64,000 nucleotides of DNA from Rhodopirellula islandica. GTDB lineage: Bacteria; Planctomycetota; Planctomycetia; Pirellulales; Pirellulaceae. The stretch lies in the NCBI RefSeq assembly GCF_001027925.1, contig NZ_LECT01000054.1:62001-126000 (forward strand). Reading direction: 5' to 3'. The position numbers were made by a program, and so were the translations under genes. Positions 1-64,000 of the stretch are shown piece after piece; positions within the stretch are counted from its first letter, which is position 1, and each line of letters starts with the position of its first letter. The notes under the pieces were generated by a model. That model saw only the letters and a list, made by a program, of their open reading frames with translations, was not told where the DNA came from and did not search any database.

Positions 1-488
1 GGGTGATCTTCGAAACGACGCTGGATGACCTGCCTGGCATCGGCAGCGTTTGCAGCGGTGGTCGTTACGACAACTTGGCGGGGCTGTACACCAAGCAACA
101 CTTGCCCGGCATCGGAGCGTCGCTTGGGTTGGACCGCTTGCTCGCCGCACTGGAAAGCCTCGGCCGATTGTCAGGTGTGAGCAAGCCGTGTGCTGTGTTC
201 GTTCCATTCTTCGACAAGGGGCACCGCGACGATTACTTGAAGTTGGCAACGCAGCTTCGCACGGCGGGGATCGGCGTCGAGGTTTACCCCGAGCCCAAGA
301 AGCTCGGCCAACAACTCAAGTACGCGGACTCGCAAGGATTCGCTGTCGCACTCGTCGCGGGCGGCAACGAATGGGAGGCCGGCACGGTGCAAGTCAAAAC
401 GCTCGCGTCGAAAGAGTCGCAAGACGTGACCTACTCGCACGATTCGCCGCAAGCCTTGATCGACGCGGTTCGAGCAGTAACGTCGTAA
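1..488 (+). CDS. hisS: Histidyl-tRNA synthetase, C-terminal part (partial)
   Basis: This is the 3' end of a class II histidyl-tRNA synthetase, which charges tRNA-His in the cytoplasm. The reading frame is open from the first bases, so the N-terminus and motifs 1 and 2 lie before the window. Visible are the histidine-binding segment SGGRYDNLAGL and the motif 3 stretch GIGASLGLDRLLAAL with its conserved Arg. These are followed by a roughly 95-residue anticodon-binding domain (CAVFVPF, then GVEVYPEPKKLGQQLKYAD and ALVAGGNEWEAGTVQVK). The stop is TAA at 486-488. The next gene is on the opposite strand, so this is the last gene of its unit here. The family call is firm; only the missing 5' part limits it. 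Confidence 0.93.
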   Translation, partial: VIFETTLDDLPGIGSVCSGGRYDNLAGLYTKQHLPGIGASLGLDRLLAALESLGRLSGVSKPCAVFVPFFDKGHRDDYLKLATQLRTAGIGVEVYPEPKKLGQQLKYADSQGFAVALVAGGNEWEAGTVQVKTLASKESQDVTYSHDSPQALIDAVRAVTS

Positions 489-735
489 AGCGCTTTTGCA
501 TGGTTAGGACAGCGTTGGGCCGCTAAAACTTGAGGGTTGCCACAGAGAATGCGACGTTGATTTTTGTTCTGTCCTACGCCCCAGCGGGACGGCCCTAAGA
601 AAGAGTCCTCAAAACCCGCTCGGACCGCCCCCGGTTGGGGCGAAGTCGTGGGACAAAACCTGCGCCGTCCAAAGCAGTGTCAAACCAAAGGATTTAGCAG
701 CCCAGGGGAACGCCGAATCATTTCGGCGCACGAAA
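489..735. other. Intergenic stretch without a supported gene
   Basis: This is the space between the convergent hisS end and the lipoprotein gene. An open frame of 69 codons at 564-773 has no recognisable product or ribosome site and runs through the terminator hairpin, so I do not call it. No repeat is recognised here. Confidence 0.4.
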
Positions 736-765
736 AACGGGTGCTCCCATTGGGAAGCACCCGTT
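733..765 (-). terminator. Rho-independent terminator of the lipoprotein gene
   Basis: A perfect 10-bp stem (736-745 with 756-765) has a 10-nt loop. Read on the minus strand it is followed directly by a run of T (A run at 733-737 on plus). It lies about 60 bases past the stop of the minus-strand lipoprotein gene. Confidence 0.75.
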
Positions 766-827
766 GTCGTTGAGTCAATCATCAGACGTCTGGCTCGCCA
801 CAGCCAGGCGACTGGCCGAGCGAATCT

Positions 828-1343
828 TTAGAGTGGCGAGCCATCGGCCTTCAGGGCGAAGTCATAAACCGTTTGGCTGTCGCTGATCGTCGCCTTGATT
901 TGCGAATCCTCGTTGTAGGCTTCGGGAACCTGTTCGTTGGGATTGCGTTTTTTCTTCTTTTTGCGTCGAGCAGCTGCGTCGTCGTCATCATCATCCGCGC
1001 CTTCGGTGTCCACTTCACCGGTCGACGCGGTCGTGCTGATTCGCACAATTTTGTCTCCGGGTGGAACGCCCATCACTTCGCTGTTGAATTTGATTTCATA
1101 GTTGCCATCGGCGTTGGTGGTGCCGTAGGAAAACGTCGTGTCCGGGGCTTCGAACATCACGACGGCGCCTTCGAGAGGTTGCCCGTCCAGAGTGACTGTG
1201 CCTGTGATCGGAACCAGTCCAATGGAGGCATAATCCGCGTCGTCACCTGATCCACAGCCGGTGCTGGTTGCCAAGGTGAGTGCAAGGCAACCGACCAGGG
1301 TTAGAGCGGCTGCTTGCTTGATTGCTGAGTACAGAACGATCAT
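828..1343 (-). CDS. Small lipoprotein with a carboxypeptidase-regulatory-like beta domain
   Basis: The 171-residue product is a predicted lipoprotein. A hydrophobic signal (residues 10-28) ends in a lipobox-like TSTGC with Cys at 30. Residues about 45-105 carry GTVTLDGQPLEGAVVMF and TTNADGNYEI, the pattern of the carboxypeptidase regulatory-like (transthyretin-like) fold that planctomycetes use in many exported proteins. Between about 112 and 135 sits a charge block of seven consecutive acidic residues followed by a run of Lys/Arg, which looks like an inserted low-complexity linker. The gene follows the DUF1559 gene by 48 bases on the same strand, a pairing common in planctomycetes, and ends in a hairpin terminator. 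Role unknown; a surface or periplasmic binding protein is inferred. Confidence 0.8.
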   Translation of the reverse strand: MIVLYSAIKQAAALTLVGCLALTLATSTGCGSGDDADYASIGLVPITGTVTLDGQPLEGAVVMFEAPDTTFSYGTTNADGNYEIKFNSEVMGVPPGDKIVRISTTASTGEVDTEGADDDDDDAAARRKKKKKRNPNEQVPEAYNEDSQIKATISDSQTVYDFALKADGSPL

Positions 1344-1391
1344 GGAAGTTTCAAAGAAGTGTTGAGTGGAATGATGGAGAGGAGGTGCGAA

Positions 1392-2396
1392 TCAAATTTC
1401 GCCGGGGATTTCACCGCCGTCACGCGAGCCAAGAGCGTCGTAGACGTCTTCTGCCAGCGATTCGGTCAGGAATGCCACCGAGCCATCGCACTTCAAGAAA
1501 TGGGCCCCACCGACGTGGTAGCTTCCAAACGCCAGTTCCATCAATCGGCCGCTCATCAATGGGGCTCGTTTGATAGCGTTGATGGGAGTGATTGTTACGC
1601 CAGCGACTTCCGAGAATTCCGTGCCTCCCGTTCCGCCGTTGCAACCGCAGGGGTCTGTTTGAGGGGCACCGATGTACCAGTAATCCATCCCCTGACCGTC
1701 TTTGACGAACTTGGGGTTGTTGTAGCTTTCGCCGATCATGATCGTGTTCGAAGTTCCGTCCAGAATGTCACGGAACTTGGTTTTGCTGCAGGCGTAGAAG
1801 ATGCCGTCTTGGTCCAAGCTTTCCAACGAGATCGTGTCGGGCAGAGCGGTGCTGGTGTCATCCGACGTCGCCAAGGTTCCGGCGACACCGCGGTAACTGG
1901 CGGGAACGCGTTGTGGGATGCCGTTGTAATCCATGTGCAGTGGCAGCGCCATGCTGGGGCAACGGTAGGTTGGGATGACCGTCTCGCAGGCCTCTTCGTT
2001 GGGGCCGTCGTCGGTGGCCCAGTTGCCCAGGCCCGACTCTTGAAAGATCAAGGTTTGATACAGGTTGGCTTGTTCGATCTGAGGCAGGATGTGTCCGCTC
2101 CAGGTCATGCCGCGGTTGTCCCAGCCGTAGGGGAATTTGTTGAACGTGTCGTGATACACGTGAAGTCCCAAGCCAATTTGCTTGAGGTTGTTGCCGCACT
2201 GCATGCGACGGGCGGCTTCGCGAGCCGATTGAACGGCTGGCAAGAGCAAGCCAACCAACACGCCGATGATGGCGATCACGACCAGCAATTCAACCAGCGT
2301 GAATCCGCGGGGTGAGGTCGCTTGGCGGGCGGGGGTTTGGTTCTTGCAGGGTTGGGCTGGGGATCGGCGACTCAATCGGGTCGTCAGGCAAGTCAT
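1392..2396 (-). CDS. DUF1559-family prepilin-like protein
   Basis: The 334-residue product starts with a short basic leader and then the type II/type IV prepilin methylation motif GFTLVELLVVIAIIGVL (about residues 31-47), so it should be cut by prepilin peptidase and held by its N-terminal helix. It continues with AVQSAREAARRMQC and NNLKQIGLGLHVYHD, typical of the planctomycete DUF1559 family. Near the C-terminus is the family's other hallmark, an H-x9-DG-type motif (HFLKCDGSVAFL). Many paralogues normally occur per genome and their role is unresolved. The start has a GGAA element about 10 bases upstream. It is probably transcribed with the lipoprotein gene just downstream. Family call is firm, function is not. 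Confidence 0.92.
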   Translation of the reverse strand: MTCLTTRLSRRSPAQPCKNQTPARQATSPRGFTLVELLVVIAIIGVLVGLLLPAVQSAREAARRMQCGNNLKQIGLGLHVYHDTFNKFPYGWDNRGMTWSGHILPQIEQANLYQTLIFQESGLGNWATDDGPNEEACETVIPTYRCPSMALPLHMDYNGIPQRVPASYRGVAGTLATSDDTSTALPDTISLESLDQDGIFYACSKTKFRDILDGTSNTIMIGESYNNPKFVKDGQGMDYWYIGAPQTDPCGCNGGTGGTEFSEVAGVTITPINAIKRAPLMSGRLMELAFGSYHVGGAHFLKCDGSVAFLTESLAEDVYDALGSRDGGEIPGEI

Positions 2397-2712
2397 TCGT
2401 AAACTTCCGTCAAATTTTGTGAGGTGGGCAACGACGGGAAGCGGGGTCGCTGATGAGCCGCCGTTGAAGATTTGGCGGGACTGTATGAAAGCCCTGTGAA
2501 GAAACGTCGACGCTCTAAGTGAAGGTTTGATGAACCGAGGTGGGCGACAAATCAGCGAAAATCGACGTCTGGATTGCGTGCGTGCTAGCCGCGTTCAGGT
2601 GCGATTAATGTTTCGCTAAGCTTCATAAATGAAGCGATTGGTCCTGTGGCGGGGTTTCGGTCCATCGAGAAAATTTTCCAGGAAACTTTATTTCCGGAAG
2701 TGAAACCGGCTC
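2397..2712. other. Upstream region of the DUF1559 gene
   Basis: About 316 bases between two minus-strand genes, with no gene seen. It must hold the promoter of the DUF1559 gene. A short dyad (gcttcat/atgaagc) lies at 2620-2635 and could be an operator, but nothing else supports that. No convincing terminator for the upstream hydrolase gene was found. Confidence 0.35.
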
Positions 2713-3858
2713 TCAGGGTGCCGTTTGCGGCCCCCGAAGCTTGCTCGGGTAGTCCAACAGAAGCTGTTTGATCACCAGGCTCGGCAAGCCAGCGGGGACA
2801 AAGTGATCAAACGCGTGGTTCACGATCCGTTCGTTGTCAGCGTGAGTGACATCGTTCATGTGGGACGCCACATCGCCCTGAATGTCTTGGTCGATGTCGA
2901 TTGCTTGCGGGGGCTGATCGGACTCGAAGGACAGATCATCCAGATCGATCCATCGTTGTTGGGGCGACGTTTGGGTTCGAAAATGAATCCGACGCTGCTC
3001 CGGCAGATAGACCAAATTCCACTGAGTCAGAGGGCCTTGCGCCACGATTTGCAAGCAGCGGTGGGCGTATTCGATCGGAGCCTGTTGATCGCCCAAGTCA
3101 TTTGCCAGTTCGACCAAGCGAATGCCCCGGTCGTATCGCAACAGGCTGGTGTTGTTGGCTTGGTTGGTTTGGGAGTCTTCCCACGACGAGTTTGCCAGCA
3201 CGCAGGTTCGCGTCTTGGGGTTGCCGTCGTCCATGCAGTAGTCGTCGCCGTGCCGAACGACTGCTTTGCCGTTGATGAATTCGACGACCGCGACATCGCC
3301 GCGTGCATCGGTGACAAAGTAGTGAACGGTTTCGACCATCGGTAGCATTGGGATGGGCACGACGGTGGAGAGGCTGTCGACCACTTCCGCGACGGTTTCG
3401 GCGGTATCGAGTTGATACTGGACCCACTGGATTGCGTTGACCGCGGTGAGTTCGGGATCTGCTTCCACTTTCACGGGATCCGGAAAGGTGGCTTGAGGCA
3501 AACGCAACAAGTCCACGGTCAGTCCTTTTTCGTTCATCCCGGCAAACGGAATCTCTCGGCCGAATTGGCAGAACGAAACACTGCCGTACTTGGAGGTCCA
3601 AGTCGCGGGTTTGATCGGCGCGAGCGAAGTTTTCTCGATGCCGCGCAGATTGGTGATCACGAGGGCTTCCCCAAACGGCCAGTCGTGATTGCGTGCGATG
3701 ACCAATTGCCCGTGAATATTCAGTCGCATGACCGTGCAAGCGATGGCGGGCTGGGCCGAGGCTGTCAAAAGTCCCATCACCGCAACCACCGCAATCCATC
3801 CCATTTTGGCGAGCGATTGAAACAGACAAACCGGACGGCATTTGCGACGTGAGCACAT
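2713..3858 (-). CDS. Choloylglycine-hydrolase / penicillin-acylase family amide hydrolase
   Basis: I read this as a 381-residue linear-amide C-N hydrolase of the Ntn (N-terminal nucleophile) superfamily. A signal peptide (about residues 1-40, ending AQPAIA) is followed at once by Cys41 in ACTVMRLN. Cleavage would make Cys the N-terminal nucleophile, as in exported penicillin V acylases. RNHDWPF supplies the conserved Asp about 18 residues later, and FAGMNEKGLTVDLL matches the family's AGMNEKGL segment. The frame stays open 102 codons further upstream, but I chose the ATG at 3858 because it gives a proper signal peptide and has GGAG about 10 bases before it. Substrate is unknown: bile-salt, beta-lactam or N-acyl-homoserine lactone acylase activities all occur in this family. 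Confidence 0.85.
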   Translation of the reverse strand: MCSRRKCRPVCLFQSLAKMGWIAVVAVMGLLTASAQPAIACTVMRLNIHGQLVIARNHDWPFGEALVITNLRGIEKTSLAPIKPATWTSKYGSVSFCQFGREIPFAGMNEKGLTVDLLRLPQATFPDPVKVEADPELTAVNAIQWVQYQLDTAETVAEVVDSLSTVVPIPMLPMVETVHYFVTDARGDVAVVEFINGKAVVRHGDDYCMDDGNPKTRTCVLANSSWEDSQTNQANNTSLLRYDRGIRLVELANDLGDQQAPIEYAHRCLQIVAQGPLTQWNLVYLPEQRRIHFRTQTSPQQRWIDLDDLSFESDQPPQAIDIDQDIQGDVASHMNDVTHADNERIVNHAFDHFVPAGLPSLVIKQLLLDYPSKLRGPQTAP

Positions 3859-4211
3859 ATCGGTGGACTCCGGCGGTGAGTGGGGCATGAGGAGCGCGAA
3901 CAGAAAGTCCGAGAGGTCCGCGAATTCATGGTAGCAAACTCGTTGAGCCGAGGTCGGGTGGTTTTTCGCGGGATGGACGGGGTTTGTTCCGTGAAACCTC
4001 GCCCGCGTGAAACTGCTGGCCGGCCGTATTCGTGCCCTAACCGGCAAAGTTTGCCAAAACGACTCAACCGTCACGATCGTCTCATCCGATACCAGTTCAC
4101 GTGGCATCTGGTGTTGCGCGAGGTGGCGTGTGGACAACATGCAGCCGAGACGCGGGCCGGCCACTTCGATTCGCGACTACCCCCGACGATTGAATCCAAG
4201 CGAACTACCCC
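3859..4211. other. Divergent intergenic region
   Basis: It separates the minus-strand hydrolase from the plus-strand barrel protein and should hold both promoters. Open frames crossing it are upstream extensions without signals. No clear -35/-10 pair or operator could be fixed by eye. Confidence 0.35.
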
Positions 4212-5948
4212 ATGAACTCTTTGATCTGGCGCCGACTTCCCCGGTTAGCGAAACACTGTGTGGTCCTCGTGGCATGCCTGGCATGCTCACCGTTGGCTGC
4301 ACAGGTCCGTGTCAAGAAACCGGACCGCAACACCTATCAAGCACCCGTCCGTGGCGGTGACGCGGCAATGACGGGCGATTGGGAATTGTATCCCGACGCC
4401 AGTTCGGACCTCAGTCGCATTCAGATTGACGAAGTCGGTTATGACGACGTGGCAGTTCCTGCGGACGCAGAGGACAACGGTTTGCAAGTTCTGGAAGAAC
4501 CTCGCGGACTGAAGTTGCGAACGCTCGGCGCGACAGCCGGCTCCAAGGCTCAGCCAGCCAACGCCCAAATCGTCCGGCCTGTTTCGGTCATGTCGATTGA
4601 TCGCGATGCGAATGCTGGTGGTGCTTCCATGCGACCGGCTCGTGTCATCCGCAAAGCATCTGGCACGGTCACCGTGATGGAACACCCCTCGTTTTCGGGT
4701 GAAACGATCATCGGATCGGGCACATCCATGGCATTGCACGGTCCCGGTTGTGGTCTGGAAGGCCCGGGGTGTGGCGTGGAAGGTTGCGGTTGTGGTTTCG
4801 ACGTCAGCTGTGGGCTGGAAGGTCCTGGTTGTGGGCTGGAATCGTATGGCTGCGACAGTTGTGGCTATGGTGGCTGCGATGGCATGTGTGGGCCTGGTGG
4901 AGCGATTTGTGTCGATCCGAATCGTTGGTTTGGTTCAGCGGAATTGATGATCATGTTCCGCAAAGGCGATCGATTGCCAGCGTTGGTGACGACCGATACC
5001 GCGCCGGACACTGGATCGCTCGATACCGGGACGGTTTTGGCTGGGAATGATTCCGTGTTGAAAGACGCTGCTGCAGGCGGACGTTTGACGCTCGGTTTGT
5101 GGCTGGACCGCCATCAGTGCCGCAGTCTGGTCTTCCGAGGCTGGGTCGCGGGCGATGAAAACTACAGCTTCGGTGCTGATCAACGAAACTTTGAGGTGCT
5201 CGCGATTCCGTTCTTCAACGTCGCAACCGACGCAGAAGATTCCAACGTGGTCGTGTTCCCCAATGCTCCGGCCGATCCTGCGATCAACGGTCGCTTTGGT
5301 GCGGTCGGCGTCAATGCCTACAGCGAACTGCACGGTGGTGACATCTCGGTGCGTCAGTTTTGGCGAGGCGGTTTGGGAACCACGTTCGACGTGCTCTACG
5401 GTTACCAATACATGCGGTTGTCGGAAGGTTTGAATATCGCGTCCAGCTCAACGCTGACAGAGGGCACCGACGCGGGCAACTACATCTCGATTCGTGATTC
5501 CTTTGAAGCGACCAGCGAATTCCACGGAGCCCAATTTGGTCTGGCCGGTCGCTATCGCGAAGGTTGCTGGAGCTTCAATTGGTTGGCCAAGGCCGCGTTT
5601 GGCAACGTTCGTCGCACGGCGGATCGTCAAGGCAGCACTACGGTCGGTCCTCCCGACACCGCGCAAGAGGGTGGTTTGTTTGTCGACGCGGATACCAACG
5701 AAGGCACCTTCACCAGCGACACGTTTGGTTGGGTTCCCGAATTCGACGTCAACTTGGGCTGGCACCGATTCGACCACTTTGATGTCACGGTCGGCTATCA
5801 CCTGATGGCCATGACGGACGCCATTCAGGTCTCTGGGATCTTCGACCGAAACGTCAACGACACCAACAATGTCTTGCCGTCATCGGCGATGCGAGACAGC
5901 ACGTTCTACGTGCAGGGCATCCACTTCGGGCTGAGTTACACCCACTGA
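4212..5948 (+). CDS. BBP7-type outer-membrane beta-barrel protein
   Basis: The 578-residue product has a signal peptide (hydrophobic 14-30, ending SPLAAQ). It then has a 140-residue unstructured-looking region and a Gly/Cys-rich segment (about 176-233) with repeated GPGCGLEG units. After this comes RWFGSAELMIMFRKGDRLP, which opens the barrel domain of the planctomycete BBP7 family. The rest alternates aromatic and polar residues (for example VLYGYQYMRL, YREGCWSFNWLAKAAFGNVRR) and ends in HFGLSYTH with an aromatic near the C-terminus, as expected for an outer-membrane barrel. The Cys-rich segment could cross-link the protein in the envelope; that is inference. A family-B palindromic element begins 16 bases after the stop. 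Confidence 0.8.
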   Translation: MNSLIWRRLPRLAKHCVVLVACLACSPLAAQVRVKKPDRNTYQAPVRGGDAAMTGDWELYPDASSDLSRIQIDEVGYDDVAVPADAEDNGLQVLEEPRGLKLRTLGATAGSKAQPANAQIVRPVSVMSIDRDANAGGASMRPARVIRKASGTVTVMEHPSFSGETIIGSGTSMALHGPGCGLEGPGCGVEGCGCGFDVSCGLEGPGCGLESYGCDSCGYGGCDGMCGPGGAICVDPNRWFGSAELMIMFRKGDRLPALVTTDTAPDTGSLDTGTVLAGNDSVLKDAAAGGRLTLGLWLDRHQCRSLVFRGWVAGDENYSFGADQRNFEVLAIPFFNVATDAEDSNVVVFPNAPADPAINGRFGAVGVNAYSELHGGDISVRQFWRGGLGTTFDVLYGYQYMRLSEGLNIASSSTLTEGTDAGNYISIRDSFEATSEFHGAQFGLAGRYREGCWSFNWLAKAAFGNVRRTADRQGSTTVGPPDTAQEGGLFVDADTNEGTFTSDTFGWVPEFDVNLGWHRFDHFDVTVGYHLMAMTDAIQVSGIFDRNVNDTNNVLPSSAMRDSTFYVQGIHFGLSYTH

Positions 5949-5963
5949 GTGGATTGCCGACCC

Positions 5964-6090
5964 AAGCAGGTCGGCAGGAGTCATTCGGCATTCGAGCTGT
6001 TTTGTCAAACGGGACTGTTCCCACGTGCGACCGGGGCCATCGCCCAAACGGCTCGCGTGGTTCTGCCCGCTCATTCCTGTTTGCCTGTTT
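5964..6090. repeat. Family-B palindromic element, copy 1
   Basis: The element is about 127 bp. It starts with aagcaggtcggcaggagtca, the same 20 bases that start copy 2 at 51874, and ends in the inverted counterpart attcctgtttgcctgttt. Inside is cgcccaaacggctc, shared with copies 2 and 3. It directly follows the barrel-protein stop. Confidence 0.7.
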
Positions 6091-6268
6091 CGTTGGTCGA
6101 TTGGTGTCAACGGCATGCCGTCGGCCGCGACTCCGCGTCAAGCAGATTTGCAGTCATGATCTTCGTCGATCTCTCCCATCTGGGGGCTGTCACTGGTGCG
6201 TTGTTCGGCTGAACGGTTCGGCGAATGACGCGTGGAAAGTGGGTTGGGAGCGATTGCGGGAGTCAAAT

Positions 6269-6297
6269 TTGCCGACTCGACCGGTGGCAATTAGGAT
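6269..6297 (+). promoter_or_regulatory. Possible sigma70-type promoter
   Basis: TTGCCG (6269-6274) and TAGGAT (6292-6297) are separated by exactly 17 bases, each matching four of six consensus positions. They lie 60 bases before the small membrane protein's ATG. Planctomycete promoters are poorly defined, so this is only a candidate. Confidence 0.3.
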
Positions 6298-6357
6298 GTG
6301 GGGCTGCTTTCTTGTTTCGCTCCACGACCCCCTCCTTTTCCGGCTGACCTGTCTCCC

Positions 6358-6621
6358 ATGATCTATTTCATTTGCTGGGTCGTTTTCTTGCTCACGATGA
6401 TTCTGGCGGTGGCCGTGGTTGGATTCAAAAACCGCAAGCCTCGACCTGCCGTCGCCGCCATGCCCGAAGGCGAAGAAGAAATGATGGCGGACGCCGAAGA
6501 AATCGAAGTGGTCGACGGGGATGAATTCGCGGCCGTTCCTGCGGAGGGCGATGATTTCGGCGGGGAGTTTGTCGCCGAAGGCGGTGACGACTTCGCGGCG
6601 TTCGAAGACGAATTCAAATGA
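6358..6621 (+). CDS. Small acidic single-pass membrane protein
   Basis: The 87-residue product has one N-terminal membrane segment (IYFICWVVFLLTMILAVAVV, residues 2-21), a short basic stretch (FKNRKPRP) and then a strongly acidic tail rich in Glu, Asp and Gly. The basic residues after the helix predict the tail to be cytoplasmic. I took the ATG at 6358 rather than 20 codons earlier, because the membrane segment starts there and the upstream residues are Pro-rich and look non-coding. No family is recognised. It lies about 100 bases before the UbiD-family gene on the same strand and may be co-transcribed with it. Confidence 0.6.
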   Translation: MIYFICWVVFLLTMILAVAVVGFKNRKPRPAVAAMPEGEEEMMADAEEIEVVDGDEFAAVPAEGDDFGGEFVAEGGDDFAAFEDEFK

Positions 6622-6721
6622 CCAGCGGATTCGGAGTTGCTTCCCGCTGACGCTTTCGGGTGATCACCTGAGGGCTCGGGCGAGTCATCGGAATTCTGGT
6701 TCTCAACTGAAAGCTGAAGCG

Positions 6722-8554
6722 TTGAAACATCGAAGCACCCGAGACGTCGTGGAGGATCTGCGCGCCGGAGGTCGGCTGATCACGGTCGAAGACGAAGTCG
6801 ATCCGAATCTGGAAATGGCTGAGATCCAGCGCCGCGTTTACTTGCGAGGCGGACCTGCGATCCTGTTCACCAACGTTCGCGGCTGCAAGTTCCCGATGGC
6901 GTCGAACCTGTTCGCGTCGTTGGATCAAGCCCGCTATCTCTTTCGAGACACGCTTGAGCGTGTGCGTCGATTGATCGAGGTCAAGCTCGATCCATCCGCC
7001 CTGCCCAAGAGCCCGCTGCGATACGCCGGCGTGCCGATGACGGCGCTGACGATGCTGCCCCGGTTCACTCGCCGAGGGGCTGTGCAAGCGAATCAGTGCC
7101 GGCTCAGTGAATTGCCGGGGCTGAAGTCCTGGCCGATGGACGGCGGTTCCTTTGTGACGTTGCCGCAAGTTCTCTCGGCAGACCCCACCGCGCCCGAGAA
7201 TCTGATGCGAGTCAACCTGGGCATGTACCGAGTGCAGCTCGCAGGCAACCAATACGATCCCGAGGCCCAAGTCGGACTGCACTACCAAATCCACCGCGGC
7301 ATCGGAGTGCATCATCGCGAGGCTATGGATCGCAATGAGTCCTTGCAAGTCGCCGTCACCGTCGGTGGCTCTCCGGCGATGAGCCTGGCGGCCGTGATGC
7401 CGCTTCCCGAAGGCCTGACCGAGCTGACCTTCGCGGGGGCTCTTTCCGGGCGACGAGTTCGCATGATTCGAGGTTCGCATGCACCGGTGTATGCCGACGC
7501 TGATTTCGCGATCGTGGGACGAGTTGATCCGAACGCAACGATGCCGGAAGGACCGTTCGGGGATCACCTGGGGTACTACTCGCTGCAGCACCCGTTCCCG
7601 TTCATGAAAGTCGACCACGTTTGGCATCGCAAAGACGCGATCTGGCCGTTCACGGTTGTTGGCCGCCCTCCGCAAGAAGACACGACGTTTGGCCAGTTGA
7701 TCCATGAACTGACCGATCCGATCATCCCGACGGTCATCCCGGGTGTGAAAGCCGTTCATGCGGTCGATGCGGCGGGCGTGCATCCATTGTTGTTGGCGAT
7801 CGGCAGTGAACGCTACATGCCTTATTTAAGAGTCAAGGAGCCGCAGGAGTTGCTGACACAGGCCAATGCGATTTTGGGCAACGGGCAATTGTCGCTGGCG
7901 AAGTACCTGTGGATCACGGACGACCCGGACGACTCGCTCAAGATTCATGACATTGGCGCGTTCATGCAGCACATCCTTCGCCGAGTCGACTGGCGTCGCG
8001 ATTTGCATTTTCAAACCAAGACCACGATCGACACGCTCGACTACAGCGGCACGGGGATGAATCAAGGTTCCAAGGTGGTCGTCGCAGCGACGGGGCAACC
8101 GATTCGAGAACTGGCGACGGAGCTCCCTGCGGGCTTGTCCTTGCCCGATGGAATGTCGGATCCGCGGTTGGTCATGCCCGGTGTGATTGCCGTTTCCGCC
8201 ACACCATTCACTGGCGATTCATCGAAGGCGGACGTCAGAGCTTTGGCCGAGCGTCTGGCAGGCCAGGGCGACCTGTCCGGCGTGCCGCTGATCACGCTGT
8301 GTGATGATTCCGAGTTCGCCGCAGCGACGCTCAACAATTGGTTGTGGCTGACGTTCACTCGCAGCAACCCGGCGATGGATGTCGACGGTGTTGGTGTCCA
8401 GGTGGTGGACAAACACTGGGGATGTCGGGGGCCACTGATCATCGACGCTCGCGTCAAACCGCATCACGCTCCGCTGCTGGTGGAAGACGCCGAAGTGACC
8501 GCCAAGGTCGACGCAAGAGCGACTCGCGGCGATGAGCTGGCCAAGTACTTGTGA
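6722..8554 (+). CDS. ubiD: UbiD-family (prenylated-FMN) decarboxylase
   Basis: The 610-residue product belongs to the UbiD family, reversible decarboxylases of aromatic or unsaturated acids that use prenylated FMN made by a UbiX partner. Seen are RGGPAILFTNVRG near the N-terminus, LQVAVTVGGSPAMSLAA (cofactor and metal region), the E-x-R-area segment MPEGPFGDHLGYYS, and a C-terminal KWGCRGP-like HWGCRGPLIIDAR. The length fits the long subgroup that includes menaquinone-pathway decarboxylases better than the roughly 490-residue E. coli UbiD. The open frame reaches back into the preceding gene. I chose TTG at 6722 because MKHRSTRDVVEDLRAGG matches the usual UbiD N-terminus and removes the overlap. 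No UbiX gene is nearby. Substrate is not determined by the sequence. Confidence 0.85.
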   Translation: MKHRSTRDVVEDLRAGGRLITVEDEVDPNLEMAEIQRRVYLRGGPAILFTNVRGCKFPMASNLFASLDQARYLFRDTLERVRRLIEVKLDPSALPKSPLRYAGVPMTALTMLPRFTRRGAVQANQCRLSELPGLKSWPMDGGSFVTLPQVLSADPTAPENLMRVNLGMYRVQLAGNQYDPEAQVGLHYQIHRGIGVHHREAMDRNESLQVAVTVGGSPAMSLAAVMPLPEGLTELTFAGALSGRRVRMIRGSHAPVYADADFAIVGRVDPNATMPEGPFGDHLGYYSLQHPFPFMKVDHVWHRKDAIWPFTVVGRPPQEDTTFGQLIHELTDPIIPTVIPGVKAVHAVDAAGVHPLLLAIGSERYMPYLRVKEPQELLTQANAILGNGQLSLAKYLWITDDPDDSLKIHDIGAFMQHILRRVDWRRDLHFQTKTTIDTLDYSGTGMNQGSKVVVAATGQPIRELATELPAGLSLPDGMSDPRLVMPGVIAVSATPFTGDSSKADVRALAERLAGQGDLSGVPLITLCDDSEFAAATLNNWLWLTFTRSNPAMDVDGVGVQVVDKHWGCRGPLIIDARVKPHHAPLLVEDAEVTAKVDARATRGDELAKYL

Positions 8555-8779
8555 GCTTCGATGCCTCCGGCATTGTCTCGCCTCCCAATCACAACCCGGC
8601 GCGTTCGCAAGGTATCCTCGTCAGTAGGAGCGGAAGGGCGCGAGCGGTCTGTTGATTTACTGAGTCATTTGGCGTTCGCCATGGTTCCCACTCACAACCG
8701 GGGCGATCGCTGGGCTGTTCAATCTTTGGGGTGGTTGCGTTTCTGGTGTGCGCAAGTTTCTGCCTCGCATCAACAAGTC
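8555..8779. other. Intergenic stretch, nothing recognised
   Basis: This is the space between the convergent UbiD-family gene and the minus-strand secreted-protein gene, before the hairpin and palindromic element. No gene, RNA or promoter is supported. Confidence 0.4.
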
Positions 8780-8810
8780 ACCTCTCCCCCAACTTCGTCG
8801 GGGGAGAGGT
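8780..8810. repeat. Hairpin repeat acctctccccc...gggggagaggt
   Basis: An 11-bp perfect inverted repeat (8780-8790 with 8800-8810) flanks a loop containing aacttcgt. A diverged copy with the same loop sequence lies at 53586-53615, so this is a dispersed unit and not a chance hairpin. Confidence 0.6.
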
Positions 8811-8924
8811 AACAGGCAAGAAACTGTCCACGAATACGCGCCACAAAACCAAACTTGTCGCGGTCCAGGCTAACGCCCAAACGGCTCACGAGATTCAACC
8901 CGATCAGTCCTGCGTACCTGCTTA
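8810..8924. repeat. Family-B palindromic element, copy 3
   Basis: The right half (cgcccaaacggctcac, then agtcctgcgtacctgctta) aligns with copy 1 and with the reverse complement of copy 2. The left end (taacaggcaagaaactg) is the diverged opposite terminus. It abuts the hairpin repeat, and its last three bases are the stop codon of the minus-strand gene. Confidence 0.55.
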
Positions 8925-9869
8925 CCGTGACGGGGTGTGACTGTCCGCGAGTTTCCTGCGCAGGTCACGCACTCGGTCTTGGATGATCAGCGGCAGTTTG
9001 CTTCGCAGTTGATTGCGACCGCCGAACCAATCCACCGGTTCGTGCACCACGAATCGGGCTTGCACAATGGTTGCCTCGGAATTCGTGCCTGCAATCTCAG
9101 CCGGCAATCGTGTCGCCGTGATCAGGCCGCCGAGACCTCGGTAAGGTTTCGCGTCGCCCGTGGTTTCTTTTCCCAGGTCGTCGCGTTCGATGGGACTCCA
9201 CGAATTTTCGAACCGCGGGTCCAGGTGCCAAGCAACCGTCACAAAATCACCTGGGGCACCTTCGATGTGACGCTGCGTTTCCGCATGGATCACGCCCTCG
9301 ACCATGACTCGATCGAGCAACGGGAAGCTGATCCTGCCAAACGATTCTGTTTCCGCCGTCGGGGCGATTCCAAGCTTGGCGAGTTCCTCAGGGCTGACTT
9401 GGCTCGCTGCACCAGCGTCCTCCGTTTCATCCGCTGACGGGTCGACTCCCAGCAATGAATTCAACGCATCGGAATCTTGCACCCAATCGAGCGGGGCGTG
9501 CACGATGAAGGTGACGTCCAACAGGTGCCCGATGCGTTGGCCTTCTGAATTGGAAATCGAGTCCGTGTCGATCGCAATGGGAGCGACGGCCGAGTTGCGG
9601 ACGAAACGCTTGACACCACCAGCGCGAGCAAGTTTCTGCAGTCGTTTCTCGACTTCCGATGGAGGCAAGGTGTCATTCGATGAACCCAGGAATGTCGGTG
9701 CCGGAAGGGGAGCCGTGACGTCGTCGGTCAACGATAGGCCGTCTTTCAACATTTGGTGGAACAACACGTTGCCGTCTTGGGCCAGCACCGGTCCGGCGAG
9801 CAGCAGAATCAGGCTCGTGAAAACCAATGCAACGGAAAGCACGCGTGGTGGTGGCGTTCGATCAAGCAT
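8922..9869 (-). CDS. Secreted protein of unknown function
   Basis: The 315-residue product has an N-terminal signal peptide (SVALVFTSLILLLAGPVLA, about residues 11-29) and no further membrane segment. It is mostly acidic, and two similar segments share the pattern FIVHAPLDWVQ and FVVHEPVDWFGG, suggesting an internal duplication of a beta-strand unit. No family is recognised. Its start overlaps the end of the DUF1501 gene by 8 bases, so translation is probably coupled and the three minus-strand genes here form one unit. The stop codon is supplied by the terminal bases of a palindromic element, so the last residues (DSHTPSR) may differ from those of relatives. Confidence 0.7.
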   Translation of the reverse strand: MLDRTPPPRVLSVALVFTSLILLLAGPVLAQDGNVLFHQMLKDGLSLTDDVTAPLPAPTFLGSSNDTLPPSEVEKRLQKLARAGGVKRFVRNSAVAPIAIDTDSISNSEGQRIGHLLDVTFIVHAPLDWVQDSDALNSLLGVDPSADETEDAGAASQVSPEELAKLGIAPTAETESFGRISFPLLDRVMVEGVIHAETQRHIEGAPGDFVTVAWHLDPRFENSWSPIERDDLGKETTGDAKPYRGLGGLITATRLPAEIAGTNSEATIVQARFVVHEPVDWFGGRNQLRSKLPLIIQDRVRDLRRKLADSHTPSR

Positions 9870-11274
9870 TTTTCAAAATCGGTTTCAAGACACGAGCGGG
9901 TTCGACGCCGGTCAAGCGAACATCGAGACCCTGATACTTCGCCGACAGTTTCATGTGATCGAGTCCGCAGGTGTGCAGCATCGTCGCGTGCAAGTCGCGA
10001 ACGTGGGTCTCTTCGCCGTCTTTCAGGTAGCGGTAGCCGAGTTCGTCGGAGTTGCCGTAGGAGATACCGCCTTTGACGCCACCGCCGGCCATCCACAGGG
10101 AGAACGCGTTGATGTGGTGATCGCGACCGGAGCCTTGTTTCATCGGAGTGCGGCCAAATTCACCGCCCCAAATCACCAATGTGTCGTCCAGCATGCCGCG
10201 TCGCTTGAGATCTTGAATCAAAGCTCCTGAGGCTTGGTCGACTGCCTTTGCGCTGTCCTTCATGCCGGCTTCGAGGTTGCTGTGGTGATCCCACGCACGA
10301 TGATAAAGCTGGATGAAACGAACGCCGCGTTCGGCCAACCGTCGAGCCATCAAACAGTTGCTGGCAAACGATCCATCGCCGGGTTTCGTGATCCCGTACA
10401 GGTTCAACGTTTCTTGGGTTTCGTCCGACATGTCCGACAGTTCGGGAACCGACGTTTGCATTCGGAATGCCATTTCGTACTGGCTGATCCGAGTCGCGAT
10501 TTCGGAATCGCCGCGATCGGCCAGCAAGGCTTGGTTGAACGCGTTGACCGCTTCGATCGTGGCTCGCTGAGTCGTGTCGGTGATGCCACCTGGTGGGCGG
10601 ACGAAGTGAACGGCGTCGCCTTGCGATTGAAATTGAACGCCTTGGAAGCGACTGGGCAGGAAGCCCGCTTTCCACTGACGCGCCGAAACAGGTTGCGCCC
10701 CGTAACGTCCTTGGCTGGTGAAGACGATGAAACCTGGCAGCGACTCCGTTTCCGCGCCCAGTCCGTACAAGAGCCACGAACCCATGCTCGGGCGACCCTT
10801 TTGAATCGAGCCCGTGTTCATGAACGCATGAGCTGGGTCATGGTTGATTTGCTCGGTGTGCATCGAGCGAATGATGCACAGGTCGTCGGCGACCGATCCG
10901 ATGTTGGGAAACAGTTCGCTGATTTCAAGACCCGATTGGCCCCACTTTTTGAATTTGCAGAATGACCCTCGAGCGATCAACTTCGAACCTTGAAGCTGAG
11001 CCAACTGCTGGCCGTCGGTCATTGATGCCGGGAAGGGTTGGTCGTTGATTTTGTCCAGTTCCGGTTTGGGATCCAGCGATTCCATGTGGCTGGGGCCGCC
11101 GGCCATGCAGAGGTGAATGACCGTTTTCGCCGTGCCGGGAAAGTGTGGCTGAGGGGAACCGGTTTGGCTGGCTTGGCCTTCACGGGCGAGCATCGAACCG
11201 AGCGCGGCCATGCCGACGCTGTAGGTGCCGCGTTTGAGAAAGCTGCGCCGCTGAATGGAGGGAAATGTGTTCAT
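9862..11274 (-). CDS. DUF1501 family twin-arginine exported protein
   Basis: The 470-residue product begins with a twin-arginine signal (QRRSFLKRGTYSVGMAALGSML), so it is exported folded. It shows the DUF1501 hallmarks: KTVIHLCMAGGPSHMESLDPK near the N-terminus, then ARRLAERGVRFIQLYH, LVIWGGEFGRTPM and GRDHHINAFSLWMAGGGV. DUF1501 belongs to the alkaline-phosphatase/sulfatase-like superfamily, but the usual sulfatase Cys motif is absent and its reaction is unknown. It is found almost always beside a DUF1549/DUF1553 cytochrome protein, as here, 19 bases downstream of it. It overlaps the next gene by 8 bases. An envelope role with its partner, perhaps in polysaccharide breakdown, is inference. 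Confidence 0.92.
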   Translation of the reverse strand: MNTFPSIQRRSFLKRGTYSVGMAALGSMLAREGQASQTGSPQPHFPGTAKTVIHLCMAGGPSHMESLDPKPELDKINDQPFPASMTDGQQLAQLQGSKLIARGSFCKFKKWGQSGLEISELFPNIGSVADDLCIIRSMHTEQINHDPAHAFMNTGSIQKGRPSMGSWLLYGLGAETESLPGFIVFTSQGRYGAQPVSARQWKAGFLPSRFQGVQFQSQGDAVHFVRPPGGITDTTQRATIEAVNAFNQALLADRGDSEIATRISQYEMAFRMQTSVPELSDMSDETQETLNLYGITKPGDGSFASNCLMARRLAERGVRFIQLYHRAWDHHSNLEAGMKDSAKAVDQASGALIQDLKRRGMLDDTLVIWGGEFGRTPMKQGSGRDHHINAFSLWMAGGGVKGGISYGNSDELGYRYLKDGEETHVRDLHATMLHTCGLDHMKLSAKYQGLDVRLTGVEPARVLKPILKNA

Positions 11275-11293
11275 GGTGAGATTCCAGCGTGAC

Positions 11294-14200
11294 TCAGTAG
11301 CGGGTGATTGTTTCGTGCAGATTCAAGACGATTCGAGCCGTGGCGGTCCAAGCCGCCCATTCCGCTCGTTCGGGATGCGTGAGCGATTTGCCATGACGTG
11401 CGGCGGATTGGCCAACGCTGGTCAATTCCACTGACAAGGCTTCGTCGGCCAAGAACAGTTCGCGTTGCTGGTCCAGGAAGACGGACAGACGCTCGATCTC
11501 TTCGCTGGTCGCTTCGCGTTGCAGGGACCGACGAATCATGGCTCGCAACCGATTTTCATCGGAATCGGATTGTTCGTTCATGCTCCACGCCAGTTCGCTA
11601 GCCGCTTCGATGAACGTCGGGTCGTTGAGCAACGTCAACGCTTGTTGAGGCGTGTTCGCGTTGGCCCGAATTGCGACGCAGTCCTCCCGACTGGGGGCGT
11701 CGAAGTTCGCGAGCATCGGATGCAAGAACGTGCGCTGCCAGTGCATGTAAATGCCACGGCGATACTGGTTGTCACCCGTTGTCGAGCGATAGGTCCGGTT
11801 GGGGAATTGCAAGTTCGAATAGTAGCCACCGGGCTGATAGGGTTTGACCGAGGGACCACCGATTTCCAGGTTCAACAATCCAGAAACGGCAAGTGCATTG
11901 TCCCGAATGATCTCGGCTTCTAAACGTCGCGGCGGGTGGTAGCCGAGCAGACGATTTTCAGGATCGATCTCGGACAGTTCCGGTCGAACACGGCTGTCCT
12001 GTTGGTAGGTTTGGCTGGTCAGAATCAATCGAGTCACATGACGCAGGTCCCAACCGGATTCGATCAGTTCGATCGCGAGATAATCGAGCAGTTCTGGATG
12101 GGATGGCGGCTCGCCTTGAGTTCCGAGGTCATCGACAGCCATGGTCAGTCCAACGCCGAAGAATTGTTTCCAGAGTCGGTTGGCCACGACGCGTGCCGTC
12201 AACGGGTTGTCGCGGTGCACGATCCAGCGAGCCAGGTCCAAACGAGTCAAGCGTTTCGAATCAGAGTGGTTGGCATCAGCATTCTTGTCGGAGTCGATTC
12301 CGTATTGGCCTAAGAATTTGGGCGTGGCCGGTTGGACGACTTCTCCGGTTTCGTCTTGCCAGTTACCACGCGGTAGCACCCGCATTTCGATCGGGTCGGT
12401 GGCCTGCGTGACCATCGTCCACGTTCGGCCCTCCCGACAGGCGAGGTAGCGGTCGCGCCAATGGTTCTTGGCACCGGCGTCTTTGGTTTGTTTGGGGTTG
12501 GACATCATCCAGCTCAACAAAGCGTTGGGTTGGCTGACCGAGTCACAGACTTGGATCGCTTCCAATTCGGTTGGGTCAAACGGCCGCAATCGGATCAGCG
12601 GTGACGCTTCGAATGTCGCCTCGATGTCGGCGGGCAACCCTTTGATCTCAGCGATCAATGATTGGCCGTCTCTCAATTGCAGCGGTGCGGACAATTCAAA
12701 CACGGCTTGCATCGGTTCGTCCGCGTGCTTGGACTGGTCAATCATGAATTGATGCGGTCGCTGTTTGGCCGCGTGCCCGTCGGCATCGGTCGCGGGAACC
12801 GTCCAACGCGAGGCCACGTTTTGCTGGGCCACTGTGTTGGAGAACGAAGGCATCCAGCGGTTCGCTCGTGCGAGTGAAACAGCGACAGTGGTTCGTTTGA
12901 GCTTCTTTTCATCCTCTTGGTTCTCCGCCGACTTGTCCGCGGGAACGGTTTCCAATTCCTCGATGTAGAAACGTACTTCCACCGCGAGCGGCGTTTGGTT
13001 CGGCTTGGTCGGCAAGCTGACTTGAATGGACTGAGGCGACAAAGATCCAGGCGAGGTCGAACTCGCATCCAGTTTCCATGCTCGTTGCTTCTTGTCGGCC
13101 GACGGGACGTTGGTCGTCTCAATGGATTGCCATCCGTCCGCGTTTTGTTCAAGCCAATCATGGACGTTCGCCAGCCATTGATTCGCGGCGGTTTTCTGAT
13201 CGTCCGGCAATGCCTCGTGTTGCGAACGAGCCAGTTCGGTGAGTTCTTGCTTGGCTTGCGTTTGTTCCCGCAGCAACGCTTGGCTGGTGACTTCGATTTC
13301 GGGTGGGAACGGGAAGTTGTTGTTGTAGCCCTTCAGGTCCGGGTTGGGGGTGTAACCGTAATCGCTGTAGACACCCCATTGCTCGATGTCAGCAAAGAAC
13401 GCACCGAGGGAATAGAAGTCCTTGGCCGTGAAGGGATCAAATTTGTGATCGTGGCATTCGGCGCATCCGGTCGTCAGTCCCATCCAGGCCATGCCAACGG
13501 TTCGCACTCGATCGGTCGCGTACTTGGACAGGTACTCGCCCGGTTGCGCACCACCTTCGCGAGTCATCATGTTCAGACGATTGAATCCGGATGCGATCAA
13601 GTCGTCTGTTTTGGGATTGGGAAGCAAATCTCCGGCAAGCTGTTTGATGGTGAATTCATCGAACGGCATGTTGTTCTGGAACGCTTCGATCACCCAGTCG
13701 CGGTAAGGGAAGATGTGCTGGTTTTGGTCCCCGTGGTAGCCAACGGTGTCCGCGAACCGAACAAGGTCCAACCAGAACGCCGCCCTGCGTTCGCCGTGGT
13801 GAGGATTCGCGAAGAGTTCGTCCAGCTTCTGATCGATCAACGCGGCCCGGTCATCAGAGGATGCCTGCGAGGTTTGAGAACGCTGGAAGAAGTCCTGGGT
13901 TTCTTTCCAGGTGGGTGGCAGGCCGACCAAGTCCATGTGCATCCGTCGGAGCAGACGGTCTGCTCGAGCTGGCCCTGAAAGATCGTGTCCCTTTGCGAGC
14001 AACCTGGCGCGAATGAAGGCATCGACCGGATGGACGGGATCCGAAACCACGGTCTCGTCCCACTCGCTCAGGTTGGGGATGTCTGGCCGGCGGATGGGGG
14101 TGAAGGACCAATGGTCTTCATAGATCGCGCCTTCCGCGATCCAGTCCTTGAGCAGCTGCTTTTGTTCTTCGGTCAGTGTTTTGTGTGAAGCTGGCGGCGG

Positions 14201-14506
14201 CATGACGGCGTCTGGATCGTCGTGGTCGATCCGGGCAACTAACTCGCTGCCTTCCACGTCTTCCGGAATGATGGCGGCAAATTCGATGGCTGCTTCACGG
14301 CTATCCAAACGCAAACCGGATTGCTGGTTGTTTTCGTCAGGGCCGTGACAGAAGTAGCAGTTCTCCGACAGGATCGGCCGGATATCGCGATTGAACGAGA
14401 TCTGTGATTCATCCGCGTGTGCCGACAGGCCCAAGGAGCAGGCGAGTCCGAACAGGCAAACAGCCGTCCACCGGGAAAAATCAAAGAAGAACAAAGAAGA
14501 ACGCAT
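11294..14506 (-). CDS. Planctomycete cytochrome-c/DUF1549/DUF1553 protein (PSD1 type)
   Basis: The 1,070-residue product has a signal peptide (AVCLFGLACSLGLSAHA). It then has a PSCyt1-type domain with one haem-binding CxxCH (SENCYFCHGPDE), a DUF1549 domain containing a second CxxCH (TGCAECHDHKFDPF), a central variable beta-rich region, and a C-terminal DUF1553 domain (WIVHRDNPLTARVVANRLW, PSREDCVAIRANANTPQQAL). Such proteins are near-specific to planctomycetes and relatives and are secreted. Electron transfer linked to an unknown hydrolytic or oxidative step is suspected. The frame is open 50 codons further upstream. I chose the ATG at 14506 because the signal peptide starts there. It heads the three-gene unit with the DUF1501 gene. 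Confidence 0.92.
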   Translation of the reverse strand: MRSSLFFFDFSRWTAVCLFGLACSLGLSAHADESQISFNRDIRPILSENCYFCHGPDENNQQSGLRLDSREAAIEFAAIIPEDVEGSELVARIDHDDPDAVMPPPASHKTLTEEQKQLLKDWIAEGAIYEDHWSFTPIRRPDIPNLSEWDETVVSDPVHPVDAFIRARLLAKGHDLSGPARADRLLRRMHMDLVGLPPTWKETQDFFQRSQTSQASSDDRAALIDQKLDELFANPHHGERRAAFWLDLVRFADTVGYHGDQNQHIFPYRDWVIEAFQNNMPFDEFTIKQLAGDLLPNPKTDDLIASGFNRLNMMTREGGAQPGEYLSKYATDRVRTVGMAWMGLTTGCAECHDHKFDPFTAKDFYSLGAFFADIEQWGVYSDYGYTPNPDLKGYNNNFPFPPEIEVTSQALLREQTQAKQELTELARSQHEALPDDQKTAANQWLANVHDWLEQNADGWQSIETTNVPSADKKQRAWKLDASSTSPGSLSPQSIQVSLPTKPNQTPLAVEVRFYIEELETVPADKSAENQEDEKKLKRTTVAVSLARANRWMPSFSNTVAQQNVASRWTVPATDADGHAAKQRPHQFMIDQSKHADEPMQAVFELSAPLQLRDGQSLIAEIKGLPADIEATFEASPLIRLRPFDPTELEAIQVCDSVSQPNALLSWMMSNPKQTKDAGAKNHWRDRYLACREGRTWTMVTQATDPIEMRVLPRGNWQDETGEVVQPATPKFLGQYGIDSDKNADANHSDSKRLTRLDLARWIVHRDNPLTARVVANRLWKQFFGVGLTMAVDDLGTQGEPPSHPELLDYLAIELIESGWDLRHVTRLILTSQTYQQDSRVRPELSEIDPENRLLGYHPPRRLEAEIIRDNALAVSGLLNLEIGGPSVKPYQPGGYYSNLQFPNRTYRSTTGDNQYRRGIYMHWQRTFLHPMLANFDAPSREDCVAIRANANTPQQALTLLNDPTFIEAASELAWSMNEQSDSDENRLRAMIRRSLQREATSEEIERLSVFLDQQRELFLADEALSVELTSVGQSAARHGKSLTHPERAEWAAWTATARIVLNLHETITRY

Positions 14507-14827
14507 GGAGAGCAAGACCACAGCGATGGGCGGGACGGGAGGATGGCAGGCGGGAAACTCATTGTAGCAGATCGATGCAAATGCTCTCGCAAACGTTTGG
14601 AGTTCAGTCACCTTTGCATGGATCTGCGAAGCAAGCAGAAACCGCGTGAAACTCAATTGGCTCTATAGAGTGGCCGGGTTCTTCAAAGCCGGTTCTGCTC
14701 CGCCGCGTCTCCGATTGACCTAGCCACGTCGAATTTGACGGTTGTACTAAATATCAGTCCTCAAGATGCCGATGCTAACGAGGATTCCAATTGTTACATC
14801 CATCGATCAGCCGTGTGGTCCGGGTTT
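14507..14827. other. Divergent intergenic region
   Basis: About 320 bases lie between the PSD1-type gene (minus) and the TIGR03546 gene (plus), and both promoters should be here. The plus frame is open from a TTG at 14735, but those 31 residues look non-coding. Confidence 0.35.
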
Positions 14828-15778
14828 ATGATTCTGTTTTCGATCAAGCTGCTCAGCAGTCTTCGCAAAGCGATTGCGGGGAGGAAGTATCCTTCTCAGC
14901 TCGCGTGGGGATTGGCGTTCGGACTTCTCATCGGGCTAATCCCGCACGGCAACCTGCTGGCGGTGGCGTTGGTGTTTGGCGTTTTGATGTTGCGTGTCAA
15001 TCACGCGATGGTCGCTTTGACCGCGATCGGCGTGACGATGGTGGCACCGCGTTTGGATCCGATTTCGGAGCAACTGGCGCAGTGGTTCTTCGATCAAGAA
15101 GGCGTCTCACAAGTCATGGCACGAGCCTGGGACTTGCCCTTGGTGCCTTGGACGGATTTGAACAACACCGTTGTGATGGGAAGTTTCCTGATTGGACTGG
15201 CTTCGCTTGTTCCCACCTTCGCTGTGTCGTACCCGCTCTTCAAAGCGGTCTCGGGCAACGGGCGGGAAGACGAGGATCTCGAAGAGGAGTTGCTGGTGAC
15301 GCCGGTTCGCAAGCGTCGGTCCAGCGAAACGTCGACAGCGCACGCTGTGGATCCCCCGCACACCCAGACACGTCAGCCTCACTTCTCGCCTGAACCAGCG
15401 TTCGTGTCGGGAAGCGACGAAGTGATCGAGGCCAACTCTGGACGTGTGTTTGATTTTCGCCGCGTGGACGATGCCGAACCCGTGCTCGCCAAGATCACGC
15501 CCGGTCGTGACGAAAACGCGAATGCGAAACGAGCCTTGGCCGTGAATGAAGCGTCGACTTCGGATGCTTCTTATGGAAAGCAAACCACCCACATCGAAGT
15601 GCTCGACGCAGATTCCAATCTGCAGACGGCTTCCAATACGAACACGATGGCATCGGTGTCTGGCGGTTCACGCCAACCCGATCCGGTTACGACGAACGAC
15701 GACCAACACAAAATCGATGAAGCGCTCAGTTATTTGCTTCGTCAATTGCGCGATTCGCAAGACAAGGATGCAGCATGA
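14828..15778 (+). CDS. TIGR03546 family membrane protein
   Basis: The 316-residue product begins MILFSIKLLSSLRKAI and has three or four membrane segments in its first 165 residues (AWGLAFGLLIGLIPHGNLLAVAL, FGVLMLRVNHAMVALTAIGV, MGSFLIGLASLVPTFAVSYPL). A charged, probably cytoplasmic tail of about 140 residues follows. GLIPHGNLL resembles the DUF2062 pattern. This is the TIGR03546 family, which normally stands directly before a TIGR03545 gene, exactly as here, with a 4-base ATGA overlap. The pair has no assigned function. The ATG at 14828 was chosen because the conserved part starts there; a TTG 31 codons upstream is possible. Confidence 0.88.
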   Translation: MILFSIKLLSSLRKAIAGRKYPSQLAWGLAFGLLIGLIPHGNLLAVALVFGVLMLRVNHAMVALTAIGVTMVAPRLDPISEQLAQWFFDQEGVSQVMARAWDLPLVPWTDLNNTVVMGSFLIGLASLVPTFAVSYPLFKAVSGNGREDEDLEEELLVTPVRKRRSSETSTAHAVDPPHTQTRQPHFSPEPAFVSGSDEVIEANSGRVFDFRRVDDAEPVLAKITPGRDENANAKRALAVNEASTSDASYGKQTTHIEVLDADSNLQTASNTNTMASVSGGSRQPDPVTTNDDQHKIDEALSYLLRQLRDSQDKDAA

Positions 15779-17526
15779 TTCGTTGGAGATTCTTACTGAC
15801 ACGGCTTATCGTTGTCGCGACCATTTTGATGCTGCTGTTTTGGGGCCTCGGCCCGATGGCCAGCTACATCACGGTCCGCGGGTTAGAAGCCTCGACGGGA
15901 GCTCGAGCCGATATCGGTGCGACTCGCGTGGGCTTGTTCCCGCCGCAGATCCAATTCGATTCGGTGCATGTCGCCGATCCTCGAGATGACAAGGAATTCC
16001 GGAACGCTTTCCAAGCGGACTCGGTGAACTTGGTCATCGATGGCGATGCGTTGTTGCGTCGTCGCTGGGTGATTCGCCAGGGCAGCATCGCTGGTTTGCA
16101 AATCGGCACCACCCGGGAATCCAGCGGGCACCTGGAAGAGGCACCGGAGGAAACGGAAGATTCCGGTCCATCCATGATCGGGAACTTGCTTTCATCAGCG
16201 ACGAATGGACTCAGCGATCGCGCCGAAGCACTCGGCAAAGATCTGGAGACCGTTCGCACGGGCGAAGAGATTCGTCGTCGTTGGAAAAGCGAATACGAAC
16301 GATTGGTGCAACAAACCAAAGAACTGGAACAACGCGTCGAAACCATTCGGGAAGCTGCCAGCGGCATCGACAACCCGTTGCGGGATTGGCCGGAGTTGCA
16401 ACGCACGCTGGCGGAATCCGAAGCCGCTCGTGAACAGTTGATCTCGTTGCGAAACGCGATGAACGCGATGCCCGATCAAATGAAGGCCGATTTGGCTCGA
16501 TTGGAAAGTGCCAAGCAAGCCGACCTCGACAAAGTCGATGCGTTTGTGCCAGGCGATCTGAGTGAGTCCAAGAACTTCGGCGTCGATTTGGTCAGCGCTG
16601 AAATTCGGCGTTCGCTCACCCAACTTCGAGATTATCTCGACAGCGGTCGTACGCTGGCCAATTACACCGTCGTTGCACCGGACACCGAGCGTGTTCGTGG
16701 CGAAGACTATGACTTCTTGGGACGCAATCGTCGTCCTGAGTTGATGATCCGTCACTGCGACGTCAGCGGCACCATGCGTGCCGATGGCAAGGTCTTCACG
16801 CTGACCGGCGTGGTCGAAAACATGACGCCCACACCGGAGTTGTTGGCCGATCCGACTCGAGCTCGCTTGCGTTTGGAAGGTCCCGAGACCGTCGATGTCG
16901 ACTACATCCGTGATCGTCGACAAGGTGAGCAACTGGATCGTTTGACACTTCATTGGCCACAAATGGACGCGGACCCGATTCACTTGGGACGCGGCAAAGA
17001 CGTTGGCGTTGCCATTGCAGGCGGCGTTCGTGAAGTGTGGGTTCAGCTGAGCAGTCGGGGTGAACAACTCGAAGGTCGTTTGGTCAGCAAGCAAACCGGC
17101 GTCAACATGCGTTTGGATGTTCAAGGTGAGGCGGGATCTTCCGCCGCGGCGATTCAAATGAACCAGTCCCTGGCCAACGTGGATCAAGTTGAAATCGATG
17201 CCGAGTTCAACGGGACTTGGGAAGACATCGATCTGAAGTTGAACACCAACTTGGGGCAAGTCTTCAACGACGCCGCGAAAACGGCCATCGCCAGCCAAAT
17301 GGAAGCGTCCAAAGCCAAGGTCGCCGCCAAGGTCAACGAAGCTCATCGTGAGCAGATGTTGGAACTGAATGAGTGGATGCTCGCTCAACAGAACCAAGCT
17401 CAATCGTTGCTGGCCAAGGCTGATAAATCGGTGGAGGACCTCAGCCGAAAGATCCTGAGCGAAATCAATGGAGCGGACCAGTATCTTGGCAAGCTCAAGA
17501 CCGCGTTTGGTTCGAGCTTGCGTTGA
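15775..17526 (+). CDS. TIGR03545 family membrane-anchored protein
   Basis: The 583-residue product has one N-terminal membrane segment (LIVVATILMLLFWGLGPMA, about residues 8-27). It continues with an AsmA-like beginning (GARADIGATRVGLFPPQIQFDSVHV) and ADSVNLVIDGDALLRRRWVI, then long coiled-coil stretches (about 165-260 and 510-580) around a beta-rich middle. The AsmA-like pattern suggests a bridge- or scaffold-like protein facing the periplasm, which is inference. It overlaps the TIGR03546 gene by 4 bases and is followed by a strong terminator, so the two form a closed operon. Confidence 0.88.
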   Translation: MIRWRFLLTRLIVVATILMLLFWGLGPMASYITVRGLEASTGARADIGATRVGLFPPQIQFDSVHVADPRDDKEFRNAFQADSVNLVIDGDALLRRRWVIRQGSIAGLQIGTTRESSGHLEEAPEETEDSGPSMIGNLLSSATNGLSDRAEALGKDLETVRTGEEIRRRWKSEYERLVQQTKELEQRVETIREAASGIDNPLRDWPELQRTLAESEAAREQLISLRNAMNAMPDQMKADLARLESAKQADLDKVDAFVPGDLSESKNFGVDLVSAEIRRSLTQLRDYLDSGRTLANYTVVAPDTERVRGEDYDFLGRNRRPELMIRHCDVSGTMRADGKVFTLTGVVENMTPTPELLADPTRARLRLEGPETVDVDYIRDRRQGEQLDRLTLHWPQMDADPIHLGRGKDVGVAIAGGVREVWVQLSSRGEQLEGRLVSKQTGVNMRLDVQGEAGSSAAAIQMNQSLANVDQVEIDAEFNGTWEDIDLKLNTNLGQVFNDAAKTAIASQMEASKAKVAAKVNEAHREQMLELNEWMLAQQNQAQSLLAKADKSVEDLSRKILSEINGADQYLGKLKTAFGSSLR

Positions 17527-17852
17527 TCACGATTCCATCCTGCGTCGATTCCGCCGAGTGCGTTTGAGTCGACAGGTTGAGTGACGGGCGGCGCGTTCAA
17601 CGCGATCGTTCTGGCAAAGGCCGGAGGTGGGTGCACGAGTCAATCGTGCCTCGACCTCCGGCCTTTTTTCATGGGCTGATGATGGGAAACCGACGGGAGG
17701 ATCTCTCGTCGCAAAGGGGCTGAAGTCTATAGCCCTGAGCCTGTTTTCTTTGGGGCCGGGTGCGTTGGCATCGGTGGCAACGCGAGGTTACACTCGCTGA
17801 TTCTTGTTGCCCTGAAATCCATCCCCACCATTCAACCCCAAGAACTGCCACG
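17527..17852. other. Intergenic region between the TIGR03545 operon and the sugar cluster
   Basis: It contains the terminator at 17616-17669 and then about 180 bases that should carry the promoter of the reductase gene. No other structure is recognised. Confidence 0.4.
17616..17669 (+). terminator. Rho-independent terminator
   Basis: A 12-bp perfect stem, aaggccggaggt with acctccggcctt (17617-17628 and 17654-17665), is followed by six T. It lies 90 bases after the TIGR03545 stop. Confidence 0.85.
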
Positions 17853-18803
17853 ATGCTGCCTCGTCGACGTTTAGGCCAAACGGACATGGAACTCACGACG
17901 CTCTCTTTTGGAGCGTCTTCGATCGGACAGGAGTTCCGAAGCGTCGATTTGGGTGAGAGTTTGCAAGCGGTTCGAGTGGCGCTCGAAAGTGGGATGAACT
18001 TCATTGACACCGCCGCATTCTATGGACGCGGGATGAGCGAAATGATGCTCGGCCGCGTCCTGCCAGATTTCCCGCGTGATCAGTACTACTTGGGCACCAA
18101 ACTGGGACGCTACACCGGCGAGCACTTCGATTTCAGCGCCCGACGCGTCACCGAAAGCATCGACACGTCGCTCGAACGAATGAAGGTCGACCACCTCGAC
18201 ATCGTGCTCTGTCACGATTTGGAATTCGTCGAGATGTCGCAGATCGTCGAAGAAACCATTCCCGCGATCCGTCGCGAAATCGAAAAGGGCAAGGTCCGCT
18301 ACGTTGGCGTCAGCGGCTACCCCATGAAGATGTTCCAGTACGTGATGGAAAACACGGACATCGATTGCCTGCTGACCTACAACCACTACACGTTGCAAAA
18401 CGACATGGCGTTGGACTTGGTGCCGTTGGCCAAGGAGAAAGGAGTGGGGTTGATGAACGGCGCTCCGTTCTCGGCACGTCTGTTGACCAACGCAGAATTG
18501 CCGCCTTGGCACAAAGCCACACCCGAAGTTCGCCAGGTCGCTGCCGCCGCCGCCAAGCACTGCGCGGACCGTGGCAGTGACATCGCGAAAATTGCACTTC
18601 AGTTCAGCATTGCCAACGAAAATTTTGCGACCTGCATTCCAGGGTCGGCCAATCCAAAGCGAGTCACGCAGTGGGTTGAGTGGGCGCAAGAGCCCATCGA
18701 CGAAGTCTTGGTTGCTGAAGTCCAAGAAATTTTGAAACCGATCCACAATTGGTTTTACATCGAAGGCCGCCCCGAAAACAACGACGAACCGGTCGCCTCC
18801 TGA
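17853..18803 (+). CDS. Aldo/keto reductase, L-galactose dehydrogenase type
   Basis: The 316-residue product is an NAD(P)-linked aldo/keto reductase. The catalytic tetrad is readable: Asp52 and Tyr57 in NFIDTAAFYGRG, Lys83 in GTKLGRY and His121 in LCHDLEF. Segments such as FDFSARRVTESIDTSLERM and VEETIPAIRREIEKGKVRYVG read very much like plant L-galactose dehydrogenase, which oxidises L-galactose to its 1,4-lactone. In this marine setting L-galactose or L-fucose from algal polymers is a likely substrate (inference). The ATG at 17853 is the family start; 31 upstream codons are open but unrelated. It is 59 bases before the TIM-barrel gene and upstream of two sulfatases on the same strand. Confidence 0.88.
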   Translation: MLPRRRLGQTDMELTTLSFGASSIGQEFRSVDLGESLQAVRVALESGMNFIDTAAFYGRGMSEMMLGRVLPDFPRDQYYLGTKLGRYTGEHFDFSARRVTESIDTSLERMKVDHLDIVLCHDLEFVEMSQIVEETIPAIRREIEKGKVRYVGVSGYPMKMFQYVMENTDIDCLLTYNHYTLQNDMALDLVPLAKEKGVGLMNGAPFSARLLTNAELPPWHKATPEVRQVAAAAAKHCADRGSDIAKIALQFSIANENFATCIPGSANPKRVTQWVEWAQEPIDEVLVAEVQEILKPIHNWFYIEGRPENNDEPVAS

Positions 18804-18862
18804 GTTCAGCCTATGCCACTTCGAGTCCATCTCCCCTCAAAACTCTCTCACAAAGAAACAAC

Positions 18863-19681
18863 ATGACGTTTCAATCTGCCATCACGGTCAGCCTGGTCGA
18901 AGAAGCTCGCGGCGGTCCCTTCGTTTACTGGGACGGATTGCGAGACGCTTGCGAAAAGGCCTCGGCGCTCGGTTTTGACGCGATCGAAATATTCGCCCCC
19001 GGGCCTGACGCGGTGGATGAGGCCGAACTCAAAGGCCTGCTGCAAAAGCATGACTTGGTTGTCGCAGCGGTCGGCACCGGTGCTGGGATGGTCAAGCATG
19101 GGCTCAGCCTGACGCATCCCGACGCGGAGCATCGTTCGAAGGCTCGTGACTTCGTCAAACAAATGATCGACTTCGGTGGCGCCTACAACGCTCCCGCCAT
19201 CATCGGATCCATGCAAGGCAAATGGGGCGGCGATGTTTCGCGAGATCAAGCCTTGGGGTTCTTGCGAGAATCGCTCGATGAACTGGGGCTTTACGCCACC
19301 CAGTATCACGTGCCGCTGTTCTACGAGCCACTGAACCGCTACGAGACCAACTTGCTTCGCACAGTCGAGGAAGGCGTCGAGTTTTGCAAGACATTGAAAA
19401 CGGACAACGTCAAACTGTTGGCCGATTTGTTCCACATGAACATCGAAGAAGCCGACTTGGCCGCTGCCATCCGTGCTGGCAAGGGCTACGTCGGGCACAT
19501 TCACTTTGTCGATTCCAATCGCCAAGCCGCTGGGATGGGGCACATGAACCACGCGCCCATCATCCAGGCTCTCAAAGACATCGACTACGACGGGTACCTG
19601 TGTGCCGAAGCGTTTGCGTTGCCCGATTCGGACACTGCGGCTCGCAACACGATCGAAGCATTCAAACGTTTGACCGCTTGA
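18863..19681 (+). CDS. TIM-barrel sugar isomerase/epimerase
   Basis: The 272-residue product belongs to the xylose-isomerase-like TIM-barrel family. Candidate metal ligands are spread as expected: Glu in LFYEPLNRYE, Asp and His in LLADLFHMN, His in GHIHFVDSNR and Glu in LCAEAFALPD. The closest pattern I recognise is the D-tagatose 3-epimerase / hydroxypyruvate isomerase group; exact substrate is unknown. ATG at 18863 was chosen because the family start (MTFQSAITVSLVEEA) is there. Placed between an L-galactose-dehydrogenase-like enzyme and sulfatases, it probably acts on a monosaccharide or its acid. A MITE-like element lies 61 bases after the stop. Confidence 0.85.
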   Translation: MTFQSAITVSLVEEARGGPFVYWDGLRDACEKASALGFDAIEIFAPGPDAVDEAELKGLLQKHDLVVAAVGTGAGMVKHGLSLTHPDAEHRSKARDFVKQMIDFGGAYNAPAIIGSMQGKWGGDVSRDQALGFLRESLDELGLYATQYHVPLFYEPLNRYETNLLRTVEEGVEFCKTLKTDNVKLLADLFHMNIEEADLAAAIRAGKGYVGHIHFVDSNRQAAGMGHMNHAPIIQALKDIDYDGYLCAEAFALPDSDTAARNTIEAFKRLTA

Positions 19682-19741
19682 AGTTGTCGGACCCAACAGT
19701 GGCATAGGCTTCCAGCCTGCGAATCTTGTCGCATAGGCTGC

Positions 19742-19871
19742 TAGTGTTCTGTTGCAGCTAAAAGTTTGGAGTGATCGTAGTGGACGAGGCCACGAGTCCT
19801 TGGATTTGACGTCAGTTCAGGACTCGTGGCCTCGTCCACTACCCCAAGACGAGAGTCGTGACAGACCATTA
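19742..19871. mobile_element. Family-A MITE-like element, copy 1
   Basis: A 130-bp element bounded by TA on both sides. Termini GTGTTCTGT and ACAGACCA are imperfect inverted repeats. Inside are 24-bp perfect inverted arms (19777-19800 with 19819-19842, gtagtggacgaggccacgag...). The reverse complement of the second copy (35376-35504) matches 19772-19844 with a single mismatch at 19812. There is no coding capacity. Confidence 0.8.
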
Positions 19872-19953
19872 GCCTGTGATTCGAGAACCCCCCTGCCATT
19901 CAGCAAAAAGTCGACGTCTCCACCATCCCTCCCCACCACGAGATGAACTGAAT

Positions 19954-21591
19954 ATGTCACACACTGCGATTGGGTCACGTGCCCTGATTTGGATGCTTGC
20001 CATTGCGATGGCACCTTGGGCGGTTGCTGATGAGCGACCCAACATTCTGTTTATCATGTCGGATGACCACACCAGCCAAGCGGTGGGGGCGTATGGCAGT
20101 CGGTTGGCCTACCTGGATCCGACGCCGAACCTGGATCGTTTGGCCAAGGAAGGCATGTTGTTTGAAAATGCATTCTGCACGAACTCAATCTGCACACCCA
20201 GTCGCGCTTGCATCATGACGGGGCAATACAACCACACCAACGGTGTGTTTGATCTGAACGGCCGCATCGAACCAAAGAATCAGCATCTTGCGAAAGAGAT
20301 GAAGAAGGCTGGTTATCAAACCGCCATGATTGGCAAGTGGCACTTGAAAGCTGAACCGGCGGCGTTTGACTACTACTGTGTCCTGCCTGGACAAGGCAAG
20401 TACTTTGATCCTGAGTTCCGTGTTCAAGGTGACAAGCCGTGGCCGAAGAATTTGATCAAGAAGGAAGGCATGCACAGCACGGATGCGATCACTGACATCA
20501 CACTGAACTGGTTTGATGAAGTTCGCGAAGATGACAAGCCGTTTTTCTTGATGCATCACTACAAGGCGCCACACGATTTCTTCGAGTACGCGCCACGCTA
20601 TGAAGAGTATCTGGCCGAAATCGCGATCCCAGAACCCAAGAATCTTTGGAGTCAGCCGCTCTTCGGTTCCCTGGCGACCCGTGGTGCAGACGATGAATTG
20701 ATGCCCTACATCGGCACCTCAATCGGACGCCGTAACCTGCGTCGGAATTATGTGGATCACTATGAAGTCGATTCGTGGCTCAGTGATGAAGACGCCAAAC
20801 GTGAGGCGTACAACATCTACATGAAGCACTACCTTCGCTGTGTCAAAGGCGTCGACGACAACCTGGCTCGTTTGTTTGCAAAGTTGGAAGAGACCGGGCA
20901 AATGGACAACACCGTGATCATCTACACCGGGGATCAAGGGTTCATGCTCGGTGAGCACGACTACATGGACAAGCGATGGATGTACGACGAGTCGCAGCGG
21001 ATGCCGTTCTTGGTTCGCTACCCCAAGTCGATTCCTGCCGGTTCACGCAGCAATGCGATCGTGGAAAACGTGGACTACGGACCCACCATGTTGGCGTTCG
21101 CCGGCGTGGAAACCCCTGAGTACATGCAAGGCAAAAGCTTTCGCGAAATTTGCGAGACCGGTCAGGAACCCGAGGGTTGGAAGCAGGAGGCGTACTACCG
21201 CTACTGGATGCACATGGCTCACCATGACAATCCCGGTCACGTTGGGATTCGCACCAAGACTCACAAGTTGATTTACTACTACGGCGTCAACTACGAAGGG
21301 AAGCTGCAAACGCCTCCCGGTTGGGAACTCTACGATTTGGTGAACGATCCGACGGAAGTGGTCAACCAAATCGACAATCCTGAGTACGCCGAAGTCGCAT
21401 CGGACCTCAAGCAACGTTTGGCACAACTTCGCCAACGCGTGGGCGACGATGGGTCTCATTACCCTGCCGTGGAAGAGGTTGTCCAGGAATTCTGGGATGA
21501 CAGTGACGAAGACCGTCAGAAGGCGATCGAAATCTCCCATGAGTACGTTCAGGCGAAGCAGTCCGAATCGAAAGCAAAGCCTCAAAATTAG
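19954..21591 (+). CDS. Sulfatase (formylglycine type)
   Basis: The 545-residue product has a signal peptide (residues 9-25, ending AVADE) and is predicted periplasmic or secreted. Metal-site Asp37-Asp38 lie in LFIMSDDHTS. The sulfatase signature CTPSRA holds Cys80, which must be oxidised to formylglycine by a maturase not found in this window. MIGKWHLK and IIYTGDQGFMLGEHDYMDKRWMYDE are further sulfatase signatures. It would hydrolyse sulfate esters, probably of algal polysaccharide; the exact substrate cannot be read. The first ATG of the conserved N-terminus, at 19954, was chosen. It lies after the MITE-like element and before a second sulfatase. Confidence 0.92.
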   Translation: MSHTAIGSRALIWMLAIAMAPWAVADERPNILFIMSDDHTSQAVGAYGSRLAYLDPTPNLDRLAKEGMLFENAFCTNSICTPSRACIMTGQYNHTNGVFDLNGRIEPKNQHLAKEMKKAGYQTAMIGKWHLKAEPAAFDYYCVLPGQGKYFDPEFRVQGDKPWPKNLIKKEGMHSTDAITDITLNWFDEVREDDKPFFLMHHYKAPHDFFEYAPRYEEYLAEIAIPEPKNLWSQPLFGSLATRGADDELMPYIGTSIGRRNLRRNYVDHYEVDSWLSDEDAKREAYNIYMKHYLRCVKGVDDNLARLFAKLEETGQMDNTVIIYTGDQGFMLGEHDYMDKRWMYDESQRMPFLVRYPKSIPAGSRSNAIVENVDYGPTMLAFAGVETPEYMQGKSFREICETGQEPEGWKQEAYYRYWMHMAHHDNPGHVGIRTKTHKLIYYYGVNYEGKLQTPPGWELYDLVNDPTEVVNQIDNPEYAEVASDLKQRLAQLRQRVGDDGSHYPAVEEVVQEFWDDSDEDRQKAIEISHEYVQAKQSESKAKPQN

Positions 21592-21938
21592 CTTTGGCTT
21601 TCCGGTCGTTTAGCGGCAGGGTGCGAGTTCTCCGGTATCACGGCACCGGACGGCTTGCGCCGTTCCGCTAAGCAGGTAAGCAAGAATGATTGGCTCACAT
21701 AACCGATGACACCTGCCTACCTGCTTAAGACGCTTCATACCAGCCGATTCCGAAGACGAATTCGGCAGGGTCGGAACAACTTCACCGTTTGGCGTGACTG
21801 CTACGCTCAGTGCGTGAATTTCGAGACGTCGCATTCTTGCCGTCCGAAGACGTGATCTTCCACTGACGGCCCGCACGGTTCAGCTATGCTTGTGGTGCGT
21901 CTCCCCTTCGTTTCATCCCTCCAGTTTGAGTTGCTTCT
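21592..21938. other. Intergenic region between the two sulfatase genes
   Basis: It holds a GC-rich palindromic motif (about 21639-21668, caccggacggcttgcgccg), related to one at 26616-26665, and a short family-B element. No gene is supported. The promoter of the second sulfatase may lie in the last 200 bases. Confidence 0.4.
21669..21728. repeat. Family-B palindromic element, copy 4 (internally deleted)
   Basis: A 60-bp element with termini taagcaggtaagca and tgcctacctgctta, which are 13 of 14 bases inverted repeats. The core ggctcacat...gatgacacctgcc matches the end of the longer copies, so the middle appears lost. Confidence 0.6.
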
Positions 21939-23759
21939 ATGTCACGTTGGTTGTTTTGTTTGGTCCTGCTGTCCGTTGGTTCGTGGTCTGGAGGGCTGCT
22001 CGTGGAACCTGTTTCGGCGGCAGATCGTCCCAACGTGGTGATCGTCATCACGGATGATCAAGGCTACGGCGATTGTGGGTTCACTGGGAACACCGTTGTT
22101 CAGACGCCCAACATCGACGCTCTTGCAGCCGAGTCTTCGACGCTGACCGACTACCACGTCGCACCAACCTGCTCGCCGACCCGGTCTGCATTCATGACCG
22201 GTCACTGGACCAACCGAACCGGCGTGTGGCACACGATCAGCGGACGTTCGATGTTGCGAGACAACGAGGTGACTTTCGGTGAGATCTTCCGTGATGCCGG
22301 TTACCAAACGGGCATGTTTGGCAAATGGCACCTCGGCGACAACTATCCCTACCGAGCCGAGGACAACGGGTTCACCGAGGTCTATCGCCACGGGGGCGGC
22401 GGCGTCGGGCAAACGCCTGACTTCTGGGACAACGCGTACTTCGACGGTTCGTATTTCCACAATGGAGAAGCCGTCAAAGCCCAAGGCTTCTGCACCGACG
22501 TGTTCTTTGAACAAGGCAATCGATTCATTCGCGATTGTGTCGAAGCGGACGAGCCGTTTCTCGCTTACATCGCAACCAATGCACCGCACGGGCCATTGCA
22601 CGCCCCGCAGAAGTACATCGACCTTTATCCCGAGATGAGCGACAACGTGGCCACTTTTTTGGGGATGATCACCAACATCGACGAGAACGTCGGACGGACC
22701 CGCGAACTGCTGCGTGAGTTGGGCGTGCATGACAACACAATCTTTCTGTTCACGACGGACAATGGGACCGCGGGCGGTGCATCGGTTTACAACGCTGGAA
22801 TGCGAGGCAGGAAGGGAAGTCCCTATGAAGGCGGCCACCGTGTTCCCTTTGTGATGCACTATCCCGAAGGCGGCTTTGCCACTGCTCGTAGCAATGACAC
22901 GCTGTGTCACGCGGTGGACGTGGTGCCGACGCTGTTGGAATTGTGTGACGTCGACGCTCCCGAACAAATCAAGTTCGATGGCACCTCGATTGTTTCGCTG
23001 TTGAAGGACGAACCAGAATCGTCGTTCACGCAGCGCATGCTGATCACCGATTCGCAGCGTGTGATCGACCCGATCAAGTGGCGTCAGTCATCCGTGATGC
23101 AAAACAAGTGGCGTTTGATCAACGGCACAGAGCTGTACAACATTGCCGATGACGCAGGGCAAGAGAACGACGTTGCGGGCGATCATCCGGAACAAGTTGC
23201 CTCGATGCGTGCGTTTTACGATGCTTGGTGGGCGGAGCTGGAACCCACGTTCTCGCAAACCACCGAAATGACCGTCGGTCATCCCGATCATCCCGTGGTC
23301 ACGTTCACGGCTCATGACTGGATCGGACAAGCTCCGCCATGGAATCAGTCCGCGATCCGTGCCGCAGCGGCTGTTTTCCCGAAGAAGGCAAAGCAACGAC
23401 TGACGCACCAAGGGCATTGGGCGATCCAAGTGCATGAAGCAGGGACGTTTGAAATTGCGTTGCGGCGTTGGCCGGAAGAGTCGGGGATTCCGATTGGAGC
23501 GGCTGTACCGCCTGGGCAAGACGTGCCCGGCTCTTCTCGCGCCTATCGAACCCAAGCAGGCCGGGCGATCCCCGTGAAGTCCGCCGAGGTGCGCGTGGAT
23601 GGGAAGTCGATTGCGAGCACGAGCGTCGCATCAGATGACCTGGTCGTGACGATGGAGATCGAATTGGCGGAAGGTTCCCACCAGCTGGCTCCCGTTTTCA
23701 AACTTCCAAACGGTGAAGTTGGAGCGTACTACTGCACGCTCTCCCGAAAGAGCAAGTGA
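21939..23759 (+). CDS. Arylsulfatase-type sulfatase with C-terminal extension
   Basis: The 606-residue product has a signal peptide (residues 3-27, ending PVSAA). Metal-site Asp39-Asp40 are in VIVITDDQGYGD, and the formylglycine motif CSPTRS holds Cys78. FGKWHLGDN and FLFTTDNGTAGG follow. After the catalytic domain comes a C-terminal region of about 150 residues (from about 450) that is beta-rich. It carries GHWAIQVHEAGTFEIALRRWP, a pattern seen in planctomycete and Bacteroidetes arylsulfatase A-like enzymes. The sequence differs enough from the upstream sulfatase to suggest a different sulfate position or sugar. Substrate not determinable from sequence. Confidence 0.92.
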   Translation: MSRWLFCLVLLSVGSWSGGLLVEPVSAADRPNVVIVITDDQGYGDCGFTGNTVVQTPNIDALAAESSTLTDYHVAPTCSPTRSAFMTGHWTNRTGVWHTISGRSMLRDNEVTFGEIFRDAGYQTGMFGKWHLGDNYPYRAEDNGFTEVYRHGGGGVGQTPDFWDNAYFDGSYFHNGEAVKAQGFCTDVFFEQGNRFIRDCVEADEPFLAYIATNAPHGPLHAPQKYIDLYPEMSDNVATFLGMITNIDENVGRTRELLRELGVHDNTIFLFTTDNGTAGGASVYNAGMRGRKGSPYEGGHRVPFVMHYPEGGFATARSNDTLCHAVDVVPTLLELCDVDAPEQIKFDGTSIVSLLKDEPESSFTQRMLITDSQRVIDPIKWRQSSVMQNKWRLINGTELYNIADDAGQENDVAGDHPEQVASMRAFYDAWWAELEPTFSQTTEMTVGHPDHPVVTFTAHDWIGQAPPWNQSAIRAAAAVFPKKAKQRLTHQGHWAIQVHEAGTFEIALRRWPEESGIPIGAAVPPGQDVPGSSRAYRTQAGRAIPVKSAEVRVDGKSIASTSVASDDLVVTMEIELAEGSHQLAPVFKLPNGEVGAYYCTLSRKSK

Positions 23760-23986
23760 ATGCTCTCTGGGAGACACAATGGCGCTGAATTTGTCACCCT
23801 GCGGAGGGGCGATTGTGCCGATTAGTCGGAATGCAGCAAATACGATTGTTAAGAAATATCGAGATTCTCTTGCTCGGCGATCATCAGCCGCACAATCGAC
23901 ACGACACGATCGATGAAAACTCTGTAAGGCGACATCAACCAATGGATTGCTTGGTGCTTTGATCAAACGAACGGAGTCTTGAATCG

Positions 23987-25705
23987 ATGGAATCATCAAC
24001 CTTGCGACGCGGCGGAAGCGTTGCCAGACGAACCCTTGCGGCTTTGGTCTGCTTGATCACCGGCGGTGGAGCAATTGCAAACGCCGACGAATGGTGGGCA
24101 CCTGCGAACCAAGCCGGAACCGATTCGGTTCTCGTTGCACCTGAAACAGAGCCAACGCAGAATGGTTTTGACAGCATGCTGTCCAGCCGATACAGCGCCG
24201 CACCGATGCGTCCACAAGACAGCTTGATCGAAGGTTCAGTGCAATCGCTGCCTGCCGACGTGGATCAGGAGCCCTCCGGTCTCAGTTCCCAGGCAAGGGA
24301 TGAGCAGAACCAAAAGGCTCTGGCTGAAGACGAGTCGTTTGAAGATCGTTTGGAAGCGTTTGCTTCGCGTTTGGATGCCCTTGATACACTCGATGAAGAG
24401 TGGACGGACTATCAGGACGAGTTGGCGGCCGAGGCCAAGGCGAAGAAAAAGAAGTCCACGCTCAAAATTGGCGGGCGAGTTCACATCGATCACTGGTCGT
24501 TCTCCAACACCGATCCGGGAATCAACCAAATCGAAAGCGGTCGGATCGGTGGAGTCGCCGGCGATCCCAATCAGAGTCCCGAGAATATCACTGGGTTCCG
24601 GCGTCTGCGTCTGGAACTTTCCGGGGACGTTCCTCAGAACATGCGTTATCGCTTGCAGGTGGACTTCAACAACCCGCAGACCCCCGAGATCAAGGACGCC
24701 TACATTGGCTGGTCGAACTTGCCCAACAATCAGGTGTTGTTGCTTGGCAACCAGAAGCGGCCGCTCGGTTTGGATCACCTGAACAGCTCTCGCTTCAACG
24801 TGTTCGCCGAACGCCCCTTGGCAGTGGAAGCATTCAACGAAGACGCTCGTCGGTTTGGTTTGACCATGTATGGTCACAACAATGAAGAGTCGATCGGTTG
24901 GGCGTACGGGATTTACAATCTCGAGAACATCAACACGGATGGACGTTTCATTGGTGACTCGGCCCAAGCCGGTGGATACTCGCGTCTTTGGGGATCGCCT
25001 TGGTACGACGACACCAGCGGCGGACGTGGGTACTGGCACTGGGGTTTGGCTGGTGCGGTTGCCAAGCCGGACGGCGATGCCGGAGCGAACGACACCAACA
25101 GCAACGAAGGGCGGTTCCGCACTCGGCCCCTTGCACGAAGCTCGCAACGTTGGTTGAACACCGGTCGCATCGACGGTGCAGACTGGTATCAAAACATTGG
25201 GTTTGAAAACATCCTGAACCTCGGTTCGCTGCAAATCACCGGGGAATACATCATGACTCCAATGCAGGTGGAGGATCCGGCTGCGGGGGTGGATGACAAT
25301 TTGTTCTTCCACGGTGGTTACATCTACGCATCGTACTTCTTGACCGGCGAGCACATGCCCTACAACCGGTCGACGGGAACGCTCTCACGCGTGACACCCC
25401 ACGAGAATTTCTTCTTGGTGGATCGCTGCAACGGATGTCGCGGCAATGGCTGGGGAGCATGGCAGGTCGCTCTCCGATATGACCACCTCGATCTAACCGA
25501 TGGTGGTGTCAACGGCGGCGTGGGCAATCTCTACACGGCTGGTTTGAACTGGCACTGGACACCTTACTCGAAGGTTCAGAACAACTTGGTATGGGGTGAA
25601 ATCAGCGAGAGTGGATTGGCCGCCAATGGCAACAATTCGCTTGACGCACCGGTGGAAGCCGGGAACTTCCTGATCTTCGGAACTCGTTTTATGGTCGACT
25701 TCTGA
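23987..25705 (+). CDS. OprO/OprP-type porin
   Basis: The 572-residue product has a signal peptide (about residues 14-34, TLAALVCLITGGGAIANA) and a predicted helical region (about 95-155) ending in KKKKSTLKIGGRVHID. The phosphate-selective-porin-like barrel follows, with FRRLRLELSGDVPQNMRYRLQVDF, IKDAYIGW, LLLGNQKRPLGLDHLNSS and a C-terminal IFGTRFMVDF ending in Phe. A CNGC pair near residue 480 is unusual for a barrel. In planctomycetes such porins are numerous and are not necessarily for phosphate. Standing directly after two sulfatases it could admit sulfated sugars or release sulfate, which is inference from position only. Confidence 0.82.
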   Translation: MESSTLRRGGSVARRTLAALVCLITGGGAIANADEWWAPANQAGTDSVLVAPETEPTQNGFDSMLSSRYSAAPMRPQDSLIEGSVQSLPADVDQEPSGLSSQARDEQNQKALAEDESFEDRLEAFASRLDALDTLDEEWTDYQDELAAEAKAKKKKSTLKIGGRVHIDHWSFSNTDPGINQIESGRIGGVAGDPNQSPENITGFRRLRLELSGDVPQNMRYRLQVDFNNPQTPEIKDAYIGWSNLPNNQVLLLGNQKRPLGLDHLNSSRFNVFAERPLAVEAFNEDARRFGLTMYGHNNEESIGWAYGIYNLENINTDGRFIGDSAQAGGYSRLWGSPWYDDTSGGRGYWHWGLAGAVAKPDGDAGANDTNSNEGRFRTRPLARSSQRWLNTGRIDGADWYQNIGFENILNLGSLQITGEYIMTPMQVEDPAAGVDDNLFFHGGYIYASYFLTGEHMPYNRSTGTLSRVTPHENFFLVDRCNGCRGNGWGAWQVALRYDHLDLTDGGVNGGVGNLYTAGLNWHWTPYSKVQNNLVWGEISESGLAANGNNSLDAPVEAGNFLIFGTRFMVDF

Positions 25706-25804
25706 GTTGCCAGAAGCAAACCGTTGATCACAGAAGCATTCTACGTGCGGGGCTGAACACCAGCCCCGCACACCAACCGCACAGAACTGAAAAAGGAATT
25801 TCAA

Positions 25805-26491
25805 ATGAGCCGATCCATTCAATTCGGTCGTGTCGCCTGCCTGGGACTTTTCGCGTTGACCGCCTCGGTTGTCTTCTCGAGCACCGCCAGTGCTTTCGGA
25901 CCCGCCTGCTGTTTCTGCCAAGCCGGACGCTGCAACGTGGAAGTTGACAAAGAAGAAGTGGAGGTCACTTGCTTCGACGTCGAATGCGAAACCATTTGCA
26001 TCCCACCGTTGCGTTTCCCATGGGAATGTGGCCCGTTGAAGAAGTGCGGCAAGGTTCGCACCGTCAAAAAGCTGGTCACGGACAAGAAGAAAAAGACGGT
26101 CTGCACTTACGATTGGTCTGCCATCACTTGCTGCCCCGATTGCCGTCACCGTGCCCGTGGTATCTTCGGATGCGGCAAGGGATGCAGCGCCGGTTGCTGC
26201 GACAGCGGAAGCTGTGATGCGGGATGTGAATCCGGTTGTGATGTTGGTGGCTGCGAGATGGGATGCTGTGCCAGCATCGAAGCCGCCGCGTCATTGCCAC
26301 CGGCCGCGTTCGCCAACAACGCTGGTGAAACGATGCAACTGGACCAACAAGAGTCCGTCGCGTTGGCATCGGCGATCAGTCGTGCGGAACCCGACGCCGA
26401 AGGTTGGGTCACGATCACCAACCCCAACACCACGTCGCTGCAAGCCGAAGACGATCTGATCGAAACCTCGGTCGAAGTTCTCAGTCGATAA
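25805..26491 (+). CDS. Cysteine-rich secreted protein
   Basis: The 228-residue product has a signal peptide (residues 9-30, ending STASA). A Cys-rich N-terminal half follows (GPACCFCQAGRCNVEVDKEE, ECETICIPPLRFPWECGPLKKCG), then a CG/CC cluster at about 110-160 (FGCGKGCSAGCCDSGSCDAG) and a low-complexity Ala/Asp-rich tail. Related small Cys-rich exported proteins are common in Rhodopirellula, whose wall is protein-based and disulfide-rich, so a structural envelope role is plausible but unproven. GGAA lies about 7 bases before the ATG. The gene ends in a strong hairpin terminator, closing the sulfatase/porin cluster. Confidence 0.75.
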   Translation: MSRSIQFGRVACLGLFALTASVVFSSTASAFGPACCFCQAGRCNVEVDKEEVEVTCFDVECETICIPPLRFPWECGPLKKCGKVRTVKKLVTDKKKKTVCTYDWSAITCCPDCRHRARGIFGCGKGCSAGCCDSGSCDAGCESGCDVGGCEMGCCASIEAAASLPPAAFANNAGETMQLDQQESVALASAISRAEPDAEGWVTITNPNTTSLQAEDDLIETSVEVLSR

Positions 26492-26523
26492 ATAGCTCTC
26501 GACAAGAGCAAGGTCCGGAACAC

Positions 26524-26562
26524 AAACCACCGGCACGACTTAGTCGTGTCGGTGGTTTTTTT
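26524..26562 (+). terminator. Rho-independent terminator
   Basis: aaccaccggcacgac pairs with gtcgtgtcggtggtt (one mismatch) around a tta loop and runs into seven T. It lies about 35 bases after the Cys-rich gene's stop. Confidence 0.88.
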
Positions 26563-26615
26563 CGTGCGCTGCTGGAGCGTGAATCTGTGAGCAACGAGTG
26601 ATGATTTAGGCGGTG

Positions 26616-26665
26616 CGGCGCAAGCCGCCCGGTGTGAAACCGGAGGGCTCGCGCCCTTCCGCTAT
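26616..26665. repeat. GC-rich double palindrome
   Basis: Two adjacent small palindromes (ggcggtgcggcgcaagccgcc and ggagggctcgcgcccttcc) are followed by gcta. The first, inverted, matches caccggacggcttgcgccg at about 21644-21662. It lies between the terminator and the end of the minus-strand pump gene. Confidence 0.4.
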
Positions 26666-26689
26666 GTCACTCGTTTTCGACTGGATGCG

Positions 26690-29600
26690 TTAGACCGGTG
26701 ACCTTCGGTTGCGATGGAGCAACACATAGACGCAAGGAACGAGAATCAACGTCAGAAGCGTTGAGACCACCATCCCGCCCAGCAACGCACGAGCGAGCGG
26801 AATCATGGCTTCATTTCCCGGTGCCAGTTGGAACGAAAGCGGCAACATCGAGGCGACCAGCGTCAACGAGGTCATCAGGATGGGGCGCAAGCGAACTTGA
26901 GCCGCGGACAGGGCGGCCTCTCGAGGTGTCACCCCAGTGGCAAGTCGTTGATTCGCGAATTCGACCAGGAGAATCGAATTGTTGACGACGACACCGATCA
27001 TCATCAACGTGCCCATCAAGGACTGGATGTTGAGGTACGTGTCCGTCAGATAAAGAGAAATCAAAACACCTCCGATCCCCAGCGGGACGGACAACATGAT
27101 GATCAGCGGATCGAGGAACGATCGGAATTGGGCCATCAGAACCAGGTAAACAAGCAGCGTTGCCACTGCGAGCCCGGTTCCCAGCATGTTCATTTCCCCA
27201 CGCATCTTTTCAATCGGCCCGCGAAGAGCGACGGAGACCCCGTTTTCGAATTCCATGTCCGCCAGCACGGCGTCAATGTCTGCCGCGACGCTTCCCAGGT
27301 CTCGCCCCGCGACGTTGACATGGATGTCGTTGACCCGTGAAATGTTGTAGTGGGCAATCTCGCCTGGAATCGTGACTCGATTGACAGTGGCAATGTTTGA
27401 GAGCGGAATCGTGACGGGGCCGTCGGGGGTGTCGAGCGAAAGTGGCATGTTCCGCAACTCATCCAGCGATTGGAACTGATTGGACGCGTACTGCACTCCC
27501 ATGAAGAAGTCGACACCGCTCTTCGGGTCAATCCAAATGGTCGGTGAATAGCCCACGCTGGATCCCAACGCGGTCAGCACGGTTTGCGCGACTTGTTCTT
27601 GATCGACCCCCAAGTACTTTGCCCGTGTTCGATCGACTTGCACATCGAATTGGGGATAGTCGAGCGACTGGGCGATCTGGACATCTCGTGTGCCTTCGAT
27701 CGGAGAGATTTCCCTGACGATTCGTTCGGCTGCGTCGCGACACTGTTGCAGTGTGCCCGCGGAAATTTGGACATTGATTGGAGTGGGAACACCATCGTTG
27801 AGGGCCATGTTGACGATGCCACCCGAAACAAACAGGAACTGTTCCAGCGGGTATTCGTTGTTCAGCTTTTCTCGCAAGGTGTCAATGTAGGTCTGAGTGT
27901 CGACCGACTGATTTTCCTGCTTCAGATTCACGATCAAGTAGGCTGTGTCTGGGCCCGAGTTGGAACTCAAGACGGTGGAGAATCCGGCTCCCTTTCCAAC
28001 CGGCAAACCGATGTTCGAGATGATGGTGTCGATGGATTCCTCAGGGATCACTTGTTGGATGGATTCCTCGATCTTGGCGACCAATTCCTCGGTTTTCTGC
28101 AAGGAGGTTCCGGGGACTGTTTTCAGGCGGATTTCGAAGCTGCCCGAATCAACATTCGGGAACAGCTCTGTTCCGATGTGAGGCAGCAAAAAGAACGAGC
28201 CGCCTACCCCAATGATGATGATCAACGCTGACAACGCGGGTGATCGCATGGCGGTTGTAAGCAAGCGTCCATACAGCCCCGAGGGCTTGGTTGAAGACGC
28301 CTGCTGATCGTCTGGCTGCGTCGCTTGCGTTTTGGCTTGCACACGTTCCCGGACGAAGGTCGCACAAAAAGCGGGGACAACGGTCAACGCCAAAATGTAG
28401 GAGGCGCCAATGGTGAGGGTGGCGGCCAACGAGAGCGGAGCGAACAGATACTTGATCATTCCCGTCAAGAAGATTGCAGGCAAGAAGACGGCCAGGGTCG
28501 TGATGGTTCCTGCGAGGATTGCGCCTGAAACTTCCTGGGTGCCATCGCGTGCAGCCTCCATGGGGGATTTGCCCATTCGCCCGTGACGGATCACGTTTTC
28601 GACGACCACGATTCCGGCGTCGACCACCGTGCCGATCGCCAGTGCGATTCCCCCCAAGGTCATCACGTTGATGGTTTGGCCGGAGAATGCGAATCCCAAG
28701 GCACCAATCAAAATGGCCAGCAAAATGGTCGAAACGATGATCACGGTGGGAAGCAGGCGTCGCAAGAAGATGAGCACCACGAGCGCGACCAGCACGGAAC
28801 CGAGACCAATCTGCGACATCAAATTCGACATCGCTTTGCGGATGTAAATGGATTGATCCGAGACCAGCGTCACGCTGGTCGCTTCTGGAATGTCACCACG
28901 CTCTTTCATCTTGGGAATCTCTTCCGCGATCCCGTCGTAGATGCGGTCCACCACCGCGATGGTGTTCTCCCCGGGTTCTCGAAGCAGTGGGCAGTAGACG
29001 CTGCGTTTTCCGTTGACTCGAACGATGTTGTATTGCAACGCCGCGTCGTCTTTGACGGTTGCCACGTCGCGGATGAAGATCGGGCGATCGTCGCGAACGG
29101 CAATGGGAATCGCTGCGATTTCTTCGATATCAGGCAGGGTATTCCGAGGGTGAATTTGGTAGTCCGTTCCGCCCATCGTTGCGGTGCCACCTGCGAGCAC
29201 CAAGTTTGACTTCTTGAGCGCGTCGACCACATCGGTCGCGCTGATGTGGTAGGCCTGAAGTTTAGCGGGATCGACATAGACCATCATCTGGCGGAACTTG
29301 CCACCAAACGGGTGCGGGATCTGCACGCCTTTCAGTCCGCCCATCTTGTTGCGAACTGCGTAGTAGCCGATCGAGTAGAGCTCGGATTCACTGAGTCCCT
29401 CGCCGGAGATCGCTGCCAGCACCACAGGCAGGTTGGACGGTTCGCTCCGCAGCGTGAACGGCCACTCAATGCCCGGCGGCAGGTGGAACATATCGCTGGC
29501 TTCCAAGTTGACGATGTCGTTCATCGCCGAACTTGGGTCAGCACCGGGTTGGAAGAAGACTTTGATCACCGCGGCGCCAGGAACCGTTCTCGATTCTTGG

Positions 29601-29836
29601 TGCTCGATCTTGCCCGCCAGCGTTAGCGCACGTTCGACACGTGAGGTGACCGATTTCTCCATGTCCAAGGTCGGCAGACCAGGGTAGGAGAAGTAGCTGA
29701 CAACAACCGGCTTTTTGAAATCCGGGAGGATATCAATCGTGATGCCCGGGATGACGGTTGCACCGAGCACACACAAGGCAATGGATGCAGCCAGAACCGC
29801 AAATCGATTGCGAAGGGAAAATTGGATCAACGACAT
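26690..29836 (-). CDS. RND-type efflux pump inner-membrane subunit (system 1)
   Basis: The 1,048-residue product is an RND proton-driven exporter with the usual two halves, each a membrane segment, a large periplasmic loop and five to six more membrane segments. Visible are ITIDILPDFKKPVVVSYFSYPG at the N-terminus, YPGLPTLDMEKSVTSRVERAL, and the TM4 segment GTVVDAGIVVVENVIRHGRMG. The last has a single Asp where AcrB has Asp-Asp, as in metal-type (HME) pumps such as CusA. The C-terminal half carries LMMIGVVVNNSILLVEFAN. Its start ATG shares one base with the adaptor's TGA stop, so the two are translationally coupled. Substrate is not readable; no local regulator gene is present. Confidence 0.93.
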   Translation of the reverse strand: MSLIQFSLRNRFAVLAASIALCVLGATVIPGITIDILPDFKKPVVVSYFSYPGLPTLDMEKSVTSRVERALTLAGKIEHQESRTVPGAAVIKVFFQPGADPSSAMNDIVNLEASDMFHLPPGIEWPFTLRSEPSNLPVVLAAISGEGLSESELYSIGYYAVRNKMGGLKGVQIPHPFGGKFRQMMVYVDPAKLQAYHISATDVVDALKKSNLVLAGGTATMGGTDYQIHPRNTLPDIEEIAAIPIAVRDDRPIFIRDVATVKDDAALQYNIVRVNGKRSVYCPLLREPGENTIAVVDRIYDGIAEEIPKMKERGDIPEATSVTLVSDQSIYIRKAMSNLMSQIGLGSVLVALVVLIFLRRLLPTVIIVSTILLAILIGALGFAFSGQTINVMTLGGIALAIGTVVDAGIVVVENVIRHGRMGKSPMEAARDGTQEVSGAILAGTITTLAVFLPAIFLTGMIKYLFAPLSLAATLTIGASYILALTVVPAFCATFVRERVQAKTQATQPDDQQASSTKPSGLYGRLLTTAMRSPALSALIIIIGVGGSFFLLPHIGTELFPNVDSGSFEIRLKTVPGTSLQKTEELVAKIEESIQQVIPEESIDTIISNIGLPVGKGAGFSTVLSSNSGPDTAYLIVNLKQENQSVDTQTYIDTLREKLNNEYPLEQFLFVSGGIVNMALNDGVPTPINVQISAGTLQQCRDAAERIVREISPIEGTRDVQIAQSLDYPQFDVQVDRTRAKYLGVDQEQVAQTVLTALGSSVGYSPTIWIDPKSGVDFFMGVQYASNQFQSLDELRNMPLSLDTPDGPVTIPLSNIATVNRVTIPGEIAHYNISRVNDIHVNVAGRDLGSVAADIDAVLADMEFENGVSVALRGPIEKMRGEMNMLGTGLAVATLLVYLVLMAQFRSFLDPLIIMLSVPLGIGGVLISLYLTDTYLNIQSLMGTLMMIGVVVNNSILLVEFANQRLATGVTPREAALSAAQVRLRPILMTSLTLVASMLPLSFQLAPGNEAMIPLARALLGGMVVSTLLTLILVPCVYVLLHRNRRSPV

Positions 29837-31176
29837 CAGTGAGTGGCCCCCACGACGGCGACTTTTTGCCCGTCGATGAAGCGGCTCAGGTGAGCGTCCA
29901 CGACCGATTGGCCTGGCTCGACACCGGAGAGGACCTCGATGAAGTTGCCGTCGTCCACTCCGGTCGAGATTTCTTGGATCGAAATCGTGTCGTCGCTGGC
30001 GACCACGTACACAAAGGCGTTGCCAGATTCGTCGAAGCGAATCGCTTGGGCGGGCAGCAGGTTGGCGGCGGTCTGCGTGGTCAGTTCGATCGAGGCTTGT
30101 CCGAACATCCCGGGGATCAGCTTGCCATCCGTGTTGTCGATTTCGACTTCCACCATCATGGTTCGTGATTGGGCATCGAGACTTCCGCTGCGCCGGGTGA
30201 CCTGCGCGGTCAGGGGAGGTTCGGATGCGAAGGATGGAAACGTGAGACGGACTTCGTCGCCTGGATCCACCAGGGGAGCATCCTTTTCGGGGACGGGGAT
30301 TTGCACGCGGACTCGGTCGATCTGACAGAGAACAAACAGGGGCTTGCCAAGTCCGACTTCGCTGGCGGCGCGGACCAAGTCACCTGGTTCGATATTTCGT
30401 TCCGTGACGATGCCCGAGAACGGAGCCTTGATCTCGGCGTAGTCGATCCAGACATCCAGTTCATCCCGTTCTCGCCGCGTGACTTCGGTTTCCGCTTGTG
30501 CCGTCTCGAGATCCGCTTGTGCTGACTCGACCCTGGCGGACGCGACTTCGACGTCCGCTTGTGCTGAGGCAACGGCTGACTCCACCGCCTGTTTGCGAGC
30601 CGACTCGCTGTCGCGTTTCATCCGGGCCTCGTCCAGCATCCGGTTTTGCAAGGAGCCTCGATTGACCAGGTCTTCCGTTCGATTGAATTCCGCGTTGGCT
30701 GCGGCCAGGGAAGCTTCCACGGCGGCGCCTTCCGACTTGGCTTGAGCCAGCTTGGCTTGTGCGGAGCGTTTGGACGCCTCTGCCAATCGGACTCCTGCGG
30801 CAGCTTGTTTTTCCTGGGCTTCCAAGCGACCAATCCTGGCTTCGATCACCCGCCGTTGTTGGTGCTTCTCTGGAACCGAAATGGTGGCCAGGACGGTGCC
30901 TGCTTCGACGTATTCGCCGATGTCCGCAGTGAACGATTCGACATAGCCCGACGCTTGCGAGCGGAGTTCGGCTCGGTAGTAGGCGTGAACCGTCGCGGGC
31001 TGAACGCTGGTCCGTGTGACCTCGGTGGGCGTGACGGCCACCGTTTTGACCGGGGTGGCCGGCTGCGGCTGAGTTTTCTTGGCCACGCGATTCGCGTCGG
31101 AACAACCGGTCAGAAAGCACAGCACCGCAACTGTCGCGAGTGGAGGAGAGAGTCGAGGCGGGATTGCGAGAGGCAT
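29836..31176 (-). CDS. RND periplasmic adaptor lipoprotein (system 1)
   Basis: The 446-residue product is a membrane-fusion protein of the AcrA/HlyD type. A lipobox (CFLTGCSD, Cys25) anchors it to the inner membrane. Then come a biotinyl-lipoyl half-motif (RSQASGYVESFTADIGEYVEAG), a long alpha-hairpin of about 130 residues rich in Ala, Glu and Arg, the second lipoyl half (IKAPFSGIVTERNIEPGDLV), and beta-barrel domains. The start at 31176 gives the signal peptide directly; 54 upstream codons are open without one. It is divergent from the TolC-like gene 284 bases away and overlaps the pump gene by one base. Confidence 0.9.
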   Translation of the reverse strand: MPLAIPPRLSPPLATVAVLCFLTGCSDANRVAKKTQPQPATPVKTVAVTPTEVTRTSVQPATVHAYYRAELRSQASGYVESFTADIGEYVEAGTVLATISVPEKHQQRRVIEARIGRLEAQEKQAAAGVRLAEASKRSAQAKLAQAKSEGAAVEASLAAANAEFNRTEDLVNRGSLQNRMLDEARMKRDSESARKQAVESAVASAQADVEVASARVESAQADLETAQAETEVTRRERDELDVWIDYAEIKAPFSGIVTERNIEPGDLVRAASEVGLGKPLFVLCQIDRVRVQIPVPEKDAPLVDPGDEVRLTFPSFASEPPLTAQVTRRSGSLDAQSRTMMVEVEIDNTDGKLIPGMFGQASIELTTQTAANLLPAQAIRFDESGNAFVYVVASDDTISIQEISTGVDDGNFIEVLSGVEPGQSVVDAHLSRFIDGQKVAVVGATH

Positions 31177-31460
31177 TGTGTGAATCGAGGACTGGCGTCC
31201 TTGGCTCCGCTGGAATATTTGGGGGAATCGGAAGAATCGATCTGACCGGGCGCGGTTCGCCAAGCGGTCGATGCAGTCTAGTTCGCGCAATGAGCGTTTT
31301 CGATGCGCAGCGGACAGGATCTGACTATTCCAAGGCATTCAATCGTTACCATCTGGATCATCATCTGCCGAAGTGCATAAGTAGAAACTGATGCGTTCCG
31401 GACGAGCTGAGCAAGGCGAACGAACGCTGTCTTCCGAACAGATGAACCAGGAGAACATGG
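31177..31460. promoter_or_regulatory. Divergent promoter region of efflux system 1
   Basis: This is the only non-coding stretch between the adaptor/pump unit and the TolC-like gene, so it must hold both promoters. It would let one regulator control all three parts. I found no convincing palindrome comparable to the operator of system 2. Confidence 0.4.
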
Positions 31461-33227
31461 ATGTCCCGTTCGTTCCTATACACGCTGATCGCCCTTTCGA
31501 GCACCGTTCCAGCGATCGGGTGTGTGGGGCACATGAACCAGGAATCGGTGCAGAGTTCCCCTCTGCCAGCGGCAATCACCGGGAGTTCCGCCACGGTGGT
31601 TTCCGGTGTTGAAGCGGCCACGGAAGAAACCACGCTTGCCAAATCGGAGATTCGCCCGGTGGCCCATCGTGATTTCGGTGAGCCCGCCGCCGATCAAGCT
31701 TCGACGACCGACTCGGTTCTGACGATCGACGGCAAACGATACCGGTTGCAACCTCTCGTGGAAGAATCCGTCGCCCGCAGCAGCGATCATTCGTTGGCCG
31801 CCTATGAAAGTGCACCTCTGTTGGAGGTGCCCGAAAGCGGTTTGGTGGGGCTGACTCCAGAACCGGTGGTCCTTGATTCGATGGGACAAACATCCGGTGT
31901 GGCGATGGTCTCGCCGCAAACCGTTCAGATGAACCTTCCAACGGCGCTCGCGATGATCGACTCCCAGCACCCCGCGGTCGGCTTGGCACAGTGGCGAACC
32001 CGTGAAGCGTATGCAGCGCTCGATCAGGCCAAGGTACTGTGGTTGCCCTCCATTCAAGCCGGGTTCAGCTTTCATCGCCACGATGGCAATTACCAATCCA
32101 GCAACGGTGACATCGTGGACGTCAACCGGAATTCGTTTCAGTACGGGTTGGGAGCGGGTGCCACCGGTGCGGGAACCACCAACACGCGACCAGGGCTGGT
32201 GGCTCAATTTCACATGGCGGATGCAATCTTCCAGCCCAAGGTCGCAGAGAAAACGGCCTGGGCACGTGGGCACGCCGCCGCGGGTGTTTTGAATCAGCAA
32301 CTGTTGCGGGCTGCGACCGCTTACACAGAATTGCTGGAGGCGTACCAGGACGCTCGCGTGTTGGAAGAGTCTCGGGAACGGGTGAGGCAACTTGCACGAA
32401 TCACATCTGATTTCGCCGAAGCGGGGCAAGGGATGCAAGCGGATGCGGATCGCATGCAAACGGAACTCCGATTGATCGACAGCCGATTGGTGGGCGGGCA
32501 GGAACGCGTCGCGGTTGCGTCCGCACGCCTTGCCCAAGCCATCAGCATGCACTCGGGCGAGACGCTTCTACCCATGGATGTCACCGTGGTGCCATTGGAG
32601 TTGATGGCCGCCGGAACTGACAAAGCCTCGCTGATCAGCACCGGTTTGGCTTCGCGGCCGGAACTGAAAGAGTCGCAGTCGTTGGTCGCCGCCGCCTGTG
32701 AAGCCTACAAACGCGAACAGTACGCTCCGTTTGTTCCAAGTGTTTTGCTGGGGTACAGCACTGGCGGTTTTGGAGGAGGCTTGGGCAACGACCTGAGTGA
32801 CGTGGACGGTCGCTATGACTTTGACGCCGTGGTGACTTGGGAAATTCGAAACTTTGGACTCGGTGAACGAGCGGCTCGCAATCGGACGTCCGCGCGGGTT
32901 CAGCAAGCCAGGTATGAGAAGCTTCGTGTGATGGACCAGGTCGCTGCGGAAATCTCCGAATCGGCAAGTCAGGTCGAATTCCGTCGCCAGCAAATGGATT
33001 TGACGCAGCAGGCGATCGCCACCGCCGAACGATCCTATCAATCCAATTCGGAACGAATCCAAGATGGCGAGGGTTTGCCGATTGAAGTGCTGCAAGCGGT
33101 CCAGGCATTGGAATCTGCACGCCGTGCTTACCTGCAAGCAGTCACCGCTCACAACCAAGCCCAATTCCGTTTGCAGTGGGCATTGGGTTGGCCCGTAGGT
33201 GACGACCAGACCTTGGTGACTCACTGA
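31461..33227 (+). CDS. TolC-family outer-membrane efflux protein
   Basis: The 588-residue product is a TolC-type outer-membrane channel. A signal sequence with possible lipobox (SSTVPAIGCVG, Cys21) is followed by an unusual 130-residue N-terminal region before the first TolC helix (MNLPTALAMIDSQHPAVGLA). Two OEP repeats with long helices are visible: about 160-360 (VGGQERVAVASARLAQAI) and 370-585 (ASRPELKESQSLVAAACEAYKRE). The family usually has 420-490 residues, so the N-terminal part is an extension. It would complete the tripartite pump with the divergently encoded adaptor and RND protein. Confidence 0.88.
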   Translation: MSRSFLYTLIALSSTVPAIGCVGHMNQESVQSSPLPAAITGSSATVVSGVEAATEETTLAKSEIRPVAHRDFGEPAADQASTTDSVLTIDGKRYRLQPLVEESVARSSDHSLAAYESAPLLEVPESGLVGLTPEPVVLDSMGQTSGVAMVSPQTVQMNLPTALAMIDSQHPAVGLAQWRTREAYAALDQAKVLWLPSIQAGFSFHRHDGNYQSSNGDIVDVNRNSFQYGLGAGATGAGTTNTRPGLVAQFHMADAIFQPKVAEKTAWARGHAAAGVLNQQLLRAATAYTELLEAYQDARVLEESRERVRQLARITSDFAEAGQGMQADADRMQTELRLIDSRLVGGQERVAVASARLAQAISMHSGETLLPMDVTVVPLELMAAGTDKASLISTGLASRPELKESQSLVAAACEAYKREQYAPFVPSVLLGYSTGGFGGGLGNDLSDVDGRYDFDAVVTWEIRNFGLGERAARNRTSARVQQARYEKLRVMDQVAAEISESASQVEFRRQQMDLTQQAIATAERSYQSNSERIQDGEGLPIEVLQAVQALESARRAYLQAVTAHNQAQFRLQWALGWPVGDDQTLVTH

Positions 33228-33419
33228 ACCGTTGGATGGGGTGGTTCGGCCGCCGTTGATGATAAAGAGCACTTTCACGTGCATCTGCGGTCGAAAAGCG
33301 ATGAGCTCAAGAAGATTTTTGGTGACGTCAATGAATCGCCGTATTTCCCGGGCAAACTGGCCCAGAAACTGAAGTTGCTCCAGCCTGAAGATGCAAGTGA
33401 AATCGTGATCACGGATTAG
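33228..33419 (+). pseudogene. Possible gene remnant after the TolC-like gene
   Basis: Sixty-four codons are open in the same frame directly after the TolC stop and end at TAG 33417-33419. The composition is protein-like, for example HVHLRSKSDELKKIFG and GKLAQKLKLLQPEDASEI. There is no ATG; a GTG at 33279 would give 47 residues. I do not recognise it. It may be the 3' remnant of a lost gene or a very small gene. It lies next to the repeat-bracketed GxxExxY unit, a patch that looks rearranged. Confidence 0.3.
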
Positions 33420-33432
33420 ACCCGAGCCACCA

Positions 33433-33459
33433 CTTCGTGCTCTTCGCGTCCTTCGTGGT
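33433..33459 (+). repeat. CTTCGTG-type repeat, left arm
   Basis: The 27 bases begin cttcgtgctcttcgcg and end ccttcgtggt. The inverted counterpart is at 33978-34006, on the other side of the GxxExxY gene. More copies are at 34052-34080 and 34102-34129. Confidence 0.6.
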
Positions 33460-33549
33460 TTTGAGATTTGCTACGATGAATCAATCGTCGATCCATCCAC
33501 GTCGGGTGGTTTCAAGCGTGGGGAGGCGGTGCGTTGAGGGGGGAGAAAG

Positions 33550-33921
33550 ATGGAATTCGATGAACTGTCTCACCGAGTGATTGGGTGCGCGATTGAAGTG
33601 CATCGCGAATTGGGGCCTGGGTTGCTGGAGTCTGCCTATGAGCAATGCCTTGCCCATGAGCTCCGTAAGAGCTCCATTCAGTTTCAGCTCCAGCACCCGC
33701 AGCCTGTTCGCTACAAAGACGTGGCGTTGGATTGTGGCTATCGGATCGATTTGTTGGTGGAGGGCTCCATCATTCTCGAACTGAAGAGTGTCGAGAAATT
33801 GAAGGGAATTCACGAGGCACAATTGCTGACTTACATGAAGTTGGCGGGAATCCGGACGGGGCTTTTGATCAACTTCAATGTGACACGGCTCAAGGACGGG
33901 CTTCGTCGTTTTGTGCTTTGA
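33550..33921 (+). CDS. GxxExxY family protein
   Basis: The 123-residue product matches the GxxExxY family (TIGR04256): LSHRVIGCAIEVHRELGPG, then the name motif in GLLESAYEQCL. It also has YRIDLLVEGSIILELKSV, where D...E-x-K resembles a PD-(D/E)XK nuclease core, and LLTYMKLAGIRTGLLINFN. Family function is unknown; the nuclease-like core is inference. A very strong ribosome site (ggggggag) lies about 6 bases before the ATG. The length is normal and no damage is seen. The gene is isolated from operons and is bracketed by inverted copies of a dispersed repeat, so it may travel as a unit. Confidence 0.9.
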   Translation: MEFDELSHRVIGCAIEVHRELGPGLLESAYEQCLAHELRKSSIQFQLQHPQPVRYKDVALDCGYRIDLLVEGSIILELKSVEKLKGIHEAQLLTYMKLAGIRTGLLINFNVTRLKDGLRRFVL

Positions 33922-33977
33922 ATCTGATGTCGCCGGCTCGTGAGTAGGGGGATGAGTCGAATGCAGATCTTCGTGTC

Positions 33978-34006
33978 ACCACGAAGAGACGCAGCGAACG
34001 CGAAGG
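33978..34006 (-). repeat. CTTCGTG-type repeat, right arm (inverted)
   Basis: accacgaagagacgcagcg... is the imperfect reverse complement of the left arm at 33433-33459. Together they enclose the GxxExxY gene. Confidence 0.55.
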
Positions 34007-34051
34007 ATAACGTTCGCGGACGGTTGGCAACATGTTCACGTTCACACTGAA

Positions 34052-34129
34052 CCTTCGTGCCCTTCGAGTCCTTCGTGGTGCATTTGCCGGCGAATATTCT
34101 TCACCACGAAGGGCACAGAGAGCACGAAG
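34052..34129. repeat. Paired CTTCGTG-type repeats forming a hairpin
   Basis: ccttcgtgcccttcgag...tggtg (34052-34080) and its imperfect inverse caccacgaagggcacag... (34102-34129) are separated by 21 bases. They are the same sequence family as the arms around the GxxExxY gene. Confidence 0.6.
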
Positions 34130-34150
34130 ATTTCGGTTCGGCTGATTTGC

Positions 34151-34399
34151 ATGAACCAGTCCGATGCGAGTTTCGAGGTGGTGATCGAGGCTCAGAATTG
34201 GCGAGGAAGAATCACGCAGCTCGAGGAACACGTTTATATTGGCTCATCCGACGGAAGCGTGCGCGGTACCCTGACTTCAGGTTTTTGGAGGGATTTCTCC
34301 GATGCCCGAAGTTTGAACAGACCATTTCGAGGCGTTCGAATTGAGTTGCCAAGTGAAGCGGAAGCAAGCTCTGCTGAGGAGCAACTTGCCAAGGAATAG
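34151..34399 (+). CDS. Small hypothetical protein
   Basis: This is an 82-residue open frame with no recognised family. The product is polar and acidic (for example WRGRITQLEEHVYIG), has no signal peptide or membrane segment, and ends in an Ala/Glu-rich tail. No clear ribosome site precedes the ATG. The frame is not covered by a better candidate on either strand, and it starts 21 bases after a repeat hairpin. It could be real or a chance frame in an accessory patch. Confidence 0.35.
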   Translation: MNQSDASFEVVIEAQNWRGRITQLEEHVYIGSSDGSVRGTLTSGFWRDFSDARSLNRPFRGVRIELPSEAEASSAEEQLAKE

Positions 34400-34602
34400 C
34401 TTGGTCTCCGATGCGCCGAAGGTGCTTCGCGGCCCACCGGCATGCTCGCCATGCCGGTGGGTTGTTTTCAACACGGACGCCGTCCATCGTTGAACATTCG
34501 GACATCGGTGCATGCCTTGAAAACCTCGGACGCACCCTTCCGTCGGATGAGCCGAAACATTTGGGACGCCCTCCTCATCCTGATTGTCTCGAGGACACCG
34601 TT

Positions 34603-35037
34603 TTGTCAGAGGTTGAGGCTTCTCTTCGAAAGCGATTGATGCGGATGAAGAATGGAAACCGACTGCAATGGTTTGGAATCGCTGTGTTTGTGCTTGGACT
34701 GCTTCTTCTCTTGATGCATGCTTGGCAACGCCAGCAATTAGGGAATGCGAGAGAGCGTGTCCGAGATCGGATGGACGCCTTGGAGGCCTTCGTTGCGCAA
34801 GCGGAGTCAAACACGATGACAGCCCAAGAAATCCATCAGCTAGGAAGCCAGTTGGACTCTATTAGCAGCGACTTGCTGGCTCTGGGTCGAGAATCCGACT
34901 CACCGTGGTCAGCATGGAACGTTTCGTTCATGTCCTACATTGCGTGTTCGCTGATTGGATCCGTGCTGACGATTGTGGGATCGTCGCAGTTGCGTCGCAG
35001 CAGAAAACCAACGGTGACAGGACCGCAGGATGATTGA
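34603..35037 (+). CDS. Membrane protein of unknown function, two membrane segments
   Basis: The 144-residue product has membrane segments at about 22-42 (FGIAVFVLGLLLLLMHAW) and 107-128 (FMSYIACSLIGSVLTIVGSS). They are joined by a helical, coiled-coil-like loop with QRQQLGNARERVRDRMDALE. No family is recognised. I chose TTG at 34603 because GAGGA stands 7 bases before it. ATG at 34639 lacks such a site, and the frame is open to 34411 without protein-like sequence. Its stop overlaps the start of the next gene, so the two are probably coupled. Confidence 0.6.
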   Translation: MSEVEASLRKRLMRMKNGNRLQWFGIAVFVLGLLLLLMHAWQRQQLGNARERVRDRMDALEAFVAQAESNTMTAQEIHQLGSQLDSISSDLLALGRESDSPWSAWNVSFMSYIACSLIGSVLTIVGSSQLRRSRKPTVTGPQDD

Positions 35038-35317
35038 ACCCGACTCATACCAGAATCGGGATGATTCCGATTTGAACGCCAAGCGGAACTCAGCGAGAAC
35101 CGAAGACCCAGTCGTCAACCTGATTGCAGGGGGACTGCTGGGATCGGTTGGCGGTGCGGGGCTGGGATTCTCGGTCTCGCTGGCGTTCACCGGATGGGCC
35201 GTCGTTGCATTTTTTGCTGGCGGCGTTGCCGGTGGAGTTTTGGGCATGGCCTTGGGCTACTTCCGCGGTGACGGCTTCACTGAGTGGCTCAAGGAGAATC
35301 TTTGGCGATTCTGGTAG
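35030..35317 (+). CDS. Small Gly-rich membrane protein
   Basis: The 95-residue product has a polar N-terminus (about 28 residues) and then a Gly/Ala-rich hydrophobic region, probably two membrane helices (LIAGGLLGSVGGAGLGFSVS and AVVAFFAGGVAGGVLGMALG). It ends with the amphipathic tail FTEWLKENLWRFW. The glycine-zipper-like pattern recalls small membrane proteins of unknown role. The start overlaps the stop of the upstream membrane-protein gene by 8 bases, which suggests a two-gene unit. Family unknown. Confidence 0.6.
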   Translation: MIEPDSYQNRDDSDLNAKRNSARTEDPVVNLIAGGLLGSVGGAGLGFSVSLAFTGWAVVAFFAGGVAGGVLGMALGYFRGDGFTEWLKENLWRFW

Positions 35318-35375
35318 CGGAAGGAAGCCTGTTGAAGCAAGCTTTCCAACAGGCTTCCGGATCACCCAGATTGGG

Positions 35376-35504
35376 TAGTGGTCTGTCAGGACTTGTTTTT
35401 AGGGTAGTGGACGAGGCCACGAGTCCTGAACTGGCGTCAAATCCAAGGACTCGTGGCCTCGTCCACTACGATCAACCCTAACTTTTAGCTATGACAGACC
35501 AGTA
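35376..35504. mobile_element. Family-A MITE-like element, copy 2
   Basis: A 129-bp element bounded by TA, in the opposite orientation to copy 1. The termini (TAGTGGTCTGTCA and TGACAGACCAGTA) are near-perfect inverted repeats of about 13 bp, with the same internal arms as copy 1. It sits between convergent genes and ends 5 bases before the RND gene's stop. Confidence 0.82.
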
Positions 35505-35508
35505 GCGT

Positions 35509-38500
35509 CTATTCCTCGACTTCGACGAACGGGATGTTCAGCGATTGGAGGGTGAGGAGATAAAGCATGTACAAGACGGGGATCAGCAGCAGCACCAAGG
35601 CGGTGGCGAGCATCAATCCAAAGGCAAGACTGCTGGCCATTGGGATCAGCAATTGAGCTTGGAAAGATCGCTCGGTCAGCAATGGCACCAAGCCCGCAAT
35701 CGTGGTCATGCTGGTCAGCATGATCGGTCGGAAACGTCGACGGCCCGACTCCAGCAAGGCTTGGATGGGGTCGTCACCCGCTCGGACGCGTGAGTTGATG
35801 AAGTCGATCAAAACGATCGAGTCATTGACGACGACACCCGCCAAAGCAACCAGCCCAAACATGCTGAAGAGCGTCAGCGGCAGGTCGAGAAGTGCATGTC
35901 CCCAGACGGCACCGATCATGCCAAAGGGAATGATCGCCAAGATCAACAGCGGCTGCATGTACGACCGGAACTGAAGGACCAGCAAGACAAACATGCACAG
36001 AATCGCGATGGCGAAGCCGACCATCAGGCTGCCCACCGATTCCCGGCTTTGTTCTTGTTGACCTTCCCAACGAAGGGAAACGTTCGGGAATTGGGCTTTG
36101 AAATCATCCATCTGTTCTTGCAGGCTGGCGATGATCAAATCGGCGTTGGCGGTGGTCTCATCGAGGTCCGCCGAGATGGTGATGCTGCGTTGTTGATCGA
36201 CGCGGTTGATCTCAGAAAATCCTCGTTGCAAATTGATCTCAGCCAACTCGCTGATGGGACGTTGCATGCCATCGGCACCTCCGACGCGAATCTCTCGGAA
36301 GTTGACGAGCGACGTGCGTTCTTCCGGTGGGTAGCGGACCATCAACTTCACTTCGTGACGACCGCGTTGCAGACGCATGACTTCGGCGCCGAAGTAGGTG
36401 TTGCGAACAGTTTGTCCGAGATCCGTCGGCGTGACACCGGTTGCCAGGGCGCTGTCTTTGACGCGAAATTGGAATTCCCACTTGCCGGGCGTGTTGTCAT
36501 CGCTGATGTCGAAAACACCAGCGAAGGTGCCGACCTTTTGCTTCATGACTTCGGTTGCGGCCAGCAACTCGTCCACGTGTTCACTGGAGGCGAGCAGTTT
36601 GAATTCAATGGGGGTTCCGGCGGGGCCGGTGCCGATGCTGCCGTAGGTGATTCGTTCGACGCCGGCGATTTCGCCCACTTCACGTCGCCAACGAGCGATC
36701 AGTTGGTCGCTGTGAATGTCACGGATTTCGGTGCCGTGGAGTTCGGCAAAGATCTGGCCGGCGTTGCTGCCGCTGGATCCTTGCCCGCCCATCGGGCCGG
36801 CGGTGTTGCTGATCGAGCCGACTTCGCGGTAGGCGAAACGGACCGGGCCGACATAGTCACCTTCTGGGAGCGGGTACAGTGATTCGAGCGGCTCCTTCGT
36901 TTTGGCGGCGCGTTCCAACGCGATCTCTTGGCTGACCTTTTGAAGGGCTCGTTCCATTCGCTGGGTGGCAACTTCGGTTGCGGTGGCAGGAGTGCCGTTG
37001 GGGAAGACGACGGAGGCTTGCAGGTAGTTGTTGTCCGATTTGGGGAACAACACGGTCGTCACGACGCCCCCGCGAATCATGCCGATGGTGCCGACAAACA
37101 ACGCGATGGCGACGGCGATGGGGAGGACTGGATTGAGCAAGCAGAAGTGGAGCGTGGGCACATAAACTTTTTCAGCGAACCATTCCATCGCGGTGCTGGC
37201 TTTCGAATTGAACCAGAACAACAGCAGCATGAATGGACGCAGCGGGTAGGTCACGATCGTCGCGACTCGGAAGAAGCCTGAATGGCTGTGGGCCAAGTGA
37301 CATGGCAACACAAACGTGCTTTCCCAGAGCGAGACCAGCAGCATCGCAATCACGGCGAACGGGATCACCGCCATGAATTTGCCCATCACCCCAGACACGA
37401 AGAACATGGGGGCGAAGGCGATGACGGTCGTGGTGATCGAGGCCGCCACGCTGGGCAACACTTCGGTGGCCCCGTCGACCGCCGCGTCGTGCAGCGATTT
37501 GCCCATCTGCCGGTGGGCGTAGATGTTTTCGCCGATCACGATCGCGTCATCGACCACGATCCCAAGAGCGATCAAGAACGAAAACAAGGAGAGCATGTTG
37601 AGTGTTTGGTCGCCCCAGGAGAGAGCGGCACCGGCACCCATGATGGAGATTGGAATTCCGAGAGCCACCCAGAATGCCAAGCGGACCTCCAAGAACAGGG
37701 CCAGGACCAAGAACACCAGTCCCAGACCTTGGACACCGTTGCGAAGCAGCAATGCCATCCGGTCACGGACGTCGGTCGAGGTGTCGCCCCATAGGACGAA
37801 TCGATACCCAGGGGGAGGTTCGGTGCGGGCGACGTAGCCCCGCACGTTGTCGACGAGGTTCAGCAGGTCCTCTGATTTGGTGCGTTGAACATTGATGACC
37901 ATCGCGGGTTCGCCGTTGATCTCCGCCACCGCCGTGACGTCTTCGAATTCATCGCGAACGCTGCCCAAATCGCCCACCGTCAGGACGACGCCGTCTTGGC
38001 GAGTGATCAGCGGGATGCGTTCAATCTCGGGGCCGACGCGGCCTTTGTTCTTGGCACGCAGCAGGATTTCTTGACCGGATGATTTGAGTTGACCGCCCGG
38101 CAACTCCACGTTGTGTTGCCGGATCTCGGAGGCGACTTGATCCAGCGTCAGGCCATAGGAACGCAGAGTTGCCTCGGGGATTTCCACGTCGATTTGATAG
38201 TTGCGTGTTCCCATCAATTCGGCGACCGTGACGCTGGGCAGCATCAACAATTCGTCTCGCACGGACTCGGCGACTTCGCGGAGTTTCAGTTCCCCACGCC
38301 GGGATCGGTCATCAGGTCCGATGATTCCTAGGCGGATGGCCGTGTCGCGGAACGTGATCTGTTCGATCTCCGGATCTTCGGCGAGATCAGGGAAACTTGG
38401 GATGCGGTTGACTTCGCGATCGATCTCCGACATCACCTTTTGGACGTCTTGAATATCGCTTTGCAGTTCCGCCAAGACATAGCCGCGGCCTTCCATGGCG

Positions 38501-38751
38501 ATGGAGGTGACCTTCTTGATCCCGTCGATGGACCGAATGGCTTCTTCAATCTTTTGACAGATCGCTTCTTCGGCATCTTGTGGGGTGGCACCGGGGTATG
38601 GCACCGAAATCATCACGACTTCGAGTTCGAATTCGGGGAACACTTCCCGACGCATGCCGACGAATGCGGAAGCACCCACAATCATCAACGCCAGCATGAT
38701 GACATTCATGCCGGGCGCGTTTTCGATGGCCCAAGCGAGGACACGTTTCAT
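35509..38751 (-). CDS. RND-type efflux pump inner-membrane subunit (system 2)
   Basis: The 1,080-residue product is an AcrB-like RND exporter. The N-terminus is MKRVLAWAIENAPGMNVIML, followed by VFPEFELEVVMISVPYPGAT. TM4 has the Asp-Asp pair (GIVVDDAIVIGENIYAHRQMG) expected for proton relay. The C-terminal half carries FGLVALAGVVVNDSIVLIDF and FRPIMLTSMTTIAGLVPLL. The ATG at 38751 was chosen because it opens the conserved first helix; the upstream ATG adds a Pro-rich stretch. It is last in a minus-strand unit TetR-adaptor-pump, 155 bases after the adaptor. Drug or solvent export is likely; substrate unknown. Confidence 0.93.
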   Translation of the reverse strand: MKRVLAWAIENAPGMNVIMLALMIVGASAFVGMRREVFPEFELEVVMISVPYPGATPQDAEEAICQKIEEAIRSIDGIKKVTSIAMEGRGYVLAELQSDIQDVQKVMSEIDREVNRIPSFPDLAEDPEIEQITFRDTAIRLGIIGPDDRSRRGELKLREVAESVRDELLMLPSVTVAELMGTRNYQIDVEIPEATLRSYGLTLDQVASEIRQHNVELPGGQLKSSGQEILLRAKNKGRVGPEIERIPLITRQDGVVLTVGDLGSVRDEFEDVTAVAEINGEPAMVINVQRTKSEDLLNLVDNVRGYVARTEPPPGYRFVLWGDTSTDVRDRMALLLRNGVQGLGLVFLVLALFLEVRLAFWVALGIPISIMGAGAALSWGDQTLNMLSLFSFLIALGIVVDDAIVIGENIYAHRQMGKSLHDAAVDGATEVLPSVAASITTTVIAFAPMFFVSGVMGKFMAVIPFAVIAMLLVSLWESTFVLPCHLAHSHSGFFRVATIVTYPLRPFMLLLFWFNSKASTAMEWFAEKVYVPTLHFCLLNPVLPIAVAIALFVGTIGMIRGGVVTTVLFPKSDNNYLQASVVFPNGTPATATEVATQRMERALQKVSQEIALERAAKTKEPLESLYPLPEGDYVGPVRFAYREVGSISNTAGPMGGQGSSGSNAGQIFAELHGTEIRDIHSDQLIARWRREVGEIAGVERITYGSIGTGPAGTPIEFKLLASSEHVDELLAATEVMKQKVGTFAGVFDISDDNTPGKWEFQFRVKDSALATGVTPTDLGQTVRNTYFGAEVMRLQRGRHEVKLMVRYPPEERTSLVNFREIRVGGADGMQRPISELAEINLQRGFSEINRVDQQRSITISADLDETTANADLIIASLQEQMDDFKAQFPNVSLRWEGQQEQSRESVGSLMVGFAIAILCMFVLLVLQFRSYMQPLLILAIIPFGMIGAVWGHALLDLPLTLFSMFGLVALAGVVVNDSIVLIDFINSRVRAGDDPIQALLESGRRRFRPIMLTSMTTIAGLVPLLTERSFQAQLLIPMASSLAFGLMLATALVLLLIPVLYMLYLLTLQSLNIPFVEVEE

Positions 38752-38906
38752 CGAAGGTTCTTTGAATGGAAGGAATGGCGGAAGAGTGTCGGTTGGCTGC
38801 ACAGCGAAAGGTGCTTGTGAGCGGCAGCGGTGGTCGTCAAGACGATCGCTTTCTCAGGGGATCGAAACTCCAGAGGAGTATGGATCGCTGTCCAGGTTCG
38901 GCGGCG

Positions 38907-40817
38907 TCAAAGATCGGTGATTGCTGCGGTCAGAGACGCGTCCGATTTTGCATCGATTGGTGGCGTCAGATTTCGCTTGGGGGCGCGAACTGGGAACGTG
39001 TCCGCTTCGATGCTGCCCAGTGGTGAGACAACCACAAAGCTGTTGCCGGTGACCGATTGGTTCGGCACTTCGCAGATCCACTGATCGGAGCTTCCACCGA
39101 CCGCCGTCAACAAATCGATGGGGCGAACGTCATGGCGAATCACCAAGCGTCCCGCGGACCAATTTTCAGCCACGAAGGCAAGTTCCGAATCGGCCTGTGG
39201 TGCGTCTGATTCGTCGTCGCCCTGCTTGGCGACGTTGTCCGCGAGATTCGTTTCTGAATCGGCGACGGTTTCGGCCGTCTGTTCCGAGTTTGGACCCTCG
39301 GCGTCAGCGGTTTTTTCGTCGAGTGCCGGAAGGTCCAGAACGGAATCGTCGGGGATGAATTCCCAAACCCGATTGCCCGGCTTGAGGGCTTCGGACGGCA
39401 GGATGACAAGTGGCACAGCGGGGTGCAGTTGCAATTGCAAACGCACGAACATGCCACGCACGAGCGCGGTGGGGCCGGTCGAAACGACGTTTTCGGAAGT
39501 GGTCGGGGCGAGCGACTCATCGTCAATTCGGCGTTGGATTTCAAACATCTGAGGTTGGTCGACAACCACTCGAACGGGGACGGTCCGAGTTTGTTCGTCC
39601 AGCCCAATGCCGTCATAGCCGGTCAACTGGCCATCCCAGACGTACGTCACATCGTCGCGGCCGGACAGTTGGTATTGCACCTTCACTTCCGTGGGCGGCA
39701 ACTTGTAACCGCGGTGAGCGCCGTTGGCGGGTGCGTTCAATTCTTCCATGGGGGATTGCGTCGTTTTCTGATTCAGCACCCAGTACAGTTGGTCGGTTCG
39801 CAGACTGGTGGCCACTTCAACCTTGGAAGTGTCTTCCATCGTGACGACGGGATTGCCGCGGGAAACGAATGTGTTCAGTTCGGCTTGTTCGCTGGCGATG
39901 ACCCCGTCGATCGGGGCTCGGATTTCAGTCCGTTGCAGATCGATGCTGGCTTGTTTGAGTTGCGTGGCAGCAAGCTGTTCGGCCAGTTCCAATCGGGTGC
40001 GTCGTTTCTTCAGCAAATCAATTTGGTTTTGGACCGTCACCTTTTGCTGTTCGGCTTGCAAGACGCCTCGGCGTGCCGCGTCGACGTCGCGGCGGGCGGC
40101 AAAGTCTTCTGGCAATGAATCCAGGCGTTTGGCTTCGCGGCTTTGGAGCTCGATGTCTGCGTTGGCAATTTCCAACAAACGAGCCGCGTTGATCAGTTCC
40201 TGGTCGACTTCGTTGATCGCTTCATATTCGGATTGCTGAGTTTGTTCCAAGCGACGCACGGTGAGTTCGTAATCGGTCGGATCAATCCGCATCAGCACGG
40301 TGCCAGCGGTGACGTATTGGCCGGCTTCGCATTGCGGCGACTTTTCGACAATGCGGCCGGCGACTTCAGTTGCCAGAATGACTTCGCGAAACGGGACGAC
40401 GGTGCCGTCGGTGTTCAGGTGCAGGATCTGGCCGCTGTCTGCGAGCGACTGAATCGGAACCACATCCACGGCCGGCAAGGCTTGGAGTCGTCCGGCGAGT
40501 GTGTTGTCGGCAGGCGGACGGGTCGAGGGTTGGACCGACCCGAGTGCGTAGACCAAGCCACCGGCCACGGCGAGCAGCAACAGCGGCGCACCGATGTTGA
40601 ACAGCACCCACTGCATCGTGTTGGACGAATCGACGAGCTGGACAACGTTGTCGTCCCGGCGAGTCGAGTCGACTTCGATCCCGGATTCGTACGGCGAGCG
40701 TGGCGGATCCGTTTTCGCCGGCACGGACGATGTCGAATCCAGTGAGGTTTTGGCCTCAGCGGAAGTTTCTTCGTCGGTCATCGTGGGCGTCGACTCGTTA
40801 TTGTTGACAAGAGACAT
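38907..40817 (-). CDS. RND/HlyD-type periplasmic adaptor (system 2)
   Basis: The 636-residue product is a membrane-fusion protein. It has a cytoplasmic N-terminus of about 68 residues, a membrane segment (WVLFNIGAPLLLLAVAGGLVYAL), a lipoyl half-motif (EVAGRIVEKSPQCEAGQYVTAG), a long coiled-coil hairpin (about 195-300), and the second half IRAPIDGVIASEQAELNTFV. Barrel domains follow, then an unusual acidic insert (about 495-555) before a C-terminal strand region. It is longer than AcrA-type proteins (about 400). Its start overlaps the regulator gene by 20 bases; an internal ATG at 40781 would avoid this. Partner of the following RND pump. Confidence 0.87.
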   Translation of the reverse strand: MSLVNNNESTPTMTDEETSAEAKTSLDSTSSVPAKTDPPRSPYESGIEVDSTRRDDNVVQLVDSSNTMQWVLFNIGAPLLLLAVAGGLVYALGSVQPSTRPPADNTLAGRLQALPAVDVVPIQSLADSGQILHLNTDGTVVPFREVILATEVAGRIVEKSPQCEAGQYVTAGTVLMRIDPTDYELTVRRLEQTQQSEYEAINEVDQELINAARLLEIANADIELQSREAKRLDSLPEDFAARRDVDAARRGVLQAEQQKVTVQNQIDLLKKRRTRLELAEQLAATQLKQASIDLQRTEIRAPIDGVIASEQAELNTFVSRGNPVVTMEDTSKVEVATSLRTDQLYWVLNQKTTQSPMEELNAPANGAHRGYKLPPTEVKVQYQLSGRDDVTYVWDGQLTGYDGIGLDEQTRTVPVRVVVDQPQMFEIQRRIDDESLAPTTSENVVSTGPTALVRGMFVRLQLQLHPAVPLVILPSEALKPGNRVWEFIPDDSVLDLPALDEKTADAEGPNSEQTAETVADSETNLADNVAKQGDDESDAPQADSELAFVAENWSAGRLVIRHDVRPIDLLTAVGGSSDQWICEVPNQSVTGNSFVVVSPLGSIEADTFPVRAPKRNLTPPIDAKSDASLTAAITDL

Positions 40818-41517
40818 CGTGAGGCTCGTTGAGCGGCGATGGGAAGAGAAGCTTGTATTGATCGATCACAGTTAGATCGCCACACGCTGCCAGCGTGGAC
40901 GCGGTGATCTGATTGCACAATGAATCCAACCCGTAGTGGGTTTGAATCAATTTGGGTGAGATCAAATGTGCCATCACGGGGCGCCCGATCCGGTAGTGAA
41001 GGCATTGACCGACCACGCCGAGAGCCATCTGGGGCACCAGGGCGCTGGTTTGCCACGCGGACTTTGAATCAAGCGGTGGCAGCAAGGACTCGATGGTTTT
41101 GCAAAGCGCTTCGTAGAGCGGTTGGAAATACCCGTGGATCATGCCTTCGAAGGCGGGCGTTGGGGTCTGCATCTCGCGCATCATCAACATCGCTTCCCAA
41201 CCGGTTTCGTCGGCGGCGAGCATGCGTGAGAGCAGGGTGCGGATCAGCCGTTCCAGATCCTGTTGTGGGGTCTGTTTGCCAACTTCAGGCGTCGGGTAGG
41301 CACGCTCGCGTTTCTCCCGGATGGCGGTGATGACAGCGCGGTACAGGCCCATCTTGTCACCGAAGTAATAGCTGACCGCGGCCACATTGACATCAGCGAC
41401 GTTGGCAATCTCTCGGACCGTCGCGCGATCGAAACCTCGCTCGGCAAAGACGGGGCCAGCGGCCGCCAGCAAACGTTGGGTCGGGTCGATCGTTGCGGGA
41501 GCGGGGGATTCAGTCAT
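40798..41517 (-). CDS. TetR/AcrR family repressor of efflux system 2
   Basis: The 239-residue product has an N-terminal TetR DNA-binding domain: QRLLAAAGPVFAERGFDRAT, then VREIANVADVNVAAVSYYFG with the typical recognition-helix ending. The C-terminal ligand domain resembles the CerR/DUF1956 subgroup (MLMMREMQTPTPAFEGMIHGYFQPLYEAL). It is the first gene of the unit with the adaptor and RND pump. A palindromic operator lies 47 bases upstream of its ATG, so autorepression plus control of the pump is the likely logic. Start 41517 was chosen at the conserved N-terminus; the ORF extends 14 codons further. Confidence 0.9.
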   Translation of the reverse strand: MTESPAPATIDPTQRLLAAAGPVFAERGFDRATVREIANVADVNVAAVSYYFGDKMGLYRAVITAIREKRERAYPTPEVGKQTPQQDLERLIRTLLSRMLAADETGWEAMLMMREMQTPTPAFEGMIHGYFQPLYEALCKTIESLLPPLDSKSAWQTSALVPQMALGVVGQCLHYRIGRPVMAHLISPKLIQTHYGLDSLCNQITASTLAACGDLTVIDQYKLLFPSPLNEPHDVSCQQ

Positions 41518-41563
41518 GAAGCAGCGGGACGAGAGTCTCGGGCAGAACGGTTGCCGCAATCAT

Positions 41564-41598
41564 GATTTAAACAGTCGTTTTAAACAAGTGTTTAAATC
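41564..41598. promoter_or_regulatory. Palindromic operator upstream of the TetR gene
   Basis: Outer arms gatttaaac (41564-41572) and gtttaaatc (41590-41598) are perfect inverses. Between them lies cgttttaaacaa, another half-site. The AT-rich TTTAAACA pattern in a GC-rich neighbourhood is typical of TetR-family operators. Confidence 0.7.
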
Positions 41599-41822
41599 GG
41601 GAGGGCTCGATCGCGGATTGGCCTTCTGTTTGACCGGATCACTTTGCAAAGCGACCGTTGAGAACGCAAGTCGGTTTCCGTATCGAATTGAATCGAGTCG
41701 CTCGATCTGTTGGTGGGGTCCAGCCACCTGGAAGAGCGGGGGGCCGTCACGCAAGTTCGGAGGCTGGGTGCCGCTCACGACATTTTGTGGGCGAAACAAG
41801 GCACTGAACGAGCCACGCCACC
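41599..41822. other. Intergenic region between the TetR operator and the subtilase gene end
   Basis: It contains no gene, and no convincing terminator for the subtilase gene was found. Confidence 0.35.
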
Positions 41823-44366
41823 TCAGAGGGTTTCAAACATGCGGCGAAGTGCGTCGCGGTGGGCGTCTTCATCGAATGGGTTGGCCAGCGGTTTGGGCAA
41901 GACGCTGGCTGCTGACGGAGGATCGCCTGCGTACAACGGTTCGCCTGCGGGCACTGGTTCGTCCGTCGATAGCGAGGCGGATTCAATTCGCTCAAAGGTT
42001 TCGCTGTGTTCGAACCCACGAGCAATTCGCGAGGTCCCGTCGGCCCCGTTCCACTGGGTCAGTGAATCGGTGGTGTGCCAGGTGCCGCCGGGTTGAGTGA
42101 CATAGATTCGAACGGTGTCATCGCCGCCAGCGGATGCTTTGGCGGTGACATCGTCGAAGCCGATCGCGGTGGCTCGATAGCCGCTGCTGCTGATCGTCGC
42201 GCGGGTTTGTGAAATCGACATCACGTCGTCGGAGGCGGAATCCCCGAGGTCGGCGGTGTCGTGGCCACCCGCTTCGGCATAAGCATAGACGCGTTCGAAT
42301 CCAAACACGGCTTGCGTCTGTGTGTCGTTGCGAAGCGAGCTGAATTGTGGCCGGATGACCAAGCGATCGTCGCCGGCGGAATCGTTCAAATGCGCGGTGT
42401 CGTCACCGCCGGAGGTGGCGTGGGCGAAGAGTTTGGGAACGTTGTCGACGCGGAATTCAAAGCCAGCGCCGGACATGCGAGCGGTCTGGCTGGAGGCGGT
42501 CAGCACGTCGTCGCCGGTGCTGTCGTACATGGTCGCCAGATCGAGTCCGCCGCCGCCGACGAAGGTGATGTTTTCAAAGCCGCGAATTTCGATGACGCCG
42601 CCGAGGAAGGTCAAACGGCTGATCCCATCTTCGCTGGTCGGTGGGCGAAGGAGCAGGCTCTCGGCTTCGGCCGATCCCATGATTCGAAGCACGTCGCCAC
42701 CGGCACCGCCGTCAATGACGATGGTTTGCGTTGTATCGAGCGTGTAGTTGCCGCTTGCATCGGAAAGCAGTGTTTTCCCGTCGACGCCACCGTTTGTGAT
42801 CGAGGAGAGGTCTCGCAGGTCCAAGACAACTTCATCGGATCCCGAGGTGCCTTGGTATTCGCTGAGCGAAGAGCTCGCTGGCTCGCTGGGAGGCGTTGGT
42901 GTGGGGTCTGGCGTTGGAGTGGGGACTGGCTCGGGAGTCGGTGTCGGATTGGGAGTTGGGTCGGGGGAAGGGGTGGGTTCAGGTTCTGAGACCGAGAACG
43001 CGAGCGCGGCTTCCAGATTCAGGGTTTGGTATTCCATTCCAGTGACTGGATCGGTGTGTTGATCGGCGGTCTCCTGCAGTCGAGCCAGGATGGAATCGAC
43101 GGTGGGCGACATGCCTGCATCCGTCATGGCTTGGCGAACCAAGACCGACGCACCCGCGATTTGAGGGCTGGCCATGCTGGTGCCACTGAGCAGCGCGTAG
43201 TCATTGACAAATCCATCTGCGCCATAAACATGTTCGGGGACGCTGCTTCGGATCGCTTGTCCGCCGGTGGCCAGGATGCCGTCTTCACGCTGGGAGAAAC
43301 TGCTCAGGACATCATTGGCGTCCACGGATCCGACGCCCACGACGTATTGGCTGGACGCGGGGTACATCAACTCGTCGGCGGTGCCATGGTCCATCGTGCC
43401 GAAGGAGTTGCCTGCTGCCGCGAAAACCATGATGTTGGCTTCATAGAGCGTTTGCAGTTCGTCTTCCAGCATTCCCATTGCGTCGAATCGATTGGCATCG
43501 GTCAGTTCGGTGCCGAGCGACATGTTGACGGTGGTGATCGGATTCTCGAACGTGTCGTGGTTTTCAATCACCCATTGCAGAGCGGACTCGATCCACTGCA
43601 GGTTGCCGTTGCCGGCGTCGTCAAAGACGCGCAGTCCGACCAAGTCAGCGCCGGGCGCGAGTCCTTGGAAGGCCTCTCCCGAATCCAGGTTGCCGTTTCC
43701 AGCGATCAGCCCAGCGACGTGGGACCCGTGGTATCCGGCAGGCGCGTCATCGTACGGGTTGTCATCATTTTCAGCGAAGTCATAGCCACCGACGACCCGA
43801 TAGCCGGGGCCGTAGCCTCCGCCCAACGCCACGTGGTCGTAGGCGATGCCACTGTCGATGACTGCGATGGTTTGGCCGCTGCCGTCCCAGTTGCTGCCGA
43901 ACGAGCTTTCGCCGAGCAGTCCTCCGTTTTGACGAAGTGATTGGGCTTGCTCAAAAAGCGAACCCGCCGACTGCCCTTCGAGGAGGGTATTGAAATTGAG
44001 CGTCGTATCGTTGGTCGGGGTCAGGCTGCCCGGGGAAGCGTCCGGCTGCGAATTGAGAGCAGTGTCCGGGAGCGAGGGACCAAGAACAGGGGATTCGTTT
44101 TCCGCGATCGCGGGGGCAGGGACAATCGCCGCCGCGATGGGGATTTCGGTGGGGGCCGAAGCGTCCGTGGAGGGGGACGCCCAATGATCGGCAGAACACG
44201 CTGGCAGGGGTTGGATTGGATCCGCCCAATCTGCCAACCAAGCTCCCATCAACGAGGCCGACAGAGCCAAACGTTCTTCGCAGGGTTGGATCGCCGGTGT
44301 CGGCAATTCCAAAGCGTCGGAATCCGTTTGAGTGGGACTCAATGGCGAAGTTGAACGGTGTGACAT
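41823..44366 (-). CDS. Subtilisin-like (S8) serine protease with repetitive C-terminus
   Basis: The 847-residue product is a secreted subtilase. The catalytic triad is readable: Asp171 in IAVIDSGIAYDH, His213 in YHGSHVAGLIAG and Ser397 in LLSGTSMASPQIAG, with oxyanion Asn320 in AAAGNS. A Pro/Thr/Glu linker (about 460-495, PTP repeats) joins a beta-rich C-terminal region. There three or four repeats share the pattern GxDDTAxLxDSAxDD (for example GGDDTAHLNDSAGDD, GGHDTADLGDSASDD). The N-terminus lacks a normal signal peptide but has CEERLALSAS, a variant of the planctomycete LExRxLL motif. It is divergent from the giant cadherin-like gene. It might process surface proteins or digest external protein; that is inference. 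Confidence 0.9.
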   Translation of the reverse strand: MSHRSTSPLSPTQTDSDALELPTPAIQPCEERLALSASLMGAWLADWADPIQPLPACSADHWASPSTDASAPTEIPIAAAIVPAPAIAENESPVLGPSLPDTALNSQPDASPGSLTPTNDTTLNFNTLLEGQSAGSLFEQAQSLRQNGGLLGESSFGSNWDGSGQTIAVIDSGIAYDHVALGGGYGPGYRVVGGYDFAENDDNPYDDAPAGYHGSHVAGLIAGNGNLDSGEAFQGLAPGADLVGLRVFDDAGNGNLQWIESALQWVIENHDTFENPITTVNMSLGTELTDANRFDAMGMLEDELQTLYEANIMVFAAAGNSFGTMDHGTADELMYPASSQYVVGVGSVDANDVLSSFSQREDGILATGGQAIRSSVPEHVYGADGFVNDYALLSGTSMASPQIAGASVLVRQAMTDAGMSPTVDSILARLQETADQHTDPVTGMEYQTLNLEAALAFSVSEPEPTPSPDPTPNPTPTPEPVPTPTPDPTPTPPSEPASSSLSEYQGTSGSDEVVLDLRDLSSITNGGVDGKTLLSDASGNYTLDTTQTIVIDGGAGGDVLRIMGSAEAESLLLRPPTSEDGISRLTFLGGVIEIRGFENITFVGGGGLDLATMYDSTGDDVLTASSQTARMSGAGFEFRVDNVPKLFAHATSGGDDTAHLNDSAGDDRLVIRPQFSSLRNDTQTQAVFGFERVYAYAEAGGHDTADLGDSASDDVMSISQTRATISSSGYRATAIGFDDVTAKASAGGDDTVRIYVTQPGGTWHTTDSLTQWNGADGTSRIARGFEHSETFERIESASLSTDEPVPAGEPLYAGDPPSAASVLPKPLANPFDEDAHRDALRRMFETL

Positions 44367-44958
44367 CAGATAGGTCGGATCGATTGGCTGGCACGGAGTG
44401 AGTTTTTGAAGGGTAGGTCACAGAATGTTGCCGGCAGCCTCGAAACTTGGGGGGCGAAAAGTGCGGGGCTGGATTCAGGGGACGCTTTGAAACGCCTGGA
44501 ATCCGAGGGGGAGTTTTTGAGTGGATGGGGCGTTCGATCTGTGCCGTGGCGGACCAGCGAGTTGTGAGTTGTGAGGGTCGGGCAATCAGAATCGATTGGA
44601 TGGAGGAGGGGGTGTGGAGCCGCTTGTCGTCAATTTTTTGGTTTTTGGTGAGTCAAACTGGAACTATTCGGCCGCACAATCCGTCCAACCGCGACCAGCC
44701 CCACGTTTTTGTTCGCTCCACTGAAGCAAAGATTGATAAAGACGGTGGGCTAGGTAAGATGGACTTGCTTTTCAAAATTTCGCACCCGCCCAAAGTTTTT
44801 GGATTACGCTGGCGGTCCCGGCCGTGGAAGCGGTTTGCGGGAGCCCGTTCTAACTTTGCGCGGATCGCTGAAATGCCCGTCGATATCGGGGCGTTTTGAC
44901 GAATGCGAAGACCCATCACATCGACCCAGCCCAACCATTCGAATTGCCGAGAAAACAG
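44367..44958. other. Divergent intergenic region between subtilase and giant protein genes
   Basis: About 590 bases with no supported gene. It should hold both promoters. The plus frame is open from a TTG at 44896, but the conserved N-terminus starts later. No palindrome or RNA structure stands out. Confidence 0.4.
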
Positions 44959-47900
44959 ATGAAAAATCTGCGTCAACTGCTTCGCAGCGTGAGCCCGTCG
45001 TCATCACGAAAGCGAAGCGAAGACCGGTCGCGTGCTAACCGTTCCAACAAGCGTCGATTGCTCAGCGAATCGCTGGAAGCCCGACAATTGCTGGCTGGTG
45101 ACGTTCCGTCGGTGGTTGACACGGCTCCTCAGGAAGAGAGCACTCACGCGGTCGCCCACAATTACTGGCGGGCCTACGATGTTGACAACAATAAATATGT
45201 GACGGCGTTGGACGCCTTGATGGTGATCAATCACCTCAACAGCCGTGGGGAAGGCGAAGCCCTGACCGAAGGCGATGAATTCACTGGTTTTGTCGATGTG
45301 ACCGGTGACAATCGCGTGACAGCCTTGGACGCCTTGAGCGTGATCAACGCTCTGAACCGGGGCGAAGGCGAAGCGGACATGCCCTTGGTCGAGTTCGTGT
45401 TGGCGGCTCGTAACCTGGATGACACGCTGGTTGATAACACGACCGGAGCAACTGATGTCCTGCCTGACGACAACGTCGAACTGACCTACAACGTCGATGT
45501 CAACGAAGTCTTCAAGCTGGAAGTTGGCGTCAAAGACCTTCGCTCGCGGATGGAAACGGGTGTCTTCCGTGCTGTGACCGACATCATCGCCGATCAGTCG
45601 GGTGTGCTGGAACCAGCCGTCGGTGAGCTGCAACAGGTCGTGTTTGACAACACCATTTTCTCTGATGCTGGTGCTACCGACACGGTCACCTTCTCCTATG
45701 CGGACGGTTCAGGGACGACGACCACGAAGAACTTGCTCGATTTCTTAGGAGCCAACAATGCAGCGACCGAGGCCAATCTGGCGGAAGTGATTGTTGAATT
45801 GAGTCCTTTGGTTGATTCGGTCGACGACATCAACATCAGTGCGAATACCGACTCGAACTCGGGTGGACCCAGCGGTGGCGGAGCGTTCACGCTGGACATC
45901 ACCTACAGCGGCATGGATTTGATCAACGTCGATGTTCCTCAATTGCAGGTCAGTGTGCTGTTGTCTGGATCGGCAGGGCCGGTCAACGTGGGGCAGGTCG
46001 ACGTCAAGAACGCAGACGGCTCGTTCAACAGCGCACCTATCTTGGCAGCGTTGGAACTGAACAGCCGCAATGCGGACAACGCCCAAATCTACGGCAAGAA
46101 CCGCGTCTTTGGTTCCTTCGAACTGAATCAAGACTTGGGCAGTGGGCCCGTTGACTTGTTCGACGAAATCGGTGCCCTCGGCCCAACGAACAACATTCCC
46201 GATGAGTTGGGATCCGAGTTCAATCCTGCTCTCGCTTACGACGTCTTCAGCATTCCCGTCCGCGCGGTCGCACCCACCACTGGGTTGGCGGTCAGCCTGG
46301 ACGTGCCCGATGAGGGCGACAAGGTTCTGATTTACGGCACGGAAGTCGGCAATGAAAGCGTGCCGGATGACATGATTCAGTTGGACGCATCATCGCGATT
46401 CATCCTGAATGTCACTGGTGTGAGCTCCGGATTGACGGCTGCCAACAGCACCCTCAGCCTGACCGAAGACGACGCTGCGACGACGATCGATCTGGCAACG
46501 CTGAACTCGGGCAACCCCGCGGGAACGACCTACGCCATCTCGTCGGAAACCGAAAACCTAGGCGACTTCACTCTCAGTGGCAGCATCGTCACTTACACGC
46601 CTGACGCAGACGCGTTCGGAACCGGCGATCAATTGGTTTACACCGCCAGCGACGGCACCGACACGGTCACCGGCACCATTGCGGCCACCATCGCGGGTGT
46701 GAACGATGCACCGACCTTGGTCGACGACACCGCCAACGTGGAACAGGGCGAGTCGGTTTCGATCGACGTCTTGGCAAATGATTCCGCAGGACCAGGTGAG
46801 GACATCGCTGACTTGGTGTTGCAAGACCCAGCGACCACGATCACCACCGTCAACGGTGGAACAGCCATCATCTCCAATGGTGAGATCAGCTACACCGCTG
46901 CGGCTGGTTATTCCGGAACCGATTCCTTCACCTACACCGTGGCTGACGGAACCCTGACCGCAACAGCGAACGTGGTGGTGACGGTCACGAACAGCCAAGT
47001 TGGCATCAACGCCGCGAACAAGACCGTCACGATCGATGAAGACAACGGTGGCGGGACCACCAGTGAAGTCTTGGTCGCTGACCTCAGCGCCGACAACCTG
47101 ATCACCATCAACACCGGTGGCAGCACGTTCACGCTGGACAACGCCGTGATCACGAGCGGCAACGGAAGCGTCGACTTCAGTGGCGACCAAATCTTGTTCA
47201 CCCCCGCTCAAGATGACTTTGGCACCACGACGATCACCTACACGGCCAGCAATGACGTTGGCAGTGACACCGGCGTCATCACCGTCAATATCACTGCTGA
47301 CAACACCGATTTGACTGCCACCTCGGATGATTTCCCTGTCAACGAAGGTGCGACGGTCACGCTGGATGTGCTCGCGAATGATTTCGACGGTCCCGGCGAA
47401 AACGGTGTGTTGACCATCACCTCCGTGACCCAGCCTCCCTTGGGAACGGCGACGATCACCGAGAATGGCACGCGAATCAGCTACACCTCGACCCGTTCTG
47501 TTTCCGAAGGCGATGACTCGTTCAGCTACACCATCAGCGACGGCCAGGGCGGTACCTCAACCGCTGTTGTGAACATTGACATTCAGGATGTCTTGGACGC
47601 TCCGGTTGCCGGCAACGGTTCGGAAACCGTCGATGAAGATTCCGGGACATTGACCATCGACCTGAGCAGCTTTGTCACCCTGGAAGGCAGCGACACGGTC
47701 ACGTTCAGCAAGGTCAGCGGCACCGACGCGATTGGAACTTCCGCGGTTGCAGCCAACGGAACATTGACCTTCACTCCGGTTCTGAACGCCAACGGCACCG
47801 CGACGATCGTCTACCGTGCGACCAGCACGCAAGGCACGCAGTTGTCCGATGAGGGCACCATCACGATCAACGTGACGCCCGTCAACGATGCCCCCACAGC

Positions 47901-49521
47901 GACGGATCGGACCGTCACCGTGTTGGAAGACAACAGCATTGAAATCGATCTGAATGGCAACGTCGCGGATGTCGACAGCACCGGATTGACCATCACGGTG
48001 GCAGTCAATCCTAGCAATGGATCGGCCACTGCTCTGGGGAACGGCGTGATTCGTTACACGCCCAACACGGACTACAACGGGGTCGACTCATTCACCTACC
48101 AAGTCACCGACGGCGACCGGACGACCACCGCAACGGTCACCGTCAATGTCACCGACGTGGTTTCGCCACCGGTTGCTAACAACGGTTCGTTGTCGGCCAC
48201 GGAAGATGCCGGAACGGTCACGTTGGATCTGTCGACGTTGATCAACTTGGACGCGGGGGACTCGGCAACGATCTCGATCAGCACCTCGCCTGTCAATGGC
48301 AACGCCAGTGTCAGCGGCACTTCCGGGGATCTGACCAACTCGACCTTGTCGTACACGCCTGACGCGGACTACTTCGGAAGCGATTCCCTGGTTTACACAG
48401 TCACCAACTCACAAGGTGCCACTGACACGGGGACGATCAGCATCTCTGTGGCGGGAGTGAACGATGCTCCGGTTGCCGGCAACGACACCGCAACCACGGT
48501 ACGCAACCGTGCGGTGACGATCGACGTCTTGTCGAACGACTCGCTCGGACCAGCCAACGAGAACCAAACCGCGACGGTTTCGGTGCCAACTCAGCCTGCT
48601 GACGGAACAGTCACTGTCAACGCCGACAACGAATTGGTCTTCACGCCCGACACGGACTTTGTCGGTACCGTGACGATCACCTATCAACTGAGCGATGGTC
48701 AGTCGACGGACACCGCAACAGTCGAAGTCACCGTCAATGACTTCAGCCCCTCGGTTGTGTCGGGTCAGTTGTTCGTTGATGCGATCACCAACATTCGGGA
48801 TGTGATCGACCACGGTGCTGATCCAGTCCGCAATGGGGTTCGCGATTCTGGTGAAACCGCCTTGGGTGGTGTCGCAGTCCGCTTGGTCTCACCTGCCAGC
48901 GACAATGAACTCGGCGAAGACGTTGACTTGGTTGTTCTGACGAACCTGGACGGTGAATACACCTTTGAGGACGTTGCACCGGGTAGTTACCAAGTGATCT
49001 ACATCCTGCCTAACAATGCGGTTGCGGCCGGAGAGGCAGCGGACGGGATCATCCCGATTGAAATCGGATCGGAAGGCGGAGCCTCACCTGTGGGAACGTT
49101 CGCGTTCGCAAGTTTGGGTGACGCCGGCCAAGGCAACAGCTCGATTCTGTCGACCAACACCAACGGCGGCAGCGGTGTTCCCGAAGGCGTTGAAGATGGC
49201 GAAGGCGGATTTGTTTCATTCGGCAGTGGTGGCGGTCAATCGATGTTCTTGGCCGGCAGCGGCTTTGAAGGCGTCGAGTACGCGGAATTGGCCATGAATC
49301 GGAACAACGACGCGGCGTTGCTCACCATCATCGAAGAAGATGGCGATGTGCGAACGGCACAAGTGAGTGGCGAACACCTGCGAGTCAACGCGAGTGGAAC
49401 CGCGGTTCAATTGCTCGGCGGAGTCAATGACTTCGACTTCGATGCCAGCCTCGAAGATTTGGTCGAGAGTGAATACCCTGCGTTCCGTGACGCGATCGAC
49501 ATGATCCTCGGCAACAGCTGA
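44959..49521 (+). CDS. Giant surface protein: LExRxLL motif, dockerin, cadherin-like repeats, SdrD-B domain
   Basis: The product has 1,520 residues. The basic N-terminus ends in SESLEARQLLAGD (residues 36-48), the planctomycete LEPR-xLL-type export/anchor motif. Two dockerin-type calcium-binding repeats follow (YDVDNNKYVTALDALMVIN and VDVTGDNRVTALDALSVIN, about 73-130), then a unique region, then about seven tandem cadherin-like/Ig-like units with motifs such as VSIDVLANDSAGPGE, DSFTYTVADG and DSFTYQVTDG. A SdrD-B-like module (VSGQLFVDAITN, LDGEYTFEDVAPGSYQVIY) precedes the C-terminal domain. It is probably a cell-surface adhesin or wall component. ATG 44959 was chosen because it opens the basic leader; a TTG 21 codons upstream also stays open. 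A terminator follows. Confidence 0.9.
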   Translation: MKNLRQLLRSVSPSSSRKRSEDRSRANRSNKRRLLSESLEARQLLAGDVPSVVDTAPQEESTHAVAHNYWRAYDVDNNKYVTALDALMVINHLNSRGEGEALTEGDEFTGFVDVTGDNRVTALDALSVINALNRGEGEADMPLVEFVLAARNLDDTLVDNTTGATDVLPDDNVELTYNVDVNEVFKLEVGVKDLRSRMETGVFRAVTDIIADQSGVLEPAVGELQQVVFDNTIFSDAGATDTVTFSYADGSGTTTTKNLLDFLGANNAATEANLAEVIVELSPLVDSVDDINISANTDSNSGGPSGGGAFTLDITYSGMDLINVDVPQLQVSVLLSGSAGPVNVGQVDVKNADGSFNSAPILAALELNSRNADNAQIYGKNRVFGSFELNQDLGSGPVDLFDEIGALGPTNNIPDELGSEFNPALAYDVFSIPVRAVAPTTGLAVSLDVPDEGDKVLIYGTEVGNESVPDDMIQLDASSRFILNVTGVSSGLTAANSTLSLTEDDAATTIDLATLNSGNPAGTTYAISSETENLGDFTLSGSIVTYTPDADAFGTGDQLVYTASDGTDTVTGTIAATIAGVNDAPTLVDDTANVEQGESVSIDVLANDSAGPGEDIADLVLQDPATTITTVNGGTAIISNGEISYTAAAGYSGTDSFTYTVADGTLTATANVVVTVTNSQVGINAANKTVTIDEDNGGGTTSEVLVADLSADNLITINTGGSTFTLDNAVITSGNGSVDFSGDQILFTPAQDDFGTTTITYTASNDVGSDTGVITVNITADNTDLTATSDDFPVNEGATVTLDVLANDFDGPGENGVLTITSVTQPPLGTATITENGTRISYTSTRSVSEGDDSFSYTISDGQGGTSTAVVNIDIQDVLDAPVAGNGSETVDEDSGTLTIDLSSFVTLEGSDTVTFSKVSGTDAIGTSAVAANGTLTFTPVLNANGTATIVYRATSTQGTQLSDEGTITINVTPVNDAPTATDRTVTVLEDNSIEIDLNGNVADVDSTGLTITVAVNPSNGSATALGNGVIRYTPNTDYNGVDSFTYQVTDGDRTTTATVTVNVTDVVSPPVANNGSLSATEDAGTVTLDLSTLINLDAGDSATISISTSPVNGNASVSGTSGDLTNSTLSYTPDADYFGSDSLVYTVTNSQGATDTGTISISVAGVNDAPVAGNDTATTVRNRAVTIDVLSNDSLGPANENQTATVSVPTQPADGTVTVNADNELVFTPDTDFVGTVTITYQLSDGQSTDTATVEVTVNDFSPSVVSGQLFVDAITNIRDVIDHGADPVRNGVRDSGETALGGVAVRLVSPASDNELGEDVDLVVLTNLDGEYTFEDVAPGSYQVIYILPNNAVAAGEAADGIIPIEIGSEGGASPVGTFAFASLGDAGQGNSSILSTNTNGGSGVPEGVEDGEGGFVSFGSGGGQSMFLAGSGFEGVEYAELAMNRNNDAALLTIIEEDGDVRTAQVSGEHLRVNASGTAVQLLGGVNDFDFDASLEDLVESEYPAFRDAIDMILGNS

Positions 49522-49548
49522 GTTCGAATCCGAACCTTGAGAACAACG

Positions 49549-49583
49549 AAAGCCCCGTCGGTTGAATCCGGCGGGGTTTTTTT
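49549..49583 (+). terminator. Rho-independent terminator
   Basis: aagccccgtcgg pairs with ccggcggggtt (one mismatch) and is followed by seven T. It lies 28 bases after the giant-protein stop. Confidence 0.85.
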
Positions 49584-49833
49584 GTGATGTTCACCGAGTT
49601 GATCACCTCCGGAGTCCGGGGAATCGTCACAACCGGTGCGGATGACGCGACCGGTGAGCTTTCCGGACTTGATTCGAACTACCTGATCGGAATCAATTTC
49701 GATCCCCCCGAGTGCGAGTTATATAAGTTGCGACGTGGAGTTCGACTCGGGCTCCGGCAAAACCAACCGTCCAAGCTGATGGGTTCATGTTTGTCATGGC
49801 CATCGCTCTTTTCGAATCTCTTGAGGTATCCCT
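49584..49833. promoter_or_regulatory. Upstream region of the YTV-repeat gene
   Basis: It contains gagttatataag around 49716-49727, which could serve as a -10 element, but no matching -35 was found. No gene is seen. The product looks abundant, so a strong promoter is expected here. Confidence 0.3.
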
Positions 49834-51612
49834 GTGAAGAAGTTGTTCTATTCGTTCGCGATTGCACTGACCGCAATGGCTTACGGCACGACCGCCAACG
49901 CTCAATGTTGTGGCGCCCCTGTTCCTGCTCCCGCCTGTGGTGGTTGTGGTGCCGTCGTTTCAGCATCGCCTGCGGAAGGTGCTCCTGCTGCTGACGCTGC
50001 AGTTGCTCACGCCGCGGTTGCCGAAGGTTGTGGTCCTGCCATGACGACTCAAACCATCATGGTGCCTCAACAGGTTACCGAAAAACAGATGGTCACCGTG
50101 ACGGAGATGCGGCAAGAAACGCGTCAACGCAACTACACCGTTGTGAAATCAGTGCCTCGCACTGAAACTCGCACTCGGATGGTGACCAAGCAAGTTCCTC
50201 GCCAAGTCGTGAAGACTGAGAACTACACCGTCATGGTCCCATCGACCAAGACCGAAGAATACAGCGTTCAAGTTCCTGTCACGAATGAAGTCGAACAGAC
50301 TTACACCGTGATGGTTCCGAAGACGAGCACCGTGGAAGAAACCTACACGGTTCAAGTTCCTGTCACGACCGAAGTCGAAGTGCCTTACTCGGTTCAGGTT
50401 CCTTACACCGAAACCGCGACTCGCACTTACACCGTCAACGTTCCTTACACCGAAATGGTCGAAAAGAACTACTCGGTTTGCGTTCCTGTGACGGAAAACG
50501 TCGAGCGTACCTACACCGTTCGCGTCCCAACCACCGAGCAAGTTGCACAAACCTACACCGTTCGCGTGCCTTACACCGAAACGGTTGAGCAAACCTACAC
50601 CGTTCAAGTTCCTTACACGGAAACCTTGACCGCTTCGCGTACCGTTTGCAAACGCGTTCCTGTCACCAAGACCCGCACTGTCTGCAAAGACATGGGTAGC
50701 TTCCAGTGTGTGACCGAAGAAGTTCCTGCCGGCAACGGTTGTGGATCGAGCTGTGGTGGATGCGGATCGTGCGGCGGATGCTCCGACGCATGCGGATGTG
50801 GCAGCAGCTGTGGCGGATGCACTCAAACGATCACCAAACGCGTTTGGGTTCCTAACTTGGTCAGCGAAGAAGTTCCTTACACCGAGTACGTCAGCGAACG
50901 TTCGGAAGAGCCTTACACGTACACCGTGAACAAGTGCCGCACCGAAACTCGCACCCGTCCTGTGACGGTTTGCAAGTACCGCAACGAAACAAAGACCCGC
51001 ATGGTCAACGTCACCAAATGCCACTTGGAAACCCGTACTCGTATGGTTCCAGTGACTCGCATGACACGTGAAGTTCGCACTCGTCAGATCCCTGTTCGTC
51101 GTTGCCGTCAAGAACAACGGACGCAAGAGTACCAAGTCACCAAGTGCCGCACCGAACAACGTGTTCGCAAAGAGCAACGCACCAGCTACACCAGCGAAAC
51201 TCGTACACGTTCGAAAGAAGTGTGCACGATGGTTGCCGAAACTCGCACTCGCATGGTTCCTCAAACGACCATGACAACGGAAGCTCGGACTCGTGAAGTC
51301 ACCGTCATGGTTCCTGAAGCCAAGACCCGTGAGTACACCGTCACCGAGTGTGACACCGTCACCGAAGAAGTCCCTTACACCGTCACCGTGATGGACCAAG
51401 TCAACGAAGAAAAGACCGAAGACTACACCGTTTGCGTGCCAGTCCAAGTTGAAAAAGAAGTCGAAGTCACCAAGACGATCATGGTTCCTCAAACGGTTGA
51501 AGTCCCCGTTTCGAGCGGATGTGGATCGGCTGCCGGAAACGGCGGAGCTGGTTGTGGCGGATGCAGCGGATGCGGTTCGGCCGCACCAGTTGCATCGGGC
51601 TGTGGCTGCTGA
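49834..51612 (+). CDS. YTV-repeat cell-wall protein
   Basis: The 592-residue product starts at GTG with gagg 8 bases upstream and has a signal peptide (LFYSFAIALTAMAYGTTANA). From about residue 95 to 275 it repeats a unit of about 15-22 residues, such as TYTVQVPYTETVEQ, matching the YTV domain known from Rhodopirellula-type planctomycetes. A Cys/Gly cluster (about 300-330, CGSSCGGCGSCGGC) interrupts it. The later half repeats a basic variant (CRTETRTRPVTVCKYRNE, TRMVPVTRMTREVRTR). It ends in another Cys/Gly-rich tail. YTV proteins are linked to the proteinaceous, disulfide-rich wall of these bacteria, so a structural wall role is likely. Codon use looks restricted, which suits a highly expressed gene. 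A terminator follows. Confidence 0.9.
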   Translation: MKKLFYSFAIALTAMAYGTTANAQCCGAPVPAPACGGCGAVVSASPAEGAPAADAAVAHAAVAEGCGPAMTTQTIMVPQQVTEKQMVTVTEMRQETRQRNYTVVKSVPRTETRTRMVTKQVPRQVVKTENYTVMVPSTKTEEYSVQVPVTNEVEQTYTVMVPKTSTVEETYTVQVPVTTEVEVPYSVQVPYTETATRTYTVNVPYTEMVEKNYSVCVPVTENVERTYTVRVPTTEQVAQTYTVRVPYTETVEQTYTVQVPYTETLTASRTVCKRVPVTKTRTVCKDMGSFQCVTEEVPAGNGCGSSCGGCGSCGGCSDACGCGSSCGGCTQTITKRVWVPNLVSEEVPYTEYVSERSEEPYTYTVNKCRTETRTRPVTVCKYRNETKTRMVNVTKCHLETRTRMVPVTRMTREVRTRQIPVRRCRQEQRTQEYQVTKCRTEQRVRKEQRTSYTSETRTRSKEVCTMVAETRTRMVPQTTMTTEARTREVTVMVPEAKTREYTVTECDTVTEEVPYTVTVMDQVNEEKTEDYTVCVPVQVEKEVEVTKTIMVPQTVEVPVSSGCGSAAGNGGAGCGGCSGCGSAAPVASGCGC

Positions 51613-51674
51613 AGAGCGACCTTCGACCGTCGGTCGAATTGAAACCATCTCTCACGTTCACGTGAGTTCGAATG

Positions 51675-51707
51675 AGGCCAGCAATCTTCGGGTTGCTGGC
51701 CTTTTTT
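51675..51707 (+). terminator. Rho-independent terminator
   Basis: aggccagcaa pairs with ttgctggcct around an 8-nt loop and runs into six T. It lies about 60 bases after the YTV gene stop. Confidence 0.88.
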
Positions 51708-51873
51708 CGTTCTCGGTTGCAATTTGTCTGCTCTCTGCCCGCAGTTCCAAGGTCAGTCTTCTTCCCCGCATGTGGTTGGAAGCCCGGGGATTCGCTCCGT
51801 TGGAACCGGCCCTGTCCGGCGGGGCATTGCCGAGCACGAAAGGCTTGGTTCGGATACGCGACTTGGCGGCGTG

Positions 51874-52002
51874 AAGCAGGTCGGCAGGAGTCATGGGGGG
51901 CAACCATGTGAGCCGTTTGGGTGTTCGCTCCGGTTGTGCTTGAGGACCGTGGCGAACGCCAAACGGCTCCCATACCCGAAGACCTCTGCAGGCCTGCTTA
52001 GA
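51874..52002. repeat. Family-B palindromic element, copy 2
   Basis: The element is about 129 bp and starts with aagcaggtcggcaggagtca, identical to copy 1, ending in gcaggcctgctta. Internal arms gagccgtttgggtgttcgc and gcgaacgccaaacggctc are inverted repeats. It ends 36 bases before the dehydrogenase start, so the dehydrogenase promoter lies in or beside it. Confidence 0.75.
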
Positions 52003-52037
52003 ATGAACCGAACTGGACATCGCAAAGGATGAATCGC

Positions 52038-52952
52038 ATGAAGATCACATTGGTTGGCACAGGACGGGTTGGGTCCGCGATTGCATTTGGATTGACGATC
52101 AATCCTCTGGCCAGCGAATTGTTGCTGCTCAATCGTTCACGCGAGAAGGCCCAAGGGGACGCGATGGATTTGACGCACGCCGCGGCGCTCGTCAACAGCA
52201 ACATGAAAATCTGGGCGGGGGAAATCGCAGATTCGAAAGATTCCGATGTGATCGTGTTCACCGCCTCGGTTCCATTTCGGTATCCCGGTCAAACACGTTT
52301 GCAAATGGGCCAGGACAACATGCCCATCCTTCGGGAATGGATGCCGGCGCTCGCCAAGGCGAGCCCCAACGCGATCATTGTGATGGTCAGCAACCCGGTC
52401 GACGCCTTGGCCTACGAAACCATCCGGTTGACAGGGTTCGATTCCACTCGCGTCATCGGCACAGGAACGTTGGTGGACAGCATTCGATATCGAGCGTTGT
52501 TGTCGACCGAATTGCAAATCCACGCCGAAGACATCCGTGCGTACATATTGGGCGAGCACGGTGATTCACAATTTGCCGCATCATCCATCGCGATGACAGG
52601 TGGCGAACGGTTCTACCCCAGCGACACGTCCCGGCGAATGTTCGAAGAAACCAAAGCGATGGGATACGAGGTGTTTCGTCTGAAAGGACACACCTCGTAC
52701 GGGATCGCCATGGCGACGATCACCATCCTGGACAGCATTGTTTATGACCTGCGACACACCCTGCCGGTCAGTGTGTTGGTCAATGGATACTTGGGCGTGA
52801 AAGACGTTTGCCTGTCTTTGCCGGCAGTCATCGGACGCCAGGGAATCACTCGCGTGTTGCGTCCAACTTTGTCCGACGATGAACAGGCGGCGTTCCGCCA
52901 TTCGGCCGAGGTCGTCAAGCAAACGTTGGCGGAAATGGAAAGCGGTTGCTAA
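52038..52952 (+). CDS. Malate/lactate dehydrogenase family protein
   Basis: The 304-residue product is an NAD-dependent 2-hydroxyacid dehydrogenase of the LDH/MDH family. It has the Rossmann motif ITLVGTGRVGSAIAFGL, DAMDLTHAAAL, IVMVSNPVDALAYETIRLTG, the active-site region YILGEHGDSQFAASS (His of GEHGDS) and GTGTLVDSIRYRALLS. The specificity loop reads SVPFRYPGQTRLQ. The residue aligning with position 102 (Gln in LDH, Arg in MDH) appears to be Arg, favouring malate, but the loop has one extra residue. I chose ATG 52038 (GGA 8 bases upstream, family N-terminus) over the ATG 9 bases earlier. It stands alone, preceded by a palindromic element. Confidence 0.87.
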   Translation: MKITLVGTGRVGSAIAFGLTINPLASELLLLNRSREKAQGDAMDLTHAAALVNSNMKIWAGEIADSKDSDVIVFTASVPFRYPGQTRLQMGQDNMPILREWMPALAKASPNAIIVMVSNPVDALAYETIRLTGFDSTRVIGTGTLVDSIRYRALLSTELQIHAEDIRAYILGEHGDSQFAASSIAMTGGERFYPSDTSRRMFEETKAMGYEVFRLKGHTSYGIAMATITILDSIVYDLRHTLPVSVLVNGYLGVKDVCLSLPAVIGRQGITRVLRPTLSDDEQAAFRHSAEVVKQTLAEMESGC

Positions 52953-53689
52953 GCAACGCACGGAATCCCTGTCGTAGTGGACGAGGCAACGAGTCCTTTG
53001 GGCATGACACGTTGGAGGATCCGAGTAGAACAGTTGTCCTCAACTGTTCCGTCGGGCAGTTCAGGATTGCCAAACTTCATCGCAACCAAGCCAAGTTCCA
53101 ACCGTTTGAATTATCTTGCTCCACTCCAGCAACCAACTGATCGAACATCCGGAAACCGAGGTTCTGGACTGCTTCTTGCCCTCGGACCTCGCTCTGGCAT
53201 TTTGAAGTTGCGCTTTTTGCATTCGGTTTTCTTGGCCAAAGGCCTTCGTCATCGTAGCCTGGGGCATCGCCCCAGGGATCGAGAATGAAGGGGAATTGGT
53301 TGGCCAACGGCCAACATCAACTCACACGTTTTGAATTGAATTTGGCCGTTGGCCATTCGAGGAAAAATCGCAACTTCAAAAAGCGTGAGCGAGGGACGCC
53401 CCCAACTCCCACGACGGCCCCATCCGGGGCGAAACCCAGACGCTAGCCACCATTTGTTTTTCGAACGTCCTCAGCGGGAGGGGGCGGAAAGCGAGCGTTG
53501 AGCGAGATTTCCGGGGGAGGGCAGTGCGCGCCGCTTCCCATACCCGGCCCTCACCCTCACGTACGCCTGAACGGCGTCGCTCGACCACTCCCCCAACTTC
53601 GTTTCGGGAGAGGTGCGCCATGTGGAAATCCGCCGAAGCGCGGTCTCAGAAAACGGCGCGACTTCTCACAACGCAGTGGGGAGTCCACC
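52953..53689. other. Gene-free region with repeat remnants
   Basis: About 740 bases with no supported gene. It contains one arm of the family-A element (52973-53000), a perfect 9-bp hairpin gaacagttg/caactgttc (53028-53049), a cctggggcatcgccccagg hairpin (53259-53277), and a spaced inverted repeat (about 53199-53219 with 53362-53385, gaagttgcg/cgcaacttc). A diverged copy of the 8780 hairpin repeat lies at 53586-53615. It looks like a graveyard of small palindromic units. Confidence 0.5.
52973..53000 (+). repeat. Solo arm of the family-A element
   Basis: tcgtagtggacgaggcaacg... matches the left arm of copies 1 and 2 with one change (cc to ca); the second arm and both termini are missing. Confidence 0.5.
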
Positions 53690-54760
53690 TCATTGAGCTT
53701 GCGAGCGAGAACCAGTGGGACCGCCCGTGATCGCTCGGTCAGACGGCAAAGGCCGCGCCGCGGTTGCGAAGCCGCGTCGGTACAAGTGTTCTTTCAACGT
53801 TCGAAACGCGGCGAAACTCTCGGGGTAAACCCAGACCGTGATGGTCGTTTTGGATGGGTCTCGCCCTGCCAGTTCGACGTCGAGCAATCGGCTGGATGTG
53901 AGGACTTGATCAATCGGCTGCCCGTGTGGTTCTTCGAGTGGTTCGATGACCATGCCTGCCAGTTGAACCCGGGTGCCCATCGAAGTCTTGCCACCCTGGG
54001 TGACTCGCCCGGAGGATTTGTCCATCGCGTAGTGCGCGACGTACCCGCGAATGGGGCCGACGGCGGACGAGGAACGTCCGTCTCGTGAACCACGGATGAC
54101 ACGGCCAAAGTCTTCTTTGATGGCTTTGAGCAGCGGTTCGATCGGAACGACAGAGACTCGGTCGTTCTTCAGTCGCAAATGGATCTCATCGCCGAAGACG
54201 GTTTTGGCCATGGGGGTCGGGAGGTGTTCCACCGCGACCACGGGCGACTCTTGGTTTTCGAGCCGTTCCTTGGTGCCGGCCAATGCCGCCAGGCTGGAGC
54301 TGACCTCTCGCATTTCGCGACCGAGTTTGGCTGCCTTGACCTTGGTTTGGTCAAGTTGCTTTTGCTTTTCAGCCCAGGCTTCTTCGGCCAAGGTCAACAG
54401 GTCCAGCAGGGCACCACGTTCACGTTTGGTTTGTTCCAATTCCGCGTCATAGCGCTTGACCATGTTCTCCAGACGCATGGATTCGCGTTGTGCCGACGCG
54501 GCTCGCATGGCCACTTGCGCCAGTTGTGAAAGCTGCGCATCGCTTGCCAGCTTGGGTTGCGGCGGAAGCGGTTCCTCGGGCGAAACCAGCTCACCAGGTT
54601 TTTGAGCGATTTCGTCGGGCGACGTCAACGCACGGGTGATCCGTTGTGTCTGGGTTCCCAGCACCACCACCAGGATGATCAGAATCCCAACGAGGTTGGC
54701 AACAATGTCCAAGAAGGCATCGTGACCGAGTTCCAATGTCGTGCGTCTGCGTCGACTCAT
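53690..54760 (-). CDS. ExbD/TolR-like subunit with pore Asp
   Basis: The 356-residue product has a basic N-terminus (MSRRRRTT) and one membrane helix starting at Asp18 (HDAFLDIVANLVGILIILVVV). This matches the ExbD/TolR/MotB pattern, in which one Asp at the start of the helix carries protons. A coiled-coil of about 100 residues (about 75-165) follows, then a folded periplasmic domain (about 175-340; GDEIHLRLKNDRVSVVPIEPLL, ITVWVYPESFAAF). ExbD has only about 140 residues, so the periplasmic part is greatly enlarged. It is the last of three overlapping genes, ATGA overlap with the preceding one. Function unknown beyond a stator-like role. Confidence 0.75.
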   Translation of the reverse strand: MSRRRRTTLELGHDAFLDIVANLVGILIILVVVLGTQTQRITRALTSPDEIAQKPGELVSPEEPLPPQPKLASDAQLSQLAQVAMRAASAQRESMRLENMVKRYDAELEQTKRERGALLDLLTLAEEAWAEKQKQLDQTKVKAAKLGREMREVSSSLAALAGTKERLENQESPVVAVEHLPTPMAKTVFGDEIHLRLKNDRVSVVPIEPLLKAIKEDFGRVIRGSRDGRSSSAVGPIRGYVAHYAMDKSSGRVTQGGKTSMGTRVQLAGMVIEPLEEPHGQPIDQVLTSSRLLDVELAGRDPSKTTITVWVYPESFAAFRTLKEHLYRRGFATAARPLPSDRAITGGPTGSRSQAQ

Positions 54761-56859
54761 CGAACCCTCCGCGTGATTTCAACGCCGCTGTCGTGCATCA
54801 ACGTTTGCAATTCATGGAAACGTTGATCGGCATGGGGCGCAACCAAGACATCCAGTCGAGGTTGCCAACGGCCTCCGGGGAGCGTGGCTCCCCAACCGTC
54901 CACTCGGTCGCGGACGGCGGTCGCTAACTTCAGCGTCGCGTTGTAGACCGAATCATTTTCGAATGGGAACGTGGCGACAACCGTGTTGTTTTGAACGAGT
55001 TCGTATCGATCGTGGTAGCAGACCATCGCGATTGGACGGACGACTTGAGTTCCATTGATCCCAGCCATCGAACGCGGCAGTGCCCAGTCTTTGCCTTCAC
55101 GGCGAACCGTGTTGGATGCCTGCTGCTGGGACTGCATGTTGACACTCGGCGGTGCTTGATTCGACGAATCGGGAGCTTGGTTCGAGGATGGGGGCGAAGC
55201 CGACGACTGCGAAACGGACGCAGAGGCGGATTGACCACCGCTTGCTTGTTGCATCCCCGCAATTTGTTCGCCGTTGACGGGCGAGCTGGAACCACGGAAA
55301 TCAGGATCGCTTTCGTCCGCATTGGACTCGCCATCCGAGCCATCGGCGGATGGATCGCTCATGGAGCCTGCCGCGCCGGACGGAGGGAGGCTGGAATTGC
55401 CTGGGGCATCGTCCAGCAGTGGATTGTCCTTTTGAGCCAAGTAGTCATTCAGGGCATCGGACCGGGAATTGACGGCACCGAAGCTGGATTGGCTGGATCC
55501 AGGAATCGGCTCTGCCAAACCGCCCGCGGGCAACGGAGGCCCCGCATCACGAGGTGCCAAGAATCCATTCGCTCTGGCTTGCCGGTCAAGGGATCGCGCC
55601 GACAAGGTGGGCAGCGGTTTGCGAGTCTGTTGCTTCGACGTGCCACTTGGATCGCCGAGTTGTGAGGTGGCTCCAGCGGCCTGCCCACTGAACGTGTTGT
55701 CCGTGACGTTGCCGCGGAAGGGAGCGGAACCGGTGCTTGGTTTGGCACTGTAAGTGTCTGCGTTTGCAAATTCCCCACCGGACGATGGTTGCGAAGCACC
55801 GCCAAGCATCGAGCCGCCACTCAAACTGCCGCGGCCGGTTCCGTTGCCACCGTCACCGCGTCCACTGCCGGAACCGCCGATGTATTGATGGAGGTTGCGA
55901 TTGGCGGCTTCATGGACAGCCAGTTCAATCTTGGGCTTCAAGACACGGTCCGCTTTGGGGAACGCCAAATCAACCTCGGCGGGTACCAATTCGTAACCGT
56001 ATTGGTCATCCCAGTCCTTCATCGCGGCTCGGGCGGCAACGAACGTTTCAATCCCATCCGGGCGAACGATCAACAAAGGGTAGGGCGGAACGGAATCACC
56101 ATAGTTTTGCATCGCGTGCTGACGCACCACTCGAAGCGCGGCATCCAACGGATTGCTACGCGGTGATCCCGATTGAACTCCCGCCAACAATTGCGTGTAG
56201 GTGATCCGTGTGTCCTCGGGCCAAATCGTGATCCCGTGTTCGTCGCATTCGGCGTAGACGGGGCGTCGAGCAGTGCCATTGGGACCGCGGTGAGGCACAA
56301 TGACAACGCGCGGTTTGTCGCCGGATTTGACTTGTTCCAGTTCTTCGATTTCGCGACGCAACGCTTCCATCTCTTCACGCATCATCACGATGGCTTGCTC
56401 GTCGACTTCGATTGCCTCGTCGGGAGTGACGGCGGCCTCGACTTCCTGGCTGAGTTGTTTCAAACGTTCACGCAGTTTTTGCGTTGCCGTTTGAATCTGC
56501 GTCAACTCATCGCGACGTCGTTCCACGTTGCCCGTTTGCTTTTCACGGTGAGCGACCAATTGGTCGACGCGAAATTGTTCTTCTTCAAGCAGTTGGTCGG
56601 CGGAAGCCGCTGTCATGGCCGGTCGAGCGTCTGCGTCTGTCTGCGAGTCCGCACCGCTCCCGTTCGACGAATCTTCATCGACTGGTTCATCGAGCGCCGG
56701 TGCGACCGATCCCGCCTGCTGAGCAACTTGTGGGACCGAGGTGTCCTGAGCTTTTTCGGCCACCAGGGCCAACAACAGGATCAAGGTACCCAGCGTGCAG
56801 ACCAGCACCGCAAGGAACGGGAACAACGAGGGAGACAGCGAGGCGCGTCGCCGACTCAT
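54757..56859 (-). CDS. Large ExbD-like subunit lacking the pore Asp
   Basis: The 700-residue product has the same basic start (MSRRRASL) and one N-terminal helix (LFPFLAVLVCTLGTLILLLAL, residues 12-32). No acidic residue lies in or at the start of that helix, unlike its neighbour. A coiled coil follows (about 85-175), then a domain with HRGPNGTARRPVYAECDEHG and YPLLIVRPDGIETFVAARAA. After this comes a long Gly/Ser/Pro-rich linker (about 345-570), and a second copy of a similar fold ends in RWQPRLDVLVAPHADQRFHE. It overlaps both neighbours by 4 bases (ATGA). No named family is recognised. Partnership with the MotA/TolQ/ExbB protein is inferred from operon and topology. Confidence 0.72.
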   Translation of the reverse strand: MSRRRASLSPSLFPFLAVLVCTLGTLILLLALVAEKAQDTSVPQVAQQAGSVAPALDEPVDEDSSNGSGADSQTDADARPAMTAASADQLLEEEQFRVDQLVAHREKQTGNVERRRDELTQIQTATQKLRERLKQLSQEVEAAVTPDEAIEVDEQAIVMMREEMEALRREIEELEQVKSGDKPRVVIVPHRGPNGTARRPVYAECDEHGITIWPEDTRITYTQLLAGVQSGSPRSNPLDAALRVVRQHAMQNYGDSVPPYPLLIVRPDGIETFVAARAAMKDWDDQYGYELVPAEVDLAFPKADRVLKPKIELAVHEAANRNLHQYIGGSGSGRGDGGNGTGRGSLSGGSMLGGASQPSSGGEFANADTYSAKPSTGSAPFRGNVTDNTFSGQAAGATSQLGDPSGTSKQQTRKPLPTLSARSLDRQARANGFLAPRDAGPPLPAGGLAEPIPGSSQSSFGAVNSRSDALNDYLAQKDNPLLDDAPGNSSLPPSGAAGSMSDPSADGSDGESNADESDPDFRGSSSPVNGEQIAGMQQASGGQSASASVSQSSASPPSSNQAPDSSNQAPPSVNMQSQQQASNTVRREGKDWALPRSMAGINGTQVVRPIAMVCYHDRYELVQNNTVVATFPFENDSVYNATLKLATAVRDRVDGWGATLPGGRWQPRLDVLVAPHADQRFHELQTLMHDSGVEITRRVR

Positions 56860-58355
56860 GCCGCACGCCTGTTGTTGGTGGAATCGTCACGGCCGCTAGG
56901 AACCTTCGCGGCGGGCAAACGTTGTGACAACGAATCAACGGCGCGAGCCAAGGTTCGCATCGCGTCCCCCATCACCGGATCCAATTCCACGACGGGTGCG
57001 TCGAGGTTGGTTTGCAGGCTTTGTTGGGCGGCCAACGCAGTCATCGCTTCGGTGTGGGTCATCAATGTGCGTCGATGCGTTTGGACTTCCACCGCGGTGG
57101 TATGCATCGCGTCGTTCCAGGCCTTGGTTTGATCCTGCAACGTCTGGCTGACGCCGTTTCCGATCGTGTCCAAGCGGGAGACGGTGGCTTCGATTCGATC
57201 CGCGTGGCTGGTCAGTGCGGGTTGCAGGGAGGCCTGCATCAATTTGCGGAATTGCTCGGAGCCTTCGTTGTGCTGCGTTCGCCAGGAGGCTTGGGCCTCT
57301 TCGATTGTCTCTCGCCACAGTTTGGCTTGCGTTGCCAGCGACTCCTGCACGGCGACGCGAATGCCGTCGCACAACTGGGTGACCAAGGCGGTTTGGCTGT
57401 CGCCCGCATCGTCACTGGGCAATGCTTCCGAAACCAAGTCACGAACGCGTTGGTCGACGTCCGCCAGCAAGGTTTGTTGGGAGCGTTCGACGGGGAACTG
57501 CAAGAAGATTGCCAGCACCGACAACACCAGACCCAAGGCGGTGGTATCGAAGGCAACATACAGTCCGCTTTTCAATCGATCCACGGCGGCGGTGCCGTCG
57601 GTGAAGTCCAAACCGCCGAGGGTTTGGGTGATCCCGATGACCGTCCCCAAAAATCCCAGCATCGGAATGGCCCAGACGATGATCCGGATCAGGCCGTAGG
57701 AATCGTGAGCGGCATCCGCGTCGCGTTCGGACAGCTCTCGCAAATCTTGCGGCAGATCGCCGGTCCCGCTGCGATGGGATTGGCGTCCCAGCACTTCGTT
57801 GAGACGGCGAACCAGCAGCGAGTTTCGTGTTGCAGACGGAAGCGAACGCAACGATTTGCGCCAGACACGAGCGATCGCCCCAGCGTCATTTTCTTGCAAC
57901 CATCGTTGTGCGGGGGAGGTCGACGCGGCACTCGTCGAGTGTGCCAGCAGGTCTTCATCACGCAACAATTCCAATTGGTGCCGATCCCGAGCGATCTGCA
58001 CGGCGCGAACCGCGAGAATCGCGACGGCGACGCAGAACAGGATTGCCGCAGCGACCGCCACGGGGTGTCCGAGGAAGTAGCGATTCAGCGGCGCCCAATT
58101 GGCACCGAACACGACGCCGTAGAACGCCGCGGAAAGGGCCAAGCCCAATCCAATCGGACCGACGGCGGTGACGACTTTGGAAAACATCGAAGGCGAATCG
58201 ACCAGGTTCACTGACTCCGTCGTCGAAGACGTCGCAGCAGTGTTTTTGCCGGCAGCCTGCCCGACGCCCTGCAATTCCGTCGGAGGCTCCACCGGTTCTC
58301 CCCAGTGATCCGCGGGAGAAAGCGTGTCGTGGACGTTGAAATCGTGAGGCTTCAT
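56856..58355 (-). CDS. MotA/TolQ/ExbB proton-channel family protein
   Basis: The 499-residue product has helices at about 63-83, 98-119, 222-243 and 270-290. The third and fourth carry the family core: WAIPMLGFLGTVIGITQTLGG and VAFDTTALGLVLSVLAIFLQF with conserved Thr and Gly. A cytoplasmic region of about 100 residues separates helices 2 and 3. A C-terminal tail of about 210 residues is helical and coiled-coil-like (QASWRTQHNEGSEQFRKLMQ, TVSRLDTIGNGVSQTLQD), far longer than in ExbB (about 240 in total). It is the first gene of a three-gene unit with ATGA overlaps. It should form a proton-driven complex with the two ExbD-like proteins; what it drives is unknown. Confidence 0.9.
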   Translation of the reverse strand: MKPHDFNVHDTLSPADHWGEPVEPPTELQGVGQAAGKNTAATSSTTESVNLVDSPSMFSKVVTAVGPIGLGLALSAAFYGVVFGANWAPLNRYFLGHPVAVAAAILFCVAVAILAVRAVQIARDRHQLELLRDEDLLAHSTSAASTSPAQRWLQENDAGAIARVWRKSLRSLPSATRNSLLVRRLNEVLGRQSHRSGTGDLPQDLRELSERDADAAHDSYGLIRIIVWAIPMLGFLGTVIGITQTLGGLDFTDGTAAVDRLKSGLYVAFDTTALGLVLSVLAIFLQFPVERSQQTLLADVDQRVRDLVSEALPSDDAGDSQTALVTQLCDGIRVAVQESLATQAKLWRETIEEAQASWRTQHNEGSEQFRKLMQASLQPALTSHADRIEATVSRLDTIGNGVSQTLQDQTKAWNDAMHTTAVEVQTHRRTLMTHTEAMTALAAQQSLQTNLDAPVVELDPVMGDAMRTLARAVDSLSQRLPAAKVPSGRDDSTNNRRAA

Positions 58356-58710
58356 CGGACTCCTTCCGGACGGAACGGCGATTCATGGCGCGGAACGGCA
58401 CAGCCGATCGCACACACCACGTCGCTAGGATCGACCGTTACAACCGGCGAACTCCATCGAATCCGCATTTTTTAACATTCGGTTTTCGCGACGGTGCGAT
58501 CCGGGCAGAACTGCTGGTGGTGAATCGCCTGATGTTGAATCGCAGAGAGTAGGCATTGGGACGCTCTGCCAGGAAGATCGATCCGCTATGCAACCGAGCG
58601 ATCTGGACCGGAACCGAGTCGCTGTTCTAGAGTGGGTAACGAGCTGTGTGGACTCCCCCCCAATGCTTGGGAAATCCTTCCCTCAACGGTCCTTTTCTGG
58701 AGAAGTCGCT
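58356..58710. other. Divergent intergenic region
   Basis: It lies between the stator operon (minus) and a small exported-protein gene (plus), both of whose promoters should be here. The plus frame is open from 58588, but the signals support a start at 58711. Nothing else is recognised. Confidence 0.35.
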
Positions 58711-59142
58711 GTGCGTACGAACCTGGTTGCCTCGATGATTTGCGTTGGACTCGGCGTGTTGATCGGGCTGGGCTTGGCCTCGGACTCCGCTGACGACGCG
58801 TTCGCGCAAGAATCTCCCGTCATTCGCCAACCCGAGGCTCTGCTGGACGGGGCTCGCCCGTTGGAGGGGAATCCCACACTCATTCAGGCTCGCCCGGGAC
58901 GCGACGTGGGGGCTTCAGGCGAAATAATCGGATTTTCCCATGTGGATGAATCGGGAACGCAGGTAATTAGTTTGGTAAACACAGGAAAACTGTGGATGGC
59001 GGTGTATCATGTGGGTCCCGATGGCGAGATCCGACTGGTGAGCAGCCGCGCTATCGATGCCGATTTTTCATTGGAACTCAACGCCACGGCACCCCTGCCG
59101 GACGACATTCGTCGCATGCAAGGGAACGCGAAACCACGTTGA
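58711..59142 (+). CDS. Small exported protein of unknown function
   Basis: The 143-residue product starts at GTG 58711, chosen because ctggag stands 8-9 bases before it and the signal sequence begins at once (LVASMICVGLGVLIGLGLAS). The mature part is short, with GEIIGFSHVDESGTQVISLV and KLWMAVYHVGPDGEIRLVSS, probably a small beta domain. An earlier ATG (58663) would add 16 residues without a leader pattern. No family is recognised. It is 132 bases before the HTH/membrane-anchor gene on the same strand and may be co-transcribed with it. Confidence 0.65.
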   Translation: MRTNLVASMICVGLGVLIGLGLASDSADDAFAQESPVIRQPEALLDGARPLEGNPTLIQARPGRDVGASGEIIGFSHVDESGTQVISLVNTGKLWMAVYHVGPDGEIRLVSSRAIDADFSLELNATAPLPDDIRRMQGNAKPR

Positions 59143-59274
59143 GGCGGCAATTCTGCATCTGAACGGCCTGTTTCTGTTGGCGATTCGCCGCGACGGCCAT
59201 TAAGATGGGGATGGCAGGGAAGCTACATCAAAACGACTACTTTCGACGCCCCCTATCCTCATCTCAGCGTTGCC

Positions 59275-60912
59275 ATGGCCTCTTATTTGTCTCTCGAAGA
59301 CGCCGCCAAACAACTCGGAATTCCCGCCGACAAACTGATTGATCTTCGCAGCCAAGGTCAGGTCCGGGGCTTTCGCGATGGTTCCAGCTGGAAGTTCCCC
59401 GAGGCAGAGATCGAGCGTCTGAAGGACGAACTACCCAATATGTCCGGACTGGGATCCGGGATCTTGGCGGTTGACGGTGGCGGATCCAAGATTGGATCTG
59501 TGATCGGTGGCGACAACTCGGCCAGCGACGACAGTGGGTTGGATCTGGACATCGATTCCCTTGCGGGCGGCAGCGACGTCAACCTGATCGCCGGTGATTC
59601 GGGTGACGGCAGCGACGTGACCATCGTGCCTGGTGGAAAAGCTGATAGCGACGCGCCATTGAAGATCGATCTGGATGATCTGAATCTTTCCGGTTCGGCC
59701 CTGTCGCACGACAGTGGGGAAATCGACTTGGAATCCGCAACCCCCGGGCCTCAAGCTGACAGTGATAGCGACGAGTTCAACCTTGGGAGTTCTTTGGAAC
59801 TGAACAGCGATTCGGATGACCTGTCGTTGGAACCTGTCAAAGGAACCACCCCCGGTGCCCCAGCCAAAAGTCAGTCCGATTTGTCGGGGATCGGCGGAGA
59901 AGACAGCGACGGGGAACTGGACCTCGGTGACATCGGCTCGGATGAACAGGCCAGCAGCCTTGAATTGATGGGCGATCTCGATTTGGACAGCAGCCCGTCT
60001 GCCATCGAATCAAAAAGCCACGCCGGCAGTGACGTCTTGAGTGAATTGGATTTGTTGGCCGGCGATGCTGGCGGAAGCGGTTTGCTATCGGGCAGCGGCG
60101 ATTTGCTGGGCAGCTCGCTGATGTCGGTGGAATCAGGCGGTTCGTCCGGCGTCGATGACGCGTTGGCTGATGACGACGATCTGATCATCGCGGATGACGA
60201 CGACGACTTGGTGGTCAGCGGTGCAGGCAGCGACATTTCCATCGCCGGCGACAGTGGCATCAACTTGATGAGCCCTTCCGACAGTGGTTTGTCACTGGAA
60301 AGTGAGCCCTTGGATCTGGCTGGCAGCAGCATTTCCGCGTTGGATTTGGGTGCCGAGCTGAATGAAGGCTCCGGAACAGGCAGCGGTCGCAGTGGAAGTG
60401 GCTTGGTTCCCGCCAGCGAAATGGGATCGGGGATCGATTTCAAAGGCGACGACGAATTCCAATTGTCGGCCTCGGGCATGCAGCTCGATGGCAACGAGGA
60501 GAGTGCTTCGCAAGTGATCGAAGTGGTCGACTCTGGAGCGGTCGACATTGAAGAAGTGGATTTCGACGCTGCCGATCAGGTCGACGCTTTCGGCGATGCT
60601 GGCGACAGCGGTTTCGCAATGGACGATGACGTCGCGGAAGTCGACGCGTTGGGCGACCCGATGGACGCCGACGACGGCTTGATTGACGAAAACGCAACCG
60701 TCGCAGCAGCGGGTGCAGGCATGCGGGGCGGATACGAAGTCCCGTTCACCTTGCTTCAAACCGTTGGACTGCTGCTGATCCTCAGCGTGATGAGCTTGGG
60801 CGGCATGTTGATGACCGACTTGGTTCGCAACATGTGGAGCTACGCGGAGCCCTCGGCTCCTGTCAGCGCACTGACCGACATGCTGATCAGCGTGGCCGGT
60901 TGGGGGCAGTGA
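59275..60912 (+). CDS. HTH (excisionase-like) domain protein with acidic low-complexity region and C-terminal membrane anchor
   Basis: The 545-residue product opens with an excisionase/MerR-like helix-turn-helix (YLSLEDAAKQLGIPADKLIDL, then GQVRGFRDGSSWKFPEAEIERL, residues 4-50). About 430 residues of Asp/Ser/Gly-rich low complexity follow, with repeating GSDxSLxLD-like units. Near the C-terminus are one or two membrane helices (VPFTLLQTVGLLLILSVMSL, about 485-515). The HTH domain of this type often binds DNA or acts as a sensor module, and tethering it to the membrane through an acidic linker is unusual. No known pathway partner lies nearby. The ATG is the first of the conserved domain. Function unknown. 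Confidence 0.72.
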   Translation: MASYLSLEDAAKQLGIPADKLIDLRSQGQVRGFRDGSSWKFPEAEIERLKDELPNMSGLGSGILAVDGGGSKIGSVIGGDNSASDDSGLDLDIDSLAGGSDVNLIAGDSGDGSDVTIVPGGKADSDAPLKIDLDDLNLSGSALSHDSGEIDLESATPGPQADSDSDEFNLGSSLELNSDSDDLSLEPVKGTTPGAPAKSQSDLSGIGGEDSDGELDLGDIGSDEQASSLELMGDLDLDSSPSAIESKSHAGSDVLSELDLLAGDAGGSGLLSGSGDLLGSSLMSVESGGSSGVDDALADDDDLIIADDDDDLVVSGAGSDISIAGDSGINLMSPSDSGLSLESEPLDLAGSSISALDLGAELNEGSGTGSGRSGSGLVPASEMGSGIDFKGDDEFQLSASGMQLDGNEESASQVIEVVDSGAVDIEEVDFDAADQVDAFGDAGDSGFAMDDDVAEVDALGDPMDADDGLIDENATVAAAGAGMRGGYEVPFTLLQTVGLLLILSVMSLGGMLMTDLVRNMWSYAEPSAPVSALTDMLISVAGWGQ

Positions 60913-61104
60913 TCCCGACCTTTCGTTGCGGTTGAGCCAGCAGAGCATTGGACACGGCTGGACATTCGAATCTCGCGTTGGCAGCCGACTGGCAGCCGGG
61001 GAGATGTCCTGCAACGAGTTTGGCTTGACCTGAGGACGGATTGTGGGGTAATCAACACATTGTGAACTTCCCTCCTTGTGTTCCCTACCCAGGATTCCCA
61101 CCCC

Positions 61105-61434
61105 ATGTTTCGTCTGGTTTTGTTGTCATTGATGGTCGCTGGTTTTTCGCTGGCCACTCCGTCCGCCGCAGAAGTTTCGGCTGCCGAAACCGTGAACTAT
61201 CGCTGCAAAGAATGGAAAGCCAAGCACATTCACGATAAAAAAGCGGCTGACACGATCGAAAAGACTCTGAAGACCCTGAAATGCGAGACTCAGCGTCACG
61301 CTCACAACGGTCACGACGATCTGAAGTACCGCTGCGTCGAATGGAAGACGTTGCAACTGAAAACGCACGAAGAAGCCCACAAGTGGGAAAGCTGGTTGAA
61401 GGAATACGGCTTCGAGACTCAGCACAAACACTGA
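61105..61434 (+). CDS. Small exported protein with a duplicated YRCxEWK motif
   Basis: The 109-residue product has a signal peptide (residues 1-23, LVLLSLMVAGFSLATPSAA) followed by two tandem copies of a unit of about 36 residues. The first begins NYRCKEWKAKHIHD and ends CETQRHAH. The second begins KYRCVEWKTLQLKTHEE and ends FETQHKH. The conserved Tyr-Arg-Cys, Trp and His residues hint at metal or thiol chemistry, but no family is recognised. ATG 61105 was chosen as the start of the signal sequence; nine upstream codons are also open. It is 40 bases before the next gene and may share its transcript. Confidence 0.72.
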   Translation: MFRLVLLSLMVAGFSLATPSAAEVSAAETVNYRCKEWKAKHIHDKKAADTIEKTLKTLKCETQRHAHNGHDDLKYRCVEWKTLQLKTHEEAHKWESWLKEYGFETQHKH

Positions 61435-61474
61435 GTGACGTCTCCGCACCCTCTCGCTTGAAAGACTGGCTTTG

Positions 61475-61951
61475 ATGGCTCACCGATCTCTATTGCTACC
61501 GCTGATGTCGCTGCCGATCTATTCGGGGTTGGCGATCCGCGCCGTCCAAGCAACGGGGCAGGTTGCCTCGCAGTGGATCGAATCAGCGGGGGACGTGGTT
61601 GAGAATCTGCGTGAGTCCAAGGAATCGGGCGATTCGTTTGCGGACATTTTTGCCGCCACCGCAAGTGAAGGCGGTTCGGCTGCGAACGAATCCGAGGGTG
61701 GTCTGCAGGCAATCCGTGAAACTCTGGGGAAATTCCTGCGAGACATGGGATTGGCACCCGGATCCGAAGTGAATCTGCAGTTGTCCGGCGATGAGATTCG
61801 AGTGGCCTCGGACCACCCCCGAGCCGCTGAGATCGAGGATCGCCTCTCACGAGAGAGCACTTTGATGGCGAAGATCCGGCAACAACTGCCGGGACAGCAA
61901 CAATTTGAGTTCAACGTCGAAGTCCCGTCTCACGATGACTTGACGGGATGA
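61475..61951 (+). CDS. Hypothetical protein
   Basis: The 158-residue product has a short hydrophobic N-terminus (LLLPLMSLPIYSGLAIRAV, about residues 5-23) and an amphipathic helix (QWIESAGDVVENLRESKES). The C-terminal part has VNLQLSGDEIRVASDHPRA and QQQFEFNVEVPS, which look like a small alpha/beta domain. No family is recognised. ATG 61475 is preceded by an in-frame TTG that I do not favour. It follows the YRCxEWK gene closely and is itself 29 bases before the tRNA-Ser gene. Confidence 0.6.
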   Translation: MAHRSLLLPLMSLPIYSGLAIRAVQATGQVASQWIESAGDVVENLRESKESGDSFADIFAATASEGGSAANESEGGLQAIRETLGKFLRDMGLAPGSEVNLQLSGDEIRVASDHPRAAEIEDRLSRESTLMAKIRQQLPGQQQFEFNVEVPSHDDLTG

Positions 61952-61980
61952 CGGCTTTTGTCAGAATGACGTTCAAGCCC

Positions 61981-62062
61981 GGAGGATAAGCGAATGGCTA
62001 GCAGGCTGATTCGAAATCAGTTGTCCAGCAATGGATTGCGGGTTCGAGTCCCGTGTCCTCCG
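61981..62062 (+). tRNA. trnS-CGA: tRNA-Ser (CGA anticodon)
   Basis: The 82-nt gene folds as a class II tRNA. The acceptor ggaggat pairs with gtcctcc (one G-U), the anticodon stem is gctga/tcagt with loop ttcgaaa giving anticodon CGA, there is a variable arm, and the T arm carries ggttcgagtcc. The discriminator base is G, as required for serine. CCA is not encoded. It decodes UCG codons. A strong terminator follows. Confidence 0.93.
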
Positions 62063-62070
62063 CTGCTATG

Positions 62071-62112
62071 AAAGACCTCGCAAAGCGTTTTGTTTTGCGA
62101 GGTCTTTTTTTT
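62071..62112 (+). terminator. Rho-independent terminator of the tRNA gene
   Basis: aaagacctcgcaaa pairs with tttgcgaggtcttt around a short loop and continues into eight T. It starts 9 bases after the tRNA. Confidence 0.9.
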
Positions 62113-62186
62113 GGGGTCCCAACGCGAACGCGGGTTGGTTTGAACGTCGCTGACGGTGATTGTTGCGGGCGGGTGCTCGATCGCGA

Positions 62187-64000
62187 TCAACGGGAACCGT
62201 CGGCGTCGCTCCAGATGGATCGCAATTCATGGGCGTCCAACTTGAGAAGCTTGGCCGTTCCGCCGCGTGCCGTGACCGTGATGGAGGTGGACGGTTGTCT
62301 CGCAGGTCCCGGCCCGCTGATGAAGACGCGGCCCTCGTTGCCGATGATTTCGGTCAGTGATCGATCGGCGAGGACTCGCACACTGATCTTGCCATCGACC
62401 GGATTCAGCGGCGTTTCGTTGAGATTTTGTGTCTTCGCGTCGTACCGGATGGTTCGGCCGGCAACGGTCAGTTCCAACGAGGAGGCGGTTCCGATCTCAA
62501 TCGTGCATTGAACGTCGAGCAGATCGGACCCGACGGGAAGCGAGATCGCTTCGTCGGCGGTCAAGTCTTGCGGCGGAAGCTGATGGCGATTGGACCTCAA
62601 CGCTTCGATTTCATCGATTGGTTGAGCAAACATGCGAACTCCGTCCTCGGTGGTTCGCAGCGACAGTTCGTGAGGGAAGCTGAAGTGTTGGTTGTACGGC
62701 CCCGGCGCGTTGATTCGCAGCCAGCCCATTTGAATCCTTCGGCCATCGGGCGTGTTGTCGAAGGTTTGGGAGGCGTAGTAGTTGCCCCAGTGGACTTGGT
62801 GTTTGCCCACGTGTTCCGGCGTGAAGGTTTTGCCATCAAATGAGCCGATGGCGTACTTGGCATCGGCCGCGAACACGACCCAGCGAGAATTGGCTTGGTC
62901 GCTATCAATGGGCAATTCGAACAACTCGGTGCATTCAAAGTAGCCGGGGAGATGGCTTTGCAGCGTCCAATCCTTGAGGTTGATGGACGTGTAGAAAGCG
63001 GCGTTTTGTCCGTGTTCAGGATGTTCGTCGTAAACGACCATCACCCAGTGACCGCCAAGCTCTTTCGCCGCTTCATTCAGCGGGGTGTCGGCGTCATCGT
63101 AGGTGTACCAGATGACTTTGGGATCGCGGCCTTGGTGCTTGACGATCGGGTTGCCTTCGTACCACTGGAACGTCTTGCCGCCGTCGTTGCTGTACGTCAC
63201 CGCTTCGCCGGAACCGGTGTCCGTGAGAAACGCCACCAGTGTGTTTTCGCCCCACCCACTGGTGTTGTGTTTGTCCACCGTGGCTCCGCCTGAAAAACAA
63301 TTGCCGGTGGCCATAGTTTTGGGAAACAGCTTGTTGGGTTGTTGTTCCCAGTGCAGCAGGTCTTGGCTGGTTGCGTGTCCCCAGGTCATGTTGCCCCAGG
63401 GCAAGGAAACCGGGTTGTGTTGGAAAAAGAAGTGCCACGTTCCGTCGTGATAGACCATGCCGTTGGGGTCATTGATCCAGCCTACTTTTTGGGTGAAGTG
63501 AAACTGCGGTCGATGCGGTTCTCGGTAAAACTCACCTTCGCCGGGAACGCTGTTCGACTGTCGAACCGCGGCGAAACCTTCGTCGGTCACCTTGGTCGCA
63601 ACAACCCGAGCGTTCTGGCCTTGGTAGGCGTCGATTGTGAAGTACGCGTGCCAGTCGGTTGTTTCCGCGGACGTGGCGATCGTCAAATCGTATCGACGGA
63701 CTTCCTTGTCATCTGCGAAGAGCTGGATTTGCCCCTTGCCACGTCCCGCGTTTTCGATGGGGATGACCAGGTAAGTGTCCGTGACGACGAACGCTTTCTC
63801 GCGACGATCCCATTCGGGCAGGTTGGGTTTGGTATCCGTTTGAACGAGGTGGTCGACGTTGATGTGTCCCCACCCGGCGGTCGCTTGATCAACGATCTGG
63901 AGCTGGACGGTCTGGCCAGCAAGCTCGCTGAGATTCCAAAACGCGGGTGCGAGAGCTTCGCTGCCACCGGATTGGGTGTTTTCACCGGTGATCGTCTGAA
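62187..64000 (-). CDS. Glycoside hydrolase family 32 (levanase/fructosidase-like), 5' end outside window
   Basis: A continuous minus-strand frame of at least 604 codons runs off the window end, so the N-terminus is missing. The GH32 signatures are present: nucleophile region VGWINDPNGMVYHDG, the RDP motif (HQGRDPKVIWY) and the acid/base region GYFECTELFELPID. These are followed by a C-terminal beta-sandwich. The portion before the catalytic domain (about 63690-64000) is in frame and contains WNLSELAGQTVQLQI and GWGHINVDHLVQTD, probably a carbohydrate-binding-like module. It hydrolyses fructose polymers or sucrose-like sugars. The TTG at 63686 is internal, not a start. Confidence 0.92.
   Translation of the reverse strand, partial: QTITGENTQSGGSEALAPAFWNLSELAGQTVQLQIVDQATAGWGHINVDHLVQTDTKPNLPEWDRREKAFVVTDTYLVIPIENAGRGKGQIQLFADDKEVRRYDLTIATSAETTDWHAYFTIDAYQGQNARVVATKVTDEGFAAVRQSNSVPGEGEFYREPHRPQFHFTQKVGWINDPNGMVYHDGTWHFFFQHNPVSLPWGNMTWGHATSQDLLHWEQQPNKLFPKTMATGNCFSGGATVDKHNTSGWGENTLVAFLTDTGSGEAVTYSNDGGKTFQWYEGNPIVKHQGRDPKVIWYTYDDADTPLNEAAKELGGHWVMVVYDEHPEHGQNAAFYTSINLKDWTLQSHLPGYFECTELFELPIDSDQANSRWVVFAADAKYAIGSFDGKTFTPEHVGKHQVHWGNYYASQTFDNTPDGRRIQMGWLRINAPGPYNQHFSFPHELSLRTTEDGVRMFAQPIDEIEALRSNRHQLPPQDLTADEAISLPVGSDLLDVQCTIEIGTASSLELTVAGRTIRYDAKTQNLNETPLNPVDGKISVRVLADRSLTEIIGNEGRVFISGPGPARQPSTSITVTARGGTAKLLKLDAHELRSIWSDADGSR

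What the first reader, a model, noticed from the sequence alone, without database searches (positions are those of the whole stretch)
53690..58355. Stator-like operon with two unequal ExbD-like subunits, only one with the proton-carrying Asp
Three genes overlap by ATGA: a MotA/TolQ/ExbB-type channel with a long helical C-terminal tail, then 700- and 356-residue proteins that both start MSRRR and have one N-terminal helix. The 356-residue one has Asp18 at the helix start (AFLDIVANLV), as in ExbD. The 700-residue one has no acidic residue there (LFPFLAVLVC). Known ExbB/ExbD, TolQ/TolR and MotA/MotB complexes hold two B subunits in the pore. A heterodimer with one active and one silent Asp would be a different, asymmetric motor, with very large periplasmic parts of unknown target. 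No OmpA-type peptidoglycan motif or TonB box is visible.
Basis: partly seen in the sequence, partly recalled or inferred. Interest (0 to 1): 0.72.

Follow-up and report, generated by a model that had tools for sequence, protein, structure and literature searches.

The report
Bacterial motor with one silent half-axle
A three-gene unit of planctomycete bacteria looks like an ion-driven cell-envelope motor whose two-part axle carries the ion-binding acid on only one half; where a different ring protein has replaced the usual one, the missing acid has nearly always come back, which suggests that both unlike halves sit together inside the ring.

Summary
In detail: 58355-53690 (-) encodes a MotA/TolQ/ExbB-type ring protein A (499 aa), B1 (700 aa) and B2 (356 aa), joined by ATGA overlaps. 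B2 keeps its helix Asp. B1 has Ala, Ser or Thr at the aligned site in 73 of 73 operons assigned the ordinary ring (ring seen in 72).

(1) Ring swap: a second ring clade (TM3 GTVxHFG, TM4 AFNTT) has replaced A in several lineages; 20 of 21 such operons have an acid at that B1 site (19 Asp, 1 Glu). The rings form one clade; their B1/B2 do not (AU p 7e-10). (2) Motor loss: 17 of 17 genomes of family f111 keep B2's periplasmic part but lack an A orthologue and the DSFLD motif. (3) B1 and B2 stalk lengths co-vary after correction for descent (r 0.59; five controls -0.14 to 0.07).

Best reading: a 5:1:1 member of the 5:2 motor superfamily, B2 the ion carrier, B1 the silent half bearing a long flexible arm. 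Stoichiometry, ion flow, rotation and cargo are inferred, not shown. The periplasmic domains have no significant PDB match. A new variant of a known kind.

The parts
56856..58355 (-). gene A: ring protein of the MotA/TolQ/ExbB family, 499 aa, long C-terminal tail ending in the nearly invariant RAA
57627..57647 (-). A TM3 motif GTVIGIT (residues 237-243; Thr238 invariant in 31 of 31 of A2); becomes GTVxHFG in the second ring type
57540..57554 (-). A TM4 motif AFDTT (268-272; Asp270); becomes AFNTT in the second ring type; a non-acidic residue in ordinary ExbB/TolQ-type proteins of the same genome
54757..56859 (-). gene B1: axle subunit without the pore acid, 700 aa
56809..56811 (-). B1 Ala17, the site that aligns with the carrier Asp
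56323..56610 (-). B1 coiled-coil stalk, residues 84-179 (helices 84-144 and 154-179)
55867..56310 (-). B1 alpha/beta domain D1, residues 184-331
55126..55851 (-). B1 linker predicted disordered, residues 337-578
   Evidence: pLDDT mostly under 50
54760..55107 (-). B1 alpha/beta domain D2, residues 585-700
53690..54760 (-). gene B2: axle subunit with the pore Asp, 356 aa
54707..54709 (-). B2 Asp18, invariant in 57 of 57 sequences of A3
54254..54541 (-). B2 stalk helix, residues 74-169
53723..54193 (-). B2 alpha/beta domain, residues 190-346, followed by a conserved GSxSxAQ end

Best explanation
The operon encodes an inner-membrane motor of the 5:2 superfamily in which the two axle helices are products of two different genes. 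Five copies of A form the ring. One B2 and one B1 helix stand in the pore; their matched coiled-coil stalks run side by side into the periplasm and carry alpha/beta heads. Only B2 carries the ion-binding Asp; B1 is the silent half of the axle, and its roughly 240-residue flexible arm with a second head (D2) is the likely output that reaches the cell wall or outer membrane. Under the published rotary model, in which two Asp and five ring subunits give ten ion transits per turn, an axle with one Asp would give five. Shown by sequence: gene order, the acid pattern, the ring swaps, the motor loss, the stalk co-variation. Inferred: heterodimer, 5:1:1 stoichiometry, ion flow, rotation, the arm as output. 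The cargo is not known.
For: A has the superfamily domain and the TM3/TM4 threonines. B2 Asp kept in 41 of 41 operons and 57 of 57 rows of A3. B1 non-acidic in 73 of 73 operons assigned the ordinary ring, ring seen in 72 of them. Second ring type: 20 of 21 operons have an acid at B1-17; motif GTVxHFG seen in 21 of 21 top-scoring genomes of a 396-genome search. The second rings are one clade, SH-aLRT 99, 17 rows; the 21 operons that go with it are not one clade by B1+B2 with the helix columns left out, AU p 6.6e-10; five independent switches on starred branches, same direction in 4 or 5 of 5, opposite in 0. Family f111: B2 in 17 of 17 genomes, no A orthologue (best ring score 97 bits or less against 215 bits or more in operon-bearing genomes of the same call), no DSFLD motif. 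Stalk lengths of B1 and B2: independent contrasts r 0.59, 60 same sign, 19 opposite, 21 zero. B1 and B2 profiles align over helix and stalk, 97-99%. Published 5:2 structures show the two Asp in unlike environments, one at the Thr ring and one at the cavity (passages of PMC12215075; PMC12905483).
Against: No complex was modelled or measured. L231 (second ring, B1 Ser) breaks the rule; L222 and L327 have both ring types with B1 Ala and were left out of the 20/21 and 73 counts, as were L330 (no ring found, B1 Asp) and four f111 loci. Asp270 of the ring is not strictly tied to a silent B1: two paralogous operons (L201, L206) have ring Asn and B1 Ser. The sign test on five pairs gives only p 0.0625. 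B1/B2 similarity rests largely on helix and coiled coil; D1 against the B2 head was not detected, and neither matches ExbD by profile. Stalk covariance of the coiled-coil part alone is weak, r 0.18; most comes from the segment between helix and coil.
Confidence: 0.62

Rival explanations
1. ExbB/ExbD/TonB-like division of labour: a B2 homodimer fills the pore, and B1 is a TonB/TolA-like arm that binds the outside of the ring.
For: B1 lacks the acid and has the TonB/TolA layout: one helix, long disordered linker, folded end. PVC-group vWA transducers of that layout are described beside tolQ and a pair of tolR-like genes (section 8 of PMC12204202).
Against: No SHLS-type His: 2 of 132 B1 helices have any His in the core. 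An acid returns at exactly the pore-aligned site when the ring changes, which an outside helix would not need. Stalk lengths of B1 and B2 co-vary.
Confidence: 0.15
2. Not an ion motor: the periplasmic B1/B2 pair does the work, for instance as a wall or envelope scaffold, and the ring is an anchor or sensor.
For: Family f111 keeps B1 and B2 periplasmic parts without the ring. In eight loci the old in-operon A persists after losing its TM3 Thr and TM4 DTT.
Against: Where a ring is present, the carrier Asp and the ring threonines are invariant or nearly so, and the decayed A always has a second, intact ring in the same genome in the loci looked at.
Confidence: 0.13
3. A Zorya-like anti-phage motor.
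For: The best PADLOC hits of A are ZorA2 models (E 3.3e-10), tail included.
Against: No OmpA-type domain in B1 or B2; NCBIfam ZorA scores are far under their cut-offs (28.5 against 700); present in 60 of 60 near relatives, unlike patchy defence islands; no conserved effector neighbour.
Confidence: 0.03

Closest known systems
TolQR / ExbBD (5:2 motors)
   Same: Ring fold with TM3 and TM4 threonines; axle subunit with one N-terminal helix and an Asp at its start; periplasmic domains
   Different: Two unlike axle subunits, one without the acid; 96-residue stalks; periplasmic domains not recognised as ExbD/TolR by Pfam, profile comparison or Foldseek
AglRQS gliding motor of Myxococcus xanthus
   Same: One ring gene and two unlike ExbD/TolR-like genes; whether these form hetero- or homodimers is said to be unknown (passages of PMC9389320)
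   Different: AglQ and AglS are both described as having the conserved Asp; both are ExbD/TolR by Pfam (passages of PMC3169522)
PVC-group tolQ + two heterologous tolR + vWA transducer clusters (PMC12204202, section 8 read)
   Same: A pair of unlike B genes with a ring gene in planctomycetes
   Different: Extra vWA and TPR genes; loss of Asp in one partner is not mentioned in that section; three ExbD pairs of the window's own genome keep Asp in both
ZorAB
   Same: Ring protein with long cytoplasmic tail
   Different: ZorB homodimer with a peptidoglycan-binding domain (abstract and passages of PMC11890865); none here
GldLM
   Same: Long periplasmic shaft on the axle subunits (passage of PMC9389320)
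   Different: GldM is one gene; not compared by sequence here

Membership tests
5:2 ion-driven motor superfamily | ring subunit with MotA_ExbB domain | tested here: met
   7.6e-14
5:2 ion-driven motor superfamily | polar Thr in TM3 and TM4 of the ring | tested here: met
   Thr238 and Thr272 invariant in 31 of 31 rows; same sites as Thr in ordinary ExbB/TolQ-type proteins of the genome
5:2 ion-driven motor superfamily | axle subunit with single helix and Asp at its start | tested here: met
   B2. B1: not met for the Asp
5:2 ion-driven motor superfamily | 5:2 stoichiometry, ion flow, rotation | not testable with these tools
   no complex prediction or experiment
ExbD/TolR (PF02472) | family profile match of B1 or B2 | tested here: not met
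   (eight other loci of the genome match, not this one); hhalign probabilities 0.5
ExbD/TolR (PF02472) | ExbD/TolR fold of the periplasmic domain | tested here: inconclusive
   Foldseek: no PDB match at E 0.001 or below for either model; TolR 5by4 is rank 29 for B1, E 0.39, TMt 0.45
MotB/ZorB | OmpA-type peptidoglycan-binding domain | tested here: not met
TonB/TolA transducer (for B1) | SHLS motif with His in the helix | tested here: not met
   2 of 132 B1 helices have a His in the core
AglRQS | Asp in both B subunits | tested here: not met
   window B1 Ala17; met only in second-ring operons
vWA transducers of PVC bacteria | vWA domain | tested here: not met
   no vWA hit
Zorya | ZorA above curated cut-off | tested here: not met
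   28.5 bits against 700

The most novel reading that the evidence does not exclude
The ordinary ring and the one-acid axle form a single-carrier motor with five ion transits per turn, half the published value of ten; the ring's own TM4 acid (Asp270 in each of five subunits) replaces part of what the second axle acid does elsewhere. The second ring (Asn270, TM3 HFG) needs two axle acids, so lineages that took it up re-evolved the acid in B1. Nature has thus repeatedly switched one machine between a one-carrier and a two-carrier form.
Probability: 0.25. Interest if true: 0.9.

Novelty: new variant of a known kind. Interest (0 to 1): 0.77.

Why it matters
Structures of 5:2 motors show the two axle Asp in unlike positions, but because the axle is a homodimer the roles of the two cannot be separated by simple mutation. 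Here the two sites are on two genes, and ring swaps have already run the experiment: change the ring, and the second acid comes back. That makes it directly testable whether one carrier suffices, how many ions a turn costs, and which ring residues decide. It also gives an unstudied trans-envelope machine for planctomycetes, found in 201 of 248 genomes of the class sample by its B2.

Tried and rejected
Zorya membership: best defence hit, far below cut-offs. ExbD membership of B1/B2 by Pfam and profile: not detected; a first home-made ExbD alignment was spoiled by one wrongly oriented sequence and was replaced. Fold search in the PDB: nothing significant. PDB sequence search: ribosomal S6 at E 0.2 for D2, coiled coils for B2; not followed. 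Function from neighbours: apart from a divergent HTH-like protein near 24 of 72 loci, no widely shared neighbour (crude clustering of ORFs). Function from essentiality: the Planctopirus limnophila essential-gene paper has none of six motor terms in its main text (PMC10632474); its supplements could not be opened. The Rhodopirellula baltica array paper reports another exbB/exbD (RB12053, RB12055) induced by salt (one passage, PMC2754498); I could not link it to this operon. Simple reading that the both-acid operons are an old separate lineage: rejected by the tree. Ring Asp270 as the sole partner of B1's acid: weakened by L201 and L206.

Literature for a one-acid pair: (one paper), 14, 32, 37, 82, 83, 87, 94, 95 searched; I found no description in the listings and passages seen. 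The library is open-access PMC only.

Full report
Observation. A is a MotA/TolQ/ExbB protein. B1 and B2 match no curated family above cut-off. Taxon names: the window is a Rhodopirellula relative (B2 90% identical to R. europaea, L108); other groups are unnamed handles, called here by their codes. I take f111 to be Gemmataceae-like and f21 Planctomycetales-like, but this was not checked.

Spread. B2 was found in 60 of 60 genomes (own plus 59 relatives), 201 of 248 of the class sample and 39 of 294 of a phylum sample, where strong whole-length hits lie within the class. The order A-B1-B2 recurs in most loci scanned. A second, shorter paralogous set exists (L200-L206: A about 560 aa, B1 about 270 aa, B2 about 375 aa) with the same pattern, Ser in B1 and Asp in B2.

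Anatomy. AlphaFold2 with 57 and 61 sequences: B2 = helix 13-45, one helix 74-169, alpha/beta head 190-346 (mean pLDDT 84). B1 = helix 13-49, stalk helices 84-144 and 154-179, head D1 184-331, disordered 337-578, head D2 585-700 (mean pLDDT 69, the folded parts mostly above 90). The stalks are both 96 residues in the window. Heads have no significant PDB match. Profile comparison joins B1 and B2 over helix and stalk; coiled coils can inflate such scores. D1 and D2 resemble each other weakly (P 5e-4).

The acid pattern and the ring. In 101 operons (window included), 73 are assigned the ordinary ring: B1 site Ala 64, Ser 7, Thr 2; ring seen in the same locus in 72, Thr238 and Thr272 in 72 of 72, TM3 G[IL]x and TM4 Asp270 in 70, Asn270 in 2. 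Six of the 73 are of the paralogous set. A set of 80 named loci, which overlaps with these genomes in part, gives Ala in 72 and Asp in 1 of the 73 B1 that could be read; the one with Asp, L168, has the second ring.

Second ring. B1 acid in L068, L072, L076 and L168 went with a ring of a different kind, TM3 GTVxHFG and TM4 AFNTT. A profile of five such rings against 396 genomes of the order gave 21 genomes at 350 bits or more, the rest listed at 245 or less. All 21 show GTVxHFG; 20 show AFN, the other (G572) has a stop in the frame. Of the 21 operons assigned the second ring alone (20 from these genomes plus L168), 19 have Asp, one Glu (G572), one Ser (G529, L231). G725 (L327) and G360 (L222) have both rings and keep Ala. 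In six genomes of genus g405, in L168 and in L317 the old in-operon A is still there but has lost the TM3 Thr and the TM4 DTT. This reads as a series: second ring gained, old ring decays, old ring lost, with the acid appearing in B1 on the way. The order is inferred.

Tree. With the helix columns left out, the operon tree of 101 rows needs 9 changes of ring type and 8 of the B1 acid; five independent ring switches lie on starred branches, and the acid goes the same way in 4 or 5 of them, never the other way, p 0.0625. Holding the 21 second-ring operons together is rejected, AU p 6.6e-10, while the second rings are one clade, 99 (17 rows, motif columns left out). Fisher's test on rows, 20/1 against 0/72, gives 2e-19 but ignores descent.

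Motor loss. In family f111, 17 of 17 genomes have the B2 periplasmic part, best ring scores of 57-97 bits against 215-411 for operon-bearing genomes in the same call (G164, G359, G378 and G076 there have no operon or a distant one), and no DSFLD motif in 17 of 17. Two relatives read ESYLG and ESYRG where others have DSFLD. Three (L265, L266, L271) have a Glu early in the hydrophobic stretch at a place I could not align, and L280 an Asp just before it. In the four loci with wider flanks no A lies near.

Stalks. From helix end to end of coil, B1 and B2 lengths co-vary: raw Spearman 0.84, independent contrasts r 0.59, 60 same and 19 opposite of 100. The segment before the coil gives 0.69, the coil alone 0.18. 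Five controls gave 0.00, -0.03, 0.07, 0.03 and -0.14 (the last p 0.025).

Reading. An acid that returns at the pore-aligned site of B1 when the ring changes, the loss of B2's motif when the ring goes, and matched stalks are what a B1:B2 axle inside A predicts. Ordinary motors have the two Asp in unlike places, one at the Thr ring and one at the cavity (passages), and the rotary model has ten ions per turn (passage); one acid would make five. The ring's own Asp270, absent from ordinary ExbB/TolQ-type proteins of this genome (one of the eight, L335, was misread and should be ignored), may stand in for the second acid, but L201 and L206 show that it is not required. Three other ExbD pairs of this genome keep Asp in both partners.

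What is not shown: the complex, its stoichiometry, ion flow, motion and target.

Noticed in passing
window 59275-60912 (+): Divergent gene upstream with an HTH-like N-terminus and a long Asp/Ser-rich region; a relative lies near the operon in 24 of 72 loci.
   Followed up: partly
window 49834-51612 (+): 592-aa protein of short repeats (YTVxVPxTE) with Cys/Gly-rich ends; a 499-aa ORF lies antisense to it.
   Followed up: no
window 52029-52952 (+): Lactate/malate dehydrogenase-like gene just downstream of the operon on the other strand (by eye).
   Followed up: no
L200-L206: Shorter paralogous A-B1-B2 set in some genomes, same silent/active pattern; found in phylum members outside the class too (G255, G277).
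   Followed up: partly
L321-L326, L168, L317: Old in-operon ring gene kept although its ion-path residues are gone, beside or together with an intact second ring.
   Followed up: partly
L101, L103, L106: Distant phylum hits with Asp in both B1-like and B2-like helices, perhaps related two-acid pairs.
   Followed up: no
A C-terminus (window 56856-56870) and B2 C-terminus (53690-53715): Nearly invariant ends, RAA in A and GSxSxAQ in B2, purpose unknown.
   Followed up: no
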